DNA of 64,000 bases from Chthonomonadales bacterium (GTDB lineage: Bacteria; Armatimonadota; Chthonomonadetes; Chthonomonadales; CAJBBX01). Under the pieces are notes generated by a model, which did not search any database, was not told the origin of the DNA, and saw only the letters and a program-made list of their open reading frames with translations. Of this stretch, positions 1 to 64,000 are shown piece after piece (the first letter of the stretch is position 1; every line of letters starts with the position of its first letter). The position numbers were made by a program, and so were the translations under genes. The stretch covers positions 1 through 64,000 of the forward strand of contig JADLGO010000046.1 of the NCBI GenBank assembly GCA_020849275.1, given 5' to 3'.

Positions 1-26
1 TACCCTACGAGAGCTAGCATGTCAGC

Positions 27-743
27 GTGGATCTGGACATCGAGCGCGGCCGACTGCTCGGGCTCGACTCCAACATGTTGCTGCCGGCGCCTCGCTCGGC
101 GGCGCTGACGCTGACGCCGGAGCAGGCAATGGCGACCGGGCGCGCGTTCGTGGAGCGCGCCGGCATGACGCCCTTCGGGGAGGGAGGCGCCGCGCTGCGC
201 ATCGTGCGCGCCAGCGCCTTCGAGAACGGCCGCACGGGCTACCGGGAGCCCCACGCATCCGGGGCCCGGCTCGCCTGGGTCACGCAGACCCGCGCGGTGC
301 AGGGCAGGGCCCGCCGCCTGATCGCCGTGTGGATCGGCGCGGAAACGGGAGAGGTGATCGGCGGCGCGGACAGTGGGTCCAGGTCGCTTTCCACCGTCGA
401 GTACGACCGGAATACCGACGGCCTGCACGCCTTCTGGGCCGCGCGCTCGCTGCGCCTGGAGGCCGCGCCGCGAGAGCCGGGCCACGCCATGCTGCGGTCG
501 GCCCGCGAGGACGCTCTCGGCTTCTACGGCGCGCTGGCCCAGGCGTACCCGCTGTCCGCCCGGGGCGAGGCGGAAGTGCGCCCCTCGCGCCGGCTCGTCG
601 CCGTCTCTCGGACGGGTGTAGAGACCGCCTACGGCTACGACCCGGCATCGGGCCGGTTGGTGGGCCCCGACGGAGTGACGCTGCAGGCAGGCGACCTTCT
701 GCGGCGCCTGCTGGCGAGGGAGACCGCCGCGGCCGCACGGTAA
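27..743 (+). CDS. Hypothetical protein, possible PepSY-like domain; start uncertain
   Basis: The 238-residue reading frame has a GTG as its first possible start and a stop (TAG) at 15-17 in the same frame. No signal peptide or membrane segment is visible. The part around residues 25-120 has the feel of a PepSY-type fold: a conserved-looking helix with EQAMATGRAF, then a strand pair ending in an AETGEVIGG turn, which resembles the usual 'D..TGev' turn. This is a weak resemblance, not a firm assignment. The N-terminal stretch reads like the middle of a protein, so the true gene may begin upstream of the window and be broken by the TAG. A strong hairpin lies about 200 bases downstream. Function unknown. 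Confidence 0.45.
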   Translation: MDLDIERGRLLGLDSNMLLPAPRSAALTLTPEQAMATGRAFVERAGMTPFGEGGAALRIVRASAFENGRTGYREPHASGARLAWVTQTRAVQGRARRLIAVWIGAETGEVIGGADSGSRSLSTVEYDRNTDGLHAFWAARSLRLEAAPREPGHAMLRSAREDALGFYGALAQAYPLSARGEAEVRPSRRLVAVSRTGVETAYGYDPASGRLVGPDGVTLQAGDLLRRLLARETAAAAR

Positions 744-947
744 GGGGAACGCCCCGGCGCTCCCGGCCGCTCCTGATGCTGCCGGGGCGCCTTACCAGGG
801 GTCCCCTCGGCGCAGGCGTGCAACCGGTCCGCGCCGGCGGTCGCCCGGCTCGCAGTGCCGGTCGTGGAGGCGCTCTCGATGGCTGCCGCCCCCCACACGT
901 CGGCGCGCGCCGAAGAGGGCCAGAGGATGGAGGCCGACCGCCCGATC

Positions 948-987
948 GCGCACGATGCCCGCGGAGGGCTCCGCGGGCATCGTGCGC
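948..987. terminator. Perfect 19-bp inverted repeat, bidirectional terminator candidate
   Basis: Arms 948-966 and 969-987 are perfect reverse complements separated by only two bases (GG). The repeat lies between two convergent genes, 26 bases beyond the stop of the thioredoxin gene on the minus strand. No T-tract follows. The rest of the 744-1012 gap shows no gene that I can support. Confidence 0.65.
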
Positions 988-1012
988 TCATGAGACGGGC
1001 CGCCGCGCGCCG

Positions 1013-1468
1013 CTACGACTTCGCCTTCTTCTCTGCCTTGCCCAGAAGCTGCAGGAAGTCCTCAGCCGACACGTACCCCACGTTGCGCGCCACCTCGCGC
1101 CCCTTCGAGTCGAGCACCAGGACGGTCGGCAGCGCCTCGACATGGTACTTCCGGGCCGTCTTCATGTCCTTGTCGATGTTCACCAGGACGGGCACGTAAC
1201 GCTTTGCCCGGGCGACGACCTTCTTGTCGCGGTAGGTCGTCCTCAGCATCGCCTTGCATGGCGCGCACCAATCGGCGTAGAAGTCGACCAGAACGAGCTT
1301 CTTCTGGCGGGCCGCCGTCTTCTGTGCCTTCGGCAGCGACTCGCCCCAGGCGATCGGGCCGTGCTTCTTCGCCGCGGGTCCGGCGGCGCGGCTCACCTGC
1401 GGCGCCGCGAGCACGGCGGCCAGAGCCACCGCGCCCAGCCATCCCAGGCGTTGGATCGAACGGGTCAT
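1013..1468 (-). CDS. Exported thioredoxin-family protein
   Basis: This 151-residue protein starts at an ATG preceded by AAAGGAAG. It opens with a Sec signal peptide (positively charged start, hydrophobic core, cleavage near SRAA at about residue 28). The mature part is a thioredoxin fold with the active site WCAPCK near residue 67 and the cis-proline loop ALPTVLVLDSKG near 113. WCxxC places it among extracytoplasmic disulfide reductases/oxidases of the thioredoxin-like (DUF255/TlpA-like) group. It is compact, with no extra domain. The next gene upstream on the same strand (1600-2187) is a second thioredoxin-like exported protein, so the two may work together in periplasmic thiol chemistry. 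The specific partner is unknown. Confidence 0.85.
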   Translation of the reverse strand: MTRSIQRLGWLGAVALAAVLAAPQVSRAAGPAAKKHGPIAWGESLPKAQKTAARQKKLVLVDFYADWCAPCKAMLRTTYRDKKVVARAKRYVPVLVNIDKDMKTARKYHVEALPTVLVLDSKGREVARNVGYVSAEDFLQLLGKAEKKAKS

Positions 1469-1599
1469 ACGAGCTTCCTTTCCGCGCCGGAGCGCCGCGC
1501 CGGCTTCACCCCCGCGGGGCGGCCGGCCCGGCGCGGCGGGCGGTGTCTTCGCACGCGGCGACCGCTTGCCGCCGCTGCGCGACGAGTTCCGAGCGAGGC

Positions 1600-2187
1600 T
1601 TACAGCACGCGCCGGATCGCGGCCGTGAGCGCGTCGATGCCCTCGCGGTCGGCCACCAGGTTGACGAACTTGTCGCTGACCTTGCGGTCGCGGTAGACGA
1701 AGATGGTGTTCCTGACGCGCGCATCCGTGTTGATCCCGTAGCCCTTCAGAGCGGGGTCGTCCGGTCCCGACACGTAGGTCAGCGCAACGTTCCTCAGCTT
1801 GCCCTTCTCGCCGAGCCTGGCCAGCCGCTTCGCGAGCGCGTCAGCGCTCTGCTTTCCGGAGGGCACGAAGACGACGAAGGCCTTCAGCTTCTTGTCGGCG
1901 TTGGCGCGGGTGACGCGCTCCAACGCGCTCACCAGCGCGGTCACGTTCTTCGCGTCGTCCGTATTCACCCAGGCCTGCACGGCCGGCCGGAAGGGGTACT
2001 TGCAGACGGGGCAGGTGCTCGTGTCGCGGTCCTCGCCAGTCACGTGCCGGGGACTGTAAGCGGGCAGCATGGCGCCCTTGTCGACGCCCGAGTGAAGGGT
2101 GGCGGGCGAGGCGAGCGCCACGACCGCGGCAGCGATGAGGGCGGCGCCGGCGGCGGCCGACGACAGCGCGCGAGCCTGTCGAAGCAT
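1600..2187 (-). CDS. Exported redoxin-like protein with a CPVC motif
   Basis: This 195-residue protein starts with an excellent ribosome site (AGGAGGTCC) and an alanine-rich signal peptide cleaved near ASPA. After the signal a short segment holds TCPVCKYPF, a CxxC motif near residue 59. The following region (AWVNTDDAKNVTALVSALE, KLKAFVVFV, GYGINTDARVRNTIFVYRDRK) has the beta-alpha-beta order of thioredoxin-like folds. It resembles planctomycete and armatimonadete proteins annotated as redoxin- or thioredoxin-like. The CxxC lies well before the core strand, so it may bind metal or heme, or be a redox site on an N-terminal extension, rather than a classical active site. It is followed, 131 bases later, by the thioredoxin gene at 1013-1468. 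Confidence 0.65.
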   Translation of the reverse strand: MLRQARALSSAAAGAALIAAAVVALASPATLHSGVDKGAMLPAYSPRHVTGEDRDTSTCPVCKYPFRPAVQAWVNTDDAKNVTALVSALERVTRANADKKLKAFVVFVPSGKQSADALAKRLARLGEKGKLRNVALTYVSGPDDPALKGYGINTDARVRNTIFVYRDRKVSDKFVNLVADREGIDALTAAIRRVL

Positions 2188-2381
2188 GGTGGACCTCCTG
2201 ATGGCGGGGCCGGAGCCGTGGGCTCCGGCGGGCAGAAGCCGACTGACTTCAGGTACGCGTGTTTAGGCTGGCTATGTTCCGGTGCGGCACGCACCGGCGG
2301 GAACCCGCCGCCCCGCCGCGCCGTAGGCTTGGGCGGTGCGGGCGGGCCGAACCGAGCCCGCCAGCGGAGAGGAGTGCCAAC

Positions 2382-3764
2382 ATGGCACGACACACGCGCG
2401 CACGGACCGGCCTTGCCGCCGCAGCCGTGCTCGCGCTCACCTGCGGCGCGCTCACGTGCGGCAGGTCCGGCGAGCAGGGCGATCGGGCCAACGCCCAGGC
2501 CGGCGGCGCCTCGAGCTCGCCGCGCGCCTCCCGCGCGCGGCTCGTGGGCAAGGAGGCGATGGGCGCGTGGACCGACGACGCGCCGGGCGTGCGCCGGCTC
2601 ATCCGGCCGGGCGACCTGCCCGAGCCGTACGCGACGCGCTCGGTCGACAACGGTCCGCGCGTGCAGCCGAGGCCGGAGGGCGCAATGCCGCGCGCGCCCG
2701 AGGGCTTCGCCGTGAACCTGTTCGCGAGCGGCCTGGACAACCCGCGCCAGATCGCCACCGCGCCCAACGGCGACCTCTTCGTGGCGGAGAGCCGGGCCGG
2801 CCGCGTGCGCGTGCTGCGCGACGCCGACGGCGACGGGAATCCGGAGGCCGTCGAGACCTACGCCTCCGGCCTCGAGCTCCCGTTCGGCATCGCCTTCTAC
2901 CCGCCCGGCCGCGATCCGCGCTTCGTCTACGTGGCCGAAACGGGCGCGGTGGTCCGCTTCCCCTACCGCTCCGGCGACCTGCGCGCACGATCCGGACCGA
3001 CCACCGTCGTGCCGGATATCCCCTCGGGCGGCCGCCTGCGCGGCGGCGGCCACTGGACGCGCGACATCGCCTTCTCGCGCGACGGGAAGACGATGTTCGT
3101 CTCGGTCGGCAGCCTGACGAACGCGCACGAGAACCCGAACGCCAACGAGGAACGCCGTGCCGACATCCTGCGGTTCTCGCCCGACGGCTCCAACGGGGCG
3201 ATCTACGCCAGCGGCATCCGCAACGCGGTGGGCATCGCGATCGACCCGTCGACCGACCAGCTCTGGGCCTCCGTCAACGAGCGCGACGGCCTGGGCGACG
3301 ACCTGGTGCCGGACTATGTGACGCGCGTGAAGGAGGGCGCGTTCTACGGCTGGCCCTGGTACTACATCGGCGCGCACCAGGACCCCCGCCACAAGGGCGC
3401 CCACCCGGAGTTGCGCGAGCGCGTGAGCGTGCCCGACGTGCTGATCCAGGCGCATTCGGCCTCGCTGGGCATGACGTTCTACACCGCCGACGCCTTCCCC
3501 GCCGAGTACCGTGGCGACGCGTTCGCCGCGCAGCATGGCTCGTGGAACCGCTCGCGCCGCACCGGATACAAGGTGGTGCGGGTCCCCACGAAGGAGGGCG
3601 CTCCGACGGGCGAGTACGTCGACTTCCTGACCGGATTCGTGACGCCCGACGGGCTCGTGTGGGGCAGGCCGGTGGGCGTCGCCGTGGGCAGACGCGGCGA
3701 GTTGCTCGTCTCGGACGACGGCGCGGGCGCGATCTGGCGGGTTGTCTACACCGGATCGCGATAG
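2382..3764 (+). CDS. Sorbosone/glucose-dehydrogenase-like beta-propeller, secreted
   Basis: The ATG at 2382 is chosen because GGAGAGGAG lies just upstream and a signal peptide follows. The frame is open further 5' but that part has no protein character. The 460-residue protein has an exported N-terminus with cysteines at ALTCGALTCG; the lipobox is not canonical, so lipidation is unsure. From about residue 105 it shows the GSDH/L-sorbosone dehydrogenase propeller pattern: FASGLDNPRQIATAPNGDLFVAE, then GLELPFGIAFYP, YASGIRNAVGIAID and FYGWPWYYIG, near the metal/PQQ side. Family members are soluble aldose sugar dehydrogenases that use PQQ, though many homologues are untested. No cytochrome domain follows. 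The gene stands alone. The substrate is unknown. Confidence 0.8.
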   Translation: MARHTRARTGLAAAAVLALTCGALTCGRSGEQGDRANAQAGGASSSPRASRARLVGKEAMGAWTDDAPGVRRLIRPGDLPEPYATRSVDNGPRVQPRPEGAMPRAPEGFAVNLFASGLDNPRQIATAPNGDLFVAESRAGRVRVLRDADGDGNPEAVETYASGLELPFGIAFYPPGRDPRFVYVAETGAVVRFPYRSGDLRARSGPTTVVPDIPSGGRLRGGGHWTRDIAFSRDGKTMFVSVGSLTNAHENPNANEERRADILRFSPDGSNGAIYASGIRNAVGIAIDPSTDQLWASVNERDGLGDDLVPDYVTRVKEGAFYGWPWYYIGAHQDPRHKGAHPELRERVSVPDVLIQAHSASLGMTFYTADAFPAEYRGDAFAAQHGSWNRSRRTGYKVVRVPTKEGAPTGEYVDFLTGFVTPDGLVWGRPVGVAVGRRGELLVSDDGAGAIWRVVYTGSR

Positions 3765-3789
3765 CCGCTCTGAGCCACGCACGGACTCT

Positions 3790-4539
3790 CTACGCTGCGG
3801 CCGTTGACTCCGGCCCCGAGGACTCGCGGCGCGCCCGCACACGCAGGTTGATCGCCTCCACGGCCATCGAGAAGCCCATCGCGAAGTAGGTGTAGCCGCG
3901 CGGGATGTGCTGACCCAGGCCGTCGGCGATCAGGTTCACGCCGATCAGCACGAGGAACGCGAGCGCCAGCACCTTGACTGTCGGGTGCCCCTCCACGAAG
4001 CTGCTCACGGCGCCGGCGAACGCCATCATGAACAGGACCGCGATCACGACCGCCGCGATCATCACCGCCAACTCGTTGACCATCCCGACCGCCGTGATCA
4101 CCGAGTCGAGCGAGAAGACGACGTCGAGCACCATGATCTGGGCGACCACCGAGACCAGCGTGGGCGCGGCGCGGCCGCGGCGCGACGCCTGCTCGCCCTC
4201 GATCCTCTCGTGGAGCTCGCGCGTGCTCTTTGCGATCAGCACCAGGCCGCCTAGAAGCAGCACCAGATCGCGGCCCGAGATGTCGCCGGCCTCCCCCACG
4301 CCCGGCACCGTGAAGAGCGTGCGCGTGAGCCCCAGCACCCACGAGAGCGACAGCAGCAGCAGGATCCGGGTACCCATCGCCACCAGCAGGCCGAGCCTGC
4401 GCGCGCGGGCCTGCTGATCGGCCGGCAGCTTGACCGACAGTATTGAGATGAACACGATGTTGTCGATGCCCAGCACGATCTCCAGCGTCGTCAGCGTCAG
4501 CAGCCCGATCCAGGCGCCCGGGTCGGTCAGGAGTTCCAA
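3790..4539 (-). CDS. TerC-family integral membrane protein (YoaE/YgdQ-like)
   Basis: The protein has 249 residues and about seven membrane segments. It starts at a TTG that aligns with the family N-terminus (MELLTDPGAWIGLLTLT, then LEIVLGIDNIVFISIL). The two signature acidic repeats are present: GIDNIVFIS near residue 25 and DVVFSLDSVITAVG near 140. These carry the metal-binding aspartates of TerC proteins, linked to manganese or calcium export and to metalation of secreted proteins. The length matches the short TerC group without CBS domains. The nearest Shine-Dalgarno candidate (GGAGG) sits about 14 bases upstream, which is rather far. A 388-base leader precedes it; I found no manganese riboswitch signature there. 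Confidence 0.9.
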   Translation of the reverse strand: MELLTDPGAWIGLLTLTTLEIVLGIDNIVFISILSVKLPADQQARARRLGLLVAMGTRILLLLSLSWVLGLTRTLFTVPGVGEAGDISGRDLVLLLGGLVLIAKSTRELHERIEGEQASRRGRAAPTLVSVVAQIMVLDVVFSLDSVITAVGMVNELAVMIAAVVIAVLFMMAFAGAVSSFVEGHPTVKVLALAFLVLIGVNLIADGLGQHIPRGYTYFAMGFSMAVEAINLRVRARRESSGPESTAAA

Positions 4540-4927
4540 GTTCCGATGCCCTCCATCTTGGTTTGACGTCTGGCCACAATACGTGCGAGAGCCAGGGTGA
4601 GACGCCGCGAATGCCGAGGACAGGCGCGGCGAGCCCCCGGGGCGCCGCCGTTACCGCTCCGCCCACGACAAGCTCGACAGGGATCGGGATGGCCCGCTGG
4701 CGGCTCCTGGCCCCCGGATGGATCCGGACCGGGAGCGTAGCCGGCCAAACGACGGCCACACGCGCTCGGAGGCGTACCGTCGCGCGCCGAGCCGCGAGCC
4801 CGCGGCCCGATCCGGCGTTGCGCGAAGCCAGAGCCGGGCGCGGCGGGCACCGCAACGGAGCGCGCCGTCACCGGCGCGGGCGTGGCGAGCAACGCCGAAG
4901 CAGCACGCTAATGTCGCGCAAGCGAGC
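4540..4927. other. 388-base intergenic region with no recognised gene
   Basis: This gap lies between the end of the pectate-lyase-fold gene and the start of the TerC gene, both on the minus strand. Reading frames here look like random GC-rich frames. I looked for the yybP-ykoY (manganese) riboswitch that often precedes terC and did not see its conserved core. No convincing promoter pair was found either. Confidence 0.5.
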
Positions 4928-6181
4928 TCACGTGCCGGCACCTCGCGGCGCGAGAGGCGCGGCGGGCTCCACGAGCGAGTCGACGAAGATGCGCGCCGCA
5001 CCGCCGCTCCGGTCGTCCAACGCGCGGCCGGCGCTCTCCACGATGGTACCCGTGCAGGCGAAGCGGCCGACGCCCTTCTCCACCACGATGCCGCCGGAGA
5101 GCGACTCCAGAACGCACCCGCTGACCGCAACGCGCCGGCCGCCTCGCACCCGTAGCGCCGGGGCGGAGTGCTCCGTCGCCAGACGGCTCAGTTGACACCC
5201 GGCGAGGGTCACGGTCGCACCTCCCGCGATGTCGACGGCCGGCGCGCCGTTCGCCCTCAGCTCCGCCCCGCTCACCATCACGCGCGCGCCCTCGCCGCTC
5301 ACCTTGAGCCCCCCGAAGTGCGTCCAGAACGTGCCGCCGGCCACGGTGAGCGTGTGCGCCCCACGCACATCGAGGCCCGCGGAACTGAGGTCGGCGCTGC
5401 AGTTGGTGAACGAGGCCCAGGTGCCGCCCTTGTTGGGTCCCTCCTTCTCCTCCTCCAGCAGGTAAGCCACCTGCGCGTTGAACACGAAGCAGTCGCTCAT
5501 GTGGAGCGCGTCGTTCTTGGCGAGCCGAAAGCCGACGCCTTCGCGAGCGAAGGCCGGACTGCCGGGGCTCCATACCTCCACGTTGCGCACCGAGGCCGCG
5601 TCCCAGGTTCCGCCAAGGTAGACGCCGACGTGGTGCACGTCAACGATGAACAGGTTCTCCAGGCACGCGCGCCCGATGCTCGCCTTCCCGTCCCACGCCA
5701 CCGCCACCCACGCGCCGCGGATCTGTGTGTTCGCCACTCGGGGGCCAACGCCGGCCAGCTCGATCGCCGGCGGAAACCGCCTCGGCCTGGCGGCGTCGGC
5801 CTGCCGATAGCGCATCCCGATGCCATCCACGCTTGCGTCGGCCAGCAGGCGCAGCCCGGGCCCCGACGCGTGGTCGGCCAGAAGGGTGGGCAGAGCCTGC
5901 GCGTCGCCGTTCCAGGCCGCCGACGGCTCTCCGACGAGCGCCTGCGCGCGAAGGGTCAGGGTGCGAATGAGGCGATAGGTTCCCGGCGGCACCTGCACGG
6001 CGGCGTTCCGCTTCCTGCCCTCGGCGAGCGCGGCCAGAAAGGCCGCGCTGTCGTCGGTGCGGCCATCGCCCACGGCCCCGTGGGAGCGCACGTCGACCCG
6101 GGCCGGCTCGCCGGGATGGCCAGGTGGCATGGCGGGGGCCCCGGCGAGCAGCAGCGCTGCGAGTGGGAGCAGGAAGGTCAC
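4928..6181 (-). CDS. Secreted right-handed beta-helix protein, pectate-lyase superfamily
   Basis: The 417-residue protein has a signal peptide (MTFLLPLAALLLAGAPA) and then the classic Pectate_lyase_3 opening: VDVRSHGAVGDGRTDDSAAFLAAL, followed by VPPGTYRL at about residue 70. This start marks parallel beta-helix proteins of polysaccharide-degrading and phage-tailspike type. The remainder is a ladder of short asparagine- and glycine-rich turns (FTNCSADLSSAGLDV, FWTHFGGLKVSGEG, LAGCQLSRL), consistent with helix coils. No catalytic residues can be assigned by eye, so lyase, hydrolase or epimerase activity cannot be told apart. It is monocistronic. It probably acts outside the cytoplasm on plant or microbial polysaccharide. 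Confidence 0.8.
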   Translation of the reverse strand: MTFLLPLAALLLAGAPAMPPGHPGEPARVDVRSHGAVGDGRTDDSAAFLAALAEGRKRNAAVQVPPGTYRLIRTLTLRAQALVGEPSAAWNGDAQALPTLLADHASGPGLRLLADASVDGIGMRYRQADAARPRRFPPAIELAGVGPRVANTQIRGAWVAVAWDGKASIGRACLENLFIVDVHHVGVYLGGTWDAASVRNVEVWSPGSPAFAREGVGFRLAKNDALHMSDCFVFNAQVAYLLEEEKEGPNKGGTWASFTNCSADLSSAGLDVRGAHTLTVAGGTFWTHFGGLKVSGEGARVMVSGAELRANGAPAVDIAGGATVTLAGCQLSRLATEHSAPALRVRGGRRVAVSGCVLESLSGGIVVEKGVGRFACTGTIVESAGRALDDRSGGAARIFVDSLVEPAAPLAPRGAGT

Positions 6182-6324
6182 GGCGGTTCTCCGGGGGAGC
6201 GGTGATAGCGGGGCGGGGCCGCTGGGCCCGGCCCCCCTCGACTTCCCCGAGCGGAGGGCCGATTCCTGTCGGAGCTGATACGATGGCCCACCCCCGGCGG
6301 GCCCGCAAAGCGCCGCGACACTGC

Positions 6325-6348
6325 TTCACGGCCGGCTTCACGGCCGGC
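6325..6348 (+). repeat. Tandem 12-bp direct repeat abutting a -35 box
   Basis: TTCACGGCCGGC occurs twice in immediate succession, at 6325-6336 and 6337-6348, one base before the -35 hexamer of the prepilin promoter. A 12-base period next to -35 would suit a regulator binding near the RNA polymerase. That function is inferred from position only. Confidence 0.7.
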
Positions 6349-6349
6349 C

Positions 6350-6378
6350 TTGACGAGAGCGGTCTCACTCGCTACAAT
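6350..6378 (+). promoter_or_regulatory. Sigma70-type promoter of the first prepilin gene
   Basis: TTGACG (6350-6355) and TACAAT (6373-6378) are separated by 17 bases. Both hexamers match the consensus at five of six positions. The second prepilin gene has the same two hexamers at 26973-27002. Confidence 0.8.
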
Positions 6379-6616
6379 GTGTGGCGTAGATGGCGACGGG
6401 AGGGCCGGACGGGCGCCGGGCCCTCGTCGCCGACGCGCGGCGCCGATGCCTGCTGGCGAACAGGCGCGGCGCCGCTCCTCGCCTCCCCGGTCCCGGCCCG
6501 CGACCGGCGTGGTCGTGTCGAACGAGGCCGGTCCGTGGCGCGCCCACGAGGCGCGACAGATCCCGAGTGCGGTGCGGCCTGCCGACGGCAGGCCACTTCC
6601 AGCAAAGGAGACTTCG

Positions 6617-7429
6617 ATGTCTACTCATCGGCGTTCCGCATCGGCCTTCACCCTGATCGAGCTGCTCGTCGTCATCGCCATCATCGCCATTCTCGCGGCC
6701 ATCCTCTTCCCTGTGTTCGCCCAGGCCCGCGAGAAGGCCCGCCAGACCTCCTGCCTCTCCAACGAGAAGCAGATCATGCTCTCCGCTCTCATGTACCAGC
6801 AGGACTACGACGAGGTCTGGCACCGGATCAAGTCGGGGCTCGCGATCGGCAACAGCAACAACCCCGGCGACCCCGACCAGGTGTTCGGCGCCGAGAACAT
6901 GTTGGGGCCCTACATCAAGAGCGCGGGCCTGTGGAAGTGTCCCAGCGACTTCGTTCAGCGCGACGACTGCGCCAACGACCGTTACAAGACGGGAATCGGT
7001 TACCCCATCAGCTACTCGTGGACCCACTACCGCTCAACCGACCCCACGAACGGCTGGGGCGTCTGCCCGTACTATGACAGCTCGGCCTCGCTGTCAGCCG
7101 CCGCCGTTGGCGCCCCGGCCGACACCGTGGTGCAGTACGAGCTCTGGATGACCACCAGCTACGCGCGGTGGTGCTCCTACTACCGCTACTACAACGAGCA
7201 GATCGCCGACCCGGGCGTGCTCGCCACCGCGCCCGACTTCAACACCTACGGCTGGTGTGCCGCCGACGACGGGAAGATCGCCATCGGCGCGCACAGCGGC
7301 AAAACGACCTTCGGGTTCGCCGACGGCCATGTGAAGGCGATGGACCGCTCCCGCCTGATGAACCTCGTCAACCACGTGTGGGACGGCAAGGCGCCGAACC
7401 TGGTCCACTACGACGCGCGGTACAAGTAA
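6617..7429 (+). CDS. Type II secretion/type IV pilin-like prepilin, DUF1559-like
   Basis: The ATG at 6617 follows AAAGGAG and starts a short basic leader ending in the prepilin cleavage site ([14 protein letters not shown], processed before the F, residue 11). The hydrophobic helix runs into [16 protein letters not shown]. The 270-residue body has cysteines spaced as in the DUF1559/SBP_bac_10 prepilins and ends with [11 protein letters not shown], the 'DG' motif of that family's C-terminus. These proteins are abundant in Planctomycetes and Armatimonadota. They are presumed pseudopilins of a type II-like export or fibre system, inserted by prepilin peptidase. A small membrane protein gene follows 21 bases later and is probably cotranscribed. 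The exact role is unknown. Confidence 0.88.
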
Positions 7430-7450
7430 GCGACAGAGGAGGCCTGGCAG

Positions 7451-7723
7451 ATGACGGGCGAGAAGGGAGGCCAGAACCGCACCGTGCTGCTCACGCTGAT
7501 CGCCATCGTGGCGGTGGCGATCGCCGCGTGGTCGATCACGCGCACGGTGCAGAGCGGCCAGGGCCGCAACATGGGTCCTCTGGGCGGTGGCAGTCTCTCG
7601 GGCGGGCCGGCGGAGGGACCCACCGGTAAAGCTGCGTTCAGCATGGAGCCGGGTACCCCGGTGAAGGGCGCGGGCCCTGGCAAGGGCAACCCGGCGGGCG
7701 CCCCACCGAACGCCGGCGAGTGA
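7451..7723 (+). CDS. Small single-pass membrane protein downstream of prepilin
   Basis: This is a 90-residue protein with a ribosome site (GAGGAGG) about nine bases before its ATG. A single membrane helix (residues 12-30, TVLLTLIAIVAVAIAAWSI) follows a short charged start. The rest is glycine- and proline-rich and probably disordered in the exterior compartment. It sits 21 bases after a prepilin gene and shares its likely promoter and terminator, so it may be an accessory to that pseudopilin. I do not recognise the family. Confidence 0.65.
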   Translation: MTGEKGGQNRTVLLTLIAIVAVAIAAWSITRTVQSGQGRNMGPLGGGSLSGGPAEGPTGKAAFSMEPGTPVKGAGPGKGNPAGAPPNAGE

Positions 7724-7761
7724 GGGCGGGCCCCGCGCGCGTTGACCACCGATCACACCAG

Positions 7762-7793
7762 GACGGGCCGGCCGATTCCTCGGCCGGCCCGTC
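7762..7793 (+). terminator. Strong hairpin, terminator candidate
   Basis: Perfect 14-base arms (GACGGGCCGGCCGA and its complement) enclose the loop TTCC. The hairpin lies 39 bases after the small membrane protein gene and before a convergent gene. No T-tract follows, so it may serve both directions. Confidence 0.7.
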
Positions 7794-7827
7794 GCCGTGG
7801 GTGACTGCGACGCGGCGCGGGGACGCC

Positions 7828-8523
7828 TTACAGCGGCCCCCCCGCCCAGGCGGTCGATCCGTCAACGAACCGGATGCGGACTCGCCAGGCGCGCGCCGCC
7901 TCGAAGGAATGGAACCGCGCGCGCGCCGGAAGCTGCATCACCGCCTCCTGGCGCAACAGGCGGCCGCGGCCGTCCAGCAGCGCAAAGTCGAGCCTCGCGA
8001 TGCCGTCCGTGCTCGCGCGCCACCACAGCACGAGGTCGCCTCCCGGAGCCGCGCTCACGGTCACCGGAGACTCGCTCACGTAGAGGCCGCCTCCCGGTCG
8101 CCGCGGCCACACCCGCCCGTTCGGGCCGATGATGCGGTACCCGTCCCAGCCCGGAAGCATTACCACGGGCGGCACGCCCGGGTCCCAGAAGGGCTGCTCC
8201 GTGTGCCACGGAAGGTCGCGCCCGCTCCGCCAGGGAAGCCCCTGGCCGCTCCGCCACGCCATCCCGGGCCCGCCAGAACCCTGCATGCCCGGCCCGCGTG
8301 ACAGCACGCCGAGCGGCGAGCGGAACGGCACCGAGGTTCCGCCGAAGGCGCCCTGCCTACCCGCGTAGGGATCGCCCGGCGGAGGGCCGCCGCGGTGCTC
8401 GTGATGGTGATCGCGGTCCCCATCCCGATCGCGCTCGTGGCGCGCCTGCGCCGCCGCGGCGCCCGCCGCCAGGACGAGTGCGGCCGCCAGAGCCAACCCG
8501 CGCGCGTAGCTGCCCATTCGCAT
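7828..8523 (-). CDS. Exported hypothetical protein with a His/Asp-rich tract
   Basis: I chose the ATG at 8523 because AGGAGGTGA lies just upstream and a signal peptide follows (MRMGSYARGL, then an alanine-rich core, cleavage near AAAAQA). The 231-residue protein next has a charged stretch rich in Arg, Asp and His (HERDRDGDRDHHHEHRGG, residues 29-46) that could bind metal. A proline/glycine/tryptophan-rich linker follows, and from about residue 115 a compact C-terminal part (MLPGWDGYRIIGPNGRVWPRR, then LVLWWRASTDGIARLDFAL) that looks like a beta-sandwich. I do not recognise the family. A much longer frame runs antisense through the neighbouring ATPase gene but has no coding support upstream of this start. 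Confidence 0.65.
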   Translation of the reverse strand: MRMGSYARGLALAAALVLAAGAAAAQARHERDRDGDRDHHHEHRGGPPPGDPYAGRQGAFGGTSVPFRSPLGVLSRGPGMQGSGGPGMAWRSGQGLPWRSGRDLPWHTEQPFWDPGVPPVVMLPGWDGYRIIGPNGRVWPRRPGGGLYVSESPVTVSAAPGGDLVLWWRASTDGIARLDFALLDGRGRLLRQEAVMQLPARARFHSFEAARAWRVRIRFVDGSTAWAGGPL

Positions 8524-8587
8524 GACGATCACCTCCTGATCCCTTATACGACTCCACATACCGGACGGTGACAGGCTCCCGTCGGTT

Positions 8588-8601
8588 CCGGCGCGCGCCG
8601 G
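8588..8601. promoter_or_regulatory. 14-bp perfect palindrome upstream of the sugar ABC operon
   Basis: CCGGCGCGCGCCGG is a perfect dyad 37 bases before the ATPase start. LacI-type operators are palindromes with a central CG and often control sugar importers, so this is an operator candidate. In such GC-rich DNA a chance palindrome is quite possible. Confidence 0.3.
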
Positions 8602-8637
8602 GGCAGGAGCGCGCCCGGCGAACGCGAAAGAGGCAAC

Positions 8638-10125
8638 ATGGAGATCCTCTCGGTCGAGGTCCTCGACAAGCGGTTCCCCGGAGTCCAGGCGCTCCAGAGC
8701 CTGACCTTCGCCGTTCGGGCCGGCGAGGTCGTCGCCGTCGTCGGCGAGAACGGCGCCGGCAAGAGCACCCTCCTCAACCTCCTCTCCGGGTCCGCCGCCC
8801 CGGACTCGGGCGTCATCCGCTGGGACGGCGCGGCCGTGCGCTGGCGCTCGCCGCGCGACGCCATGTCCGCCGGCATTCGCGCAGTGCACCAGGAGATGAG
8901 CCTGTTCCCGCACCTCTCCCTGGCCGAGAACCTGGCCGCCGTCCGGCTGCGCGGGTGGTGCCGCTGGCCCGCCGTGCGCGGGCGAGCAGCCTCCAGCCTG
9001 GCGCGCGTGGGCATCGTCGCCGATGACGTGCTGCTCGCGCGGTCCGTTGCCTCCCTGCCCCTCGCCACGGCCCAGCTCGCTGAGATCGCCAAGGCCCTGG
9101 CCGACGACTGCCGCCTCCTGATCCTGGACGAGCCCACCAGCGCGCTCTCCGCCGCGGACGCGGAGCGCCTCTTCCGCGTCGTGCGCGAGCTGACCGCCGC
9201 CGGCGTCGCCGTTCTTTTCGTCTCGCACCGACTCGGGGAGGTGTTCTCCGTCGCCGATCGCATCCTCGTGTTGAAGGACGGGCGCCTGGCCGCCGAGCGC
9301 CGCCGGGAGGAGACCACGGTGGATGAGGTGATCGCGCTGATGGTGGGGCGCAGCGTTCCAGACGGCGCGGCGCGCCGGCGTCCGGATGCGGCCGGCCCGC
9401 CCGCTCTCGAAGCGGATGGCTGGGTCCTGGGCGGCGGCCCGCCCCTCCGGTTCGCGCTCGCGGCTGGCCAGGTCGTGGGCCTGGGCGGGCTGGCCGACTC
9501 GGGCAAGGGTGAGCTCCTGCTCAGCCTGGTCGGCGGCTCGCCGGCCCGCGGGGCGCTGCGCCTGGGCGGGCGCGCCTACGCGCCGCGCTCTCCGGCGGCC
9601 GCCCTCGCCGCGGGCGTCGCCTACCTGCCGGCGGACCGCAAGGCGCACGGTACCTTCGGCGGCCTGTCGGTGCTCGACAACCTCTTTGTGGAGGCGAGGG
9701 TCGGGGTTGGCCCCACGGGCCTGGTGCACCGGCGGGCGCGCGAGGCCGCCTGCGAGGAGCGGCGCGAACGCTTCGACATCCGGACTCCCTCCGCGAAGGT
9801 ACCCATCCGTCACCTGAGCGGAGGCAACCAGCAGAAGTGCCTGCTCTCCCGCGCCCTGGAGAGCGGACCCCGCGTCCTGCTGGTAGATGAGCCGACGCGT
9901 GGCGTCGACGTGGGCGCGCGCGCCGAGATCCATGCTGCCCTGCGCGCGCTCGCCGCCGAAGGGGCGCTCGTGGTGGCGGCGAGCTCCGAGGTGCCGGAGC
10001 TGCTTCACCTCTGCGACCGCGTCCTGGTGATGCGCGACCGCGCTATCACGGCGGATCTGGCCGGAGCGCAGGCCACGGAGCAGGCCATCAGCCGGGCGAT
10101 GATCCACCGGGGCGACGCGCGTTGA
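8638..10125 (+). CDS. Sugar ABC transporter ATPase, RbsA/XylG/MglA type, two domains
   Basis: The 495-residue protein has two fused nucleotide-binding domains. The first has Walker A GENGAGKST (about residues 36-44) and Walker B LLILDEPTSAL. The second has a degenerate P-loop (GLADSGKGELL, near 285), signature LSGGNQQK and Walker B LLVDEPTRGVDVGA near 420. This arrangement with LSGGNQQK is diagnostic for ribose/galactose/xylose-type (CUT2) importers. The protein drives uptake of a monosaccharide at the inner membrane with the permease and binding protein that follow. Its stop overlaps the TTG start of the permease. Substrate cannot be read from sequence; the neighbouring catabolic genes suggest an unusual sugar. 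Confidence 0.92.
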   Translation: MEILSVEVLDKRFPGVQALQSLTFAVRAGEVVAVVGENGAGKSTLLNLLSGSAAPDSGVIRWDGAAVRWRSPRDAMSAGIRAVHQEMSLFPHLSLAENLAAVRLRGWCRWPAVRGRAASSLARVGIVADDVLLARSVASLPLATAQLAEIAKALADDCRLLILDEPTSALSAADAERLFRVVRELTAAGVAVLFVSHRLGEVFSVADRILVLKDGRLAAERRREETTVDEVIALMVGRSVPDGAARRRPDAAGPPALEADGWVLGGGPPLRFALAAGQVVGLGGLADSGKGELLLSLVGGSPARGALRLGGRAYAPRSPAAALAAGVAYLPADRKAHGTFGGLSVLDNLFVEARVGVGPTGLVHRRAREAACEERRERFDIRTPSAKVPIRHLSGGNQQKCLLSRALESGPRVLLVDEPTRGVDVGARAEIHAALRALAAEGALVVAASSEVPELLHLCDRVLVMRDRAITADLAGAQATEQAISRAMIHRGDAR

Positions 10126-11072
10126 GCCGGATCACGGGGCTCCTCCGCGCCCGCGAGGCCGCGCTGCTGCTCTTCACGCTCGCGCTCGCGCTCGCGCTGG
10201 CCGTCGCCCGCCCGGGCTTCGCCTCGCAGGCCAACGTGAACGCCATGCTGATCGGCATGGCTCCCGACGGCGTGCTGGCGGTCGGCATGACGCTGTTGAT
10301 CGTGGCGGGCATGTTCGACCTGTCGGTCGGCTCGGTGCTGGCCCTCTCGGCCGTCGCGGCCGGCCTGGCGATGAACCACCATGCACCGGTCTGGCTGGCC
10401 ATCGGCGCCGGGCTCGCCACCGGGGCCGCCTGTGGCGCCATCAACGGGCTGATCGTCACGCGGCTCGCCGTGAATGCCCTCATCGCCACCCTCGGGATGA
10501 TGACGCTGGCGCGCTCGCTCACGCAGGTCCTCACGGACGGCCGCTCGCTCTCCAGCTTCCCGTCCTCCTTCACCGCCATCGGGCAGGGCTACACGCTGAA
10601 CGTGTCGAACTCGGTGCTCGTGATGCTGCTCGTGATGGCCGCGGGTGACCTCCTCCTGCGGCATCACGCGTCGCTGCGCCGGTTCTACTACGTCGGCAGC
10701 TCGGAGCGCGCCGCGGAGCTCGCCGGAGTGCCGGTGGCGCGCGTGAAGATGGCGGGATTCGTGGCGACTGGCCTGCTGGCCGCCGTAGCCGGCATCCTGG
10801 TGGCGTCACGGCTTAACGCCGCGACGCCCACGGCGGGCGTCGGAGCCGAGTTGCGAGTCATCAGCGCCACGGTCATTGGCGGCGCCGCGCTCAGCGGCGG
10901 CGAGGGCACTATTCTGGGAGCGGCGCTCGGCGTGCTGCTCCTCGCCATCGTGAGCAATGCCCTCACGCAGCTCAACGTCAGCATCTACTGGCAGGGGGCG
11001 GTGAACGGCATCATCCTCATACTCGCCGTGGCTCTCGACGCCTACGTGCGGCGAAGGAAGCGTGACGCATGA
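10122..11072 (+). CDS. Sugar ABC transporter permease, RbsC type
   Basis: This 316-residue protein has eight to ten hydrophobic segments and the CUT2 permease patterns: GMFDLSVGSVLALSAV near residue 65, NGLIVTRLAVNALIATLGMM near 108, and NAATPTAGVGAELRVISATVIGGAALSGGEGTI near 230, which is the highly conserved EAA-like loop of the BPD_transp_2 family. Translation starts at a TTG that overlaps the ATPase stop (TTGA), implying coupled translation. It would form the membrane channel of the importer, probably as a homodimer, as only one permease gene is present. Confidence 0.92.
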   Translation: MSRITGLLRAREAALLLFTLALALALAVARPGFASQANVNAMLIGMAPDGVLAVGMTLLIVAGMFDLSVGSVLALSAVAAGLAMNHHAPVWLAIGAGLATGAACGAINGLIVTRLAVNALIATLGMMTLARSLTQVLTDGRSLSSFPSSFTAIGQGYTLNVSNSVLVMLLVMAAGDLLLRHHASLRRFYYVGSSERAAELAGVPVARVKMAGFVATGLLAAVAGILVASRLNAATPTAGVGAELRVISATVIGGAALSGGEGTILGAALGVLLLAIVSNALTQLNVSIYWQGAVNGIILILAVALDAYVRRRKRDA

Positions 11073-12067
11073 GATTCGGAGCGTGGGCCGCGGGGTGCGC
11101 CGCCCTGCTCGCACTCGCCGGCTGCAGGTCGAACACCGCCGCCCCCGCCGCGGGCGGCCCGAAGGCCGACGCGGGGCAGGAGTACTACCTGATCGCGATC
11201 TCCACCGGCGTGCCCTACTGGGCCGACAGCCGCAAGGGCTTCGAGGACCGGGCGCGCCAGCTGGGTGTGCAGGGCGTCTTCACCGGCCCGCAGGACTTCG
11301 ATCCGGCCGCGCAGGCCAGCCAGCTCGACCAGATCATCACCAAGAGGCCCGCCGGCATCATCCTGGTGCCCGCCGACGCGGCCGCGCTCCAGCCCGGGAT
11401 CGACCGCGCCGTCGCGCAGGGGATTCCCGTGCTCTGCATGGACACCGACTCCCCGCAGAGCAAGCGACTAGGCTACGTCGGCACGCAGAACTACGAGGCC
11501 GGCCGGGTGGTGGGCCGTCTCCTGGCGGAGCGAATGGGCGGCAAGGGCGCCGTGGGCGTGTCGCGCCTGATCGGTCAGCTCAACATCGAGGAGCGCTACC
11601 GCGGCGTGCGCGACGAGATCGCCAGGCACCCCGGGATGCGCATCGTCGCGGAGGCGAACGACAAGGCGGACCCGGTGGAGGCGGCCAGGGCGAACTCCGC
11701 CATGCTTGCCGCGCACCCGGAGCTCGAGGGGGTCGTGGGACTGGATGGGTGCTCGGGTTCCGGCATCGCGCGGTCGGTCATCGAGGCAGGCAAGAAGGGC
11801 AAGATCCGTATCGTCTGCTTCGACCGCGACGAGGACATGCTCGGCTACATCGAGGACGGCACCATCGACGCGTCGGTCGCACAGAAGTCCTACCTGATGG
11901 CGTGGACCGCGCTCACCTACCTCCACGCGCTCGCCAACGGCTCGATCCCGCACCTGGCGGACTGGCGAGCCGCTCAGGCTCCGCCAGTCCCGAGCAACGT
12001 GGACACCGGCACGATGGTGATCGACCAGAGGAACGCCGCGCAGTTCCGCCACGCGCCCGCCGGATAG
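11069..12067 (+). CDS. Sugar-binding lipoprotein of the ABC importer
   Basis: The 332-residue protein begins with a lipoprotein signal (AALLALAGC, Cys at about residue 18), so it should be anchored on the outer face of the inner membrane. It has the Peripla_BP_4 fold of ribose-type binding proteins: YYLIAISTGVPYWADSRKGFEDRARQLG, then FDPAAQASQLDQIITKRPAGIILVPADAAAL, and the hinge regions GRLLAERMGGKGAVGV and VVGLDGCSGSGIARSVIEAG. Its ATG overlaps the end of the permease gene by four bases. Binding-pocket aromatic residues differ enough among families that the ligand cannot be named. Confidence 0.92.
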   Translation: MRFGAWAAGCAALLALAGCRSNTAAPAAGGPKADAGQEYYLIAISTGVPYWADSRKGFEDRARQLGVQGVFTGPQDFDPAAQASQLDQIITKRPAGIILVPADAAALQPGIDRAVAQGIPVLCMDTDSPQSKRLGYVGTQNYEAGRVVGRLLAERMGGKGAVGVSRLIGQLNIEERYRGVRDEIARHPGMRIVAEANDKADPVEAARANSAMLAAHPELEGVVGLDGCSGSGIARSVIEAGKKGKIRIVCFDRDEDMLGYIEDGTIDASVAQKSYLMAWTALTYLHALANGSIPHLADWRAAQAPPVPSNVDTGTMVIDQRNAAQFRHAPAG

Positions 12068-12107
12068 CCCGGCCGGTCCCGCTCGCCTCCGGGCGCGCCG
12101 TCGCGCA

Positions 12108-12887
12108 TCAGACGGTCGGCACGGGCTCGTATTGGTTGTGCCCGCCGCTGCGGTCCTGCCCGCGGAGCAGATAGATGCGGTGGCCCGGGTCGGCGCCCGC
12201 ATCGTGGCGCACGGTGGCGGGCATGTACCGCATCGTGTAGCCGCAGCGCCGCTGCTCCGAGACGTTGGGACTGGAGCCGTGCACCGTCCAGGCGTCGTGG
12301 AAGTGACATTCGCCCACGGCGAGTTCCAGCGTGACTTCCTTACTCGTGTCGACGAACTCGGGACGCAACTCCGCGTCGAACACGTTGCTCTCCCGATCGA
12401 CGGCCTCATAGTTGGCCATACTGTCGCGCAGGGCGCGGTGGGAACCGGCGATCACCTTCATGCAGCCGTTTTCCGCAGTCGAGGGATCCACGGCGAGCCA
12501 GAGCGTGATCACCTTCATCGGCTTGAGGCGGTCACGCCAGTAGGCGCCGTCGGTGTGCCAGGGGACCGCACGGCCGTCGCCGCGCGGCTTGGTGATGAAG
12601 TGGCTCGACCACAGCACGATGTCCGGCCCGATGAAGCCCTCGATCACGTCGAGCACGCGAGGATGCGCGAGGTAGCGAAAGAGCCACGGGTCATCGAAGT
12701 GCGGTCGGTCCATGCCCTCGGGACGCTCACCGGGAGGTAGCGCGGCGATCCTTGCGTCCACGTGCTCACGGAGCGCCTCCATCTCCTCGCGCGTGAAGAT
12801 GCGGCCAAACTTCAGATAGCCGTTACCCTCGTAGAACGCGACCTGCTCGGGGCTCGCGTGCAGCGCCACGTCCCAGCTCTCGCACAT
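12108..12887 (-). CDS. Phytanoyl-CoA dioxygenase (PhyH) family protein
   Basis: This 259-residue protein starts at an ATG preceded by GGAGGAGAC. It has the Fe(II)/2-oxoglutarate dioxygenase facial triad: WHTDGAYW (His111, Asp113) and HDAWTVHGSSPN (His203), with arginines shortly after that can bind 2-oxoglutarate. The N-terminal YEGNGYLKFGRIFTREEMEALREHV is typical of PhyH proteins. Members hydroxylate small substrates, and many bacterial ones lie in sugar or secondary-metabolite loci. It lies on the opposite strand, 40 bases from the end of the ABC operon, and may be read together with the dehydrogenase gene upstream of it. It may oxidise a substituent on the imported sugar, but this is inference. 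Confidence 0.85.
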   Translation of the reverse strand: MCESWDVALHASPEQVAFYEGNGYLKFGRIFTREEMEALREHVDARIAALPPGERPEGMDRPHFDDPWLFRYLAHPRVLDVIEGFIGPDIVLWSSHFITKPRGDGRAVPWHTDGAYWRDRLKPMKVITLWLAVDPSTAENGCMKVIAGSHRALRDSMANYEAVDRESNVFDAELRPEFVDTSKEVTLELAVGECHFHDAWTVHGSSPNVSEQRRCGYTMRYMPATVRHDAGADPGHRIYLLRGQDRSGGHNQYEPVPTV

Positions 12888-13038
12888 GGCGGCGTCTCCT
12901 CCGATCTCCCTGTGCTGGCGCGGCGGGGAGGCCGCGCGTCTGCATCATACCGCATCCCATGCGGTCCCTCCTCCCCTCCGCCGGATTGCCCGCCGCGCAC
13001 GGCGCGTCGCCACGGGCACGCTGGCGGCGCCCGGGCGC

Positions 13039-13995
13039 CTACGATGCCACAACGATCGCCTTCATGAAGCCGGGAGGCCGCTCGCGCGCGGCGTCCAGCG
13101 CCTCGCCAAGCCGCTCCAGCGGGAAGCGATGGGTGAGCAGCGGCGTCGGGTCCATCTCGCCGCTCATCACCATGTCCACCGCCGACCGCACCCCCTCCAC
13201 GCGCACCCGTGGGTCGCGCTCGTGCGCGTTGATGACGTCGATGCCGCGCCAATTCCACATCCGCATGTCTACCCGGCGCGGGCCGTCCTGGTGGTAGCCG
13301 GCGATCACGAGCCGGCCGCGGACCCGCGTCAGCTCGCCGGCCAGGTCGAGCGGCCCCTGCTCTCCCACGGCCTCCACCACCACGTCGCACATCTCGCCGC
13401 AGGTTAGGTCCTTGACCTCCTCCACCACGCGTCCCTGATCGCCCATGACGATCGTCTCGGCCGCGCCCATCGTCCGAGCCACCTCGAGCGCGAAGGGCCG
13501 GCGCGAAATGGCGATCACGTGGACACCCATTCGCGAGGCCATCCGGGTCAGCAGTGCCCCGAGGAAGCCGATGCCGACAACCGCCACCGTCTTGCCCGGC
13601 CGGATCTCGCTGCGCCGAAAGACATTCACCGCGCACCCGAGCGGCTCGCCCGGAAAGGGCTGGCCGGCCAGCGCCAATGGCAGCGGTATGACGCGGTCCG
13701 CCGGCGCCACGTCCTGCTCGGCGTAGGCGTGCGTGGAAAGAATCGCCACGCGATCATCCACGCCAGGGCACTGCACGCCCTCGCCAAGAGCGTTGACGGC
13801 ACCCCAGCCCTCATGGCCGAGCGCACCGGGCTCGAGGGGATAGGTGAACCGATCGTGCCCCTCCCACGCCAGCAGGTTGGACGCGCACACGCCGCAGCCC
13901 TCCAGGCGCACGCGCACCTCTCCGGGTGCGGGCTCCGGCGCAGGCACGTCGCGGATCTCAACGGCGTGAGGGGCGATGATGACGGCGGCGCGCAT
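13039..13995 (-). CDS. Zinc-type medium-chain alcohol/sugar dehydrogenase (MDR)
   Basis: The ATG at 13995 is chosen because AGGAGGAG precedes it and MRAAVII aligns with family starts; the frame is open further 5' without protein character. The 318-residue protein has the GroES-like domain with catalytic zinc ligands (GCGVCASN, Cys37; LGHEGWG, His61/Glu62) and a Rossmann domain with VGIGFLGAL near residue 165. It lacks the usual four-cysteine structural-zinc lobe, and is shorter than the roughly 340-residue norm. It likely oxidises a polyol or sugar hydroxyl with NAD(P). It is upstream of the PhyH gene on the same strand and divergent from the URO-D-type operon. Confidence 0.85.
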   Translation of the reverse strand: MRAAVIIAPHAVEIRDVPAPEPAPGEVRVRLEGCGVCASNLLAWEGHDRFTYPLEPGALGHEGWGAVNALGEGVQCPGVDDRVAILSTHAYAEQDVAPADRVIPLPLALAGQPFPGEPLGCAVNVFRRSEIRPGKTVAVVGIGFLGALLTRMASRMGVHVIAISRRPFALEVARTMGAAETIVMGDQGRVVEEVKDLTCGEMCDVVVEAVGEQGPLDLAGELTRVRGRLVIAGYHQDGPRRVDMRMWNWRGIDVINAHERDPRVRVEGVRSAVDMVMSGEMDPTPLLTHRFPLERLGEALDAARERPPGFMKAIVVAS

Positions 13996-14427
13996 CGGGC
14001 TCCTCCTCGTGGCGGCCTCCGGGTCAGCATGGCGGGCACGGCCGCCGGCGCAGCCGCACCCGGCGGCATGCGGCCATCGGGTCACACCTACGACGGGTGC
14101 CACCAAGCGAAGGTTCCAGCGCTGGCCCGCACCGTCGCCGGCGACCCGAACGGCCGCCGCGCGTGCCGTCGTGACGCCGGCCCCCTGTTCAGGCGCCCGC
14201 GCGCGCAGTATAATGGGCGCGGCCGGCCACCCCGGCGCCGGCCGCCGACTCAGCGCACCAGGGAGAGCATTCGCGATGTCTGACCTACCCACCCGCCCCG
14301 ACCACCGCAGTTGCGCGGCCTCCGCCCGGGACGCCGGCGCCGCCAGGCGCCTCACGGTCGCCAGCCCCGGCGGGGCTCACACCAGGCGCCCGACACACGC
14401 TCGTCCGCTTCGAGGGAGCTGCCCGCG
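13996..14427. other. 432-base divergent intergenic region with possible leader ORF
   Basis: This region lies between the minus-strand dehydrogenase and the plus-strand URO-D-type gene. It contains a TATAAT box at 14209-14214 and a 51-codon frame from 14276 that runs into the URO-D gene. The remaining 210 bases on the dehydrogenase side show nothing I can support. Confidence 0.5.
14186..14214 (+). promoter_or_regulatory. Candidate promoter with consensus TATAAT
   Basis: TATAAT at 14209-14214 is a perfect -10 box. The -35 position, 17 bases upstream (TGTTCA, 14186-14191), matches poorly (three of six). It would transcribe the possible leader ORF, the URO-D-type gene and the two genes that follow. 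Confidence 0.5.
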
Positions 14428-14431
14428 ATGA
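14276..14431 (+). CDS. Possible 51-residue leader peptide coupled to the URO-D gene
   Basis: The ATG at 14276 has a GGGAGAG ribosome site nine bases upstream and a TATAAT box about 60 bases upstream. The frame ends in a TGA that overlaps the ATG of the next gene as ATGA, the usual mark of coupled translation. The peptide is rich in Arg, Ala and Pro, with no hydrophobic segment or known motif, so conservation would be needed to believe it. It could be a leader peptide, a regulatory upstream frame, or a chance frame with a good start. Confidence 0.3.
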   Translation: MSDLPTRPDHRSCAASARDAGAARRLTVASPGGAHTRRPTHARPLRGSCPR

Positions 14432-15510
14432 CCGAGCGCGAACGGTTCCTGGCCTGTCTGGATTACCGCCCCGTCGACCGGGCGCCGTACTGGACCTGGG
14501 GCGGGTGGCCGGAGACGCTGGAGCGGTGGCAGCATGAGGGCTACGACGCGGCGACCACCGACGTGCGGCTCGGCGCGGACCGTTGCCACTGGATAGGCCA
14601 CTGGTTCTTCCCGTGCCCGCCGTTCGAGCGCACCGTCGTCGAGCAGGACGATATGCACGTCCTCTACATCAACCACGAGGGCATCCTGATGCGCGAGCGG
14701 CGCGACCAGCCGTTCAGCTCGATGCCGCAGTTCGTGCGCTTCCCGGTGGAGACCCGGGAGGAGTTCCGGCGCTTCTGGCGCGAGCGCATGCGCCCGGACC
14801 CGGAGGAGCGGATCGGACCGGGGTGGCGCGAGCGTCTGGCCGGGCTCCGCGCCGAGCCGATCCCTCTCATCGTCATCTCGGATCGCTGGGGCGGCTTCTT
14901 CGGGCCGCTGCGCAACCTGGTGGGCGTCGAGCGCCTCTGCACGCTCTTCTACGACGATCCGGGATTCCTTGAGGAGATGATGGAGGCCGACGCCGACTTC
15001 CTCATCGCCATGATGGGCCAGTTGCTCGAGGAGGTTGAGGTCGATGCCTTTTCGTTCTGGGAGGACATGGGCTTCCGCACCGCCTCGCTCATCTCGCCGG
15101 CGATGGTGCGGCGCTACATGCTGCCGCGCTACCGCCGCGTGGTCGAGTTCCTGCGCGGGCGCGGGGTGCGATGGATCGGGCTCGACAGCGACGGACAGAT
15201 CGACTCGTTGATCCCGATCTGGATGGACGCCGGCATCAACTGCCTCTACCCCTTCGAGGTGCAGGCCGGCATGGACGTGGTCGCGGTGCGGCGCCGGTAT
15301 GGGCGTGACCTGCGTATCTGGGGCGGCGTGGATAAGCGGGCGGTGGCCGAGGGGCCGGCGGCCATCGAGGCCGAGCTGGAGCGCGTGCGGCCGCTCGTGG
15401 AGGACGGGGGCTATGTGCCCATGCTGGACCACTCCTGCCCTCCCGACATCTCGTTCGACAACTATCGCCTATACATGGCCCGGCTGGGCGAGGTGGTGGC
15501 CGGACGGTGA
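14428..15510 (+). CDS. Uroporphyrinogen-decarboxylase-fold (URO-D) family protein
   Basis: The 360-residue protein starts at an ATG after GAGGGAG. It has the URO-D-like TIM-barrel pattern: TERERFLACLDYRPVDRAPYW at the start, EADADFLIAMMGQLLEEVEVDAFSFWEDMGF near residue 190, and DGQIDSLIPIWMDAGINCLYPFEVQAGMD near 255, ending in GGYVPMLDHSCPPDISFDNYRLYM. This subfamily is not the heme enzyme: homologues in sugar-catabolic loci of Planctomycetes, Armatimonadota and Lentisphaerae are uncharacterised. Relatives with this fold also act as methyltransferases on corrinoid or cobalamin (MtaA/MtbA). It opens a tight run with a Gfo/Idh/MocA dehydrogenase and a sugar isomerase. Substrate unknown. Confidence 0.85.
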   Translation: MTERERFLACLDYRPVDRAPYWTWGGWPETLERWQHEGYDAATTDVRLGADRCHWIGHWFFPCPPFERTVVEQDDMHVLYINHEGILMRERRDQPFSSMPQFVRFPVETREEFRRFWRERMRPDPEERIGPGWRERLAGLRAEPIPLIVISDRWGGFFGPLRNLVGVERLCTLFYDDPGFLEEMMEADADFLIAMMGQLLEEVEVDAFSFWEDMGFRTASLISPAMVRRYMLPRYRRVVEFLRGRGVRWIGLDSDGQIDSLIPIWMDAGINCLYPFEVQAGMDVVAVRRRYGRDLRIWGGVDKRAVAEGPAAIEAELERVRPLVEDGGYVPMLDHSCPPDISFDNYRLYMARLGEVVAGR

Positions 15511-15540
15511 GGACCGGCCCGGCGGCCGGGGGAGGGATCG

Positions 15541-16596
15541 ATGAGCGCTGTCAGGCTGGGCGTCGTCGGGTGCGGGGTTATCGGGAGACACCATCTGCGC
15601 GCCGCCTCCACGAACGAGCACATCGACCTGGTCGCCGTGGCCGATCGCATTGCGGACCGCCGCGACGGCGCTGCCGCCGAGTTCGGCGCCCGCCTCTCGC
15701 TCGTCGAGGGCGCGGAACTCGTCGACTCGCCGGAGGTCGACGCGGTCGTGCTGGCCGTGCCGGCCGGCGACCGCATGGATCTTCCGGAGCTCGCGCTGCG
15801 CCGGCGCAAGCACGTCCTCATCGAGAAGCCTGTCGCCATGAACGCCGACGCGGTGCGACGAACGCTGAGCGTGCGCGGCGACCGCGTGGCGGCTTGCTGC
15901 TCGTCTCGCTACCGCGCGCATGCGGCCACGCGCGCCGCCGCCGGCCTCGTGGCGACGGGCGCGCTCGGCCCGCTGCGCAGCGTGCACTGCCGCAGCCTCA
16001 CGGCCGCCGGGCCGCCGCCCACCGCCCAGCCGCCACCGTGGCGCCTCAGCCGCGAGCGCAACGCCGGCGGCATCCTCACCAACTGGGGGTGCTATGACCT
16101 GGACTACCTGATGACGGTCACGGGCTGGTCGCTTCGCCCGCGCACCGCGCTGGCGCGGACGTGGGGCGTGCCGGCCCAGTACGAGGCGCACGTGGCGCCC
16201 GGCTCCGACGCCGAGGCCCACTACGCCGCAATAATCCTGTGCGACGGCGGAGCCGCGCTCTCCCTCGAGCGAGGGGAGTACATGGCGGCGGCGCCCCACT
16301 CCTCGTGGCGGGTCATCGGCGAGCGCGGCTCGCTACGGCTCACCATGTCCGGGAGCGGCGAGAAGACGATCTGGCATGACGAGGCCGACGCCGCCGACGG
16401 GGTCCGCACGCGCGTGCTGTGGCGGGGAAACGAGGACGCGGTCGACCTGACCGCGGGCGTGCTGGCCAACTTCGCCGCCGCCATCCTCGGAGGCGAGGAG
16501 CCCTGGACCGACCTGGCGCGAAGCCTGGTCGTCCAGCAGATTACGGACGCCATCTACGCGTCGTCCGCCAGCGGCGGCTGCGCGGCCATCGAGTAG
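15541..16596 (+). CDS. Gfo/Idh/MocA-family oxidoreductase
   Basis: This 351-residue protein starts after GGGGGAGGG. The Rossmann motif GVVGCGVIGRHHL is at residues 7-19. The family-defining EKPVA (HVLIEKPVAMNADAV) comes near residue 96. The C-terminal alpha/beta domain includes NAGGILTNWGCYDLDYLM, the region that normally carries the catalytic His/Asp ('GG...D.G.H..D'); here the usual His is replaced around NWGCYDLD, which is worth noting. Family members oxidise or reduce sugars and inositols with a tightly bound NAD(P). It lies 30 bases after the URO-D-type gene and 11 bases before an isomerase gene, so one transcript is likely. Confidence 0.88.
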   Translation: MSAVRLGVVGCGVIGRHHLRAASTNEHIDLVAVADRIADRRDGAAAEFGARLSLVEGAELVDSPEVDAVVLAVPAGDRMDLPELALRRRKHVLIEKPVAMNADAVRRTLSVRGDRVAACCSSRYRAHAATRAAAGLVATGALGPLRSVHCRSLTAAGPPPTAQPPPWRLSRERNAGGILTNWGCYDLDYLMTVTGWSLRPRTALARTWGVPAQYEAHVAPGSDAEAHYAAIILCDGGAALSLERGEYMAAAPHSSWRVIGERGSLRLTMSGSGEKTIWHDEADAADGVRTRVLWRGNEDAVDLTAGVLANFAAAILGGEEPWTDLARSLVVQQITDAIYASSASGGCAAIE

Positions 16597-16607
16597 GAGA
16601 GACCCTG

Positions 16608-17411
16608 ATGCGCTACGCCTTCATGACCTTTTCGACGCCCGAGTTGACCTTTGACGAAGTGCTGGCGCTGGCCGCCCGTCTGGGCTACGACGGTGTGGAG
16701 CCGAGGATCGACGCCGATCACCGGCACGGCGTGGAGATCGCGGCGACGGCAGCGGAGCGCGCCTCGATGCGCCGCCGCGCCGAGGACGCCGGCGTCGCCA
16801 TCGCCTGCGTCGCTAGCTCGTGCCGCTTCGCCGACCCGGCCGATCGGGCGCGGCACACGGCGCGCGCGATCGAGGCCATCGACCTCGCCGCCGACGTAGG
16901 CGCGCGCCGCATCCGCGTGTTCGGCGGGCCCATACCCGCGGGGATTGGGCGCCCCGAGGCGGTCGAGTGCGTCGCCGGGGCGCTGGTCTCCGTGGCCCGG
17001 CGCGCGGCCGATCGCGGCGTCACCGTCTGCCTGGAGACACACGACGACTGGTGCGATCCGCGCGACGTGGCGGCCGTGCTGCGTGCCGTCAACAGCCCGG
17101 CGGTCGCCGCCAACTGGGACGTGGTTCACCCCGTCCGCACCGGCCTGGCCACCGTCGATGAGTCGTTCGAGACCCTCAATCCCTGGATCGCGCACCTGCA
17201 CGTGCACGACGGCCAGGCCGGCGATGGGGCGATCGTGCCCATTGGCGAGGGCATCGTGGACCACCGGCGCGTGCTCGCCCTCCTTACCGCCCTGCCCTAC
17301 GACGGCTTCCTGAGCGGGGAGTGGATCGGCTGGGAGCCCTACGAGGTCCACCTGCCACGCGAGCTCGCGACGCTGCGCGCCTATGAGGACGGCCTCGCGG
17401 CCCGGGCGTAG
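16608..17411 (+). CDS. Sugar phosphate isomerase/epimerase, TIM-barrel (AP endonuclease 2-like)
   Basis: The ATG at 16608 follows TAGGAGAG. The 267-residue protein shows the xylose-isomerase-like TIM-barrel pattern: DEVLALAARLGYDGVEPRID near residue 20, GARRIRVFGG near 100, VCLETHDDW (metal-binding Glu/His) near 143, VAANWDVVHP near 166, WIAHLHVHDGQ near 190 and FLSGEWIGWEPY near 230. These supply the four metal ligands of the family (Glu, Asp, His, Glu). It is the last gene of the run with the URO-D and Gfo/Idh/MocA genes. Relatives epimerise or isomerise keto sugars and inosose derivatives. It is convergent with the GH2 gene 10 bases away. Confidence 0.87.
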   Translation: MRYAFMTFSTPELTFDEVLALAARLGYDGVEPRIDADHRHGVEIAATAAERASMRRRAEDAGVAIACVASSCRFADPADRARHTARAIEAIDLAADVGARRIRVFGGPIPAGIGRPEAVECVAGALVSVARRAADRGVTVCLETHDDWCDPRDVAAVLRAVNSPAVAANWDVVHPVRTGLATVDESFETLNPWIAHLHVHDGQAGDGAIVPIGEGIVDHRRVLALLTALPYDGFLSGEWIGWEPYEVHLPRELATLRAYEDGLAARA

Positions 17412-17421
17412 CCGTGAGGGG

Positions 17422-19221
17422 TCATCCCTCGGCGGAATCGCCCTCCAGACCGAAGAGGGCGCGGTGAACCTCGCGGATGCTCTCCGGCGGGATCTTGGGC
17501 TCGCGGTCGTAGGTCAGCAGGCCGTTCACCTCCTGCTCGATGTCGGTGAGTTGCGTGTAGCAGAAGCCGGCGACGAACGGAAGACGCGCAATGCCGGTGA
17601 CGATGTCTCGATAGAGCTCGAGCATCTCCTCCGGCGAGTGCGCCGTCGCGTAGACCTTGTAGAGCCGGTCGCGCTGCTCGGCGGGCAGGTCCGGCGCCGC
17701 GAGCAGGCCGCCCACCTCCGTGAGCATGACGGGTTGGCCGCGGTAGCGCGAGCCAGCCGCGAAGATGGCGCGGCTGCCGGTCCAGATTCGCTCGGGGAGA
17801 GGTCCGCCGGCCGTCGTGGCGGCGTAGCGTTCGATAAGCGCCTGCCCGGAGTGGCTGTAGTCGTGGATCGCGCAGATGTCGGTGATGTCGGTGTGCTCCC
17901 AGCCGTCGTTGTCGATGACGGGGCGCGTCGCGTCCAGGGCGCGCGTGACAGCGACCATCCGCTCGAGGAAGGCGTACTGGCCGGGGTGCCCCTCGCGCAA
18001 TCCGGGGAAGCCCATGCTTTCGTTGACGGGCACCCACGTCACGATGCACGGATGGTTGTAGTCGCGCTCCACGGCGCGCGACCATTCCGCCGCGAGCGCC
18101 TCCTCCGCGGCCGATGACCAACCGCGGGCGTTCGGCATCTCGCCCCACACCATCAAGCCGAGCCGGTCGCACCAGTAGAGCCACCGCGGATCCTCGATCT
18201 TCTGGTGCTTCCTGACGCCGTTGAACCCGTACCGCTTGGCCCAGAGAACGTCCTCGCGCAGCGCGGCGTCGGAGGGGGCCGTCAGCAGGCCGTCCCGCCA
18301 GTAGCCCTGATCGAGCGTCATCGCCAGGTAGACGGGCTCACCGTTGAGCATCAGTCGCCCCGCGCGAAGCTCCAGGGAGCGGAGGCCCGCGTACGTCTCC
18401 ACCTCATCGATGACCTCGGCGTCCTGCTTCAGGCGAACGCGCAGGCCGTAAAGGTGCGGGGAGTCCGGGGTCCAGCGCCGGGCGCCCGGTATCCGCAGCA
18501 TCAGGCGCACCACTGCGCGCGAGGTCTCGGCGCTCGCGGCGGCCACCACGCGCTCGTCGCTCACCGCCTCCGCCTCCACTCGCCAGCCGGTCGCCGGGGC
18601 ACGCAGGTAGACGAGCACCTCGAACGCGTCCACCTCCAGAAGCGGGGTCACCCGCAGTCGGTCGATGCGCAACGGCCCCGCCGGCTCCAGCCACACTGTC
18701 TGCCAGATCCCCGTCGTGCAGTAGTAGTCGATGCCGCGTGGCTTGCCCGATGCGGCCTGCTTGCCACGCGGCTGCTCGGGGCTCTGGCGATCCACCACGC
18801 GCAGGGCGAGGCGGTTCTCGCCCGGGCCGACGTATGGCGCGATGTCGAACCAGAACGGCACGTGGCCACCGCGATTGTGCCCCACCTCGCGCCCATTTAC
18901 CCACACGGTCGCCTGGTAGTCGACGGCGCCAAAATGCAGCAAGAGGTGCCGTCCGCGCCATCCATCGGGGACCGCAAGGGAGCGGGCATACCACACGACC
19001 TCGTGGATGGAGGTGTCGCCGATGCCCGAGCGCGGGCTCTGATAGGCGAACGGCACAACGATGCGCCCGTCCAGGTGCCGCCCGTCGTGCCACCGATGGG
19101 CCGTGCCCTGGTCGTCATCGTCGAAGGCGAACTCCCACGGGCCGTTCAGGCAGAGCCACTCCCGGCGCACGAAATCGGGTCGGGGATACTCCGGCCGGGG
19201 AACGGTGCTCTCTTCCACCAC
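17422..19221 (-). CDS. Glycoside hydrolase family 2 protein (beta-galactosidase/glucuronidase type)
   Basis: The GTG at 19221 is chosen because AAGGAGATCTC lies directly upstream; a second GTG follows at 19218. The 599-residue protein has the GH2 sugar-binding jelly roll (LNGPWEFAFDDDDQG, WYARSLAVPDGWRGRHLLLHFGAVDYQATVWVNG), an immunoglobulin-like middle and a TIM barrel from about residue 290. The acid/base glutamate is in WVPVNESMGF near residue 400 and the nucleophile in PVMLTEVGG near 500, the normal GH2 spacing. There is no signal peptide, so it may act in the cytoplasm on imported oligosaccharide or glycoside. The bond it cleaves is unknown: beta-galactoside, beta-glucuronide and beta-mannoside are all possible. 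Confidence 0.9.
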   Translation of the reverse strand: MVEESTVPRPEYPRPDFVRREWLCLNGPWEFAFDDDDQGTAHRWHDGRHLDGRIVVPFAYQSPRSGIGDTSIHEVVWYARSLAVPDGWRGRHLLLHFGAVDYQATVWVNGREVGHNRGGHVPFWFDIAPYVGPGENRLALRVVDRQSPEQPRGKQAASGKPRGIDYYCTTGIWQTVWLEPAGPLRIDRLRVTPLLEVDAFEVLVYLRAPATGWRVEAEAVSDERVVAAASAETSRAVVRLMLRIPGARRWTPDSPHLYGLRVRLKQDAEVIDEVETYAGLRSLELRAGRLMLNGEPVYLAMTLDQGYWRDGLLTAPSDAALREDVLWAKRYGFNGVRKHQKIEDPRWLYWCDRLGLMVWGEMPNARGWSSAAEEALAAEWSRAVERDYNHPCIVTWVPVNESMGFPGLREGHPGQYAFLERMVAVTRALDATRPVIDNDGWEHTDITDICAIHDYSHSGQALIERYAATTAGGPLPERIWTGSRAIFAAGSRYRGQPVMLTEVGGLLAAPDLPAEQRDRLYKVYATAHSPEEMLELYRDIVTGIARLPFVAGFCYTQLTDIEQEVNGLLTYDREPKIPPESIREVHRALFGLEGDSAEG

Positions 19222-19456
19222 GAGATCTCCTTTCCCGCGCCCGGCCGCCGCGCAACCCGCCGCCTGGCACACGGCGGCGTATCGGCGATGGCAGGCGCTC
19301 GGCGCCGTCGCAGGTACCAACTACGCGAGCGGGGGCCGCCGCGTTCCGGCCTCAGCGGCGACGATCGGGCAGGAGTGCGCCGCGCCGGGGCGGAAAGGAG
19401 CGACACCACGCAGGCCGCCGCGCGGCGGCGCCCAAGGATTGGGGAGGACGCCCCGG

Positions 19457-20827
19457 ATGCACGACGCACCCACCTGGTGGCGGCAGGGAATCGACTTCTC
19501 GCGAGTTCCGGAGATGGTCACCGACAGTCCGGGACCCGAGTCGCGGCGCGTGCACGCCGGCGCCGCGCGATACATCCGGGGCCTCTCGTCGCAGGTTAAG
19601 TTGCACCCCGTCGCCTTCCGCGATGGCTTCGGCGTCGTGCTGCGCGACGTGGACGGCAACTCCTACCTCGACTTCTCGTCGGGCATCTACGTGACCACGC
19701 TCGGCCACTGCCACCCGCGGATCTCCGAGGCGGTGGCTTGCGCCGCGCGCACGCTCATGAACTGCCATGACTTTACCACGCCGGTGAAGGCCGAGCTCCT
19801 GGAGGCCCTGGTCAACGTGATGCCGGCCGGCCTGGACGGCGTGCAACTCTACGACAGCGGCACGACGGCCGTCGAGGCCGCATTGCGCGCCGCGCGCGCG
19901 CACACCGGGCGCCACGAGTTCCTCAGTTGCTTCATGGACTTCCACGGCAAGACGGGCCACGCCGTCAGCCTCGCGCGCATGAACGACACGAACGGCGCGG
20001 GCCGGGCGCAGGGCTTCGCCCTGGTGCCCCGGCCGGACCCGTACCGCCCCATCTTCACTCGACCCGATGGGGCGATCGATACCGACGCGTACATTGCCTT
20101 CTACGAGTCGTTCGTGCTGAACGCCACCACCGGCCAGATCGCCGCGTTCGTCATCGAGCCGATCCAGGGCTGGGCGGGCTCCATCATGCCGCCCGACGAC
20201 TTCCTCCCGAAGCTGCGAGCCTTCTGCGACCGCCACCGAATGCTGCTCATCGCCGACGAGGTGCTCACCGGAATGGGCCGAACCGGCGCCTATCTGGCGA
20301 TGGAGCACTGGGACACGGTCGCGGACATCTACACGCTCGGCAAGGGGTTCGGCAACGGCTTCCCGGTGACGGCGATGGTGGCGCGCGAGGACGTGAAGGA
20401 GGCGTTCGACCGCATCTCCGCTTCGACGAGCTACGGCGGCAACCCGATGGCTTGCGCGGCCGCCCTCGCCAGCCTGCGCGTCATCGAGGAGGAAGGGCTC
20501 CTGGAGAACGCACGCAGGCTGGAGGCGTTCTTTGTGGCGCGCATGGCGCGCATGATGGGCGAGCATCCGATCATCGGCCACGTGCGCGCCCGTGGCTGCC
20601 TGCTCGGCATCGAGCTCGTGAAAGACCGCGCCACCAAGGAGCCCTTCGATGAGGCCGGCAAGCGCGTCTACCGCAAGGCCTTCCGTAAGGGACTGGCCTG
20701 GATACCCGCCGGGCACATCCTCCGCCTCTCGCCGCCCATCATCATGGACGAGGAGCTGGCCGCGCGCGGCATGGACATCGTGGACGAGGCGATTGGCGAG
20801 ACGGAGCGGGAGCTGGGGTACCGTTGA
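19457..20827 (+). CDS. Class III pyridoxal-phosphate aminotransferase
   Basis: The ATG at 19457 follows GGGGAGG. The 456-residue protein has the class III pattern: DGFGVVLRDVDGNSYLDFSSGIYVTTLGHCHP near residue 58, LYDSGTTAVEAALRAAR, FVIEPIQGWAG, then LLIADEVLTGMGRTG and the PLP-binding lysine in YTLGKGFGNGFP (about Lys296). Family members transfer amino groups to or from omega-amino acids, aldehydes or keto sugars. It is the first of five genes in a tight run (cupin, FGGY kinase, creatininase-like, GNAT-GH38), which suggests an amino-sugar or amino-polyol substrate. The next start (TTG) overlaps its stop. Confidence 0.9.
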   Translation: MHDAPTWWRQGIDFSRVPEMVTDSPGPESRRVHAGAARYIRGLSSQVKLHPVAFRDGFGVVLRDVDGNSYLDFSSGIYVTTLGHCHPRISEAVACAARTLMNCHDFTTPVKAELLEALVNVMPAGLDGVQLYDSGTTAVEAALRAARAHTGRHEFLSCFMDFHGKTGHAVSLARMNDTNGAGRAQGFALVPRPDPYRPIFTRPDGAIDTDAYIAFYESFVLNATTGQIAAFVIEPIQGWAGSIMPPDDFLPKLRAFCDRHRMLLIADEVLTGMGRTGAYLAMEHWDTVADIYTLGKGFGNGFPVTAMVAREDVKEAFDRISASTSYGGNPMACAAALASLRVIEEEGLLENARRLEAFFVARMARMMGEHPIIGHVRARGCLLGIELVKDRATKEPFDEAGKRVYRKAFRKGLAWIPAGHILRLSPPIIMDEELAARGMDIVDEAIGETERELGYR

Positions 20828-21315
20828 GCGCCGACGACGCGGCCTGGGCCCGCGACCTGGAGGCCCCCGCCGAGGAGCGCGAGGCCGCCCTCGCCGAGGC
20901 GGCGCGCATCATCGGCGACTGGGGACTCGTCATGCCGCCCGGCACGCCGCTCGCGCTCGACTTCGGGCTGCGCGCGTTCCGTCGCACGGGCGAGATCGAG
21001 TACTGGATCGTCAACGACACCGAGCGCGGCTACTGCGGCAAGCTCCTCTTCCTCTTCGACGGGCAGAGCTGCCCCCGCCACCGACATCACATGAAGGACG
21101 AGACCTTCTTCGTGGTGCGCGGCCAGGTGCGCATGGAGATGGAGGGGCGCGAGATGAGGCTGGCGCCCGGAGACACGCTGCGAATGCCTCCCGGCACGGT
21201 CCACTCCTTCCGCGCCGACGGAGGCCCCGCCCTCATCCTGGAGGTGTCGTTGCCGTCGGTGCCGGGCGACAACCGGTTCGACGACACGCGGATCGGGCGG
21301 GACGGGGTGCTGTGA
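20824..21315 (+). CDS. Cupin-fold sugar isomerase, D-lyxose isomerase-like
   Basis: The 163-residue protein starts at a TTG overlapping the aminotransferase stop. The cupin core is plain: SCPRHRHHMKDETFFVVRGQVRMEMEG near residue 80 supplies the His-x-His and Glu metal ligands, and LAPGDTLRMPPGTVHSFRADGG near 120 supplies the last His. An N-terminal FGLRAFRRTGEIEYWIVNDTERGYCGKLLFLFDGQ is like the D-lyxose isomerase group (E. coli YdaE type). This fits a sugar-isomerase job feeding the FGGY kinase encoded next, which starts four bases before this gene ends. The real substrate is unproven. Confidence 0.75.
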   Translation: MSADDAAWARDLEAPAEEREAALAEAARIIGDWGLVMPPGTPLALDFGLRAFRRTGEIEYWIVNDTERGYCGKLLFLFDGQSCPRHRHHMKDETFFVVRGQVRMEMEGREMRLAPGDTLRMPPGTVHSFRADGGPALILEVSLPSVPGDNRFDDTRIGRDGVL

Positions 21316-22670
21316 GCGGCGCCCCGCCCACGTGCGTGCTCGCCCTGGACCTGGGCACCACGGCGTTCAAGGCCGGCGCGGTCGGCCCCTCCGGCCTCCT
21401 CGCGCCCCCCGCCGTGGTGCGCTACCGCCTTGACTCAGTCGATGGCGCCGTCACCTGCGACGCGGGGGCCTATCGCCGGGCCGCGTTCCGGGCACTGGCC
21501 GGCGCGGCGCGAGCGGCTCACGAGCGCGGCGTCCGCGTGGCGGCCGTCGGCGTCTCGTCGCAGGCGCAGACCTTCGTCGTCGTGGGGCCGGATGGCCGCC
21601 CCGCGGGACCCGCCATCGTCTGGACCGACGCCCGCGCGGCGAAGGAAGCCGCAGAGGCCGCCGGCGCGCTGCCGGACTTCGCCGTCCGCGCCGGCTGGAC
21701 GCGCCCGAGCGCCCAACAGCTCCTCCCCAAGGCGATGGCCCTCGCCCGATCTGGCCGGCTCCCGCCCCGACCGCGCAAGCTCCTGCTGCTCAACGAGTAC
21801 ATCCTGCTCCTCCTCACCGGCCGCGCCTTTGGCGACCAGACGAACCAGGGCATGGGCGGCCTCTTCGACATCCGGCGCCGCGCCTGGTGGCCCGAGGCGC
21901 TGCGGCTCGCCGGCCTCGAGCCCCAGGATCTCGCCGAGGTCGCGCCGGCCGCCGCCATCTCCGCGCCACTCTCCGGGCCGGTGGCCCGGCGGCTCGGCCT
22001 CGCGGGCGTTCCAGCCTGCTCGTGCGGTAACGACCAGAGCGCCGCGGCGGCCGGAGCCGACCTCGCGTCGGGCGCGGCGCTCTGCAACCTGGGCACGGCG
22101 ATGGTGGTCTTCTCGCCGCGCGGCCACCTTCCCGTGCCGTCCTCCGATGGCCAGGCCGCCGGCATTCACGCCCTCACGGACCGCGGCTTCCTGCTCGGAT
22201 TCGAGTCGGAGTGCGGCAACGTGATGGAGTGGCTGCTGGGCCTGCTCTATCCACGGCTCTCCACCGACGCGGCGATGGCGCTCGCCCTGGCGGGCGAGGC
22301 CGACCCACGCCACATGCCGCGCGTGGCCGCCCTGGGCGGCGGTCGCATCGACCTGCGCGGCCTGACCGTGGGCTGCTCCGCGCGCGACGTGGTCCGGGGC
22401 GCCGCCGCCCACTACGCCGCGCGGCTCGACGGGTTGCTGGAGGGCGTCGCCGGGGCGGGCTTCCGTGGCACGCCGCATGTGGCGGCCGGTGGGCTCTCGC
22501 GCGGCCAGCCCTTGCTGGATCTGGTGGAGCGCGAGCACGGCATCCGCCTGGTTCGGGCCGCCACGGAGCACCTCGGGCTGATCGGGATCGCGCGCATCCT
22601 GGCGCGGGCCGGCCTGGCGCCCGCACCGCACCCGGAGGAGACCGCATGGAGCACCGCTTCGAGTACCTGA
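21312..22670 (+). CDS. FGGY-family carbohydrate kinase, xylulokinase-like
   Basis: The 452-residue protein begins at a GTG overlapping the cupin stop. It has the FGGY opening ATP motif LALDLGTTAFKAGAV at residues 9-23, VSSQAQTFVVVGPDGRPAGPAIVWTDARA near 75, and LTDRGFLLGFESECGNVMEW and PHVAAGGLSRGQPLLDLVERE (near 400), the second phosphate loop. Members phosphorylate pentuloses, polyols or inositols with ATP. With the cupin and aminotransferase genes it would complete import, isomerisation and phosphorylation of the sugar. It overlaps the next gene by 25 bases, so translation is probably coupled. Confidence 0.9.
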   Translation: MSGAPPTCVLALDLGTTAFKAGAVGPSGLLAPPAVVRYRLDSVDGAVTCDAGAYRRAAFRALAGAARAAHERGVRVAAVGVSSQAQTFVVVGPDGRPAGPAIVWTDARAAKEAAEAAGALPDFAVRAGWTRPSAQQLLPKAMALARSGRLPPRPRKLLLLNEYILLLLTGRAFGDQTNQGMGGLFDIRRRAWWPEALRLAGLEPQDLAEVAPAAAISAPLSGPVARRLGLAGVPACSCGNDQSAAAAGADLASGAALCNLGTAMVVFSPRGHLPVPSSDGQAAGIHALTDRGFLLGFESECGNVMEWLLGLLYPRLSTDAAMALALAGEADPRHMPRVAALGGGRIDLRGLTVGCSARDVVRGAAAHYAARLDGLLEGVAGAGFRGTPHVAAGGLSRGQPLLDLVEREHGIRLVRAATEHLGLIGIARILARAGLAPAPHPEETAWSTASST

Positions 22671-23437
22671 CGTCCGAGCAGCTCAGGCCGTGGATCGAGC
22701 GCAAGGCCCTGCTGGTGATGGGCATCGGCACCATCGAGGAGCACGGCGCGCACCTGCCCACCGGCACCGACTGGTTCATCACCCAGCGGTTCATCGAGGA
22801 CCTCGGCCGGCGGCTGGAGGCCGACGGCCGGGTTCCGTTCCTCACGCTGCCGGCCATCTGGACGGGCTACTCCGCCGCCGAGATGCAGCGCTGGCCGGGC
22901 ACGATCCGGATGCGCGCGCGCACCGTGATGGACATGGTGCGCGAGATCGTCGGGTCGCTGTGCGAGATGGGGTTCGACAAGGTGCTGATCCTCAACGGAC
23001 ACGGGCACCACACGGACCTTCTGCGCGTGGCGGCACGCGAGATCGCCGATGACCACGGCGTCTATCCCGCGGTCTCCAACTTCCTCTACCTGGGAGCCGC
23101 CGAGTACAACGCGGTGCGTCGCGGCGCGGCCGGCGGGAGCATCCACGGCGGCGAGGACGAGACCTCGGTCATGCTGCATTACGGCTACCCGGTCGATGCA
23201 GCGCGGTACACAGACGCGGATCACGTGCACTACCACTCCGAGTTCATCGCGGGCGACAACTTCGTCGGGTCGAGCAAGGTGTTCTGGTCAACCTGGTACG
23301 TCCACCGCAGCCAGACCGGCCTACTGGGCGACCCGACGCCCGCCACGGCCGAGGCCGGACGCGTGCTCATCGAGGCGTGCGTCGAGCGGTTGGCGCGCTT
23401 CGCCGACGAGTACTGGCACTACCGCCCCGCCCGCTGA
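22646..23437 (+). CDS. Creatininase-family amidohydrolase
   Basis: The ATG at 22646 lies inside the kinase gene, after CCCGGAGGAG. The 263-residue protein has the metal-binding signature GTIEEHGAHLPTGTD (residues 28-42), the catalytic NGHGHHTDLL near 115 and HGGEDETSVML near 165, whose Glu is a metal ligand. The family includes creatininase and enzymes for mycofactocin peptide processing, riboflavin-related formamides and other cyclic amides or formamides. In a sugar locus with an aminotransferase it could remove or open an amide on an amino sugar. That is a guess from neighbours. Confidence 0.87.
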   Translation: MEHRFEYLTSEQLRPWIERKALLVMGIGTIEEHGAHLPTGTDWFITQRFIEDLGRRLEADGRVPFLTLPAIWTGYSAAEMQRWPGTIRMRARTVMDMVREIVGSLCEMGFDKVLILNGHGHHTDLLRVAAREIADDHGVYPAVSNFLYLGAAEYNAVRRGAAGGSIHGGEDETSVMLHYGYPVDAARYTDADHVHYHSEFIAGDNFVGSSKVFWSTWYVHRSQTGLLGDPTPATAEAGRVLIEACVERLARFADEYWHYRPAR

Positions 23438-23465
23438 AGGCGCGCGCCGCGCCGGGAGCCGTTCC

Positions 23466-26400
23466 GTGGCCGACTGGACCATCCTGCCAATCCTTCCGCC
23501 GCAAGCCGGCCAGCTACTCCGGTTCCTGCTGGCGCTGGACCGCGAGACGGTGGCCTTCTTCCACCCCCACCCGTTCGACCACGAGCACGTCGAGCGCCTG
23601 CTGAGCGGGACGATCGACGGCTCTGTGAGCGCCTTCCAGGCCGTCGCCCCGGGCGGCCGGGAGTTGGCGGCCTACGGCTGGCTCGCGAAGATGAACTCGG
23701 AGGCGCCGTGGCTCGGGCTCTGCGTCGGGGCGCCCTGGCGCGGCCAGGGCGCCGGGCGCGCGCTCACCACCTGCCTCCTCGACGAGGCGACGCTGCGCGG
23801 GCGCGCCCGCGTGCGCCTCAGCGTGGTCAAGGCCAACGCGCGCGCCCTGGCGCTCTACCGCGGCCTGGGGTTCGAGGTGATCGAGGACCGCGAGGCGGAG
23901 GACCCGCCCTCCTGGAGGATGGCGCGCGTGCTGGCCCCCTCGGCCGGCGAGCGGGCCGCCGCCATCCGGCGGCGCCTGAGCGGCCGGCGCATCCGGATGG
24001 TGCCCTACACCCACTGCGACTGGGCCTGGGTGCACACGCGCCATTGGCACGCGCGCCGCTATGCGCTCGTGTTCGAGGAGGTTCTCGCGCTGCTGCGCCA
24101 CGATCCCGGGTATCGGTGGTACCTGGACAACTACGCTTGCGAGCTCGCGCCGCTCCTGGAGCATCGACCCGACCTCCTGCCGGAGCTGCGCGCGCGCGTC
24201 GCCCAGGGCGCCATCGCCATCTGCGGCGGCTACTCCAACGTACGCCCGCATATGGTCGGCGACGAGACCTTCGTCCGCAGCCTCCAGATCGGCCGACGGC
24301 TGTTCGGCGCCCTCTTCCCGGAGGCCAACCTCTCGGTGCACGCCGACTGCGTCGACGTGGCCGCGGGACACCCGCAGCTTCCGCAGGTGCTCACGCTCGC
24401 GGGCTACACGGCGCTGCGCACATGGCGCCCCTACGGCGCGCTGAGCCTCAAGGGCGTGCCCACCGAGCTCGTGTGGGAGGGGATCGACGGGAGCCGCATC
24501 GTGATGTCGCGCGGCTGCTACGGCGGCCTCTGGGAGATCGCCGACTCGCAGAGCGCTCTGCGGGCCCCCGAGCAGGCCGGCGCCGACGGGCTGCTCGCGG
24601 CGCTCTGGGACGCCGAGCTCCAGGAGCGCACGCGCATGGCGGCTGGCTCGCTCGTGTGGCTAGCCCGCGGGTGTGACGACACGCGCCCCGGCCGCCTGAT
24701 GGACGACACGCCGTTCGACGAGCGGGCCCTGATGGATCACTGGAACGCCCTCGGGCTGCCGGAGATGCGGTTCGCCACGCCCGTGGAGTACTTCGCCGAG
24801 CTCGAACAGGAGCGCGCCGCCCTGCCGGTGGTCCACGGCGAGCTGGACGCCTGCGACGTGGCGTACAACGCGGCCTGGAACGGCGAGCAGGGCCTTGCCC
24901 CGCTGCGAGTTGCCAACGACGCCGTGCTCTGCGAGGCCGAGACCTTCCTCGCGCTGGCGGCACCGCACGGGCACGCGTGCCCCAACGGGGTGCTCGAGGC
25001 GCGCTGGCGCGACCACCTGCTCACCTGCGCGCACGCCACGCAGTGGTTGTACGCGGAGGACTTCGCCCTCATCCGAGCTCGAGCCGAGCAGGTGCGGCTG
25101 GAGGCGTCCCGCCTGCGCGATGACGCGCTCGACGCGCTGGTGCGAGCCGCCGGGCCGCCGCCGGACACGCTGGCCGTCGCCTTCAACGCTCTCCCGTGGG
25201 ACCGGGCCGCGTTCGTCCCGCTGACGCTCTCCTCCTATGGCCAGGGCTGGCCGGTCTCGGTGGCCGACTCGGACGGGCGCCCGCTGCCGGTACAGGTGCT
25301 GGAGGAGTTTCACGGGCAGGGCGGCTACGCGGAGCGCCGAGCGCTGGCACTGGTGGACCTGCCGGCGCTGGGCTATGCCTCCCTGCGCGAGCGCGCCGGC
25401 GAGGCGCCGCCGATGCCCGCTGCCCGGCCCCGCGTGCGCCCGGCGTGGGACGGCGCCCGCCTGGCCGGCCTAGAGGACCGCGACGCCGGGGCGGGCTGGA
25501 AGGCGCTGGGGAGCGCCGACCTGCTGACGCTACGGCTGGCGAGCGTCGCCGTCGGCGAGGGGCCGCTGCACGTGGGCCCGATCGTCGGCGAGGAGCTGGC
25601 CGACTGGTCGGAGCCTGCCGAACTGGAGACGGGGCCGCTGCGGTGGCGTTGGCGGCGGGAGGGCCGGGTCGGCGGGATCGGCGCTGCGATGGAGATGGCC
25701 GCGTTCGCCCATGAGCCGCGCCTGGACTGCACGCTCGAGCTCCACTGGCCCGGCCATGACGGCTTTCTGGCGGCGCGATGGGCCGTGCCGCCGGATTCCG
25801 CCCTCTGGGCCGACGTGCCCTTTGCCGTGGCGCCGCGCCGCCCCGAGGAGGAGCCCTACGGCATGGACCAGGTCGTCGGTCGCCACAGCATGGAGCGCAC
25901 GCGTCAGGGGCTCTTCTACGCGCGGAGCTGGGTGGCGGCCGAACGCGAGGACGTCGGCCTGGCCTTCGTCTCGCGCAACACGGACCGCTACTACCTGCGC
26001 GACATGGCGGCGGGCGCGCTGGAACACATCCTCATCAACAGCGTGATGACTCGGGAGGAGTGGGAGGCGCGCGTTGAGCCAACGACGCTCGGCGGCCTGG
26101 GCCGCCACCGGTTCGCCTGGAGCCTGCTGCTCTACGCGGGCGGCTGGCGCGGCGCGCGGCTCCCGCGCGCCGCGGCGAGCATCCGCTCGGAGCCGCGCAC
26201 GCGGGCCCCCGCGCGGTCCCCTGCGCCGCCCACCCTGCCGGCCCGCGCGTCGCTCGTGCGCCTGGAGCCGGCCGGATTGCTGCTGAGCGCGCTGATCGAG
26301 GAGGAGGGCGCCATCACCGCGCGTATCAGCGAGGTGCACGGCGAGGCCGTTCGGGCAGAGCTGACGCTGCCCTGGGAACCAGCCGGGGCCGTCGTGGTGG

Positions 26401-26516
26401 ACCTGGATGGGCGCATGGTGCCGGGCGCCGAGGTGGAGGCGCGCGGCTGCGCCGTCAGCGTCGCCCTGCGACCGTGGCAGATCGTGACCCTGCGCCTTCG
26501 GCGCCCCGCGCGCTGA
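23466..26516 (+). CDS. GNAT acetyltransferase fused to GH38-like alpha-mannosidase
   Basis: The GTG at 23466 follows CGGGAG. One frame of 1016 residues carries two unrelated domains. Residues 1 to about 165 are a GNAT N-acyltransferase, with motif A (WLGLCVGAPWRGQGAGRAL, Arg92-Gly-Gln-Gly-Ala-Gly) and RVRLSVVKANARALALYRGLGFEVIED. From about residue 175 a GH38-type glycosidase begins: RIRMVPYTHCDWAWVHTRHWH (zinc His183, Asp185), CGGYSNVRPHMVGDETFVRSLQ, and VDVAAGHPQLPQVL with the presumed nucleophile Asp297. A long C-terminal beta-rich part completes the alpha-mannosidase length. No signal peptide is seen. The last gene of the five-gene run, it likely deglycosylates imported substrate. A second internal start (GTG or ATG near 23930-23997) is possible. 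Confidence 0.85.
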   Translation: MADWTILPILPPQAGQLLRFLLALDRETVAFFHPHPFDHEHVERLLSGTIDGSVSAFQAVAPGGRELAAYGWLAKMNSEAPWLGLCVGAPWRGQGAGRALTTCLLDEATLRGRARVRLSVVKANARALALYRGLGFEVIEDREAEDPPSWRMARVLAPSAGERAAAIRRRLSGRRIRMVPYTHCDWAWVHTRHWHARRYALVFEEVLALLRHDPGYRWYLDNYACELAPLLEHRPDLLPELRARVAQGAIAICGGYSNVRPHMVGDETFVRSLQIGRRLFGALFPEANLSVHADCVDVAAGHPQLPQVLTLAGYTALRTWRPYGALSLKGVPTELVWEGIDGSRIVMSRGCYGGLWEIADSQSALRAPEQAGADGLLAALWDAELQERTRMAAGSLVWLARGCDDTRPGRLMDDTPFDERALMDHWNALGLPEMRFATPVEYFAELEQERAALPVVHGELDACDVAYNAAWNGEQGLAPLRVANDAVLCEAETFLALAAPHGHACPNGVLEARWRDHLLTCAHATQWLYAEDFALIRARAEQVRLEASRLRDDALDALVRAAGPPPDTLAVAFNALPWDRAAFVPLTLSSYGQGWPVSVADSDGRPLPVQVLEEFHGQGGYAERRALALVDLPALGYASLRERAGEAPPMPAARPRVRPAWDGARLAGLEDRDAGAGWKALGSADLLTLRLASVAVGEGPLHVGPIVGEELADWSEPAELETGPLRWRWRREGRVGGIGAAMEMAAFAHEPRLDCTLELHWPGHDGFLAARWAVPPDSALWADVPFAVAPRRPEEEPYGMDQVVGRHSMERTRQGLFYARSWVAAEREDVGLAFVSRNTDRYYLRDMAAGALEHILINSVMTREEWEARVEPTTLGGLGRHRFAWSLLLYAGGWRGARLPRAAASIRSEPRTRAPARSPAPPTLPARASLVRLEPAGLLLSALIEEEGAITARISEVHGEAVRAELTLPWEPAGAVVVDLDGRMVPGAEVEARGCAVSVALRPWQIVTLRLRRPAR

Positions 26517-26520
26517 TGCC

Positions 26521-26543
26521 GAGCGCGTGAGGGCCGCGCGCTC
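26521..26543. terminator. Weak hairpin between convergent genes
   Basis: GAGCGCG (26521-26527) pairs with CGCGCTC (26537-26543) across a 9-base loop, between the GNAT-GH38 gene and the convergent receiver gene. It overlaps the receiver stop codon. It may stop transcription weakly in both directions. Confidence 0.3.
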
Positions 26544-26946
26544 AGCGATTCGCCGCCAGCATCCGGTCCGCGTGGAAGTCCAGCGCCTCGACGAGCGCGG
26601 GCCCGAGCGCATCCACGCTGATCGGCTTCACCAGGTATCCCGACGCGCCGGCCTCGAACGCGGCCTCCTGATGCTCCTCGTCGGCGTACGCGGTCAGCAT
26701 CACGACACACGCGGGGTGCTCCGCCAGGATCTGGCGCGTGGCCTCGATCCCGTCAATACCCGGCATACGGATGTCCATCAGGATGATGTCCGGCCGCTCT
26801 CGCAGCGCCACAGTCACCGCCTCATCCCCCGTGACCGCCGAGCCCACGATCCCCATCCCAGCACGGTCGGCCGCGTACTGAAGACAGACGTGTGTGACCC
26901 CCTCATCTTCGCAGATAAGTATGCGCTTGCCCTCAAGACCCGCCAT
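26542..26946 (-). CDS. Stand-alone response-regulator receiver protein
   Basis: The 134-residue protein starts after GAGGAGAG. It is a complete receiver domain: acidic pair near residues 13-14 (ICEDEG), phosphoacceptor Asp58 in DIILMDIRMPG, switch Thr85 (VVMLTAYADE) and Lys107 (GYLVKPIS). Nothing follows the receiver fold, so there is no DNA-binding or enzymatic output domain. No histidine kinase gene is near. It could be a CheY-like relay or a partner of a distant kinase. It is transcribed away from the second prepilin gene. Confidence 0.9.
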   Translation of the reverse strand: MAGLEGKRILICEDEGVTHVCLQYAADRAGMGIVGSAVTGDEAVTVALRERPDIILMDIRMPGIDGIEATRQILAEHPACVVMLTAYADEEHQEAAFEAGASGYLVKPISVDALGPALVEALDFHADRMLAANR

Positions 26947-26972
26947 GGCTCTCCTCGCTCGTGCCGCCGGGG

Positions 26973-27002
26973 TTGACGTCCGGTGCGGCCGTCCGCTACA
27001 AT
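26973..27002 (+). promoter_or_regulatory. Sigma70-type promoter of the second prepilin gene
   Basis: TTGACG (26973-26978) and TACAAT (26997-27002) are 18 bases apart, the same two hexamers as the first prepilin promoter (there 17 apart). The leader to the prepilin ATG is about 85 bases. Confidence 0.8.
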
Positions 27003-27093
27003 GCGTAGCATGGCTACATAATCGCCGCCGTACCCCTACTTCATTACCGGTCGCGTCTTACACAGGTTCCGATCCGCAACAAGGAGATCCTTC

Positions 27094-27864
27094 ATGGGCA
27101 TTGCAGGCGTCGGACGACGCACCGGGCCTGCCGCGGACGCGGCACGCACCGGGGCTTTCACGCTGATCGAGCTGCTTGTCGTGATCGCGATTATCGCGAT
27201 ATTGGCGGCCATCCTCTTCCCGGTCTTCGCCCAGGCCCGCGACAAGGCGCGCGGCATCTCCTGTCTCTCCAACTCCAAGCAGATCGCCCTCGCGGTCCAG
27301 ATGTACGCCAGCGACTACGATGAGACCATCGTTCCTGGCAACATCGGCAATCCGTTCATGTTCGGGTCCGTCTTCTACTACGACGGCCTCCTGGAGCCCT
27401 ACGTCAAGAGCAAGAGCGTCTGGACCTGCCCCAGCGTCGGCGCGCCGCGCGGGCGCACCAAATCGATCGGCATGAACGACAGCGTGGCCGTGCGCCTCTC
27501 GACCTTCGGCACGCCGCCGCCGGTCCTCGCCCTCGCACAGATCCAGTACCCGGCCGAGCTGATCGTCATGAACGAGACGATGGCCAACCCCTACAACGGC
27601 GACGCCAGCTTCGGGACGGGCAGCTTCGGCAGCGCGTTTCGTGCATGCTCGGCCGCCAACCGCGACGCGCAGGGGCTGACTCCGGTCACGATCGACGCCC
27701 CCTACCTGCGCCACAGCAAGGGCGCCAACTACGCGATGGGCGACGGTCACGCCAAGTGGTTGCGTCCCTCGTCCACGCTCACGCCGAACGTGATGTGGTT
27801 CCCGAACCGGCCCACGCTGACGGGGATCCCCCAGGACTGCGATGACGTCAACGACCTGAGATAG
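27094..27864 (+). CDS. Prepilin-like protein, DUF1559-like
   Basis: The ATG at 27094 follows AAGGAGATCC. The leader peptide is longer than in the first prepilin (21 residues) and ends at [15 protein letters not shown], with cleavage before the Phe. The helix continues as [16 protein letters not shown], the same signature. The 256-residue protein ends with [11 protein letters not shown], the family's 'DGH' motif. It probably assembles as a pseudopilin after processing by a prepilin peptidase, whose gene is not in this window. A hairpin terminator follows, so it may be its own transcription unit. Confidence 0.87.
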
Positions 27865-27873
27865 CGCCCCCGG

Positions 27874-27902
27874 AGCGGGGCCGGATGACCCCTGGCCCCG
27901 CT
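27874..27902 (+). terminator. Hairpin terminator after the second prepilin
   Basis: AGCGGGGCC (27874-27882) pairs with GGCCCCGCT (27894-27902) across an 11-base loop, ten bases after the prepilin stop. It lacks a T-tract. Confidence 0.6.
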
Positions 27903-27942
27903 CTCCGGCCGCGCTCCCGCCGATGGAAGGAAACGCACACCG

Positions 27943-29277
27943 ATGAAGGCTGTACCGCTTGGCGCCGGCATCGCCGCCGCGGCGGCGATGGGCGTCGCCG
28001 GCCTGCCCGCCGCCCGCGCGGCTGGCCCCAGCAACCCTCCTGGCGCCGCGGGCGCCACTCTGAGGCTGGACACGAAGGCGCTCGACATCGACGCGCTCCG
28101 GCGCATGGGCCTGAAGTACATACCCACGCCGGTCGTCTTCGGCCCGGATAAGCCGTCGAGCGTTCGCAAGGAGCCGAGCTACCGCGGCACGCCCCGCTAC
28201 GCGACGCTCCATGTCGGCAACGGCCCGAGGTCCGAGTACATCCTGGTGCTCGACGAGCCCGATGCCTCCGACAGCCGCCTGTTCGCCGACCTGAACCGCA
28301 ACGGCGACCTAACCGACGACGGCACGGGCGAGTGGAAGTCGAAGACCGAGAAGGACGGCCGCGTGAGCTATGGCGACACGACGCTGCTGTTCCGAGCCTC
28401 CTGGGGAACGCCGAGGAAGGAGACCTCCTCCGGCCCCTACACCATCGCCTTCTACCACTCCGGCGGCTCGGACCGTGTCTTCATGCGCCGCGAGACGGCG
28501 CGCGTCGGCACGATCACGTTCGCAGGCGCTCCGCAGGACGTGATCCTGATGGAGAATGACGCCGACGCCGTGTTCGACAAGCCGCTGGGCGACGACGGGA
28601 AGCCCGCGAACGGCGGTCCCGCGACCCGGCCGGTCTGGCTGATGATCGGCGGCCAACTGGTGGACATCCGCGGCCCCTTCGTGCTCGGGCGTAACAACTA
28701 CGAAGCGAAGGTGACCGCGGACGGCTCGCGGATCACGCTGGCTCCCACGACCCGCGCCCTCATCTCTCCGCCGCCGCCGCCGGCGCCCACGCTGCTCGCC
28801 GTCGGGCGGCCCGCTCCCGACTTCGCGGCCGACACGCCCGACGGCGGCAAGGTTCGGTTGGCCGACCTGCGCGGCAAGGTCGTCATCCTAGACTTCTGGG
28901 CCACCTGGTGCGGGCCGTGCCAGGCCTCGATGCCCCACATCGAGCGGGTGCACCAGGAGGTGAAGGGCCAGGACGTTGCGGTGCTCGCCGTCTGCGTGGC
29001 CGACGAGCGCCCCGCCTTCGACCGATGGGTGACCGAGAACCAGTCCAGGTACACCTTCCGGCTGGCCTACGACCCGGCCGGGCGCGACCCCGCGAAGAGC
29101 ATCTCCCGCAACCTGTTCGGCGTCAGCGGGATCCCGACGACCTTCGTGATCGACCGCGAGGGCAAGGTCGCCGCTGCCATCGTCGGGTTCAGCGGGCCGA
29201 CCGACGACCGCGTTGAGCAGGCGCTGCGCGCGCTCGGCGTCAAAGCCGGCGCCGTTCAGGCGAGCGCTTCCCGCTGA
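27943..29277 (+). CDS. Exported TlpA-like redoxin with long N-terminal domain
   Basis: This 444-residue protein has a signal peptide (cleavage near ARAAG, residue 25). Residues 25-285 form an unrecognised region with the calcium-loop-like stretch FADLNRNGDLTDDGTG near residue 115 (asparagine- and aspartate-rich, of dockerin or EF-hand look). After a proline linker comes a thioredoxin-fold domain: GRPAPDFAADTPDGGKVRLADLRGKVVILDFWATWCGPC (WCGPC near residue 325) and GVSGIPTTFVIDREGKV near 390. WCGPC and the cis-proline GIPTTF are typical TlpA/ResA residues. It probably reduces periplasmic disulfides. The N-terminal region may sense or bind a ligand. The gene stands alone. Confidence 0.85.
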   Translation: MKAVPLGAGIAAAAAMGVAGLPAARAAGPSNPPGAAGATLRLDTKALDIDALRRMGLKYIPTPVVFGPDKPSSVRKEPSYRGTPRYATLHVGNGPRSEYILVLDEPDASDSRLFADLNRNGDLTDDGTGEWKSKTEKDGRVSYGDTTLLFRASWGTPRKETSSGPYTIAFYHSGGSDRVFMRRETARVGTITFAGAPQDVILMENDADAVFDKPLGDDGKPANGGPATRPVWLMIGGQLVDIRGPFVLGRNNYEAKVTADGSRITLAPTTRALISPPPPPAPTLLAVGRPAPDFAADTPDGGKVRLADLRGKVVILDFWATWCGPCQASMPHIERVHQEVKGQDVAVLAVCVADERPAFDRWVTENQSRYTFRLAYDPAGRDPAKSISRNLFGVSGIPTTFVIDREGKVAAAIVGFSGPTDDRVEQALRALGVKAGAVQASASR

Positions 29278-29289
29278 CACGCAAGGAAA

Positions 29290-29327
29290 CGCGCCGCCCA
29301 CCGGCGAACAGGCCGGTGGGCGGCGCG
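29290..29327 (+). terminator. Strong hairpin terminator candidate
   Basis: Arms 29290-29305 and 29312-29327 are perfect 16-base complements around the loop GAACAG, 12 bases after the TlpA-like gene. The sequence beyond is CTGCTGTGTGG, with only scattered Ts. Confidence 0.75.
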
Positions 29328-29394
29328 CTGCTGTGTGGCGCGGGCCGCGCCCGCACTCGGCGCGCGGCCCGCACATGCGCTGCAGGGGAAGACC

Positions 29395-30324
29395 ATGCTC
29401 GGGCTCTGTCGCTCCGTCGTGCCAGTCGTTGCGTTCCTGCTGCTCGGCAGCGCGGCCGGCGCGGCGCCGCGCGTCCATCACGTCGTGGTCGTCAGCTTCG
29501 ATGGCGGCGCGCCCGCCGTTCTGCGCGACTCCCGTATGCCCACGCTCCTGCAGATGGCGCGCGACGGCGTCGCGACCTGGAGCGCTCGCACGGTGCTGCC
29601 GAGCATCACTCTCGTCGCCCATGCCTCCATGCTCACCGGCGTTACCCCCCGAAAGCACGGCATCGACTGGAACGAGTGGCTGCCGGAGCGCGGGCTGGTT
29701 CGGGTTCCCACGATCTTCGCCCTGGCCAGGCGCACCGGGCTCACGACCGCCCTCTTCGCCGGCAAGGAGAAGTTCAGGCACCTGCTCCTGCCAGGAAGCC
29801 TGGGCGTCTTCTCGGTTCCGTCCTACTCGGCCAGGGTCGTGGCCGCCAGCGCGGCCGCGCACATCCTCGCGAATAGGCCAGGCCTCTGCTTCGTCCACTT
29901 CGCGGGAGGCGACGGCGCGGGCCACGCGTTCGGGTGGGGCTCACCCCAGCAGCGCGCTGCCTTCGCCACCGGCGACCGGGCGCTGGGCATGCTGCGCCAG
30001 GCCGTGGAGAGCGCCGGCATCGCCCGGAGTACCGTGTTCCTGATCACCGCCGATCACGGCGGCCACGGCAGTACTCACGGCTCCGCGCTGCCCGCGGACA
30101 TGGAGATCCCCTGGGTCGCCTGGGGCGTCGGGGTGCGGCCCGGCCAGGCCATCGAGGGCCCGGTCTCCGTGTGCGACACGGCGGCGACGGCGCTCTGGCT
30201 GCTCGGCGTGCCGATCCCGGAAGCGATGGACGGCAGGCCCGTTGCGCGCGCCTTCGCGAGCGCGCCAGGGACGGCGCCCGCGCTCCGGACCGCCGGCGTG
30301 AGGGCGCGCGGAAGCATCCGATGA
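29395..30324 (+). CDS. Secreted type I phosphodiesterase/alkaline phosphatase superfamily protein
   Basis: The 309-residue protein begins at an ATG after GGGGAAG and has a signal peptide (VVAFLLLGSAAGA). The metal-binding and catalytic motifs of the NPP/phosphodiest family are clear: VVVVSFDGGAP (metal Asp) near residue 35, PSITLVAHASMLTGVTPRKHGI near 75 where the Thr is the nucleophile, and LITADHGGHGSTHG near 220 (two metal ligands). Family members hydrolyse phosphodiester or pyrophosphate bonds of nucleotides or lipids outside the cytoplasm. The substrate is unknown. It stands between a hairpin and the exopolysaccharide genes. Confidence 0.87.
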   Translation: MLGLCRSVVPVVAFLLLGSAAGAAPRVHHVVVVSFDGGAPAVLRDSRMPTLLQMARDGVATWSARTVLPSITLVAHASMLTGVTPRKHGIDWNEWLPERGLVRVPTIFALARRTGLTTALFAGKEKFRHLLLPGSLGVFSVPSYSARVVAASAAAHILANRPGLCFVHFAGGDGAGHAFGWGSPQQRAAFATGDRALGMLRQAVESAGIARSTVFLITADHGGHGSTHGSALPADMEIPWVAWGVGVRPGQAIEGPVSVCDTAATALWLLGVPIPEAMDGRPVARAFASAPGTAPALRTAGVRARGSIR

Positions 30325-30370
30325 GCATGGCGCGTCGGGGCGCGCGCGGCCCGACGGCAGGGAGTGTTCG

Positions 30371-31324
30371 ATGCGCGTGTTGGTGATCGGCGGGACGGGG
30401 CACATCGGCACCTATCTGTGCCCGATGCTCGTCGAGGCCGGCCACCAGGTGGTCTGTCTCTCGCGCGGGGGGCGCGAGCCCTACAGCCCGCACTCCGCCT
30501 GGGCGTCGATCGAGCGAGTCGCGGCCGATCGCGCCGCCGAGGACGCGAATGGCGCCTTCCCCGATCGGGTCGCGGCGCTCCGCCCGGATGTCGTGGTGGA
30601 CCTCATCTGCTTCCGGCTCGAGAGCGCCGTCCGGCTGGCGGAGAGCCTGCGCGGACGCGTGAGGCACCTCCTCCACTGCGGCACCATCTGGGTGCACGGG
30701 CACTCGACGGAGGTGCCGACGACCGAGGAGCGGCCACGCGCTCCATTCTGCGAGTACGGCCGCGCCAAGGCGCGTATCGAGGACTACCTGCTCGGCGAGG
30801 CGCGGGCCGGCCGCCTGCCCGCCACCGTGCTCCACCCCGGCCACATCGTCGGCCGCGGCTGGCCGCCGCTTAACCCCGCCGGGCACTTCGACCCGGCCGT
30901 CTTCGCCGCACTGGCTCGCGGCGATGCGCTCGCCCTGCCCAACCTGGGGATGGAGACGGTGCACCACGTCCACGCCGAAGATGTCGCCCAGGCGTTTGCG
31001 CGGGCGCTCGAGCGCTGGAGCGCGTCGGTCGGCGAGAGCTTTCACGTGGTGTCGCCGGCCGCCCTGACGCTGCGCGGCTACGCCGAGGGAATGGCCGCGT
31101 GGTTCGGACGCCAGGCCGACCTGCGCTTCCTGCCGTGGGAGCGCTGGCGCGAGACGGTGGCTCCGGAAGCCGCGGCGGCGACGTGGGACCACATCGCGCA
31201 CAGCCCGTGCTGCAGTATCGAGAAGGGAACGCGCCTGCTCGGCTACGCGCCGCGCCATACGTCGCTGAGCGCGGTGCGGGATGCCGTCGACGCCCTGCTC
31301 GGCTCGGGCGCGCTGACGCTCTGA
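30371..31324 (+). CDS. NAD-dependent epimerase/dehydratase (SDR) family protein
   Basis: The ATG at 30371 follows GGGAGTGTTCG. The 317-residue protein has the extended-SDR dinucleotide site MRVLVIGGTGHIGTYLCPMLV (GGTGHIG). A YGRAKARIEDYLL sequence near residue 135 supplies the catalytic Tyr-x3-Lys in place (Tyr, then Lys). Substrate-side motifs TVLHPGHIVGRGW and VHAEDVAQAFARALE follow. These proteins act on nucleotide sugars or on related sugars. It opens the run with the phosphoesterase, HldA-type kinase, heparinase-like and glycosyltransferase genes, which suggests a role in polysaccharide precursor supply. Confidence 0.8.
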   Translation: MRVLVIGGTGHIGTYLCPMLVEAGHQVVCLSRGGREPYSPHSAWASIERVAADRAAEDANGAFPDRVAALRPDVVVDLICFRLESAVRLAESLRGRVRHLLHCGTIWVHGHSTEVPTTEERPRAPFCEYGRAKARIEDYLLGEARAGRLPATVLHPGHIVGRGWPPLNPAGHFDPAVFAALARGDALALPNLGMETVHHVHAEDVAQAFARALERWSASVGESFHVVSPAALTLRGYAEGMAAWFGRQADLRFLPWERWRETVAPEAAAATWDHIAHSPCCSIEKGTRLLGYAPRHTSLSAVRDAVDALLGSGALTL

Positions 31325-31348
31325 GCGAGCGCAACGAAAGGAGCCCAC

Positions 31349-32593
31349 ATGCGGAACCGAACCCTCACCGCCGCCGCCCTGCTGTTCCTGTGCGCGCCGG
31401 CCGCCCGCCTTGCCGCCGCCCCGACACAGGTCCGGCTCTCCTGGACCGGCGACCCGCGGATGACAATGACCGTGATGTGGCAGACCACGGAGCCGGAGCC
31501 CGGAAGCATCGTGCGCTACGGGCTGGACGCTCGCCTGAGCTCCACCGCGGTCGCGAGCTCACCGACCTATGCGTACCAGACCGGCCATCTCCACGAGGCG
31601 ACGATGCGCGGGCTGCGCCCCGGCGCCGTCTACCGCTACCGGGTCGGCAGCCCGAGCGGCGGCTTCAGCCCAGTCTACCGTTTCCGAACGGCGCCGCCGG
31701 GCCCGGTGGACTTCGAGTTCACCGCCTTCGGCGACCACGGCGTCACCGCGCGCAGCCGGCGCAACGCGTCGCGCGTGCTCGCAGCGCATCCCGCCTTCCA
31801 CCTGGTGCTGGGCGACCTGAGCTACGCCAACGGCAGACAACCGGTGTGGGATACCTGGCTGAGCGAGATCTCCGTCTTTGCGTGCTCACTGCCCATGATG
31901 ACCGTGATCGGCAACCACGAGAACGAGCGGATCGACGGCGAGCGAATCGGCTACGTGGCCTACCTTGCGCGACTCGCGATGCCCACGCCGGAGACCTGGT
32001 ATGCGTTCACCTACGGCGACGTCCGGTTCGTCTGCCCGAACTCCAACGACATCGACAACGCCACCCAGAGGGCCTGGCTGGAGCGAACCCTGAGCGCCGC
32101 GCGCCGCGATCCAGGCATTCGCTGGGTCGTCGTCGCGATGCACCACCCGCTCTATAGCTCTACCACCCGCCGCGGCGACAGCCCGGACATGATCAAGGCG
32201 CTGGAGGGCCTCCTGGACCGTCACCGGGTAGACCTCGTCCTGGTCGGGCATAACCACAACTACGAGCGCAGCTATCCCCTTCGCGGAGGCGAGCCCCGGA
32301 CCGCCGAGCGGCACACCTACCGTCAGGGCGAGGGCATAATCCACGTCATCAGCGGCGGCGGCGGGAAGTCGCTCTACGAGTTCACGCCGGAGCAGCCGGC
32401 GCGCATCGCGGTGCGCGCGCGCGTCACCGAGTTCCTGCGTGTCCGCGTGCTCGCCTCCGGATCCCTGACGCTGGAGGCGGTGCGAACGGCGGACGGGTCC
32501 GTGCTGGACCGCTTCACGCTCGTGCGCCGGGCGGCCCGGACGACCCCGAGCGCGGCGACGCGCGACGGGCAACTCGCCTCGGGCGCGCGTTAA
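31349..32593 (+). CDS. Secreted purple-acid-phosphatase-like metallophosphoesterase
   Basis: The 414-residue protein has a signal peptide and an N-terminal fibronectin-like domain of PAP type (TMTVMWQTTEPEPGSIVRYGL near residue 35, LHEATMRGLRPGAVYRYRVGS near 90). The metallophosphoesterase domain has the metal sites FTAFGDHG (near 130), LVLGDLSYANG, VIGNHENE and VVVAMHHPLYSS, then LVLVGHNHNYERSYPL near 300. The GDLSYA and GNHE motifs are standard. The enzyme would hydrolyse phosphomonoesters outside the cytoplasm. It lies 24 bases from the epimerase gene and 9 from the kinase gene. Its link to polysaccharide is unclear. Confidence 0.88.
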   Translation: MRNRTLTAAALLFLCAPAARLAAAPTQVRLSWTGDPRMTMTVMWQTTEPEPGSIVRYGLDARLSSTAVASSPTYAYQTGHLHEATMRGLRPGAVYRYRVGSPSGGFSPVYRFRTAPPGPVDFEFTAFGDHGVTARSRRNASRVLAAHPAFHLVLGDLSYANGRQPVWDTWLSEISVFACSLPMMTVIGNHENERIDGERIGYVAYLARLAMPTPETWYAFTYGDVRFVCPNSNDIDNATQRAWLERTLSAARRDPGIRWVVVAMHHPLYSSTTRRGDSPDMIKALEGLLDRHRVDLVLVGHNHNYERSYPLRGGEPRTAERHTYRQGEGIIHVISGGGGKSLYEFTPEQPARIAVRARVTEFLRVRVLASGSLTLEAVRTADGSVLDRFTLVRRAARTTPSAATRDGQLASGAR

Positions 32594-32602
32594 CAGGAGG
32601 GC

Positions 32603-33592
32603 ATGCTGCCACCGATGGACCACGACAGGCTCCGGGCGATCGTGGCGGGGTTCGAGGGCCGACGCATCGTCGTGCTCGGCGATGTGATGGTCGACGAGTA
32701 CCTGTGGGGCCGGGCCACGCGCATTTCGCCGGAGTCGCCCGTGATGGTGGTGGAGGTCGACCGGGAGACCCAGGTGCCCGGCGGCGCGGCGAACGTGGCG
32801 CACAATCTGCTCGCCCTCGGCGCGCGGGTCAGCGTCGTGGGGGCGGTCGGTGACGACGCGACGGGCACGCGGCTTCGCTCGATGCTGGAGCAGGAGGGAG
32901 CGGATGCCTCGGGCCTGATCGTGGACCACGGGCGGCCCACGACGCGCAAGACGCGCGTCGTCGCCCACAGCCAGCAGGTGCTGCGCCTCGACCGCGAGCG
33001 CTGCTTCGCCGTGGCCGAGCCCGTTCGGCGCGCGATGGTGGAGCGCCTTGCCGCCATCGTGCCCCTCGCGGATGCCATGCTGGTCTCCGACTACGACAAG
33101 GGGGTGGTGAGCGGGCCCGTGGTGAGCGCCGCGATGGACCTCGCGCGCAGTCGGGGCGCGGTCGTGGCCGCCAACGCGAAGCCGCCGAACGTGCGTTTGC
33201 TCGCCGGCGCCACGGCGGTCTCGCTGAACCAACCGGAGGCCGTCGCCGCCTCGGGCGGCGACACGCGCTTTGAAGGCGACGACGGCATCGACGAGGCGGG
33301 CGCCGAGCTCGCGCGCTCCCTGGCGGTCGAGACGCTCGTGGTGACGCGCGGAGCGCGTGGCCTCTCCCTCTGGACCGCCGCCGGAGCCATCCATCACCTC
33401 CCCGCGCACCCGGTCGAGGTCTACGACGTAGCCGGCGCCGGCGATACCGTGATCAGCGCGCTGACGCTGGGCCTCTGCTGCGGCGCCGATGTCCGCGATG
33501 CAGCCGCCGTCGCCAACCGCGCGGGCGCCTGCGTGGTGCGCAGAGTTGGCGTCGCGGCCACGACGCGCGAGGAGTTGCTCGCCGATTGGTAG
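32603..33592 (+). CDS. PfkB-family kinase, HldA/RfaE1-like (heptose-7-phosphate kinase)
   Basis: The 329-residue protein begins at an ATG after ACAGGAGGG; a second ATG follows at 32615. It matches the kinase half of bifunctional HldE: RIVVLGDVMVDEYLWGRATRISPESPVMVVEVDRETQVPGGAANVAHNL near residues 20-70, ATGTRLRSMLEQEGADASGL, ADAMLVSDYDKGVVSG, and the anion-hole GAGDTVISA near 280. D-glycero-D-manno-heptose-7-phosphate kinase makes the bisphosphate for ADP- or GDP-heptose. The cytidylyl/adenylyltransferase half of HldE is absent, so a separate HldC would be needed. A broader sugar-kinase role cannot be excluded. Confidence 0.75.
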   Translation: MLPPMDHDRLRAIVAGFEGRRIVVLGDVMVDEYLWGRATRISPESPVMVVEVDRETQVPGGAANVAHNLLALGARVSVVGAVGDDATGTRLRSMLEQEGADASGLIVDHGRPTTRKTRVVAHSQQVLRLDRERCFAVAEPVRRAMVERLAAIVPLADAMLVSDYDKGVVSGPVVSAAMDLARSRGAVVAANAKPPNVRLLAGATAVSLNQPEAVAASGGDTRFEGDDGIDEAGAELARSLAVETLVVTRGARGLSLWTAAGAIHHLPAHPVEVYDVAGAGDTVISALTLGLCCGADVRDAAAVANRAGACVVRRVGVAATTREELLADW

Positions 33593-33648
33593 GCCCGTCG
33601 GCCCCCCGACGAGCCTCGCGCAACACGCCCGCACTGGAGGGCCGTGAC

Positions 33649-35280
33649 GTGAAGTACGCTCGCCACCTGCACACGGTCCGTTACCTGAAGCCCGTGCAGA
33701 TCTACGGGCGGGTGCTCCGGCGCATCTACATTCCCGGGCCACGGGCCGGCGCCGCCCCGCCGCGCCGCGTTCCGCCAGGCCCCTGGGTCCTCCCCGCGAG
33801 CCGCTGCCCGTCGATGACCGGGCCCTCGGCGTTCCTGCTTCTGAACCGCGCGGGAGCAGTGCGCGACGCCGCCGATTGGCGCGACCCGGCGCGGCAACGG
33901 CTCTGGCTCTACAACCTTCACTACTTCGACGACCTCACCGCGGACGGCTTCCGCGACCGCGCGGCCTGGCACCGCGCCCTCGTCGACCGCTGGGTGCGCG
34001 AGAACCCGCCAGGCATCGGCGTCGGCTGGGAGCCCTACCCGCTCTCGCTGCGCGTGGCCAACTGGGTGAAGTGGGCGTTGTGCGGCGGGGCGCTCTCCGG
34101 CGACGCCGTGGCGAGCCTGGCGACCCAGGCGCGCCACCTGGAGCGGCGCGTCGAGCACCACATCCAGGGCAACCATCTGCTCGCCAACGCCAAGGCGCTC
34201 GCGTGCGCGGGCCTTTTCTTCGAAGGGCGGGAGGCCGAGCGCTGGCTGGCAGCGGGCTGGCGGCTCTACAGGCGCCAGCTTCGCGAGCAGATCCTTGCCG
34301 ACGGGGGCCACTTCGAGCTGAGCCCGATGTACCACAGCCTGATCCTGGAGGATCTGCTGGACATGCTCAACCTGCACCGAGCATCGGGGGTCCCGATCCC
34401 GGGGGGAGCGCTGACGGGTGAGCTCGTTTCGTCGATGCGGCGCTGGCTCAAGACGATGACCCATCCCGACGGCCAGATCGCCTTCTTCAACGACGCCGCG
34501 ATCGGTGTGGCGGCCTCGCCCGCGGAGATCGAGGCGTATGCGGCGCGCCTCGCCCTGCCCGCCGTGCCCGAGCCCGCCGACGGGCTGACCCGCCTGCCCG
34601 CCAGCGGCTACGCGCGGCTGCAGCGGGGCGCCGCGGTCGCCATCGTCGACATCGGGCGCATCGGCCCGGACCACATCCCCGGCCATGCGCACGCCGACAC
34701 CCTCTCCTTCGAGCTCTCCTTGCACGGGCGCCGCCTGGTTGTCAACACCGGCGTCTCGCTCTACGAGGCCGGCGACGAGCGCGCGCGGCAGCGCGGCACC
34801 GCCGCCCACAGCACGGTCATCGTCGACGGCGCCGACTCCTCCGAGGTGTGGGGAGCCTTCCGCGTGGCCCGCCGCGCCCGGCCTTTCGGAGTCGCCTGCG
34901 CCGACGAAGGGCCGCTCGGCCTGGTGGCGACGGCCGGACACGACGGCTTTCGCCGCCTGGCCGGCGACGTGCTGCACCGGCGCACCTGGCGCCTGACCGA
35001 CCGGAACCTCACGGTGACCGACGACGTGCTGGGCGACCGTCGCAACGCGGTGGCGATCTACCACCTTCACCCGGACGTGCAGGGCGTCGTGCCCGGCCCT
35101 GCGGCCGGCGCCGTGCGATTGGCACTCTGCCGGCAGCCGATCCGCGTGGCCTTCGCCGCCCCCTATGCTCTCGTCGCCGAGGACGAGTACCACGCGAGCT
35201 TCGGTCAGACCGCGCCGGCGTTCCGGCTGGAGGTGCCGGTGCGCCCGGAATCGCGCGAGGTGCGGATCGCATGGGAGTGA
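33649..35280 (+). CDS. Heparinase II/III-family protein, exopolysaccharide-associated
   Basis: The GTG at 33649 is chosen because GGAGG lies eight bases upstream. The 543-residue protein has the two-part shape of the family: an all-helical toroid (KPVQIYGRVLRRIYIPGPR, then LWLYNLHYFDDL, WEPYPLSLRVANWVKWAL, HHIQGNHLLANAKAL and FELSPMYHSLILEDLLDMLNLH) followed by the beta-sandwich Hepar_II_III region (GHAHADTLSFELSLHGRRLVVNTG near residue 350). The HAHAD and GNH residues match catalytic positions of polysaccharide lyases. In exopolysaccharide loci such proteins are common, often with no signal peptide, as here. It overlaps the GT4 gene by ten bases. Confidence 0.85.
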   Translation: MKYARHLHTVRYLKPVQIYGRVLRRIYIPGPRAGAAPPRRVPPGPWVLPASRCPSMTGPSAFLLLNRAGAVRDAADWRDPARQRLWLYNLHYFDDLTADGFRDRAAWHRALVDRWVRENPPGIGVGWEPYPLSLRVANWVKWALCGGALSGDAVASLATQARHLERRVEHHIQGNHLLANAKALACAGLFFEGREAERWLAAGWRLYRRQLREQILADGGHFELSPMYHSLILEDLLDMLNLHRASGVPIPGGALTGELVSSMRRWLKTMTHPDGQIAFFNDAAIGVAASPAEIEAYAARLALPAVPEPADGLTRLPASGYARLQRGAAVAIVDIGRIGPDHIPGHAHADTLSFELSLHGRRLVVNTGVSLYEAGDERARQRGTAAHSTVIVDGADSSEVWGAFRVARRARPFGVACADEGPLGLVATAGHDGFRRLAGDVLHRRTWRLTDRNLTVTDDVLGDRRNAVAIYHLHPDVQGVVPGPAAGAVRLALCRQPIRVAFAAPYALVAEDEYHASFGQTAPAFRLEVPVRPESREVRIAWE

Positions 35281-36494
35281 GCGAGCGCCCTTCCGGCCGC
35301 CACATTACCGTCATCGCGATGCACTACCCGCCGGAGATCGGCGCGGCCGCCCGGCGCACGAGCGGCCTGGTGGCCGCGCTGACGGCGCAAGGGCACCGTG
35401 TGCGCGTGATCACGCAGTTCCCGAACTACCTGCGGGGCCGCGTCTTCGAGGAGTACGCCGGGCGTTTGTGCATGGTGGAGGACCGCGGAGGCGCCACGGT
35501 GTCGCGCGTACGACCACTGCTGTTCCGGCGGCAGGGCCTCGTGTGGCGGACCATCGGCGAGCTGTGGTTCCTGCTGAACGGCGCGGCGCGCGCGATGCTT
35601 GGCCCGCGCCCGTGCCTGGTGCTCGCAACCTGTCCGTCCGTGTTCGCGCCTCTGGCGGGCTGGGCCGCCGCCGCCGCGCGCCGCGCCGCCCTGGTGATCG
35701 AGGTCCGCGACCTTACCTGGGAGAACGCTGCTGGCAGCGGCGGTCGGCCGCCGCGCGCCGGCCGCTGGCTGGGCGCCGCGATCGTGCGCGCTGCTCGCCA
35801 CGCGGCGCTGGTGGTCTGCACGAACGCGCGGCAGCGCGATCACATGGTGGCGCGCGGGGTCGCGCCGGAACGCTGCCGTGTGGTGCCGCCCGGAGTGGAC
35901 CGCGCGCTGCTCGACCGGCTAAGCGCCCTGCCGCCGCCGCCCGGCCGCCGGCACGTCATGTACCTGGGGCTGGTGGGGCTGCCGCAGGGGCTGCGCGTGC
36001 TGATCGACACGGCGCGCCTGCTCGCCGACGAGGGCTACCGGATCACGGTGGTTGGAGGTGGCGTGGAGCGCGAGGCGCTCGCCGCCGCCGCCGAGCGCGA
36101 GGGCGTGGGCAGCATTGCGTTCGCCGGCCCCGTGCCGCCGGAAGCCGTGCCCGACTGCTACGCCTCCGCCGACATCCTAGTGGCGCATCTGACCGACCAC
36201 CCCTCGTACCGCTCGGCGCTGCCGAGTAAGCTGCTGGAGTATATGGCGGCCGGACGCCCGGTCGTCTTCGGCGGCGCCGGCGCCGGGGCCGACCTGGTGC
36301 GCGAGTCCGGCGGCGGCATCGCCGTGCCGCCGTGTGCGCCGGAGGAGATGGCCGCCGCCATCCGGCGCCTTGCCGAGGACCCCGAACTCGCCGACTCGCT
36401 CTCCCGCGCCGGACGCGAGTTCGTACGCCGCCGCCACGCTCGCGACGTCATCCTCGTTGACCTCCTGGCCGACCTCGCTCCTCTCCTCTCCTGA
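35271..36494 (+). CDS. Group 4 glycosyltransferase, WcaI-like
   Basis: The 407-residue protein begins at an ATG inside the end of the heparinase-like gene. It has the GT4 pattern: HITVIAMHYPPEIGAAARRTSGLVAALTAQGHRVRVITQFPNY at the start, LVIEVRDLTWENAAGSGG near residue 140, and the C-terminal donor site VVGGGVEREALAAAAEREG, FAGPVPPEAVPDCYASADILVAHL and PSKLLEYMAAGRPVVFGGAGAGADL near 320 (EX7E-type Glu). It transfers a sugar from a nucleotide donor to a lipid-linked polysaccharide precursor on the cytoplasmic side. Its likely partners are the initiating transferase and CapD-type genes further on. Confidence 0.88.
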   Translation: MGVSERPSGRHITVIAMHYPPEIGAAARRTSGLVAALTAQGHRVRVITQFPNYLRGRVFEEYAGRLCMVEDRGGATVSRVRPLLFRRQGLVWRTIGELWFLLNGAARAMLGPRPCLVLATCPSVFAPLAGWAAAAARRAALVIEVRDLTWENAAGSGGRPPRAGRWLGAAIVRAARHAALVVCTNARQRDHMVARGVAPERCRVVPPGVDRALLDRLSALPPPPGRRHVMYLGLVGLPQGLRVLIDTARLLADEGYRITVVGGGVEREALAAAAEREGVGSIAFAGPVPPEAVPDCYASADILVAHLTDHPSYRSALPSKLLEYMAAGRPVVFGGAGAGADLVRESGGGIAVPPCAPEEMAAAIRRLAEDPELADSLSRAGREFVRRRHARDVILVDLLADLAPLLS

Positions 36495-36523
36495 GCCCGC
36501 TCAGCAATTCGCGCTCTCCCGTG

Positions 36524-36545
36524 CCGGCCAGATGGCCGGGGTTTT
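36524..36545 (+). terminator. Intrinsic terminator with T-run after the GT4 gene
   Basis: CCGGCC and GGCCGG pair around the loop AGAT (36524-36539). GG and TTTT (36542-36545) follow, the nearest thing to a classical terminator in this window. Confidence 0.7.
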
Positions 36546-36565
36546 CACCCGTGAATTCCGCATTC

Positions 36566-36581
36566 TGGCATGGAAAATGCA
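36566..36581 (+). promoter_or_regulatory. Possible sigma54 (-24/-12) promoter
   Basis: TGGCATGGAAAATGCA matches the sigma54 consensus at ten of twelve fixed positions, with GG and GC separated by the required ten bases. It lies 210 bases upstream of the initiating sugar transferase gene. Sigma54 promoters control some exopolysaccharide loci. A chance match remains possible. Confidence 0.4.
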
Positions 36582-36791
36582 CGTGGCGAAGATGTCGCCC
36601 CGGAAGCGACTTGCAGGTGGTTGACTGCAACGCCCTTGCGGCGCCCCGCGACGGTCGTCATGCGATCATAGCATAGCGGCTCGCGGCGCTGCAGGTCACG
36701 CCTCTCGCGTGCAGAGGCCGCCGCCCTGGGGAGATTTGACCCCTGGGGGGCGCAGTAACGTGTCTGACCGCAGGCCCGCGGAGGTTGCACT

Positions 36792-37955
36792 ATGACCGGT
36801 CCGCTCCTGAGCATAATCGTCGCGGCATGCCTGATCGGCGTGCCGCTCGCCCACTTCCTGACGAACTGCATCAGCCCGATCACCCTCTTGGGTACGGCCG
36901 CCGGCGCGGCGCTTGCCCTGGCCTCGATCGCGGTGAGCCGCGAAGAGGCAACGCCTCGCGGGGCGGCGCCCACCATCGAGCTCGACCGTTCCCTCGCTTT
37001 TGGCGAGCGCAGACGCGTGCTGGTGGTGGGGGCGGGCCGGCTCGCGCAGTCACTGGCCGAGCAACTCGAGACCGCACATGGTTGCTGCGTCGTCGGGTTC
37101 ATCGACGACGACGTTGCCGGGGAGCCGTCCGAGCGCTGGCAGGTACTCGGGAGGCGCGAGGAGGCCGTGGCCGTGGCCCAGCGGCTGGATGTCGACGAGG
37201 TCATCGTCGCCTACGCGCCCACCTGGCAGCAGCAGCTCGTCGAGCAACTGATCAACGAGCACCCTGGCATCGGCGTGCAGGTGGTGCCGTCGCCATACGA
37301 GAGCCTTCTGCACAACGGCCGCGTCCGCAGCGTTGGCGACGTAGCCCTCGTCCAGCTGCTCGACCGAAGCAAACGGCCGTGGGATGCCGCCAAGCGCCTC
37401 GTCGATGTTGTTCTGTCCGCGACCGGCCTTCTCGTCCTCGCCCCGCTTCTGCTGCTGGTGATGGCGATCGTCAAGCTCACGTCGCGCGGGCCCGCCATCT
37501 TCGCGCAGGAGCGAATCGGCCACCACCAGCGCCCCTTCACGCTCTACAAGCTGCGCACCATGGTGGTGAACGCGGAGGCCCGCACGGGGCCTGTCCTGTC
37601 GGCCGGCCTCGACGATCCGCGCCTGACGGCGATCGGCAAGCTGATGCGACGGTTCCGCCTTGACGAGCTCCCGCAGCTCTGGAACGTTGTCCGCGGCGAC
37701 ATGAGCCTGGTCGGGCCCCGCCCCGAGCGTGCCTGTTTCGTCGAGCGGTTCTCGCAGATGACGCCTCTCTACGCCGCCCGCCATTCCGTGCGCCCGGGCA
37801 TCACCGGGCTGGCCCAGGTGTGCGGCGGGTACCGAACCGACGCGCGCGACAAGTTGCGGTTCGACCTGATCTACGTGGCGCACCGGTCGATGGGCCTGGA
37901 CCTTACAGTCCTGATGCGCACGCTCGCGATCGTCTTGAGCTCCAAGGGCTCCTGA
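36792..37955 (+). CDS. Initiating polyprenyl-phosphate glycosylphosphotransferase
   Basis: The ATG follows GCGGAGG. The 387-residue protein has two N-terminal hydrophobic helices rather than the usual four, a CoA-binding-like domain (VLVVGAGRLAQSLAEQLE near residue 75, VVGFIDDDV) and the bacterial sugar transferase domain from about 195: KRLVDVVLSATGLLVLAPLLLLVMAIVKLTSRGPAIFAQERIG, TLYKLRTMV, and RRFRLDELPQLWNVVRGDMSLVGPRPE. These include the conserved Asp-Glu pair of monotopic phosphoglycosyl transferases. It attaches the first sugar phosphate to undecaprenyl phosphate. The shortened membrane part is like PssY/EpsE-type enzymes. The CapD-type gene follows 211 bases later. Confidence 0.9.
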   Translation: MTGPLLSIIVAACLIGVPLAHFLTNCISPITLLGTAAGAALALASIAVSREEATPRGAAPTIELDRSLAFGERRRVLVVGAGRLAQSLAEQLETAHGCCVVGFIDDDVAGEPSERWQVLGRREEAVAVAQRLDVDEVIVAYAPTWQQQLVEQLINEHPGIGVQVVPSPYESLLHNGRVRSVGDVALVQLLDRSKRPWDAAKRLVDVVLSATGLLVLAPLLLLVMAIVKLTSRGPAIFAQERIGHHQRPFTLYKLRTMVVNAEARTGPVLSAGLDDPRLTAIGKLMRRFRLDELPQLWNVVRGDMSLVGPRPERACFVERFSQMTPLYAARHSVRPGITGLAQVCGGYRTDARDKLRFDLIYVAHRSMGLDLTVLMRTLAIVLSSKGS

Positions 37956-38166
37956 CGACCCGGCGGAAGAACGAGGCGCGGCCCGGCCACCGATCGCGGG
38001 AACGACCGGAAGGAAGCCGGGACCGTCAGCGCGAATAGCGCTCCGGCATCCAACGGTCTGTTGGCGCGCACGGCTGCGGCGCTCACAGGCCGGGGTTGAT
38101 GTCGCGCCCGAGAACCCGTCTTCCGCGGCGTGCCGTGCTCCACGAGGGGCCGCACCGGGAGAGGCA

Positions 38167-40290
38167 ATGCGTCGGCACATCGCCAACACGAGGCTGGCAC
38201 GGGCCATCGTCTCGCTGCTGCCACACATCCGCAACCGCCATGTCCTCGTGGCGGACGTCGCGTTGCTTGCCGCCGTACCCACGACTGCGCTCGCGCTCCG
38301 CCACAGCGGCCTGGACGAGGTTCTGGCCCATCCGGGCGAGTTCGCGCTCTACACGGCGGCAACCGTGCTGATCCGAGTCGGCGCGCTCCAGGCCTTCGGC
38401 CTCTACCGCCGCTACTGGCTCTACGCCACGGTCGACGACCTGATCGCCATCGTTCTTGCGGTCGTCGCGTCCACGGGCGTGATCGGGCTCGCCCACGCCG
38501 GCGCGCGGCTCGCCGGGCTCACGCTGGCCACCGCCCCGGGCCCCGTACCCTGGATTGGCTCGCTGCTCACCCTCTTCTGCGTGGGCGCCACGCGCTTCAG
38601 CGTACAGATACTGGCGCACCTGGTGCGCGAGGCCCCGCACCCGGACGCGCTGCGCACGCTCATCGTGGGCGCCGGCTTCTATGGGCAGTTGATCGCTCGC
38701 GAGCTCCTGCACTCCAACCCGCGCGCGGGGTTGCGGCCGATCGCCTTCCTCGACGACGATACCGCCAAACAGCGCGTCTCCATCCTGACGCTGCCCGTCG
38801 TCGGGCGTATCGAGGACTTGCCCGACGTAACCCGTCAGCTTCGGGTTGAGCAGGTCGTCATCGCGATTCCCGGCGCTCCAGGCAAGCTGATCCGCCGAAT
38901 CAACGGCCTGTGCGAAGAGGCAGGAGTCGACGCCAGGACGCTGCCGGGGCTCTCGTCGATCCTCACGGGCTCGGTACGCGTGAGCCAGCTTCGCAAGGTC
39001 GACATCGAGGATCTCCTGCGCCGCGAGCCGATTGTAACGGACACCGCCGCCATGCGCCGCTTCATCGATGGCAAGCGCGTGCTGATCACGGGTGGCGGCG
39101 GCTCCATCGGCGGCGAGCTGTGCCGGCAGGTGCTCCAGTGTCGGCCGGCCGGCCTGGTGGTGCTCGGCCACGGCGAGAACTCCGTGTTCGACATCCACAA
39201 CGAGCTCCTGCGCATGTGCGAGGACCTCAAGGGCTCCCCCGATGGCGAGCCCGGCGCGCACAAGCCACACATCTCCGCCCAGATCGGCGATATTCGTAGC
39301 CCGGAGCGCCTGCGCGGCGTGATGGAACGGTTTCGGCCGGACATCGTCTTCCATGCCGCCGCGCACAAGCACGTGCCACTGATGGAGTGGAACCCGACGG
39401 AGGCGGTGTCGAACAACGTGCTGGGCACGCGCAACCTGCTGGCCGCCGCGGAGGAGTTCGGTGTCGAGCACTTCGTGATGATCTCTACCGACAAGGCCGT
39501 GAATCCAACCAACGTGATGGGGGCGAGCAAGCGAGCGGCGGAACTACTGGTGATGGAGGCGGCCCAGCGCACGGGCCGGGCCTACGTGGCCGTGCGGTTC
39601 GGCAACGTCCTGGGGAGCCGTGGTAGCGTCGTGCCCACCTTCAAGCGGCAGATCGACGGCGGCGGACCGGTCACCGTGAGCGATCCGGAGATGCGCCGCT
39701 TCTTCATGACGATTCCGGAGGCCGTGCAGCTCGTGCTGCAGGCCAGCGTGCTCGGCCAGGGCGGCGAGATCTTCATGCTCAACATGGGCGAGCCCGTCAA
39801 GATCGTGGACCTGGCGCGCGACATCATTGAGCTCTCGGGCCTTGAAGTTGGGCGCGACATCGAGATCGTGTTCACCGGAACGCGGCCGGGGGAGAAGCTG
39901 TTCGAGGAGTTGTTCCTCCCAGGAGAGACCTACGAGGAGACGCACCACGAGAAGATCCTGATCGCGCGCAGCGCGAGTTCCGCGGTGCCGCCAGGTATCA
40001 CGCAGATCGTCCGCGAGATGGAGAACCTCGTGACGAGCGACGACGCGGAGGCCGCCGTGCGCTGGCTGCAGTGCCTGGTGCCGGAGTACCGGCCGCACGA
40101 CTCCGGCGCGGTGCGCGCGGTCGCGCCTGCCCCATCGCCCGGGCCAGTGACCGCGGCGACGCCGGGCTCGGGCAAACGCAACCGCCCCTCGGCTCCGGCT
40201 ACACGCCCTTCTCGAGCGCGAGCAGGTTCAGGAACTCGTCCCGCGTCGGGCGGTGGTCGCGAAAGTGGCCGCGCATCTCGCTCGTCGTGA
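38167..40290 (+). CDS. CapD/WbpM-type nucleotide-sugar 4,6-dehydratase, membrane
   Basis: The 707-residue protein has four N-terminal membrane helices, a CoA-binding-like domain (TLIVGAGFYGQLIARELLHSNP near residue 165), and an SDR domain from about 300 (RVLITGGGGSIGGELCRQVL). The catalytic pattern STDKAVNPTNVMGASKRAAEL has Met in place of Tyr, as in UDP-GlcNAc 4,6-dehydratases. FGNVLGSRGSVVPTFKRQI and EIFMLNMGEPVKIVDLARDII follow. It makes UDP-4-keto-6-deoxy sugars for polysaccharide. The last 55 or so residues are low-complexity Pro/Ala/Arg/Ser and their 92 bases overlap the end of folE on the other strand. This tail may be a real extension or the result of a lost stop codon. Confidence 0.9.
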   Translation: MRRHIANTRLARAIVSLLPHIRNRHVLVADVALLAAVPTTALALRHSGLDEVLAHPGEFALYTAATVLIRVGALQAFGLYRRYWLYATVDDLIAIVLAVVASTGVIGLAHAGARLAGLTLATAPGPVPWIGSLLTLFCVGATRFSVQILAHLVREAPHPDALRTLIVGAGFYGQLIARELLHSNPRAGLRPIAFLDDDTAKQRVSILTLPVVGRIEDLPDVTRQLRVEQVVIAIPGAPGKLIRRINGLCEEAGVDARTLPGLSSILTGSVRVSQLRKVDIEDLLRREPIVTDTAAMRRFIDGKRVLITGGGGSIGGELCRQVLQCRPAGLVVLGHGENSVFDIHNELLRMCEDLKGSPDGEPGAHKPHISAQIGDIRSPERLRGVMERFRPDIVFHAAAHKHVPLMEWNPTEAVSNNVLGTRNLLAAAEEFGVEHFVMISTDKAVNPTNVMGASKRAAELLVMEAAQRTGRAYVAVRFGNVLGSRGSVVPTFKRQIDGGGPVTVSDPEMRRFFMTIPEAVQLVLQASVLGQGGEIFMLNMGEPVKIVDLARDIIELSGLEVGRDIEIVFTGTRPGEKLFEELFLPGETYEETHHEKILIARSASSAVPPGITQIVREMENLVTSDDAEAAVRWLQCLVPEYRPHDSGAVRAVAPAPSPGPVTAATPGSGKRNRPSAPATRPSRARAGSGTRPASGGGRESGRASRSS

Positions 40291-40756
40291 TCTTGCTGTT
40301 CTGCTTCTCGACGCCGCGCGCCATCATGCACATGTGACGCGCCTCAACGACGACCCCAACGCCCTTCGGCCGTAGCGCGTCCTCGAGCGCGGTCGCTACC
40401 TGCACCGTCATGCGCTCCTGCACCTGGAGCCGACGCGCAAACACGTCGACGAGGCGCGCGAGCTTGCTGACCCCGATGATGCGCCCGGCGGGCAGGTAAG
40501 CGATGTGCACCTTTCCGAAGAACGGCAGCAGATGGTGCTCGCAGAGGCTGTAGAACTCGATGTTGCTTGCCATCACCAGGTCCTCGTAGTCCTCGGCGAA
40601 GACCGCGCCGTTCAGCACGCCCGTCACGTCCTGGGCGTAGCCGCGCGTCATGTAGCGCAGCGCCTCGGCCGCGCGGTGCGGGGTCTTGCGCAGGCCCTCG
40701 CGTGCCGGATCCTCGCCGACCTCGCACAGGATCCGCTCGTACAACTCCTCCAGCAC
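40199..40756 (-). CDS. folE: GTP cyclohydrolase I
   Basis: The 185-residue protein has the GTP cyclohydrolase I features: REGLRKTPHRAAEALRYMTRGY near residue 20, the zinc ligands in EFYSLCEHHLLPFFGKVHIAYLP near residue 70 (Cys and His) and ARHMCMMARGV near 140 (second Cys), with VSKLARLVDVFARRLQVQERMT and KGVGVVVEA. It converts GTP to dihydroneopterin triphosphate, the first step of folate or tetrahydropterin synthesis. The N-terminus is short, as in bacterial enzymes. It is downstream of a RibD C-terminal-type reductase on the same strand (35 bases apart). Its 3' end overlaps the end of the CapD-type gene. Confidence 0.96.
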   Translation of the reverse strand: MLEELYERILCEVGEDPAREGLRKTPHRAAEALRYMTRGYAQDVTGVLNGAVFAEDYEDLVMASNIEFYSLCEHHLLPFFGKVHIAYLPAGRIIGVSKLARLVDVFARRLQVQERMTVQVATALEDALRPKGVGVVVEARHMCMMARGVEKQNSKITTSEMRGHFRDHRPTRDEFLNLLALEKGV

Positions 40757-40791
40757 GAGCCCTCTCCCTCTCGCCGGCAGGCGGCCGACGC

Positions 40792-41529
40792 CTAGACCGC
40801 GCCCCGACCGGCGCAGCGGTAGCGCAGGTACAGCTCATCACCGTCGGCATACGCCGATACCAGGGTCAGCGAGGCATACTCGGTGCCCGGGAGCCCCTCG
40901 CCGTCCACCACCGTTGGCCGCGTCGCGCCGCCCTTCAGACGCGGCGCGACCGTGATGAAGAACTCGTCCACGAGCCCCGCCGCCAGAAACGCCGCGTTCA
41001 CGCTCGGCCCGCCCTCCACCAGCAGGTGTTGCACCCCGAACTCGTCGGCAAGCACGCGCGCGACCTGCCGGACGTCCACCTCGCCGCCCGGGACCGTACG
41101 CAGCAAGGCGGCGGCCTCGATCGCCGCGCGGCGCGCGGACGCGATGCCCTCCGGCGCAAACACGATCGCCCGCCCCGGAGCGTCGGTGAACAATCGGTTG
41201 TCGAGCGGCAGGTCGCCTCCGCGGGTCAACACGGCGCGGCGCACCTCCGCCGGATAGACCAGGTTGCTTACCCGAACCGTCTGCGCGCCCACGAGCACGG
41301 CGTCGGCGCACTGCTGGAGCCGCCGCATCAGCAGATGGTCCGTCGGCCCCCCCAGGCCCTTCGCCGTCGTGCCGCGCGGCCCCAGAAGCGTCTTGCCGTC
41401 GACGGTCGCGACCATGTTGAAGTAGATGTGCGGGCGGCCCTTCGGGGGAGAGGGGAACGCGGCGTCCACATAGAGGCCCGCGGGATCGCCGCCGGCGCCG
41501 GTCCTGTCAAGTAGTCGTTCAAGGCTCAA
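40792..41529 (-). CDS. Stand-alone RibD C-terminal-domain reductase
   Basis: The 245-residue protein is a DHFR-like-fold reductase of the RibD_C family: PHIYFNMVATVDGKTLLG near residue 33 (the 'DGK' substrate/NADPH loop), LLMRRLQQCADAVLVGAQTVRVSN, and LLVEGGPSVNAAFLAAGLVDEFFITVAPRLKGG near 170. No deaminase domain is attached. Such stand-alone proteins reduce the pyrimidine 5'-phosphate of riboflavin synthesis or, in some lineages, act on dihydrofolate-like pterins. It sits directly upstream of folE in the same direction, which suggests a pterin role, but riboflavin synthesis is equally possible from the sequence. Confidence 0.85.
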   Translation of the reverse strand: MSLERLLDRTGAGGDPAGLYVDAAFPSPPKGRPHIYFNMVATVDGKTLLGPRGTTAKGLGGPTDHLLMRRLQQCADAVLVGAQTVRVSNLVYPAEVRRAVLTRGGDLPLDNRLFTDAPGRAIVFAPEGIASARRAAIEAAALLRTVPGGEVDVRQVARVLADEFGVQHLLVEGGPSVNAAFLAAGLVDEFFITVAPRLKGGATRPTVVDGEGLPGTEYASLTLVSAYADGDELYLRYRCAGRGAV

Positions 41530-41556
41530 GGCGACCCTCCGCCGTGGCCGCGGCCT

Positions 41557-41585
41557 TTGACCCGCCGCGCTTCTTGTGCTAGAAT
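41557..41585 (+). promoter_or_regulatory. Sigma70-type promoter of the rhomboid gene
   Basis: TTGACC (41557-41562) and TAGAAT (41580-41585) are 17 bases apart. Transcription would begin only about 15 bases before the GTG start of the rhomboid gene. Confidence 0.7.
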
Positions 41586-41606
41586 CGCTCCAGGGAGACT
41601 CCAGGG

Positions 41607-42347
41607 GTGATCCCGCTCAAAGACAACATCCCAACGCGGCGCTTCCCCATCGTAAGCGTCGCGCTCATCGTCCTCAACGTGCTCGTCTTCCTGGCGGATC
41701 GCCTCACAGGCCACTACCAGGTTCTGCGCGTGCTGACGCCGGGCGGAATCGCCCAGGTGCCGCGCTTCGTGGGCGGTCTCTCGGAACACTACGCGCTTGT
41801 GCCCGCCGAAGTTTCCGCTGACCTCGCCACCGCCTGGCCCACGATCCTGGCCTCACAGTTCCTGCACGCCAACTGGCTCCACATCGGCGGCAACATGCTC
41901 TACCTCTGGATCTTCGGCAACAACGTCGAGGATGCCGTGGGACGCGCGCGGTTCGTCCTGTTCTACCTGCTCTGCGGCACTGCGGCGGCCTTCGCCCACA
42001 TCGCCAGCGAGCCCGGCTCACCGATCCCCACCGTGGGCGCGAGCGGCGCCGTTGCCGGCGTCATGGGCGCCTACGTGGTGCTCTACCCGCGCGCGCAGGT
42101 CCTGGCCATCGTGCCGGTGTTCGTCATCGGAACGCTGATGGAGGTGCCCGCGCTCATCGTAATCGGGTTCTGGGCGCTGCTGCAGGTCGTCAACGCCCGG
42201 TGGCTGGGCGGCGGCGAGGTGCTCGGCGGCGGCGGCGTGGCCTACTGGGCACATGTCGGCGGGTTTGCCGCCGGCATCGTGCTGATCCTCCTGCTGGGCG
42301 GCCGTCGCCTCGTCGACCACCAGCGGCGCCGGACCTTCGAATACTGA
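41607..42347 (+). CDS. Rhomboid-family intramembrane serine protease
   Basis: The protein has 246 residues, starts at a GTG and has about six or seven membrane segments. The catalytic pair is visible: Ser in PTVGASGAVAGVMGAY near residue 145 and His in YWAHVGGFAAGIVLIL near 215. The L1 region FLHANWLHIGGNMLYLWIFGNNVED with its HxxxN is typical. It cleaves transmembrane segments of membrane proteins; its targets are unknown. It is followed by DUF5693, csaB and the beta-barrel gene in the same direction with short gaps, so it may belong to a cell-envelope unit. The ribosome-binding site is weak and the leader very short. Confidence 0.9.
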   Translation: MIPLKDNIPTRRFPIVSVALIVLNVLVFLADRLTGHYQVLRVLTPGGIAQVPRFVGGLSEHYALVPAEVSADLATAWPTILASQFLHANWLHIGGNMLYLWIFGNNVEDAVGRARFVLFYLLCGTAAAFAHIASEPGSPIPTVGASGAVAGVMGAYVVLYPRAQVLAIVPVFVIGTLMEVPALIVIGFWALLQVVNARWLGGGEVLGGGGVAYWAHVGGFAAGIVLILLLGGRRLVDHQRRRTFEY

Positions 42348-42381
42348 CGCCGCCGCGCCCGGCGCCCAGGGAGCCCGCTTC

Positions 42382-44376
42382 GTGAGAACCCGCGCCGTCG
42401 GTTTCCTCGTCGGCATCATCGCCGCCGCCACGCTTGCCGGGCTGTGGGCAGCCGTGCTGCGCCTGCGCGCCGAGGCAGCCAACCGCACGGTGGAGATCGC
42501 GCTCGACTACGATGAGCTGCGAAGCCTGGCGGACGTCTCCGGGCTGGCAATGCCCGTCGTCCTCGCGCGGTGCAGGAACGCCGACGTCACCGCAGTCGCG
42601 GTATCCGAGGACACCCTCTCCGACCTGATCGCTCGGGGCGAGCTCCTGCCGCGACGCCAGGGGGACGACACTCTTCTGACGGCCAGCTCGGCCGCGACTA
42701 TTGGGCGCGTGGTGGGAGCGATGGGCCTGCGCGGCCTGCGGCCCGCCACCGGCAGGGCCCGGGCGACATCGCTGGTGCGCGCCATGCCGTGCGTCGTGCT
42801 TCTCGGCCCGGAGGGAGGGCCCGCGGCTTTTCCCGGCGAGCTCGCCAGCCTGCGCGCGCTGAGCGTGGGCCTTGCGCCGGAGGCGCTTGCCGCGGTACGC
42901 GCCGCCGGCCTCGTCCCGGTGGCTCGCATCGCCAACTTCCCCCGCGCCTCTGCCGGCACGATGCGGGCGGTCCTCGCCGACCTGGCGGCGAGCGGCGTGG
43001 CGCTCGTGGTGATGGCCGGCACCGAGACGCTCGGCTTCCGCGGTCGCACGCCGGAGGCAGCCGAGGCGTTCCGGGCCACGGAGGTTCGGTGGGGTTCCAT
43101 CGAGTTCGGCAAGCAGAAGGGCGATGAGGCGCTGGCCCGGGCGCTCGGGGGCGCCTACGTGCGCGTCCACAGCATCAGCGAGGCCGAGATGGGCTCTCTC
43201 TCCCCGACGGAGGCCGTGGAGCGCTTCGTCCGCGCCGCCCGCGAGCGTAACATCCGCCTCTGCTACGTGCGCCTGATCACGATGGCCGGCAGCGACCCCC
43301 TGTCGGAGAACCTGGACTACGTGCGCGCCATCGAGCGCCAGATCGCCCGACGGGGCGAGATGACTTTCGGCCCGGCGATCCTCTTCCCGCCGACCGACGT
43401 CCCACGGTGGCTGTTCGGCGTCGTGGCGCTCAGCGCGGCCGCCGGCCTCGTGCTGGGGCTGCTGCGCCTCGGCGCGCTCGGGCCCGGCGCGGCGCTGCCG
43501 TCGTTCTTGCTACTGACACTCGTCTGCGTGGGCGCCGCTCTCGCGCCGGGCGAGACCGGACGCCGGCTGGTGGCCTTGCTTGCGGCGCTCGTCTTCCCCT
43601 CGCTCGCCTGTATGCGCGGCGACGTGCTGGGCACGCCGCTGGGCGGCCCGATCGCGAAGCGCTCCGGCGCCGACTTCCGCGGAGCGCTGGCCGGTCTGAT
43701 TACCGTAAGCGCGGTGACATCCCTCGGCGTCATTTCCGTAGTGGGAATGTTGGCCACGCGTCCGTTCATGCTGAAGGCCAGTCAGTTCCTCGGCATCAAG
43801 GCCGCCCACGGCCTTCCCATGTTGTTCATCGGCGCCCTTGCGGTGGTCGGCCTGCCCCCCGCCGGGCGGCTTCTGCGCGACGAATGGCCTCGGATGCGCG
43901 AGCGGATCGAGCACCTGCTCGCGGAGCCGGTGCGCCTCGGGTTCGTGGTCCTCGGCATCGTGGGGCTCGTGGCGGTCGTTCTGGCGCTGGCGCGCACGGG
44001 GAACGAACCCGGCGTCGGCGTCTCGGGGATCGAGTTGAGGTTTCGCTCGCTGCTTGACGCTCTGCTGCCCGTGCGGCCCCGCACGAAGGAGATGCTGATC
44101 GGCCACCCGGCCTTGCTGGTCGCCCTCGCCTTCCGCGGACGTCGCTGGTGGGCCGCGCCGCTCTTCGTGCTCGGCGTGATGGGCCAGGTGTCGCTGCTGA
44201 ACACGTTCTGCCACATCCACACGCCCCTCCTGCTCTCCGTGGTCCGGGCCCTCAGCGGGCTCGTGGTCGGCGGAGCCATCGGGCTCGCCGTGGCCTGGGT
44301 TATGCAGCGGTTGGGTGCCCGCGGGAGCGAGGAGCTCCGGCCGCCCCGTGAACGGGCCACGGCGGGACAGGGGTAG
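42382..44376 (+). CDS. DUF5693-family membrane protein
   Basis: This is a 664-residue protein that starts at a GTG after GGGAG. One membrane helix near the N-terminus is followed by a large extracytoplasmic domain of about 330 residues (LRSLADVSGLAMPVVLARCRNADVTAVAVSEDTL; later LVVMAGTETLGFRGR and IRLCYVRLITMAGSDPL). About eight membrane segments follow (LFGVVALSAAAGLVLGLLRL onward). This layout and the location just before csaB match DUF5693 proteins, which in Firmicutes also neighbour csaB. Function is not known. The gene pair suggests a step in building or exporting a pyruvylated wall polymer. It ends 14 bases before csaB. Confidence 0.75.
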   Translation: MRTRAVGFLVGIIAAATLAGLWAAVLRLRAEAANRTVEIALDYDELRSLADVSGLAMPVVLARCRNADVTAVAVSEDTLSDLIARGELLPRRQGDDTLLTASSAATIGRVVGAMGLRGLRPATGRARATSLVRAMPCVVLLGPEGGPAAFPGELASLRALSVGLAPEALAAVRAAGLVPVARIANFPRASAGTMRAVLADLAASGVALVVMAGTETLGFRGRTPEAAEAFRATEVRWGSIEFGKQKGDEALARALGGAYVRVHSISEAEMGSLSPTEAVERFVRAARERNIRLCYVRLITMAGSDPLSENLDYVRAIERQIARRGEMTFGPAILFPPTDVPRWLFGVVALSAAAGLVLGLLRLGALGPGAALPSFLLLTLVCVGAALAPGETGRRLVALLAALVFPSLACMRGDVLGTPLGGPIAKRSGADFRGALAGLITVSAVTSLGVISVVGMLATRPFMLKASQFLGIKAAHGLPMLFIGALAVVGLPPAGRLLRDEWPRMRERIEHLLAEPVRLGFVVLGIVGLVAVVLALARTGNEPGVGVSGIELRFRSLLDALLPVRPRTKEMLIGHPALLVALAFRGRRWWAAPLFVLGVMGQVSLLNTFCHIHTPLLLSVVRALSGLVVGGAIGLAVAWVMQRLGARGSEELRPPRERATAGQG

Positions 44377-44390
44377 GGGGCGGCGGCGCG

Positions 44391-45509
44391 ATGCGGCTGG
44401 CCCTCTCGGGCTACTACGGGTGCGGGAACACCGGCGACGAGGCGGTGCTCGACGGCATCGCGCGCTCGATGACGCTCCGGCGGCCCGACGAGCGGGTTGA
44501 CCTGGTCGTGCTGTCCGCTAGCCCGGACGACACGCGGAGGCGGCACGAGCTCGCGGCGGTCGACCGAATGAGCCTTCTGGCTGTGCGGCGGGCGCTCAAG
44601 ACGAGCGACCTGCTGATCTCGGGCGGCGGGAGTTTGCTGCAGGACGCGACGAGCCTGCGGTCGCTCCTGTACTATCTCTGGATCATTCGCCTGGCGGGGG
44701 TCTGCCGAACGCCCGTGATGGTGTACGCTCAGGGCATCGGGCCGCTACGGAGCCGGGCGGCCCGCGCGATCACGCGGGTCACGCTGAACCGCGCCGGCGC
44801 GATCACCGTGCGCGACGCCGACTCGGCCGCGTTGCTGCGCGCCATCGGGGTCACCCGGCCCCCGCTGGAGGTGACGGCCGATCCAGCGTTCGTGCTCGAT
44901 CCCGTCGGCCAGCCCGCGGCCGAGCGCGCGCTGGCCGACGCCGGGATCGAGCCCGGCGAGGCCGTCGTCGGCCTGGCGCTGCGCCCCGTGGCGAGCGGAG
45001 GGCCGTCGGCGAGCGTCGCCGGGCGCATCGCGGAGGCGCTCGCCAGGAGCACGGGCGCGCGCGTGCTCTTTGTGCCCATGCAGCCGCCCGGCGACGCGCG
45101 GCTGGCCGAGGAAGCGATGGCCGTCGCGCCCGCAGGCAGCGCCATGTTGCGGAGCGCGCTCGCGCCGCGCGAGACGCTGGCGGTCGTGGGACGCCTGGAG
45201 GGCCTGGTGGCCATGCGCTTGCACGCGCTCATCTTCGCCGCCATGGCGGGCGTACCGATGGTCGCGCTCGCCTACGACCCCAAGGTGGCCAGCCTGATGG
45301 CGGATCTTGGCCAGGCGCAACGCTGCCTGGACCTGGGCGCGGCACGGCCCGATGCCGTGGCGGCGGCCGTGGCCAGCGGTCTGGCGGATCGCGGGGACGT
45401 TCGGAGGGAGCTGCTCGGCCGCGCGGCAGTGCTTCGCGAGCGCGCCCTGGTGAATGCGGATCGAGCACTCGAGCTGGCGGGGGCCGGACAGACGGCCCGA
45501 CACCGTTGA
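44391..45509 (+). CDS. csaB: Polysaccharide pyruvyl transferase CsaB
   Basis: The 372-residue protein begins with LALSGYYGCGNTGDEAVLDGI, the signature of the CsaB pyruvyl-transferase family. SDLLISGGGSLLQDATSLRSLLYYLWI near residue 75 and VMVYAQGIGPLRS follow, then VMALRLHALIFAAMAGVPMVALAYDPKV-like sequence near 275 (here VAMRLHALIFAAMAGVPMVALAYDP). CsaB adds pyruvate ketals from PEP to a secondary wall polymer, which is the anchor for SLH-domain S-layer proteins. The gene sits between DUF5693 and a large beta-barrel gene, with small gaps. No SLH protein is in the window. Confidence 0.92.
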   Translation: MRLALSGYYGCGNTGDEAVLDGIARSMTLRRPDERVDLVVLSASPDDTRRRHELAAVDRMSLLAVRRALKTSDLLISGGGSLLQDATSLRSLLYYLWIIRLAGVCRTPVMVYAQGIGPLRSRAARAITRVTLNRAGAITVRDADSAALLRAIGVTRPPLEVTADPAFVLDPVGQPAAERALADAGIEPGEAVVGLALRPVASGGPSASVAGRIAEALARSTGARVLFVPMQPPGDARLAEEAMAVAPAGSAMLRSALAPRETLAVVGRLEGLVAMRLHALIFAAMAGVPMVALAYDPKVASLMADLGQAQRCLDLGAARPDAVAAAVASGLADRGDVRRELLGRAAVLRERALVNADRALELAGAGQTARHR

Positions 45510-45527
45510 CCGGAACGGGAAGGTGAG

Positions 45528-48500
45528 ATGCCGTTTAAGCCGCGCAAGTTCGTCGCGATGACCGTGACGGCCGCCCTCGTGGCCTGCGGCTCGCCTACCT
45601 ACGGGGCTGACACCCTGTGGGACCTTCTGCGCACCGACGGCCAGGGCGACGCGGAGAAGGGCGCCGCGCCGACCACCCCCGCGCAGGTAGCCCGGGCGGC
45701 GCCGCCCCCCGCGCCCCTCACGGCGCCGGATCCCGTCGCGAAGCCTGCCGGGCACCGCAGCGGCGGCTTCCTCGGCTTCTTCAGCCAGATCGGCCACACG
45801 CTGGAGCGGCTCGGCCACCAGACCAACTCCCGCATCAAGGTGCAGGGACAGCACTCGCTGGGCTTCCACATGGAGAACGTCTCCGGCAGCCGCGACTCCT
45901 ACGACAACTCCACCTATTACGGTCGGCGCGGACTGGGCGGCGGCTACAGCAACACGGACCTCACGCTCAACGGCAAGCTCTTCGGCGTCGTCAACTTCGA
46001 GACCCACTACAGCAACAGTCTCTACGGCAATCCTTACGATAATCGGGTCTCGCTGAACTACGCCACCCGGGGCCTCAAGCTGGACGCCGGCGACATCCAG
46101 GGCTCGCTGAGCGGAAACTCGCTCATCGAGTTCTCGCGCTCACTCAACGGCATGCAGCTTACCACCGATGTGCTGCGCGGCCTCAAGCTCACCACGCTCT
46201 ACTCCCGAACCAAGGCGCAGACGCGCACCGTGCTCATCAACGGCGCCAATCGGTCGGGCCCCTACTACGTCTATGCGGGCCAGGTGGTCGACGGAAGCGA
46301 GCGCGTGCGCGTCAACGATCGCGAGCTGGTGAAGGGCGAGGACTACACGCTGGACCCGTTCACTGGCGAGCTCAACTTCCTCAAGGGGATGATCGTCCAC
46401 GAGCTCGACACCATCGCGGTCACCTTCGAGACCTACGGCTACAACCAGTCCTCTGGCCTGTTGACCGGCTGGCGCGCCGACCTCAACGTGCTCAAGGGCG
46501 CGACCTTCGGCCTGACCTACATGACGCAGACGAGTAGCGGCGGCACGAAGAGCCGCTCCAAGACCGAGCAGTTTTATGGCTACAACAACGCGGCGACGCC
46601 CTACACGCTCGACTATCCCGTCGCCGTCACGCTGGTGAAGGACTCTCAGGGCAAGATCATCGGCGCGACGCCCACCTTCCCGATGACGGTGCTCATCGGG
46701 ACCCTGCCGCAGGTCTACGGCAACGACTACGTGGTGGACCCACTGCTCCCCAACCGTGTCTACTTCAAGCTGCCGATCCCGAGCACGCAGATCATCAAGA
46801 TCATCTACGTACCGGCCTACACCAACGAGACGCCAGGCAACCGCAGCGTCTGGGGCCTCGACAGCGACATCTCCCTCGGCGATCTCGGCACCCTCACCGC
46901 CGAGATGGCCTCCAGCCGCCTGGACATGTCGGGCGTGGGCGTGGGAGGGGGCGCCTGGCAGATCCGCAGCGATATGCGGTTCCTGGATGAGCGCCTGCAC
47001 TGGAACTGGAACCTGCGCAATATAGGCGCGGACTTCACCGCCGTGGAGAGCCCCGGATTCCGCCGCAACGAGCGCGGATTCACCACCGGGATCGACTATC
47101 AAGCCAACTCGCGGCTGAAGTTCTCGGCCACGCTGGAGCGCACCAAACGGCCCTCCTACGACTACAGCAGCCTGTACGGCGGGACGACGGGCATGGCGCG
47201 GTCACGCGGCCTCGACAACTTCAACCAGATGAACCTGGGCGCGAACTGGCAGATCGGCAAGGCCGGCACCCTCAACTTCACGCACAACGTGATGAGGACG
47301 GCCCTCGGACAGGGAGGACGCACGGAGTACCGAACCAACGCGCTCACGTTCAGCTACGTGCTCGGCCGGGTGAACCTCGACATGTCGGTCGGCCAGAACC
47401 ACAACCTCTCGGAGACGGTGTCGACGATCGGCACGAGTACCGGATCCGGCACGACGCCGACGGTGTCACGTTACGGCACCGATTCGTTCAACTCCCGCCT
47501 GAGCCTGCGCTGGCGCGCGGGCGAGCGGTTCTCGCTAGAGGGGATGTTCGCCAACAGCACCATGAAGAGCCTGGACGGCAACAGCAACACCGCTCAGGAC
47601 ATCCAGCTCACCGCCAACGTCGTGCCGCTGCGCAACATGCGCCTGACGCTCGGCTATCAGCTTCAGGACTCGGGCGGCTACTCGCTGTTCGGCACAAACG
47701 GCGGCCTCGCCGGCGCGACAGGGCCGACCCCGCTGGGAGTGGCGGCATCGCGGCAGATGCCCGGCGCCGGCGGCGGGCTGGACTACGGGAGCGGCGGATT
47801 CTACGGCGGCACGGGGTACAACACGGGGGGCGGCGGGCTACCCTACTACGGCGGCGGCTATAACAGCGGGATCGGCGGCTTCGGCAACTACAGCGGCGGG
47901 TTCTACTCGGGCGGCTACAGCAACTACGGCATCTCAAGCTTCGGAGGCAACTCGCGCGGCTTCAACGTCCTTCTCAACTACCAGCCCTGGCCTGCCCTCA
48001 CCTTCGACCTCAACTGGAGCACCTCGTCCAGCGAGGGCGCCTATCTCTACAACAGCCGCCGCAACGACGTCGCCTTCAACGTGAGCTACTCGGCGGGAGA
48101 GAACCTGACGCTGGCCAGCACGCTCAGCATGCAGAACGTCAGCTACATCGGCAGCACCGGCGGCACGAGCAGCAAGCTCCTCTTCCTTAACGCGCGCGCC
48201 AGGCCCTTCGGTCGGCTGGTCACCAACCTGAGCTTTCAGACCATGCAGACCTCCAGTACGGGCAACGCGACCGACACGGGCACGGGAGCGACCAACGGCA
48301 CGGGCACGGGTGGCTACGGGGGCGGCCTATCCGGCGGCTACGGAGGCGGTTATCCCACCTACTTCGGCTCCGGCAACACCAACCTGACCTCCTACGGCGT
48401 CCGCCTGGAGTACCCGGTGTGGCGCGGCAACAACCTGTTCCTCCAGTACGACAACGCCGACAGCACCGGCTACCTGGCCTCCATCCAGCGGACTCTGACC

Positions 48501-48647
48501 GTCGGGATGGCGTTCCCGCTCTCCAACAACATGCAGTTCACCCTTGGCTGGCGCAACCAGTCGTTCATCAGCCGCGACTACGCCACCAGCGGCAACTACA
48601 ACTATAGCGTGCGCTCGCTGGACGCGGACCTCGGCCTGCGGTTCTGA
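45528..48647 (+). CDS. Large outer-membrane beta-barrel protein, unknown family
   Basis: The 1039-residue protein has a signal peptide (cleavage near TYGAD, residue 26), a proline/alanine-rich linker and then about 900 residues of alternating aromatic/polar strands separated by turns. The sequence ends in SLDADLGLRF, a C-terminal Phe as in outer-membrane beta-barrels. Residues about 737-809 are a long glycine/tyrosine-rich run (FYGGTGYNTGGGG, FGNYSGGFYSGG), probably an extracellular loop. YVYAGQVVDGSERVRVNDRELVKGEDYTLDPFTGELNF near residue 250 looks like a domain between strands. Its ATG is 18 bases after csaB, following GGGAAGGTG. I do not recognise the family; transport, scaffold or secretion roles are possible. 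Confidence 0.75.
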   Translation: MPFKPRKFVAMTVTAALVACGSPTYGADTLWDLLRTDGQGDAEKGAAPTTPAQVARAAPPPAPLTAPDPVAKPAGHRSGGFLGFFSQIGHTLERLGHQTNSRIKVQGQHSLGFHMENVSGSRDSYDNSTYYGRRGLGGGYSNTDLTLNGKLFGVVNFETHYSNSLYGNPYDNRVSLNYATRGLKLDAGDIQGSLSGNSLIEFSRSLNGMQLTTDVLRGLKLTTLYSRTKAQTRTVLINGANRSGPYYVYAGQVVDGSERVRVNDRELVKGEDYTLDPFTGELNFLKGMIVHELDTIAVTFETYGYNQSSGLLTGWRADLNVLKGATFGLTYMTQTSSGGTKSRSKTEQFYGYNNAATPYTLDYPVAVTLVKDSQGKIIGATPTFPMTVLIGTLPQVYGNDYVVDPLLPNRVYFKLPIPSTQIIKIIYVPAYTNETPGNRSVWGLDSDISLGDLGTLTAEMASSRLDMSGVGVGGGAWQIRSDMRFLDERLHWNWNLRNIGADFTAVESPGFRRNERGFTTGIDYQANSRLKFSATLERTKRPSYDYSSLYGGTTGMARSRGLDNFNQMNLGANWQIGKAGTLNFTHNVMRTALGQGGRTEYRTNALTFSYVLGRVNLDMSVGQNHNLSETVSTIGTSTGSGTTPTVSRYGTDSFNSRLSLRWRAGERFSLEGMFANSTMKSLDGNSNTAQDIQLTANVVPLRNMRLTLGYQLQDSGGYSLFGTNGGLAGATGPTPLGVAASRQMPGAGGGLDYGSGGFYGGTGYNTGGGGLPYYGGGYNSGIGGFGNYSGGFYSGGYSNYGISSFGGNSRGFNVLLNYQPWPALTFDLNWSTSSSEGAYLYNSRRNDVAFNVSYSAGENLTLASTLSMQNVSYIGSTGGTSSKLLFLNARARPFGRLVTNLSFQTMQTSSTGNATDTGTGATNGTGTGGYGGGLSGGYGGGYPTYFGSGNTNLTSYGVRLEYPVWRGNNLFLQYDNADSTGYLASIQRTLTVGMAFPLSNNMQFTLGWRNQSFISRDYATSGNYNYSVRSLDADLGLRF

Positions 48648-48672
48648 GCGCGCCCCCCCCGCCCGCGACACC

Positions 48673-49476
48673 CTACGGCCGGGGTCCCCGCGCGATATGG
48701 TACTCCCTCGCGTAGGGCTCCTCGTCGAGCTCACTCACGGCCACGCCCTGCAGCGAGCTCGCGTGCACGAACCGCCCGTCGCCCAGCGCCATGCCCACGT
48801 GCGTCACGCCGCGACGCCGTGGGTCGTGCGCGCCCGTGAAGAAGACCAGGTCGCCCCGGCGCAGGTCAACTCGGCCCACCTCGGGCAGCGTCTCGTCCGC
48901 CGCCTGGAGGTGGGCGTCGCGCGGCAGGCAGTACCCGCCAAGCGCGTAGAGGAGCTGCACGAAGCCGGAGCAGTCGAACCCGAAGGGCGTGCGCCCGCCC
49001 CACAGGTAGGGTACGCCGATGAGCGCGCCGGCGGGCGCCGGCAGCCGCTCGGCCGTGGTGGGCGCCCCCGCGGGCCGCCTCAGGTGCGCGGACGCCACGA
49101 AGGCCACTCCCCCGGCAGGCGTGCGGACGCGTGCCCAGGCGCCCTCCTCCTCGTCGATCTCCACGCGCGCGCCGAGCGTGATCAGGGTTCGCTGCGGCGC
49201 GTCCGCCCCCGGCGCCGCCCGCAGCGGCGCCCAGGGAACCGTGACCTCGGCGCCGCGCTCACCCGCGGCATAGACGCTCTGCGCGGGAGGCGCGGCGAGC
49301 GCGGCGGAGGCCACCCAGCCCGTATAGCCGTCCGGCGTGCGTGCCTCCGCCCAGGCCTCGGCTCGCCCCAGCACCGCCACGGTCTCGCCGAACCGCGCCT
49401 GGCTGACCATTTCGGCGCTACCACTCGGCGCCGCCCGCATCGGCGCCACGCTGCAGGTCACGACGGCGGTCTCCAC
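48673..49476 (-). CDS. SH3-domain and NlpC/P60 peptidoglycan endopeptidase
   Basis: The GTG at 49476 follows GAGGAGGTAGCA; the frame extends 19 codons further with poor character. The 267-residue protein has two SH3b-like stretches (VVTCSVAPMRAAPSGSAEMVSQARFGETV near the start and VTVPWAPLRAAPGADAPQRTLITLGARVEI near residue 85), then the NlpC/P60 catalytic domain: YLWGGRTPFGFDCSGFVQ (Cys169), VTHVGMALG (His226) and RFVHASS (His238). This resembles YkfC-type gamma-D-glutamyl-L-diamino acid endopeptidases, which cut wall peptides. There is no signal peptide, so it may work on imported muropeptides or be exported otherwise. Confidence 0.87.
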   Translation of the reverse strand: METAVVTCSVAPMRAAPSGSAEMVSQARFGETVAVLGRAEAWAEARTPDGYTGWVASAALAAPPAQSVYAAGERGAEVTVPWAPLRAAPGADAPQRTLITLGARVEIDEEEGAWARVRTPAGGVAFVASAHLRRPAGAPTTAERLPAPAGALIGVPYLWGGRTPFGFDCSGFVQLLYALGGYCLPRDAHLQAADETLPEVGRVDLRRGDLVFFTGAHDPRRRGVTHVGMALGDGRFVHASSLQGVAVSELDEEPYAREYHIARGPRP

Positions 49477-49748
49477 TGCTACCTCCTCGCCCGCCCGGGG
49501 CCGACCGAAGGAATCGCGCCTCCCACGGCGCAACCTACCGCGGACGGCGCATCGCGGTGCACGAGGGGCCTCGCACCTGCCCGAGAGCGCCCTGAGTCGG
49601 CGCGAGCCGCGCCGTTCTCGCCCTCGATCCTTTCGATGATACCCCCGGATTCGCCCTGCCGAGGGCCGACCCCTCGTTGTTGAGCGGATCGTGGCGCTCG
49701 GGATCGCGCCGGGGCGCCGAGCGCCACGGGTCGGAGGAGGATGGAGCG

Positions 49749-50519
49749 ATGCTACTGGCCCTGGACGCGGGGAACTCCAACCTGACCGCCGCGCTCTTCG
49801 ACGGGCAGCGGCTCGAGGCCGTGTGGCGCCTGCGCGCGGATCCGCGGACGACGGCCGACGACCTGAGCGTCACGTTCGCGGCGCTGCTGCGCGCGCGCGG
49901 GCTCTCGGAGGCCAACGTAACGGACGTGGGCATCGCCTGCGTGGTGCCGCCGCTCGCCCCCGCGCTCGCCGCCCTCGCCGCCCAGCACCTGCGCGCGCCC
50001 GCCGTCGTGGTCGGCCCCGAGGACGCAGGCGGCCTGCGGATCGCCGTCGACGAGCCGGCGGCGCTCGGGCCCGACCGCATCGCAGGCGCCGTGGCGGCGG
50101 TCGAGCGTCACGGTGCGCCGGTCGTCGTGGCCGACTTCGGCTCCGCCACCACGCTCACCGTCGTCTCCTCGGAGCGCGCGATCGTGGGCGGCGCCATCGC
50201 GCCGGGCATCGGCATGGCCGCGCGGGCACTCCACGAGCGCACCGGGAGGCTCCCGCTCGTGGAGCCCGCCGCTCCGGGGCGCGCCGTGGGGGCCAGCACG
50301 CAAGAGGCGATTCGGGCGGGGGTGGTCTTCGGGTGCGTGGGCGCCGTGCGCGAGTTGCTGCGCCGTACGCGCGCGGAGCTCGGCAGCGAGGCGCCGATGA
50401 TCGCCACCGGCGGCTTGTGCGGCGTCATCGCTCCGCTGCTGCCCGAGATCGCGGCCGTCGAGCCGCTCCTGACGCTGGAGGGAGTCCGCCTCGCCTGCGA
50501 GCGCGGCAGACCCGCATAG
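49749..50519 (+). CDS. coaX: Type III pantothenate kinase
   Basis: The 256-residue protein starts at an ATG after GGAGGAGGATGGAGCG. It opens with MLLALDAGNSNLTAALFDG (phosphate-1 motif DAGNSN), has GPDRIAGAVAAVERHGAPVVVADFGSATTLTVV near residue 100 (second acidic site and FGSATT), AIAPGIGMAARALHERTGRLP near 160 and IATGGLCGVI near 220. This set is specific for CoaX, the bacterial pantothenate kinase that starts coenzyme A synthesis and is not feedback-inhibited by CoA. It is separated from the NlpC/P60 gene by 272 bases in divergent orientation. Confidence 0.95.
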   Translation: MLLALDAGNSNLTAALFDGQRLEAVWRLRADPRTTADDLSVTFAALLRARGLSEANVTDVGIACVVPPLAPALAALAAQHLRAPAVVVGPEDAGGLRIAVDEPAALGPDRIAGAVAAVERHGAPVVVADFGSATTLTVVSSERAIVGGAIAPGIGMAARALHERTGRLPLVEPAAPGRAVGASTQEAIRAGVVFGCVGAVRELLRRTRAELGSEAPMIATGGLCGVIAPLLPEIAAVEPLLTLEGVRLACERGRPA

Positions 50520-50525
50520 GCGCGC

Positions 50526-51869
50526 TCAACCGCCGGCAGAGCGCCCGCGCAACAACCGTGCCGCCCAGTCCCGCACCCGCGACGCCCTCTCACCGCTCGC
50601 CGCGGCCACCTCCCGCAGTAGCGGCTCGGCGCGCGCTTCGTCGAGTTCCGCCAGCCACCACAGCACCGAGGGCACAACGGACCGCTCGGCGGCGCGCGCG
50701 CTGCGGGGAAGCCGCCGCGCCGCCCCTGCCAGCACCGGCCACGCCACCTCGAGGTCGTGCCTGGTGATGGCCCACAGCGCCGTCTCGGCGGTCGCCACGT
50801 CCGCGGCAAAGAGCAGCTCCGCCAGCGTTGACACGGCCAATGGGCGCGCGCATCCGGCCAGCCGGCGCGCGGCAAGCCGACGCACCGGCGCCACCGCGGC
50901 CCGGGCCAGGTAGACGGTGTCGTGCAGCGCGACGTTCCGCAACTCGGTGGCGGGCTCCTCCAGCAGCGCGGAACGCACCTCTGGCGGCAGCCCCATGCCC
51001 ATCAGCGCGCCCTCGGCCGCGTGCCCGGCCGCGCGCGTCAGCCCCGCCGCAGCCATGCGAAGCGCCGGCGCGGCGGTGCCAGGTTGCGCGCGCGCCGCCT
51101 CCACGAGCTCTACGCAGTCGCCAAGCGCGTCGGCGGCACGGCGCATGCGCAGGGTCGGCGGCGTGCGCCCGGCGCCAGCCCTCTCGCCGAGGAAGGCGCG
51201 CACCGCGAGCAGCCCGCCCACGAGCACCTGCGCCCGCGCGTGTTCGGCGGGGCCGAAGGCCGCCAGACCGCGCGCCGCGCTCGCCCACGCCTCCAGGCCG
51301 GCCGCTCCGGTCGAGCAGAGTGCCGGGCCGGCGGACTGGCAGATGGCCGGCACCGGGGAGCTCAGCGCCCATACGGCCCACTCCGCCACCGCGACCAGGG
51401 CGGTCGCACGCGGCCGGCCGCGGGCGGCCCTCGAGCGCCGAACAACGAAGGCGCGCGAGGCGCCGAGCTCGGCCGACGTGAGGCGCTCCTCGCCGGGCAC
51501 CGGCGCGGCGTGCTCCAACACGAACCAGATGCCTTCCTCGCGCGCCAGGAGGCCCTCTCCGCCGTCTCGAGCCGCCACGACCGGGTCGCCCCGCTCGAGC
51601 GCGCGGCGGGCGCGCGCGGCGGCGCGGCCGGGCTGCCCCGGCGCGATGGGCCAGGCGCGCATCCCGACCCGGCCGAGCCGATCGGGCGCCGCACGCCAGG
51701 TCGCCTCAACCGAGCGGCAGCCGCACTCCGCCGCGCAGCAGGCGAAGCGCTCGTACAACCCGAGGAGCGCGACGGTCCGGGCGACACGGAGCGTGGGATC
51801 CAGAGCGCGGGCCGCGCGGAGCCAAGCTCCGCCGGCCGAATCGTCGTCGAGGCGGTTCTGCTCATTCAT
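50526..51869 (-). CDS. Unrecognised alpha-helical, Cys-containing protein
   Basis: The start at 51869 (MNEQNRLDDDSAGG) is chosen as the frame's first plausible methionine; the Shine-Dalgarno is weak. The 447-residue protein is Ala/Arg-rich and, from about residue 230 on, looks like HEAT-type helical pairs (LRMRRAADALGDCVELVEAA, LHDTVYLARAAVAPVRRLAARRLAG, VSTLAELLFAADVATAETALWAITRH). An N-terminal part has YERFACCAAECGCRS (Cys cluster near residue 45) and RALERGDPVVAARDGGEGLLAREEGIWFVLEH, faintly like papain-fold or BtrH-type proteins. No family assigned. It is convergent with coaX, six bases away. Confidence 0.5.
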   Translation of the reverse strand: MNEQNRLDDDSAGGAWLRAARALDPTLRVARTVALLGLYERFACCAAECGCRSVEATWRAAPDRLGRVGMRAWPIAPGQPGRAAARARRALERGDPVVAARDGGEGLLAREEGIWFVLEHAAPVPGEERLTSAELGASRAFVVRRSRAARGRPRATALVAVAEWAVWALSSPVPAICQSAGPALCSTGAAGLEAWASAARGLAAFGPAEHARAQVLVGGLLAVRAFLGERAGAGRTPPTLRMRRAADALGDCVELVEAARAQPGTAAPALRMAAAGLTRAAGHAAEGALMGMGLPPEVRSALLEEPATELRNVALHDTVYLARAAVAPVRRLAARRLAGCARPLAVSTLAELLFAADVATAETALWAITRHDLEVAWPVLAGAARRLPRSARAAERSVVPSVLWWLAELDEARAEPLLREVAAASGERASRVRDWAARLLRGRSAGG

Positions 51870-51991
51870 GCGGCCAACCTGACAGGTTCGGGGCGCGCGC
51901 AAGCGAGCGCCTCCGAAGTGAACTCCGACGCGGATGCTGCGTCAATAAGGCCGGTACGCGGGTAGTGTACCGCCAAAGGAGACACCGCACG

Positions 51992-52660
51992 ATGAGAAGG
52001 AGCACGCTCGCCGCCGCCCTTGCGGCCGCCTCGCTGCTGCTTGCGGGCAGCGCCGCGCTGGCCCAGGCCCCTGCCGAGGGGCGCGCTGGCGCTCGGCAGG
52101 GCCGCCGCGCCGCGCGCGGCGTGTCCGTGGCGCAACTGCCGATCGAGGCACTCGACGCGATCGTCAAGCTCACGCCCGAGCAGAGGTCGAAGTTGGCGCC
52201 GGTCTACGAGAAGCACACCGCGGCGTTCAAGGAGTTGCGCGAGAAGGCCGGGGCCGGGCAGCGGCCCGACCGAGAGCAGGTTGCCGAGCTCAACCGACAG
52301 GTGAACACCGACGTCATGACCGTGCTCACCGACGAGCAGAAGGAGATGCTGAAGAAGGCCCTGCCGATCGTGACAACGCTCCGCCAGATGCAGATCCCGC
52401 CCCAGCTTGGTCTGCAGCTTCACCTGACGGACGAGCAGAAGACGAAGGTCTTCGCGATCGTGACGGCCGCGCGCGAGAACCTGCGCCCCGCGCCGGGCTC
52501 TCCCGCGCCCACGCCGGAGGCCCGGCGATCCGCGGCGCGCGAGGTGCTGCAGAAGGCCCGCGCCGAGATCGAGGCCCTGCTGACCGCCGAGCAGAAGGCC
52601 ACCATCGAGCAGTTCCAGAAAGAGCGCCGCAACCGCGGCAACCGTCGCCCCGCCAACTGA
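51992..52660 (+). CDS. Exported LTxxQ-motif (Spy/CpxP-like) protein
   Basis: The ATG follows AAAGGAGAC. The 222-residue protein has a signal peptide (cleavage near ALAQA, residue 25), a basic Arg/Ala stretch, and then helical segments with four LTxEQ motifs: KLTPEQRSKL near residue 61, VLTDEQKEML near 112, HLTDEQKTKV near 146, and LLTAEQKATI near 200. Members of the Spy/CpxP group bind or hold unfolded proteins or metals in the periplasm. This one is longer than Spy (about 160) because it carries extra copies of the helical hairpin. A bidirectional terminator follows. Confidence 0.75.
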   Translation: MRRSTLAAALAAASLLLAGSAALAQAPAEGRAGARQGRRAARGVSVAQLPIEALDAIVKLTPEQRSKLAPVYEKHTAAFKELREKAGAGQRPDREQVAELNRQVNTDVMTVLTDEQKEMLKKALPIVTTLRQMQIPPQLGLQLHLTDEQKTKVFAIVTAARENLRPAPGSPAPTPEARRSAAREVLQKARAEIEALLTAEQKATIEQFQKERRNRGNRRPAN

Positions 52661-52675
52661 CTCGGCGCCGTTGAA

Positions 52676-52713
52676 CGAGGAGAGGCCCGACCACCCGGTC
52701 CGGCCCCTCCTCG
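52676..52713. terminator. Bidirectional hairpin terminator
   Basis: CGAGGAGAGGCC (52676-52687) pairs with GGCCCCTCCTCG (52702-52713) with one mismatch, and inside it GACC pairs with GGTC around ACCC. It lies between the convergent LTxxQ and MsmX-type ATPase genes. Confidence 0.75.
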
Positions 52714-52744
52714 CGCGTCTGAGTGCGCTGCCCGGCGCGCGCCA

Positions 52745-53893
52745 TCAGTAGATAGAGGCCTCGGTGTCCTTGTCGAACAGGTGGCTTTTCTCCATGTCCA
52801 GCACGACCTCGATCTGCTCGCCGACCTTCGCCTGCGTCTTGCTGTCGATCATCGCGGTCATCTGGAGCTCGCCGGCCGTCAGGTACATCTCCACATCGTT
52901 GCCTAGCGGCTCAATCACGTCCACGCCCACGCGGATCGTGTTGCCCGCCATCGCCTTGACGAGGCCCTCCAGGCAGCGATCATGGATGTCCTCGGGGCGA
53001 ATGCCGAAGACGCACTCCTGGCCCATGTAGGGCGCCGCCGTGACCGCTTGCTCGGGCGTCACGGTCACCTTGAACGCGCCGGCGTCCAACACGGTGCCTT
53101 CTCCCTCCGAGCGCACCGTCACCGCCACAAAGTTCATGGCCGGCGAGCCGATGAAGCCGGCGACGAACACGTTGGCGGGATGGTTGAAGAGGTTGAGCGG
53201 CGTATCGCACTGCTGCATGAGGCCCTGGCTCATCACCGCAATGCGATCGCCCATCGTCATCGCCTCCACCTGGTCGTGGGTCACGTAGATGGTGGTGATG
53301 CCGAGGCGGCGGTGCAGCTTTATGAGCTCGGCTCGTGTCTGCACACGCAGCTTGGCGTCCAGGTTGGAGAGCGGTTCGTCCATCAGGAACACCTTGGGCT
53401 CACGCACGATGGCGCGCCCGAGGGCAACGCGCTGCCGCTGTCCGCCGGAGAGTTGCTTGGGCTTGCGCTGGAGCAGGCCGCCCAGGCCCAGTAGCTTGGC
53501 GGCCTCCTGCACGCGGCGGTCGATCTCCTCCCGGGTGAAGGCGCGGCGCGTGTTGAGGGGCCAGGGTCTGGCGGTCGGCGTGCGCTTCAGGCGCAAGCCA
53601 AAGCTCATGTTGTCGTAGACCGTCATGTGTGGGTAGAGCGCGTAGTTCTGGAACACCATGGCGATGTCCCGATCCTTGGGGGAAACGTCGTTCACCACGC
53701 GCTCACCGATCAGTATCTCGCCGTCGGTCGCTTCCTCGAGGCCCGCGATCATCCGGAGCGCCGTGGTCTTGCCGCACCCGCTGGGCCCGACGAGCACCAG
53801 AAACTCCTTGTCGCGTATCTCGAGGTTGAGCTTGTCAACCGCGACGACCTCCTTGAACTCCTTGGTGAGGTCCTTGAGCGTCACCTGCGCCAT
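52745..53893 (-). CDS. Sugar ABC transporter ATPase, UgpC/MsmX type
   Basis: The 382-residue protein begins at MAQVTLKDLTKEF (ATG at 53893), has Walker A GPSGCGKTT near residue 37, the Q-loop FQNYALYPHMTVYDNMSFGLRLK, signature LSGGQRQRVALGRAIV, Walker B FLMDEPLSNLDAKLR and the switch His in VTHDQVEAM. Its C-terminal TOBE-type regulatory domain (YMGQECVFGIRPEDIHDR near 280) matches MalK/UgpC. An extra loop (RTPTARPWPLNTRRAF, near 108) is longer than usual. No permease or binding-protein gene is adjacent, so it may serve several importers like Bacillus MsmX. It has its own promoter with perfect -35 and -10 boxes. Confidence 0.92.
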   Translation of the reverse strand: MAQVTLKDLTKEFKEVVAVDKLNLEIRDKEFLVLVGPSGCGKTTALRMIAGLEEATDGEILIGERVVNDVSPKDRDIAMVFQNYALYPHMTVYDNMSFGLRLKRTPTARPWPLNTRRAFTREEIDRRVQEAAKLLGLGGLLQRKPKQLSGGQRQRVALGRAIVREPKVFLMDEPLSNLDAKLRVQTRAELIKLHRRLGITTIYVTHDQVEAMTMGDRIAVMSQGLMQQCDTPLNLFNHPANVFVAGFIGSPAMNFVAVTVRSEGEGTVLDAGAFKVTVTPEQAVTAAPYMGQECVFGIRPEDIHDRCLEGLVKAMAGNTIRVGVDVIEPLGNDVEMYLTAGELQMTAMIDSKTQAKVGEQIEVVLDMEKSHLFDKDTEASIY

Positions 53894-53935
53894 GTTGTGC
53901 GTGCCCTCCCTGACGTCCAGGCCCGAATCCTGCCG

Positions 53936-53965
53936 ATTATAGGGCAGCGGCGCGAGCGCTGTCAA
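53936..53965 (-). promoter_or_regulatory. Consensus sigma70 promoter of the MsmX-type gene
   Basis: On the minus strand TTGACA (53960-53965) and TATAAT (53936-53941) are both perfect consensus hexamers, 18 bases apart. The gene's ATG lies about 43 bases beyond. Confidence 0.9.
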
Positions 53966-54000
53966 GCTGAGCCCCCTCGGGCCGCGCCGCCGGTCCCGTG

Positions 54001-55107
54001 TCAGCCCTTGAAGCGTCGCATCGCCGATTTGAGCCGATCGATCCCTGGAATGATGGTCGGGTCGATGCCATTGAGATAGGCCGCGTAGACGCTGGCGAAG
54101 TCGCCCAGGTAGACCAGGCTGAACATTCGCGCCAGCAGGCTCTCGCCCCGGGCCACCACCTCGCGGCTGCGCACCGAGCGGCCGATCACCTTCGCGGTCA
54201 CGTCGACGCGGTGCGCGAGGCGCGGAGTCTCGAGGCGTTCGCGTGGATCGCGAAGGTAGACGACCGACCAGCGGGGCGCCTGGCGCCGCGCGAGCGCCCA
54301 GGCCAGGATCTCGTTGTGGTTCTGCTCGGGCAGCACGTTGGCGAATGCGTGGCTCTTGGCGTTCTCGTTGTACTGTCCCTTCCACCGCACGGCCACCACG
54401 CCGAGGTATTCCTGTGCGCCGTAGAACACCGGGACGCGACCCTGAAGCTCCCGCGCCAGCGCCTTGGCCGGGTTCGCGTCCGTGGCGACGCTCGGGCCGT
54501 ACTCCCCGCGCAGATCCTCCAGCAACTCGAGGGTCTCTTCCACGTCGGCGTCAACCGAGCGGCGAAGAAGGCCACGCCACGCGAGCGCCGCCAGCATCGC
54601 GAAGAACAGGTAGCCGGTGGACGCGCGCGGCGGTTGCCCGCCGGGAATTCGCCACACCGGCGCCCCGTCCGTGTCCGCGCGCTGGGCAAGCATGCCGCCG
54701 CTCGTGACGCACACGATCTGCGCACCGCGCTGCCGGGCCTGCGCGTAGGCCGCGAGGGTCTCCTCGGTGCCGCCCGAGTAGGAGGCGGCGATCACGAGCG
54801 TGTCCTTCGAAACGAACGCGGGCAGCGTGTAGTCGCGGTTGACGATGAGCGGCACGTCGGTCTCGCGGGCCGCCAGGCAGCGCAGCAGGTCGCCGCCGAT
54901 GGCGGAGCCGCCAAGGGCGGTGACCACGACGTTGTTGACGGGGCGCTGCGGCACGGGGCCCGGCGCGAAGGCGGCTCCGATGCGGACGGCCTCGCGGCAC
55001 TGCGCGGCGAAGCCGACCGTCAGGTCCATCATGCCGGAGGGGTCCAGATCCCGCATCGCGCCCGGGTCATCGAGGAGGGCCTGGCGCGGTGCGATCTGCA
55101 GGGTCAT
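54001..55107 (-). CDS. Bifunctional phosphoglucose/phosphomannose isomerase
   Basis: The ATG at 55107 follows GGGAG. The 368-residue protein has two SIS domains: NVVVTALGGSAIGGDLLRCLA near residue 60 (phosphosugar site) and VIAASYSGGTEETLAAYAQARQRG near 105. RVPVFYGAQEYLGVVAVRWKGQYNENAKSHAFANVLPEQNHNEILAW near 235 supplies the catalytic Glu and His seen in bifunctional PGI/PMI. It interconverts glucose-6-, fructose-6- and mannose-6-phosphates, supplying precursors for polysaccharides. It lies between the MsmX-type ATPase and the rpsR-ssb-rpsF operon on the same strand, 107 bases after rpsR's neighbour start site. Confidence 0.9.
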   Translation of the reverse strand: MTLQIAPRQALLDDPGAMRDLDPSGMMDLTVGFAAQCREAVRIGAAFAPGPVPQRPVNNVVVTALGGSAIGGDLLRCLAARETDVPLIVNRDYTLPAFVSKDTLVIAASYSGGTEETLAAYAQARQRGAQIVCVTSGGMLAQRADTDGAPVWRIPGGQPPRASTGYLFFAMLAALAWRGLLRRSVDADVEETLELLEDLRGEYGPSVATDANPAKALARELQGRVPVFYGAQEYLGVVAVRWKGQYNENAKSHAFANVLPEQNHNEILAWALARRQAPRWSVVYLRDPRERLETPRLAHRVDVTAKVIGRSVRSREVVARGESLLARMFSLVYLGDFASVYAAYLNGIDPTIIPGIDRLKSAMRRFKG

Positions 55108-55299
55108 GTTCGTGGCTCCCAGGGGGGCGCGGTCCGGCGCTCCGCTGCTCCCCGATTCCGGGCGCGGCGCCGGCGCGGCCAGCACGCGATTCGGCTCGCG
55201 GAGCGTTGATATCGGACGCGCAGCGGCCCGGCGTTGGCCGCCGTGGGGCGGTCCGACGCCGGGCCGTGGCGCGTCAGGTTGGGCGGCTTGCCGCCGGGC

Positions 55300-55551
55300 T
55301 CATTCGGCGACGTAGGCGACCAGCGCCATGTGGCGAGCCCGCTTGATGGCGGCGCTGAGCTGGCGCTGGTGGCTGGCGCAAGTGCCGCTCGTGCGGCGGG
55401 GCACCATCTTGCCGCGATCCGTCATGAACTTGCGTAGCTTGGAGGCGGCCTTGAAGTCGATGCTCCTGGCCTTCTCGACGCAAAAGGCGCAGACCTTGCG
55501 CCGCGCTCTCTTGTATTTCCCTGGCGGCCGCCTGCGTGGTGGCGGAGGCAT
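55300..55551 (-). CDS. rpsR: 30S ribosomal protein S18
   Basis: The 83-residue protein has the S18 core: [65 protein letters not shown]. The cysteine pair CAFC is the zinc-ribbon remnant (C+ type). The N-terminus is Pro/Arg-rich and extended. It forms part of the central domain of the small subunit with S6, which is encoded two genes upstream. The gene follows ssb with a 19-base gap. The usual next gene, rplI, is not found downstream; instead PGI/PMI follows. Confidence 0.97.
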
Positions 55552-55570
55552 ACGCGATTCCCCTTACTCG

Positions 55571-56026
55571 TTATTCGTCGGCGAACGGGTCGCTGTCGTC
55601 GGCATCATTGGCCGCGGCGGCGGCTCGCGGAGCGGGTTTCTCGTTGTCGGGGCCCCTGGCGCCCTCGTGGCCGCCCTGCTCTGGCGGCGCCGCGTCCGTA
55701 TCGCGCGGGCGGTCGAGCCCCTGCACGTTGTCGGCGATCACCTCGGTCCAGTTGCGCCGGCTGCCGTCCTGCGCAACCCACGAGCGGATCTGCAGGCGCC
55801 CTTCGACGGCGACGAGCCTTCCCTTGGTGATGTACTGCGAGACGAACTCCGCGCTGCGGCGGAAGGCGACGATGTTGATGAAGTCCGTCTCCTTCTCGCC
55901 GGTCTCCGCGTTCTTGGTGGGCCGATCGACGGCCAGGCGAAACTTCGCCAGCGCGACCCCGCTCGGAGTGTACGACGACTCCGGGTCCTGTGTCAGGCGC
56001 CCGATCAGCACGATGCGGTTTAGCAT
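55571..56026 (-). CDS. ssb: Single-stranded DNA-binding protein
   Basis: The ATG at 56026 follows GGGAGGAAG. The 151-residue protein has the OB-fold core MLNRIVLIGRLTQDPESSYTPSGVALAKFRLAV, ETDFINIVAFRRSAEFVSQYITKGRLVAVEGRLQIRSW and WTEVIADNVQ, then a disordered Pro/Glu/Ala/Asp-rich tail. The tail ends in DDSDPFADE: the usual acidic tip DDDxPF is present, but three residues follow PF, whereas in E. coli it ends at the Phe. It protects ssDNA and recruits repair proteins. It lies between rpsF and rpsR, the standard order. Confidence 0.97.
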   Translation of the reverse strand: MLNRIVLIGRLTQDPESSYTPSGVALAKFRLAVDRPTKNAETGEKETDFINIVAFRRSAEFVSQYITKGRLVAVEGRLQIRSWVAQDGSRRNWTEVIADNVQGLDRPRDTDAAPPEQGGHEGARGPDNEKPAPRAAAAANDADDSDPFADE

Positions 56027-56127
56027 GGACGCTTCCTCCCTGATGCCCACCGGCGGCGGGCAACGGTCCCCGTGCCTGTTACTCGACTGCTACCACACCG
56101 ATCACGCTGCCTGTCAGGTGCCGATGA

Positions 56128-56424
56128 CTACTGGCCGTCCTGCCGGACGATCACGTGCCGGAACACGTCGTCGCTGATGCGGAAGACGCGGTCCAATTCG
56201 GCCGGCACTTCCGGGCCCGCCTCGAAGCCCATCAGAATGTAGAGCCCCTCTCGGCGGCCGCCGATCTCGTAGGCCATCCTGCGACGGCCCTGCTCCCACT
56301 TGCCCGTCTCCCCGACGGCGCCCCCCATGTCGGCAACGACCTTCTTGTACTTCTCCATGACGGGCTCGAGTTGCTCCTCGGTGAGCTCAGGGTCGACGAT
56401 GTACATGGCTTCGTATCGACGCAT
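56128..56424 (-). CDS. rpsF: 30S ribosomal protein S6
   Basis: The 98-residue protein starts after GGAGGTGA. It has the S6 sequence MRRYEAMYIVDPELTEEQLEPVMEKYKKVV, TGKWEQGRRRMAYEIGGRREGLYILMGFEAGPEVPAELDRVFRISDDVFRHVIVRQD. It binds S18 in the small subunit. It opens the rpsF-ssb-rpsR operon and has a promoter about 160 bases upstream. The order and spacing are ordinary for bacteria. Confidence 0.97.
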   Translation of the reverse strand: MRRYEAMYIVDPELTEEQLEPVMEKYKKVVADMGGAVGETGKWEQGRRRMAYEIGGRREGLYILMGFEAGPEVPAELDRVFRISDDVFRHVIVRQDGQ

Positions 56425-56581
56425 GGATGTGTGTCACCTCCCCTCGGTCTGTGGCTCCGGTCCTGCCCGGAGCGGGAAGAGGGCGCCCTTGCGGAGGGCG
56501 CCGTGGGCTCCTCGCGCGCTGCGCGTGCGCGCCGGCACGCGCGAGGAACCAGCGCCGATGCACGGCTGCGTCGGCCGTTCA

Positions 56582-56610
56582 AGTATACCACTCGCACCGA
56601 CCACTCGCAA
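56582..56610 (-). promoter_or_regulatory. Promoter of the rpsF-ssb-rpsR operon
   Basis: On the minus strand TTGCGA (56605-56610) and TATACT (56582-56587) lie 17 bases apart, with four and five of six consensus matches. The leader to rpsF is about 150 bases, long enough for the S6:S18-binding autoregulatory structure known in other bacteria, although I cannot see that motif clearly. Confidence 0.6.
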
Positions 56611-56622
56611 TCGGAAACGGGG

Positions 56623-59010
56623 CTACGCAGGGCCTCCCGCTCCCGCGCCGAGCGGCACCACCAGCCGGCGCCGCTCAGGCGAGGCCGCGCGCTCTTCGCC
56701 GTCCACACATGCGCGGTAGCCATCGCCCGCGCGCCACCGCACGTCGACCGAGTGGCCGCGATAGCGTATGCCGCGCATCGCGAACGAGTCGACGGATACG
56801 GGCAGGGGGTCCAGCGCCAGGTCGGGGCCAGCGCCCGGCTGCAGACCGACCACGTACTTGGCGATCAGGTCAACGACCCAGGAGTGCTGGTAGTCGTCGA
56901 TCCCGCGGTAGGTGCAGGGCTCCCCGGTGAGGGGGTTGTAGTGCTCGAAGCAGTTGGGCCGCTCGGGGTCACCGTCGAAGAAGAGAAGCCGGACGAACCG
57001 CTCCAGCAGCGAGGCCGCGGCCGGGCGTAGCCCCGGGTCGAGCGTCAGCGCGGCGCGCGCAAGCGCCTCGCAGGCGTGCGAGTTGGTCATTGGCCACACG
57101 CGGCCGTTCCACGGGCACGCGAGGCGCTTGCCCTTCCACTCGGCCTCGGCGCTGAAGAACGGGTCATCAGCGCTGCTGGCCGGCACCGGCCAGGCGGTCC
57201 AGAACTCCTGCGGGTTCAGAAGATGATCGCGGATCGCCGGCAGATGCTCGGGCCCGGCGATGTCGGTGAGGAACGGGTAGAGACCAACCGCGGCCTTGTA
57301 CGGCGACCGCTCGCCGGTGCGCGGGTCCACGTCAAAGAAGAAGCCCCGTTCGGCATCCCACATCCGCTCCCGAACCGCGTCGCGCGTGGCATCGGCCTTT
57401 CGATGCCAGACGGCCGCCTCCTCCTCGCGCCCGAGCGCCGCGGCCATCTCGCCGAGCGCGCGCTGGAGCCCGTAGACGTACACGGTGGCGTCGACGCCCT
57501 TGAGCTGGATGCGCCGCCAATCGTCGGCCTGCGCGCTCGCGAACAGGTACCGGCTGGAGTACTCCTGGCCCGTCTCCCCCTGGTCCACCACGTCGTAGAG
57601 GTGCGAGTCCTCGCGATCGCGGTCGCGCTCGAAGTAGTCGGCGTAGCGGCTGAGCCCGGGGTACACGCGCTCCACGAACCCTGCATCGCCACTCAGGTGG
57701 TAGAGTTGCAGCGCGTTGGCGCCCCAGTTGGCATGGTAGAACCCGCGTCCCTCGCGCCACAGGTAGAGGTGCCCGGGTAGGAAGCCGCTCTTCTCCTGCG
57801 CCGCCAGTATCCCCAGCAAGCACCCCTGGGCGAGCGCCGGGTCATGCATCCACGAGGCCTCGAGCATGTGGCACTGCGCGGAATACGACACGTGGCTGCG
57901 AAAGCCGCCGATCCCTTCGAACACGCACGGCTGCGGAAGGTGCGCGCCATCGTGTCCTCGCGCCTCCCGCTCCTCGCCGCCGATGTCCACCGTAAGCAAG
58001 CGAAGCCCGTACCAGCGGTACCAGTAGTACTTCTGCACGTGCGGATCCGAGCACTCGAAATAGGGCACACCGTCGAAGTAGCGGTGCCAGCGCTCCCGAC
58101 TGCCGGCCGCGAGGTTGGCGCCAAGGTCGACGCGTTGCCGCTCAAGCACCGTGCCCGCGTCCAGGCCGACCGTGGCGCCGAGCTGGATGGCCCGCGTCTC
58201 GCCAACCGGCACGTCGAGGTGGTAGTGCAGGAGCAGGTGCAGGTGGCCGTCCCCGTGGTCGTCGGGCCCGGCGTGCGCGGCGGCGCCCGGCGCCGGCCAC
58301 TCGTCGCCCGCGAGGCGCCCACCCCGGAACTTCTCCGGCGCCACCGAGATCTGCCAGAGCGGCGCGGCGTCCGTGCGCTCGGCCAGGTTCATCGTGAACC
58401 CGGCGGGCTCGCGGTCCGCGCCGATGGCCACGTGCAGGACGTGCGCCTCCGCGCGCGACCGGGCGGCGCGGCCACGCTCGCCCCACCCGGCGTTCTCGGC
58501 CGGGCGGTCGGCGTAGGGCGCCTCGCCGTACTGCACGGTGTGCTCGAAGGCGATCGCCGGGCCCTCGCGGCGCGCGCGCTCAGCGCTCGTGGCCCGCATG
58601 CCCGGGCGGAACGTGACGTGGTCCTGCAGGCTCCAGAGCAGAACGTCCACCGTGCGCGCCCGCTTGCCCTCGTTCTGCACCGTCAGGCGCGAGCCGAACG
58701 TATGGCTCTCCGTAACGACCTTGTCCTCGCGCACGCGCAGGCCGTCCGCCGTCGCGAAGGTCTGGGACAGCGCGTCCGGCGTCCAGCGCCGCCCCTCGCG
58801 GCGAAGCGGCAGGGGCCGTGCGTTCTCGCCCAGCAGCAGGAGAGTGAACAGGCGCTCCAGGCGCACGTCGGCGAAGTAGCTCTCATCCCAGAAGCCGAAC
58901 GCGTCGAGGAAGCGCGGGAAGGCCGGCGCGTACATTGAGCCGGTTCCGCCACCGAGATACCACTTGTCGCCCCGCTCGAGATACTCGAGCGGGTCCAGCC
59001 GCGTCGCCAT
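56623..59010 (-). CDS. Glycoside hydrolase, GH63/MGH1-like (alpha/alpha)6 barrel
   Basis: The ATG at 59010 is chosen because the 18 codons upstream lack character. The 795-residue protein has an N-terminal beta-sandwich (residues 1-300) with TFGSRLTVQNEGKRARTVDVLLW, then a helical toroid: YYWYRWYGLRLL, EGIGGFRSHVSYSAQCHMLEASWM, FYHANWGANALQLYHLSGDAGFVERVYPGLSRYADYF, SSRYLFASAQ, ERMWDAERGFFFDVDPRTGE and PWNGRVWPMTNSHACEAL, with YQHSWVVDLIAKYVVGL at the end. This is the look of GH63-like/mannosylglycerate-hydrolase-like families, with acidic catalytic residues in the WDAERGFF and EGIGG regions. No signal peptide is seen. Substrate unknown. Confidence 0.75.
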   Translation of the reverse strand: MATRLDPLEYLERGDKWYLGGGTGSMYAPAFPRFLDAFGFWDESYFADVRLERLFTLLLLGENARPLPLRREGRRWTPDALSQTFATADGLRVREDKVVTESHTFGSRLTVQNEGKRARTVDVLLWSLQDHVTFRPGMRATSAERARREGPAIAFEHTVQYGEAPYADRPAENAGWGERGRAARSRAEAHVLHVAIGADREPAGFTMNLAERTDAAPLWQISVAPEKFRGGRLAGDEWPAPGAAAHAGPDDHGDGHLHLLLHYHLDVPVGETRAIQLGATVGLDAGTVLERQRVDLGANLAAGSRERWHRYFDGVPYFECSDPHVQKYYWYRWYGLRLLTVDIGGEEREARGHDGAHLPQPCVFEGIGGFRSHVSYSAQCHMLEASWMHDPALAQGCLLGILAAQEKSGFLPGHLYLWREGRGFYHANWGANALQLYHLSGDAGFVERVYPGLSRYADYFERDRDREDSHLYDVVDQGETGQEYSSRYLFASAQADDWRRIQLKGVDATVYVYGLQRALGEMAAALGREEEAAVWHRKADATRDAVRERMWDAERGFFFDVDPRTGERSPYKAAVGLYPFLTDIAGPEHLPAIRDHLLNPQEFWTAWPVPASSADDPFFSAEAEWKGKRLACPWNGRVWPMTNSHACEALARAALTLDPGLRPAAASLLERFVRLLFFDGDPERPNCFEHYNPLTGEPCTYRGIDDYQHSWVVDLIAKYVVGLQPGAGPDLALDPLPVSVDSFAMRGIRYRGHSVDVRWRAGDGYRACVDGEERAASPERRRLVVPLGAGAGGPA

Positions 59011-59111
59011 GGCCTTGTCCTGCCCTCGAGATGGTACCGGCTTCGGCGCGGCGCGCGGCCACACCCGTGGCCGCGCGTCCGTCGCGCCGAAGGGTCAGCC
59101 GGAGCCACGCG

Positions 59112-59933
59112 TCAGGGCGACGGCTTCCGCTCGGCGGCAGGCTCCGGCGGGGCGGTGAAGGCCTCCTCGGGCATCGGCTGCCGCCGCGACCTGCCAAGCC
59201 CCAGCATCCGCAGCAGCCCGCGGATGGGGTCATAGAACTCGTCCGCCACACGCTCCTTCAGCGGGATGATGCCGTTGTCCGTGATGTGGATGTGCTCGGG
59301 GCAGACCTCCTGGCAGCACTTGTTGACGTTGCAGTAGCCCACGCCGGCGGCGCGCATCAGGTGGGGCCGCCGCTCCAGGTCGTCCATCGGGTGCATGTCG
59401 AGCGAGGCGATCTTGATCATGAAGCGCGGCCCGAAGTACGCGTCCTTGCGGCCATGGTCGCGCAGAACATGGCAGATGTCCTGGCACAGGAAGCACTCGA
59501 TGCACTTGCGGAACTCCTGGATCCGGTCGACGTCGCCCTGCATCATGCGAAACGGCCGGGGCGCGTCCGCCGCGACGGTGAGCGGCGGGATCTGCTGCGC
59601 CTTGCGGTAGTTCCAGGAGACATCCGTGACCAGGTCCTTGATCAGCGGGAACGTCTTGAGCGGCGACACGCGAATGAGGCCGGCAGCGTCGTAGAACTGC
59701 TCCACGCGGCTCTTGCACATAAGCGCGGGATGCCCGTTGATCTCCGCGCTGCACGAGCCGCACTTGGCGGCCTTGCAGTTCCACCGGCAGGCCAGCGTGC
59801 CGTCCTGCTCGCCCTGGATCTGATGGATCGCATCGAGCACCACCATGCCGGGAAAGGTCCGCACCGGATACTCGCGCTCCTCGCCTCCGGAGGCGTCGCC
59901 GCGGAACACGCGCAGTCGAATCGTCTCAAGCAT
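59112..59933 (-). CDS. sdhB: Succinate dehydrogenase iron-sulfur subunit
   Basis: The 273-residue protein starts at an ATG that overlaps the sdhA stop (TAATG). It has the [2Fe-2S] site CRWNCKAAKCGSCSAEINGHPALMC near residue 50, the first C-terminal cluster site CIECFLCQDIC near 148 and CNVNKCCQEVCPEHIHITDNGIIPLKERV near 205. These hold the three iron-sulfur clusters that carry electrons from the flavin to quinone. The C-terminal tail is Pro/Glu-rich. It is the last of the three-gene operon (membrane anchor, sdhA, sdhB). Whether it runs as succinate dehydrogenase or fumarate reductase cannot be told from sequence. Confidence 0.93.
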   Translation of the reverse strand: MLETIRLRVFRGDASGGEEREYPVRTFPGMVVLDAIHQIQGEQDGTLACRWNCKAAKCGSCSAEINGHPALMCKSRVEQFYDAAGLIRVSPLKTFPLIKDLVTDVSWNYRKAQQIPPLTVAADAPRPFRMMQGDVDRIQEFRKCIECFLCQDICHVLRDHGRKDAYFGPRFMIKIASLDMHPMDDLERRPHLMRAAGVGYCNVNKCCQEVCPEHIHITDNGIIPLKERVADEFYDPIRGLLRMLGLGRSRRQPMPEEAFTAPPEPAAERKPSP

Positions 59934-61729
59934 TACCGGGCCTCCTCCATGATCGACTGCAACTCGGGCGACATGGACGGCAGGGGGCGCGTCTCCACGT
60001 GCAGCGTGTCGCCCTCCAGCCGCGCGACCAGGTTCTTCCTGCCCCACTCCGGGTCGAAGCCCGGGTAGTCCGACCGCCACTGCGCTCCGCGGCTCTCCTT
60101 GCGCGCGAGGGCACACCGAACGATCACCTCCGAGATCCGCAGGGTGAAGCGCAGGTCTCGCGCGGCGTTCCAACCCGGGTTGTAGGCCCGGCTGCCCTCG
60201 ACCTGGACGTGCTCCACGCGCTCCCGCAACTGCAGCACCTTCTCGAGACAAGCCGTCAGCCCGGCCTCGGTGCGCTCGATCATCGCTCCCTGCTGCATGG
60301 CCTCCTGCAGCTCGGCGGCCAGATGGAACGGGTTCTCGCCGGACGTCGCCGACAGCGGCCGCAGCAGCAGGTCCATCTCGGCGGAGACCGGTCCCTCGTC
60401 CAGGGCACCCTGCATCGCGCTTGAGGCATAGATGGCCGCCGCCTCGCCCGCGCGGCGGCCAAAGACGAGGATGTCGGTCAGCGAGTTGCCGCCGAGTCGG
60501 TTGGCGCCGTGAAGGCCACCCGCGCATTCGCCGGCCGCGTAGAGGCCCGGCAGGGTGGTCGAGCAGGTGTCCGGGTCAACGCGGATCCCGCCCATCGTGT
60601 AGTGGATGGTCGGGTAGATCTCCATCGGCTGCCGGGTGATGTCGATGTCGCCGAGGGCATGGAACTGCTCGTACATGGAAGGCAGGCTCCGCCGGATGTA
60701 GTCGGCGCCCCGGTGGCTCACGTCTAGATAGATGCCGCCGTGCTCGCTGCCGCGACCGGCGCGGACCTCCTTGTAGATGGCCCGCGACACCTCGTCGCGC
60801 GGCAGGAGCTCCGGAGGCCGCCGGAAGTTGGCCTTGTCGGTCAGCCAGCCAGCCCCCTCCTCCTCCGTCTCGGCGTACTTGCCGCGGTAGCGCTCCGGCG
60901 TGTACTCGGGCCGAAACATGAAGCGCTCGCCCTGGCTGTTGCGCAGCACCCCCCCCTCCCCACGCACCGCCTCGGTGACCAGGAGACCGCGGACCCCCGG
61001 CGGCCAGAGCATGCCGGTGGGGTGGAACTGCACCATCTCCATGTCGAGCAACTCAGCGCCGGCCTCCAGAGCCATCGCTGCGCCGTCGCCCGTCGACTCC
61101 CAGGAGTTGGAGGTGTACTTGTACATGCGGCCCCAACCGCCCGTTGCCACCACCACGGCCTTCGCCCGGAACGCCACGAAGCCGCCGCTCTGCCGGTTGT
61201 AGGCCAGCGCGCCCACCACGCGATCCGCGTCCTTCAGGAGCCGGGTGACCGTGAACTCCATGAACACGTCCGGCTGCAGCGACACGGCCTTGTCCTGGAG
61301 GGTGCGGATCAGCTCCAGGCCCGTGCGGTCGCCCACGTGGTTCAGACGGCGGTAGGTGTGGCCCCCGAACGGTCGCTGAGAGATGAGCCCCTCCGGCGTG
61401 CGGTCGAACACCGCCCCGTACTGCTCGAGTTCGAGCACGCGCTCGATCGCCTCCTTGGCGAAGAGTTCCACTATGCGCGGGTTGTTCAGGTAGGCCCCGC
61501 CAAGCATCGTATCGCGGAAATGCACCCGCCAGTTGTCCGGCTCGCCCATGTTGCCCAGCGCCGCGGCGGCGCCTCCCTCGGCCATCACCGTGTGCGCCTT
61601 ACCCAGCAGCGACTTGCAGACGACGGCGCACGACAGGCCGGCCTCGCGGACGGCGATCGTCGCGCGCAGGCCGGCGCCCCCGGCGCCGATCACCAGCACG
61701 TCGCGCTCTACGGTCTCAAAAGGTTCCAT
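59933..61729 (-). CDS. sdhA: Succinate dehydrogenase/fumarate reductase flavoprotein
   Basis: The 598-residue protein has the FAD motif DVLVIGAGGAGLRATIAVREAGL near residue 10, the flavin-linking His46 in KAHTVMAEGGAAAALGN, MVQFHPTGMLWPPGVRGLLVTEAVRGEGGVLRNSQGERFM near 240 and HGANRLGGNSLTDILVFGRRAGEAAA near 400, with substrate-binding His/Arg residues. It oxidises succinate to fumarate, passing electrons to SdhB. It is preceded by the membrane-anchor gene by four bases and overlaps sdhB by one base, so the complex is cotranslated. The length is usual. Confidence 0.95.
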   Translation of the reverse strand: MEPFETVERDVLVIGAGGAGLRATIAVREAGLSCAVVCKSLLGKAHTVMAEGGAAAALGNMGEPDNWRVHFRDTMLGGAYLNNPRIVELFAKEAIERVLELEQYGAVFDRTPEGLISQRPFGGHTYRRLNHVGDRTGLELIRTLQDKAVSLQPDVFMEFTVTRLLKDADRVVGALAYNRQSGGFVAFRAKAVVVATGGWGRMYKYTSNSWESTGDGAAMALEAGAELLDMEMVQFHPTGMLWPPGVRGLLVTEAVRGEGGVLRNSQGERFMFRPEYTPERYRGKYAETEEEGAGWLTDKANFRRPPELLPRDEVSRAIYKEVRAGRGSEHGGIYLDVSHRGADYIRRSLPSMYEQFHALGDIDITRQPMEIYPTIHYTMGGIRVDPDTCSTTLPGLYAAGECAGGLHGANRLGGNSLTDILVFGRRAGEAAAIYASSAMQGALDEGPVSAEMDLLLRPLSATSGENPFHLAAELQEAMQQGAMIERTEAGLTACLEKVLQLRERVEHVQVEGSRAYNPGWNAARDLRFTLRISEVIVRCALARKESRGAQWRSDYPGFDPEWGRKNLVARLEGDTLHVETRPLPSMSPELQSIMEEAR

Positions 61730-61733
61730 GGTC

Positions 61734-62561
61734 TCAGAAGAACCTCACGTCGGCAATGGCGCCCGTCGCCACCAGCCGCACGTAGAGGTCCGCCACCCCC
61801 ACGGTGATCAGGCTCAGCCAGAAGTAGAGCCCGTGCCGGACGTTCAGCGCGCTCACCAGCTTCCACAGGCGCCAACGGGTCTTCGCGCTGCTGAAGCGGT
61901 TGATGCCCCCGCCAACCAGGTGCCGCCACGAGTGACACGAGAAGACGTAAAGGCTCAGCAGCGCGGCGTCCAGCGCGAGGACCAGGGTGCCCAGCCCCAG
62001 ACCGGCGTGCACGGCCCCGGTGGCGTCCGTGTAGAAGAGCGACTGGTACAGATGCGCGTAGTGGAAGGCCACCACCACCAGGATGCAGTAGAGCGTGAAG
62101 CGGTGCAGGTTCTGAAGGAGGAACGGGAAGCGCGTCTCGCCCGTGTAGCCCAGGTGGTGCTTCGCGCGCATTTCGCCGACCGCACACGCCGGCGGGTCCC
62201 AGAAGAACGCCCGGTAGTAGGCGCGCCGGCAGTAGTAGCACGTCGCGCGATAGCTCAGCGGGAAGATGAGCACAAGGAACGCCGGGGAGAGAGCGTACTT
62301 GCCCGGCGCCTGCGGGAACCACTCGTACACCGGCGGGGAGTAAAACGGCGACAGGTAGTGGGGGCCGATGGCCGCTCCGTACTTCAGCGCCTGAGTCCCG
62401 AGGAAGAAGTTACCTTCGAAGGCGCGCCACAGAGCATAGACCGAGAAGACCAGCAGGGTGATGGCGATGAGCAGCGGATGCACCCACCAGGCATCGCGCC
62501 TGTCGCTGATCGGCACCGGCGCGCGACCGGGCTCGCGCGACTGCGCCGTGTATGTGGACAT
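61734..62561 (-). CDS. Succinate dehydrogenase membrane-anchor subunit
   Basis: The 275-residue protein starts after GGGAGGGGAC and has about five membrane helices (WWVHPLLIAITLLVFSVYALW, ALSPAFLVLIFPLSYRATCYYC, LLQNLHRFTLYCILVVVAFHYAHLYQ, GLGTLVLALDAALLSLYVFSCHSWRHLVGGG and FWLSLITVGVADLYVRL). Histidines in the third and fourth helices (near residues 153, 166 and 210) could bind heme b. It is a single-gene anchor rather than the usual separate SdhC and SdhD; such fused or single-gene anchors occur in actinobacterial and related diderm lineages. It starts the operon with sdhA and sdhB. Confidence 0.87.
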   Translation of the reverse strand: MSTYTAQSREPGRAPVPISDRRDAWWVHPLLIAITLLVFSVYALWRAFEGNFFLGTQALKYGAAIGPHYLSPFYSPPVYEWFPQAPGKYALSPAFLVLIFPLSYRATCYYCRRAYYRAFFWDPPACAVGEMRAKHHLGYTGETRFPFLLQNLHRFTLYCILVVVAFHYAHLYQSLFYTDATGAVHAGLGLGTLVLALDAALLSLYVFSCHSWRHLVGGGINRFSSAKTRWRLWKLVSALNVRHGLYFWLSLITVGVADLYVRLVATGAIADVRFF

Positions 62562-62656
62562 GTCCCCTCCCGACGAGTTCCGGCGGCCGATCTCGGCGCC
62601 CCGGCTTGTTAAGTCTCCCTACATTCTACCTGCGCCGGACCGGCGCGGCGCGCCGG

Positions 62657-63952
62657 CTACGGGTAGATGCCGCGCTTGGTGGCCGCCTCGGCCACCCGTT
62701 GCACGCCGATGATGTAGGCCGCCGTACGCATGTCGACGGAGTCGTGGTCGGCCTTTTTCAGCACGCTGTCGTAAGCGCGGAGGAGCATCTGCTCCATGCG
62801 GCTGTTCACCTCGTTCTCCGCCCAGAAGAAGCTCTGGAGGTCCTGCACCCACTCGAAATAGGAGACGATGACACCTCCCGCGTTGGCGAGCACGTCCGGC
62901 ACAAGGAAGATGCCCCGGTCATGAAGTATGCGATCGGCCGCCGGCGTCGTGGGCCCGTTGGCGCCCTCCACGAGCAGCGGCGCCCGAATGCGCCCCGCAT
63001 TGGCGGCCGTGATCTGGTTCTCCATGGCGGCGGGCACCAGGATGTCGACGGGGAGCTCGAGGAGCTCGGGGCTCGCGATGGGCTCACCTCCCGGGCATTG
63101 CGAGAGGGCCCCGTCGCGGTGGGCCGCGCCGAGCAGGGCGCGCACGTCCAGGCCGTCAGGGTTATAGAGTCCCCCCAGGAAATCGCTGACCGCCACGACC
63201 CGCGCGCCCTGTTCCTCGAAAATGCGCGCCGCCGCGCTGCCGACATTGCCGAAGCCCTGCACGGCCACGCGCGCGCCCTCGATCGCGATGCCCACGCGCC
63301 GGGCCGCCTCCCGCGCGACCATCACGATGCCACGGCCCGTCGCGTCCACTCGCCCCTCGGAGCCGCCGATGGCGATCGGCTTGCCCGTGACGACGGCGGG
63401 CACCGTGTGGCCGCGGTGCATGGAGTAGGTGTCCATCACCCACGCCATCACGTCGGCGTTCGTGCCCGCGTCCGGCGCGGGAATGTCCGTGCCGGGGCCG
63501 ATCATGAAGCTGATCTCGGTGGTGTAGCGCCGTGTCAGCCGCTCAAGCTCGCCCCGCGAGAGGGCGTGCGGATCGCAAAGAACGCCGCCCTTGGCGCCCC
63601 CGAACGGGATGCCGACGATCGCGCACTTCCACGTCATCCACATCGCCAGAGCGCGAACCTCGTCGATGTCGGTGTGCGGACTGTAGCGGATACCGCCCTT
63701 GGATGGCCCGCGCGCCACGTTGTGCTGTACGCGGTACCCGGTGAAGATGCGCGTCTGGCCGTTGTCGAGCCGGACGGGGAAGTGGACGGTGAGCTCCCGC
63801 TGTGGCGACTTGAGGATGTCGTGGAGGCCGGTGTCCAGCTTCAGGTGCGAAGCGGCTATCTCGAGTTGGTGAAGAGCGATCTCGTAGGAGTTCGTGCTCT
63901 CGCGGACGGCGTCATTGCGGCTCGATCGGCCCGCCGACGCGGCTACGCCCAT
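62657..63952 (-). CDS. gdhA: NAD(P)-dependent glutamate dehydrogenase
   Basis: The ATG at 63952 follows GAGGAGGG. The 431-residue protein has the Glu/Leu/Phe/Val dehydrogenase core: YRVQHNVARGPSKGGIRYSP near residue 75, MTWKCAIVGIPFGGAKGGVLCDPHALS near 105 (catalytic Lys region), GPGTDIPAPDAGTNADVMAWVMDTYS and the dinucleotide motif VAVQGFGNVGSAAARIFEEQGARVVAVSD near 210. Reversible deamination of glutamate to 2-oxoglutarate links amino acids to the TCA cycle, a plausible partner for the nearby succinate dehydrogenase. The length fits the bacterial and archaeal NAD-dependent group (about 420). It has its own ribosome site and ends 95 bases before the sdh operon. Confidence 0.93.
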   Translation of the reverse strand: MGVAASAGRSSRNDAVRESTNSYEIALHQLEIAASHLKLDTGLHDILKSPQRELTVHFPVRLDNGQTRIFTGYRVQHNVARGPSKGGIRYSPHTDIDEVRALAMWMTWKCAIVGIPFGGAKGGVLCDPHALSRGELERLTRRYTTEISFMIGPGTDIPAPDAGTNADVMAWVMDTYSMHRGHTVPAVVTGKPIAIGGSEGRVDATGRGIVMVAREAARRVGIAIEGARVAVQGFGNVGSAAARIFEEQGARVVAVSDFLGGLYNPDGLDVRALLGAAHRDGALSQCPGGEPIASPELLELPVDILVPAAMENQITAANAGRIRAPLLVEGANGPTTPAADRILHDRGIFLVPDVLANAGGVIVSYFEWVQDLQSFFWAENEVNSRMEQMLLRAYDSVLKKADHDSVDMRTAAYIIGVQRVAEAATKRGIYP

Positions 63953-64000
63953 GGTGGCCCTCCTCTCGACGGTCTGCCAACAGGAGTGCCGGAGCACGGG

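Follow-up and report, generated by a model that had tools for sequence, protein, structure and literature searches.

The stretch of DNA analysed here (the window; 64,000 nucleotides from a Chthonomonadales bacterium) comes from a 4.8-Mb genome whose named relatives are Chthonomonas-like Armatimonadota. Within it, genes for an aminotransferase, a cupin, an FGGY kinase and a creatininase-like hydrolase are followed, in that order, by an open frame of 1016 codons that starts with GTG, 28 bases past the creatininase-like gene. The product of this last gene joins a GNAT acetyltransferase domain to a GH38 glycosidase region (Table 1).

Table 1 Features of the fusion gene and its upstream neighbours, in window coordinates.
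Feature	Position	Strand	Remarks
Class III aminotransferase	19547..20827 (start approximate)	+	PF00202; 71% identical to G270 neighbour
Cupin / D-lyxose-isomerase-like protein	20824..21315	+	PF07883, PF07385; 58% identical to G040 neighbour
FGGY carbohydrate kinase	21297..22670 (start approximate)	+	PF00370; 50% identical to G040 neighbour
Creatininase-family hydrolase	22637..23437	+	Adjacent upstream; PF02633, 178 bits; 79% identical to G040 neighbour
GNAT-GH38 fusion gene	23466..26516	+	1016 aa, GTG start, stop included
GNAT N-acetyltransferase domain	23469..23936	+	Residues about 2-157; Pfam PF00583, model, VIA-align
GNAT CoA-binding loop RGQGAG	23739..23756	+	Residues 92-97; G95 and G97 invariant in fused and stand-alone relatives
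GNAT Tyr131 (LYxxLGF), probable general acid	23856..23858	+	Nearly invariant; Ala in G040
GH38 region	23979..26513	+	Residues about 172-1016; N-terminal catalytic, helical and C-terminal beta domains
His183-x-Asp185, metal ligands by alignment	24012..24020	+	Invariant in 25/25 GH38 sequences; aligned to SpGH38
Asp297, catalytic nucleophile by alignment	24354..24356	+	Invariant
Asp404-Asp405, acid/base region (GCDD)	24675..24680	+	Invariant
His523, metal ligand by alignment	25032..25034	+	Invariant; HA where HD is usual

Pfam places Acetyltransf_1 (PF00583) at residues 36-136 (36.8 bits against a cut-off of 20.7) and Glyco_hydro_38N (PF01074) at residues 176-448 (61.4 bits against 25). The claim of an earlier note on this DNA, that GNAT and GH38 share one 1016-codon frame, was borne out by these matches as well as by the predicted structure, a fold search, homologues and selection; the motifs it had quoted were likewise all found (RGQGAG at residues 92-97, HCDWAW at 183-188, and VDVAAGHPQLPQ, in which D297 falls at the position of the GH38 nucleophile by alignment). 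The profile of the C-terminal beta domain (PF17677) scores below its cut-off in the window and above it at loci L037, L066 and L068; fold matches nonetheless cover residues 165-1013, and the GH38 domain order is complete, C-terminal beta domains included. A full-length AlphaFold2 model built from six sequences was of moderate quality (mean pLDDT 63.8). In this model, residues 165-1013 aligned with the GH38 structure 2wyh (VIA-align Z 21.5, 564 residues aligned, rmsd 6.8) and residues 2-161 with the GNAT structure 2i79 (Z 18.3, 152 aligned, rmsd 3.0); the sequence profile of the GH38 region matched 2wyh at 2.3e-30. Modelled alone, the N-terminal region, for which the earlier note had called for a fold prediction, gave a GNAT fold (pLDDT 86.4, pTM 0.84).

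Full-length fusions occur in 10 of the 291 Armatimonadota genomes searched, spread over three families and counting the genome of the window. The closest to the window (49-52% identity) are those of five genomes of its own family (G006, G007, G009, G010 and G011) and of G040, from another family; three more (G043, G056 and G069) are 38% identical, and a copy in the Planctomycetota (G291, locus L037) is 28% identical. Among 392 sampled Planctomycetota genomes the fusion was found only in G291, and no full-length fusion was found in nearer relatives of G291. In a further genome, G691, a match covers about 312 positions of the C-terminal end of the model and starts 42 bases from a contig start. 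Other phyla were covered unevenly, by a contig scan with exact short peptides that missed 38%-identical copies found later. The fusion is genuine and not an assembly error. The earlier worry over a missed stop or frameshift is answered by homologues of the same architecture in independent assemblies and by purifying selection on both domains, which together rule out such an artefact. In particular, between close relatives dN/dS is 0.17-0.19 for the GNAT part and 0.15-0.18 for the GH38 part, and because both values are similarly low, both parts are maintained. That two genes were joined by chance read-through or in assembly is vanishingly improbable, given that the architecture recurs across two phyla and that its linkers are short and its junctions align.

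Other Armatimonadota carry GH38 orthologues without a GNAT. In the stretches fetched around these, some of which stop at contig edges, the family GNAT profile (E 1e-3) detected no separate GNAT gene beside them. The GNAT tree groups the fused copies found in family f16 with stand-alone GNATs from their own genomes (97/91), away from the fused copies of f1 and f13. An AU test on this tree gave p 0.048 when all fused copies were held in one clade and p 0.13 when the planctomycete copy was left free; in the GH38 tree, unfused orthologues fall between two fused groups, and forcing those groups together gave p 0.187. These trees favour, but do not prove, two or more separate fusions. The AU results fall short of firmly rejecting a single fusion, and there may have been an ancestral fusion followed by losses.

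The residues expected of both active sites are present. In the GNAT part, RGQGAG matches the CoA-loop pattern R/Q-x-x-G-x-G/A, and G95, G97, N124 and L130 are invariant in the alignment, with Tyr131 nearly so. Across 25 GH38 homologues, whether fused or not, seven positions never vary (H183, D185, W188, D297, D404, D405 and H523, numbered as in the window protein), and the metal-ligand, nucleophile and acid positions line up with SpGH38 in a profile alignment. Directly after the metal His, the whole clade has Ala where the aligned solved GH38 enzymes have Asp. In Golgi mannosidase II this Asp contacts the sugar. Since Ala replaces it here, the specificity of the GH38 part may differ from, and need not be, plain mannose. 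Mannosylglycerate hydrolase (PRK09819) was rejected as a candidate (39.9 bits against a cut-off of 1138); despite that failed score, G040, G043 and G056 do have glycerate kinase genes close to the fusion.

Conservation of the GNAT residues bears on whether this part is catalytic at all. It might instead sense acetyl-CoA or serve as a structural module, and so regulate or stabilise the glycosidase, as with the pseudo-acetyltransferase domain of O-GlcNAcase, which in the human enzyme shows neither AcCoA binding nor activity (PMC3814719). The fused GNAT of G040 (L066, 7884-10940) has indeed lost the LYxxLGF Tyr, with Ala in its place, a possible step towards a pseudo-enzyme. However, the CoA loop is kept by every fused copy examined, and the Tyr by all except G040, and selection is as strong on the GNAT as on the GH38 part. 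We therefore judge a non-catalytic role improbable.

The fusion gene ends a conserved sugar-catabolic cluster, and this cluster offers a handle on the identity of the substrate. At the G040 locus the order is isomerase, glycerate kinase, cupin, Gfo/Idh oxidoreductase, FGGY kinase, creatininase-like gene and fusion; G011 and G007 have relatives of its Gfo/Idh gene (60-62%) close to their fusions, and another Gfo/Idh-like gene, judged by its sequence, follows the fusion at L037. At several fused loci no FGGY kinase was seen nearby. The genome G270 has a GH38 orthologue without a GNAT in a similar cluster, so the glycosidase step does not require the GNAT. The earlier note had taken the neighbours to fit an amino sugar. 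The creatininase-like neighbour is strongly linked to the fusion, being shared with G040. The aminotransferase proved a weak argument for an amino sugar: none turned up in the 19 kb surrounding the G040 fusion, and because the GNAT-less cluster of G270 has one that is 71% identical, this gene is no marker of GNAT function. The creatininase-like neighbours of the window and of G040 (L066, 7063-7863) are 79% identical, compared with about 50% for the adjacent fusions; such identity across two families may reflect transfer or unusual constraint. Elsewhere, in G081 (L140, 1785-3193), a stand-alone GNAT gene overlaps a Gfo/Idh-like oxidoreductase gene by one base. PADLOC returned no match to anti-phage defence.

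We tentatively propose, at somewhat less than an even chance, that the fusion is a bifunctional enzyme of the cytosol, one activity hydrolysing an alpha-glycoside and the other N-acetylating an amine carried by that substrate or by the product. The GH38 part would act as a metal-dependent retaining alpha-glycosidase with the alpha-mannosidase fold, cutting an alpha-glycoside that the neighbouring catabolic genes process. The GNAT part would use acetyl-CoA, which should be available to it because the chain opens directly with the GNAT domain and leaves no room for a signal peptide, to N-acetylate the amine of that glycoside or of the released piece, so that modification and cleavage would be coupled within a single chain. 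We infer that both domains are active, that a small amine, for example an amino sugar or amino cyclitol, serves as acceptor, and likewise the order of the steps. It is plausible that, as first suggested, the GNAT acylates the same sugar that the GH38 part releases. Counting against the bifunctional reading are GNAT fold matches that point to no sugar acceptor in particular, the fused GNAT of G040 that lacks the Tyr, the GH38 of G270 that lacks a GNAT, the Ala beside the metal His, and AU tests that leave room for a single fusion.

The acceptor could also be a protein. As a lysine acetyltransferase, the GNAT part would tune pathway enzymes (for example, the FGGY kinase two genes upstream) and would be carried on the GH38 protein for co-expression. 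Consistent with this, Foldseek ranks the GNAT domain of E. coli PatZ first for the GNAT model, an FGGY kinase is present in the cluster of the window, and Haloferax Pat2 is reported to acetylate glycerol kinase, an FGGY-family kinase (PMC12607858). However, SpeG and RimI-type enzymes (spermidine and ribosomal-protein acetyltransferases) follow close behind PatZ, within about tenfold of it in E-value; the GNAT sequence profile ranks 2ge3, PA1377 and RimI first and PatZ far below them; and no FGGY kinase was seen near several fused loci, as noted above. We regard protein acetylation as unlikely. That the part has a GNAT fold is certain, but the modelled fold does not identify the acceptor, and the matches to PatZ, SpeG and RimI single out no sugar.

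Relatives of this GNAT are joined to other domains in the phylum. At nine loci (L019, L024, L025, L116, L117, L118, L119, L126 and L127) they stand N-terminal to a domain of about 450 aa in which W, D, H and Cys residues are conserved; it has no sequence match in Pfam or the PDB and may be an undescribed enzyme family. Ceramidase-like proteins carry a C-terminal GNAT at L120, L121, L122 and L124 and an N-terminal one at L123; the Pfam Ceramidase_alk match in them is either weak and under its cut-off or absent. At L125 (257-2350) and L128 (1314-2498) the partners of the GNAT are M81/MlrC metallopeptidase domains and a DUF123 domain; the M81/MlrC protein with the C-terminal GNAT scores 245.9 and 124.2 bits in Pfam. 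A broader idea, which we hold as speculative and rather doubtful, is that this Armatimonadota GNAT lineage is a mobile acyl-tagging module, fused independently and repeatedly to unrelated hydrolases (GH38, the ~450-aa domain, ceramidase-like and M81/MlrC), and that it marks a catabolic strategy, so far unrecognised, that pairs the acetylation of amines with hydrolysis. If one GNAT lineage does recurrently join different hydrolases in this little-studied phylum, that would suggest a shared requirement for amine acetylation in sugar breakdown.

Full-text searches of open-access literature found no GNAT-GH38 fusion. Over the whole GH38 region, the bacterial GH38 alpha-mannosidases (for example Streptococcus pyogenes SpGH38, 2wyh/2wyi, and Enterococcus faecalis 3lvt/5kbp) share the fold and the aligned catalytic positions; they lack a GNAT, are about 15-16% identical in structural alignments, and have HD where the fusion has HA. 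PatZ and the S. lividans PAT share the GNAT fold, PatZ being the top Foldseek match, but are fused to an acyl-CoA synthetase-like part and act on protein lysines. GNAT-glycosidase fusions are already known from fungi (GH3) and animals (GH84), and the GH38 pairing adds to them. O-GlcNAcase (GH84, PMC3814719) similarly joins a glycosidase to a GNAT-fold domain, although that domain is C-terminal and, in human, catalytically incompetent, and the enzyme acts on proteins. The closest functional precedent is RmNag, a fungal GH3 beta-N-acetylglucosaminidase with glycosidase and GNAT in one chain (PMC4680927). Its glucosamine N-acetyltransferase activity is thought to handle terminal GlcN units that are poorly cleaved by the glycosidase (PMC4680927); unlike the fusion described here, RmNag has a GH3 rather than a GH38 domain, carries tandem C-terminal GNATs and serves fungal chitin metabolism. 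GH38 thus joins the glycosidases linked to a GNAT, with both active sites preserved.
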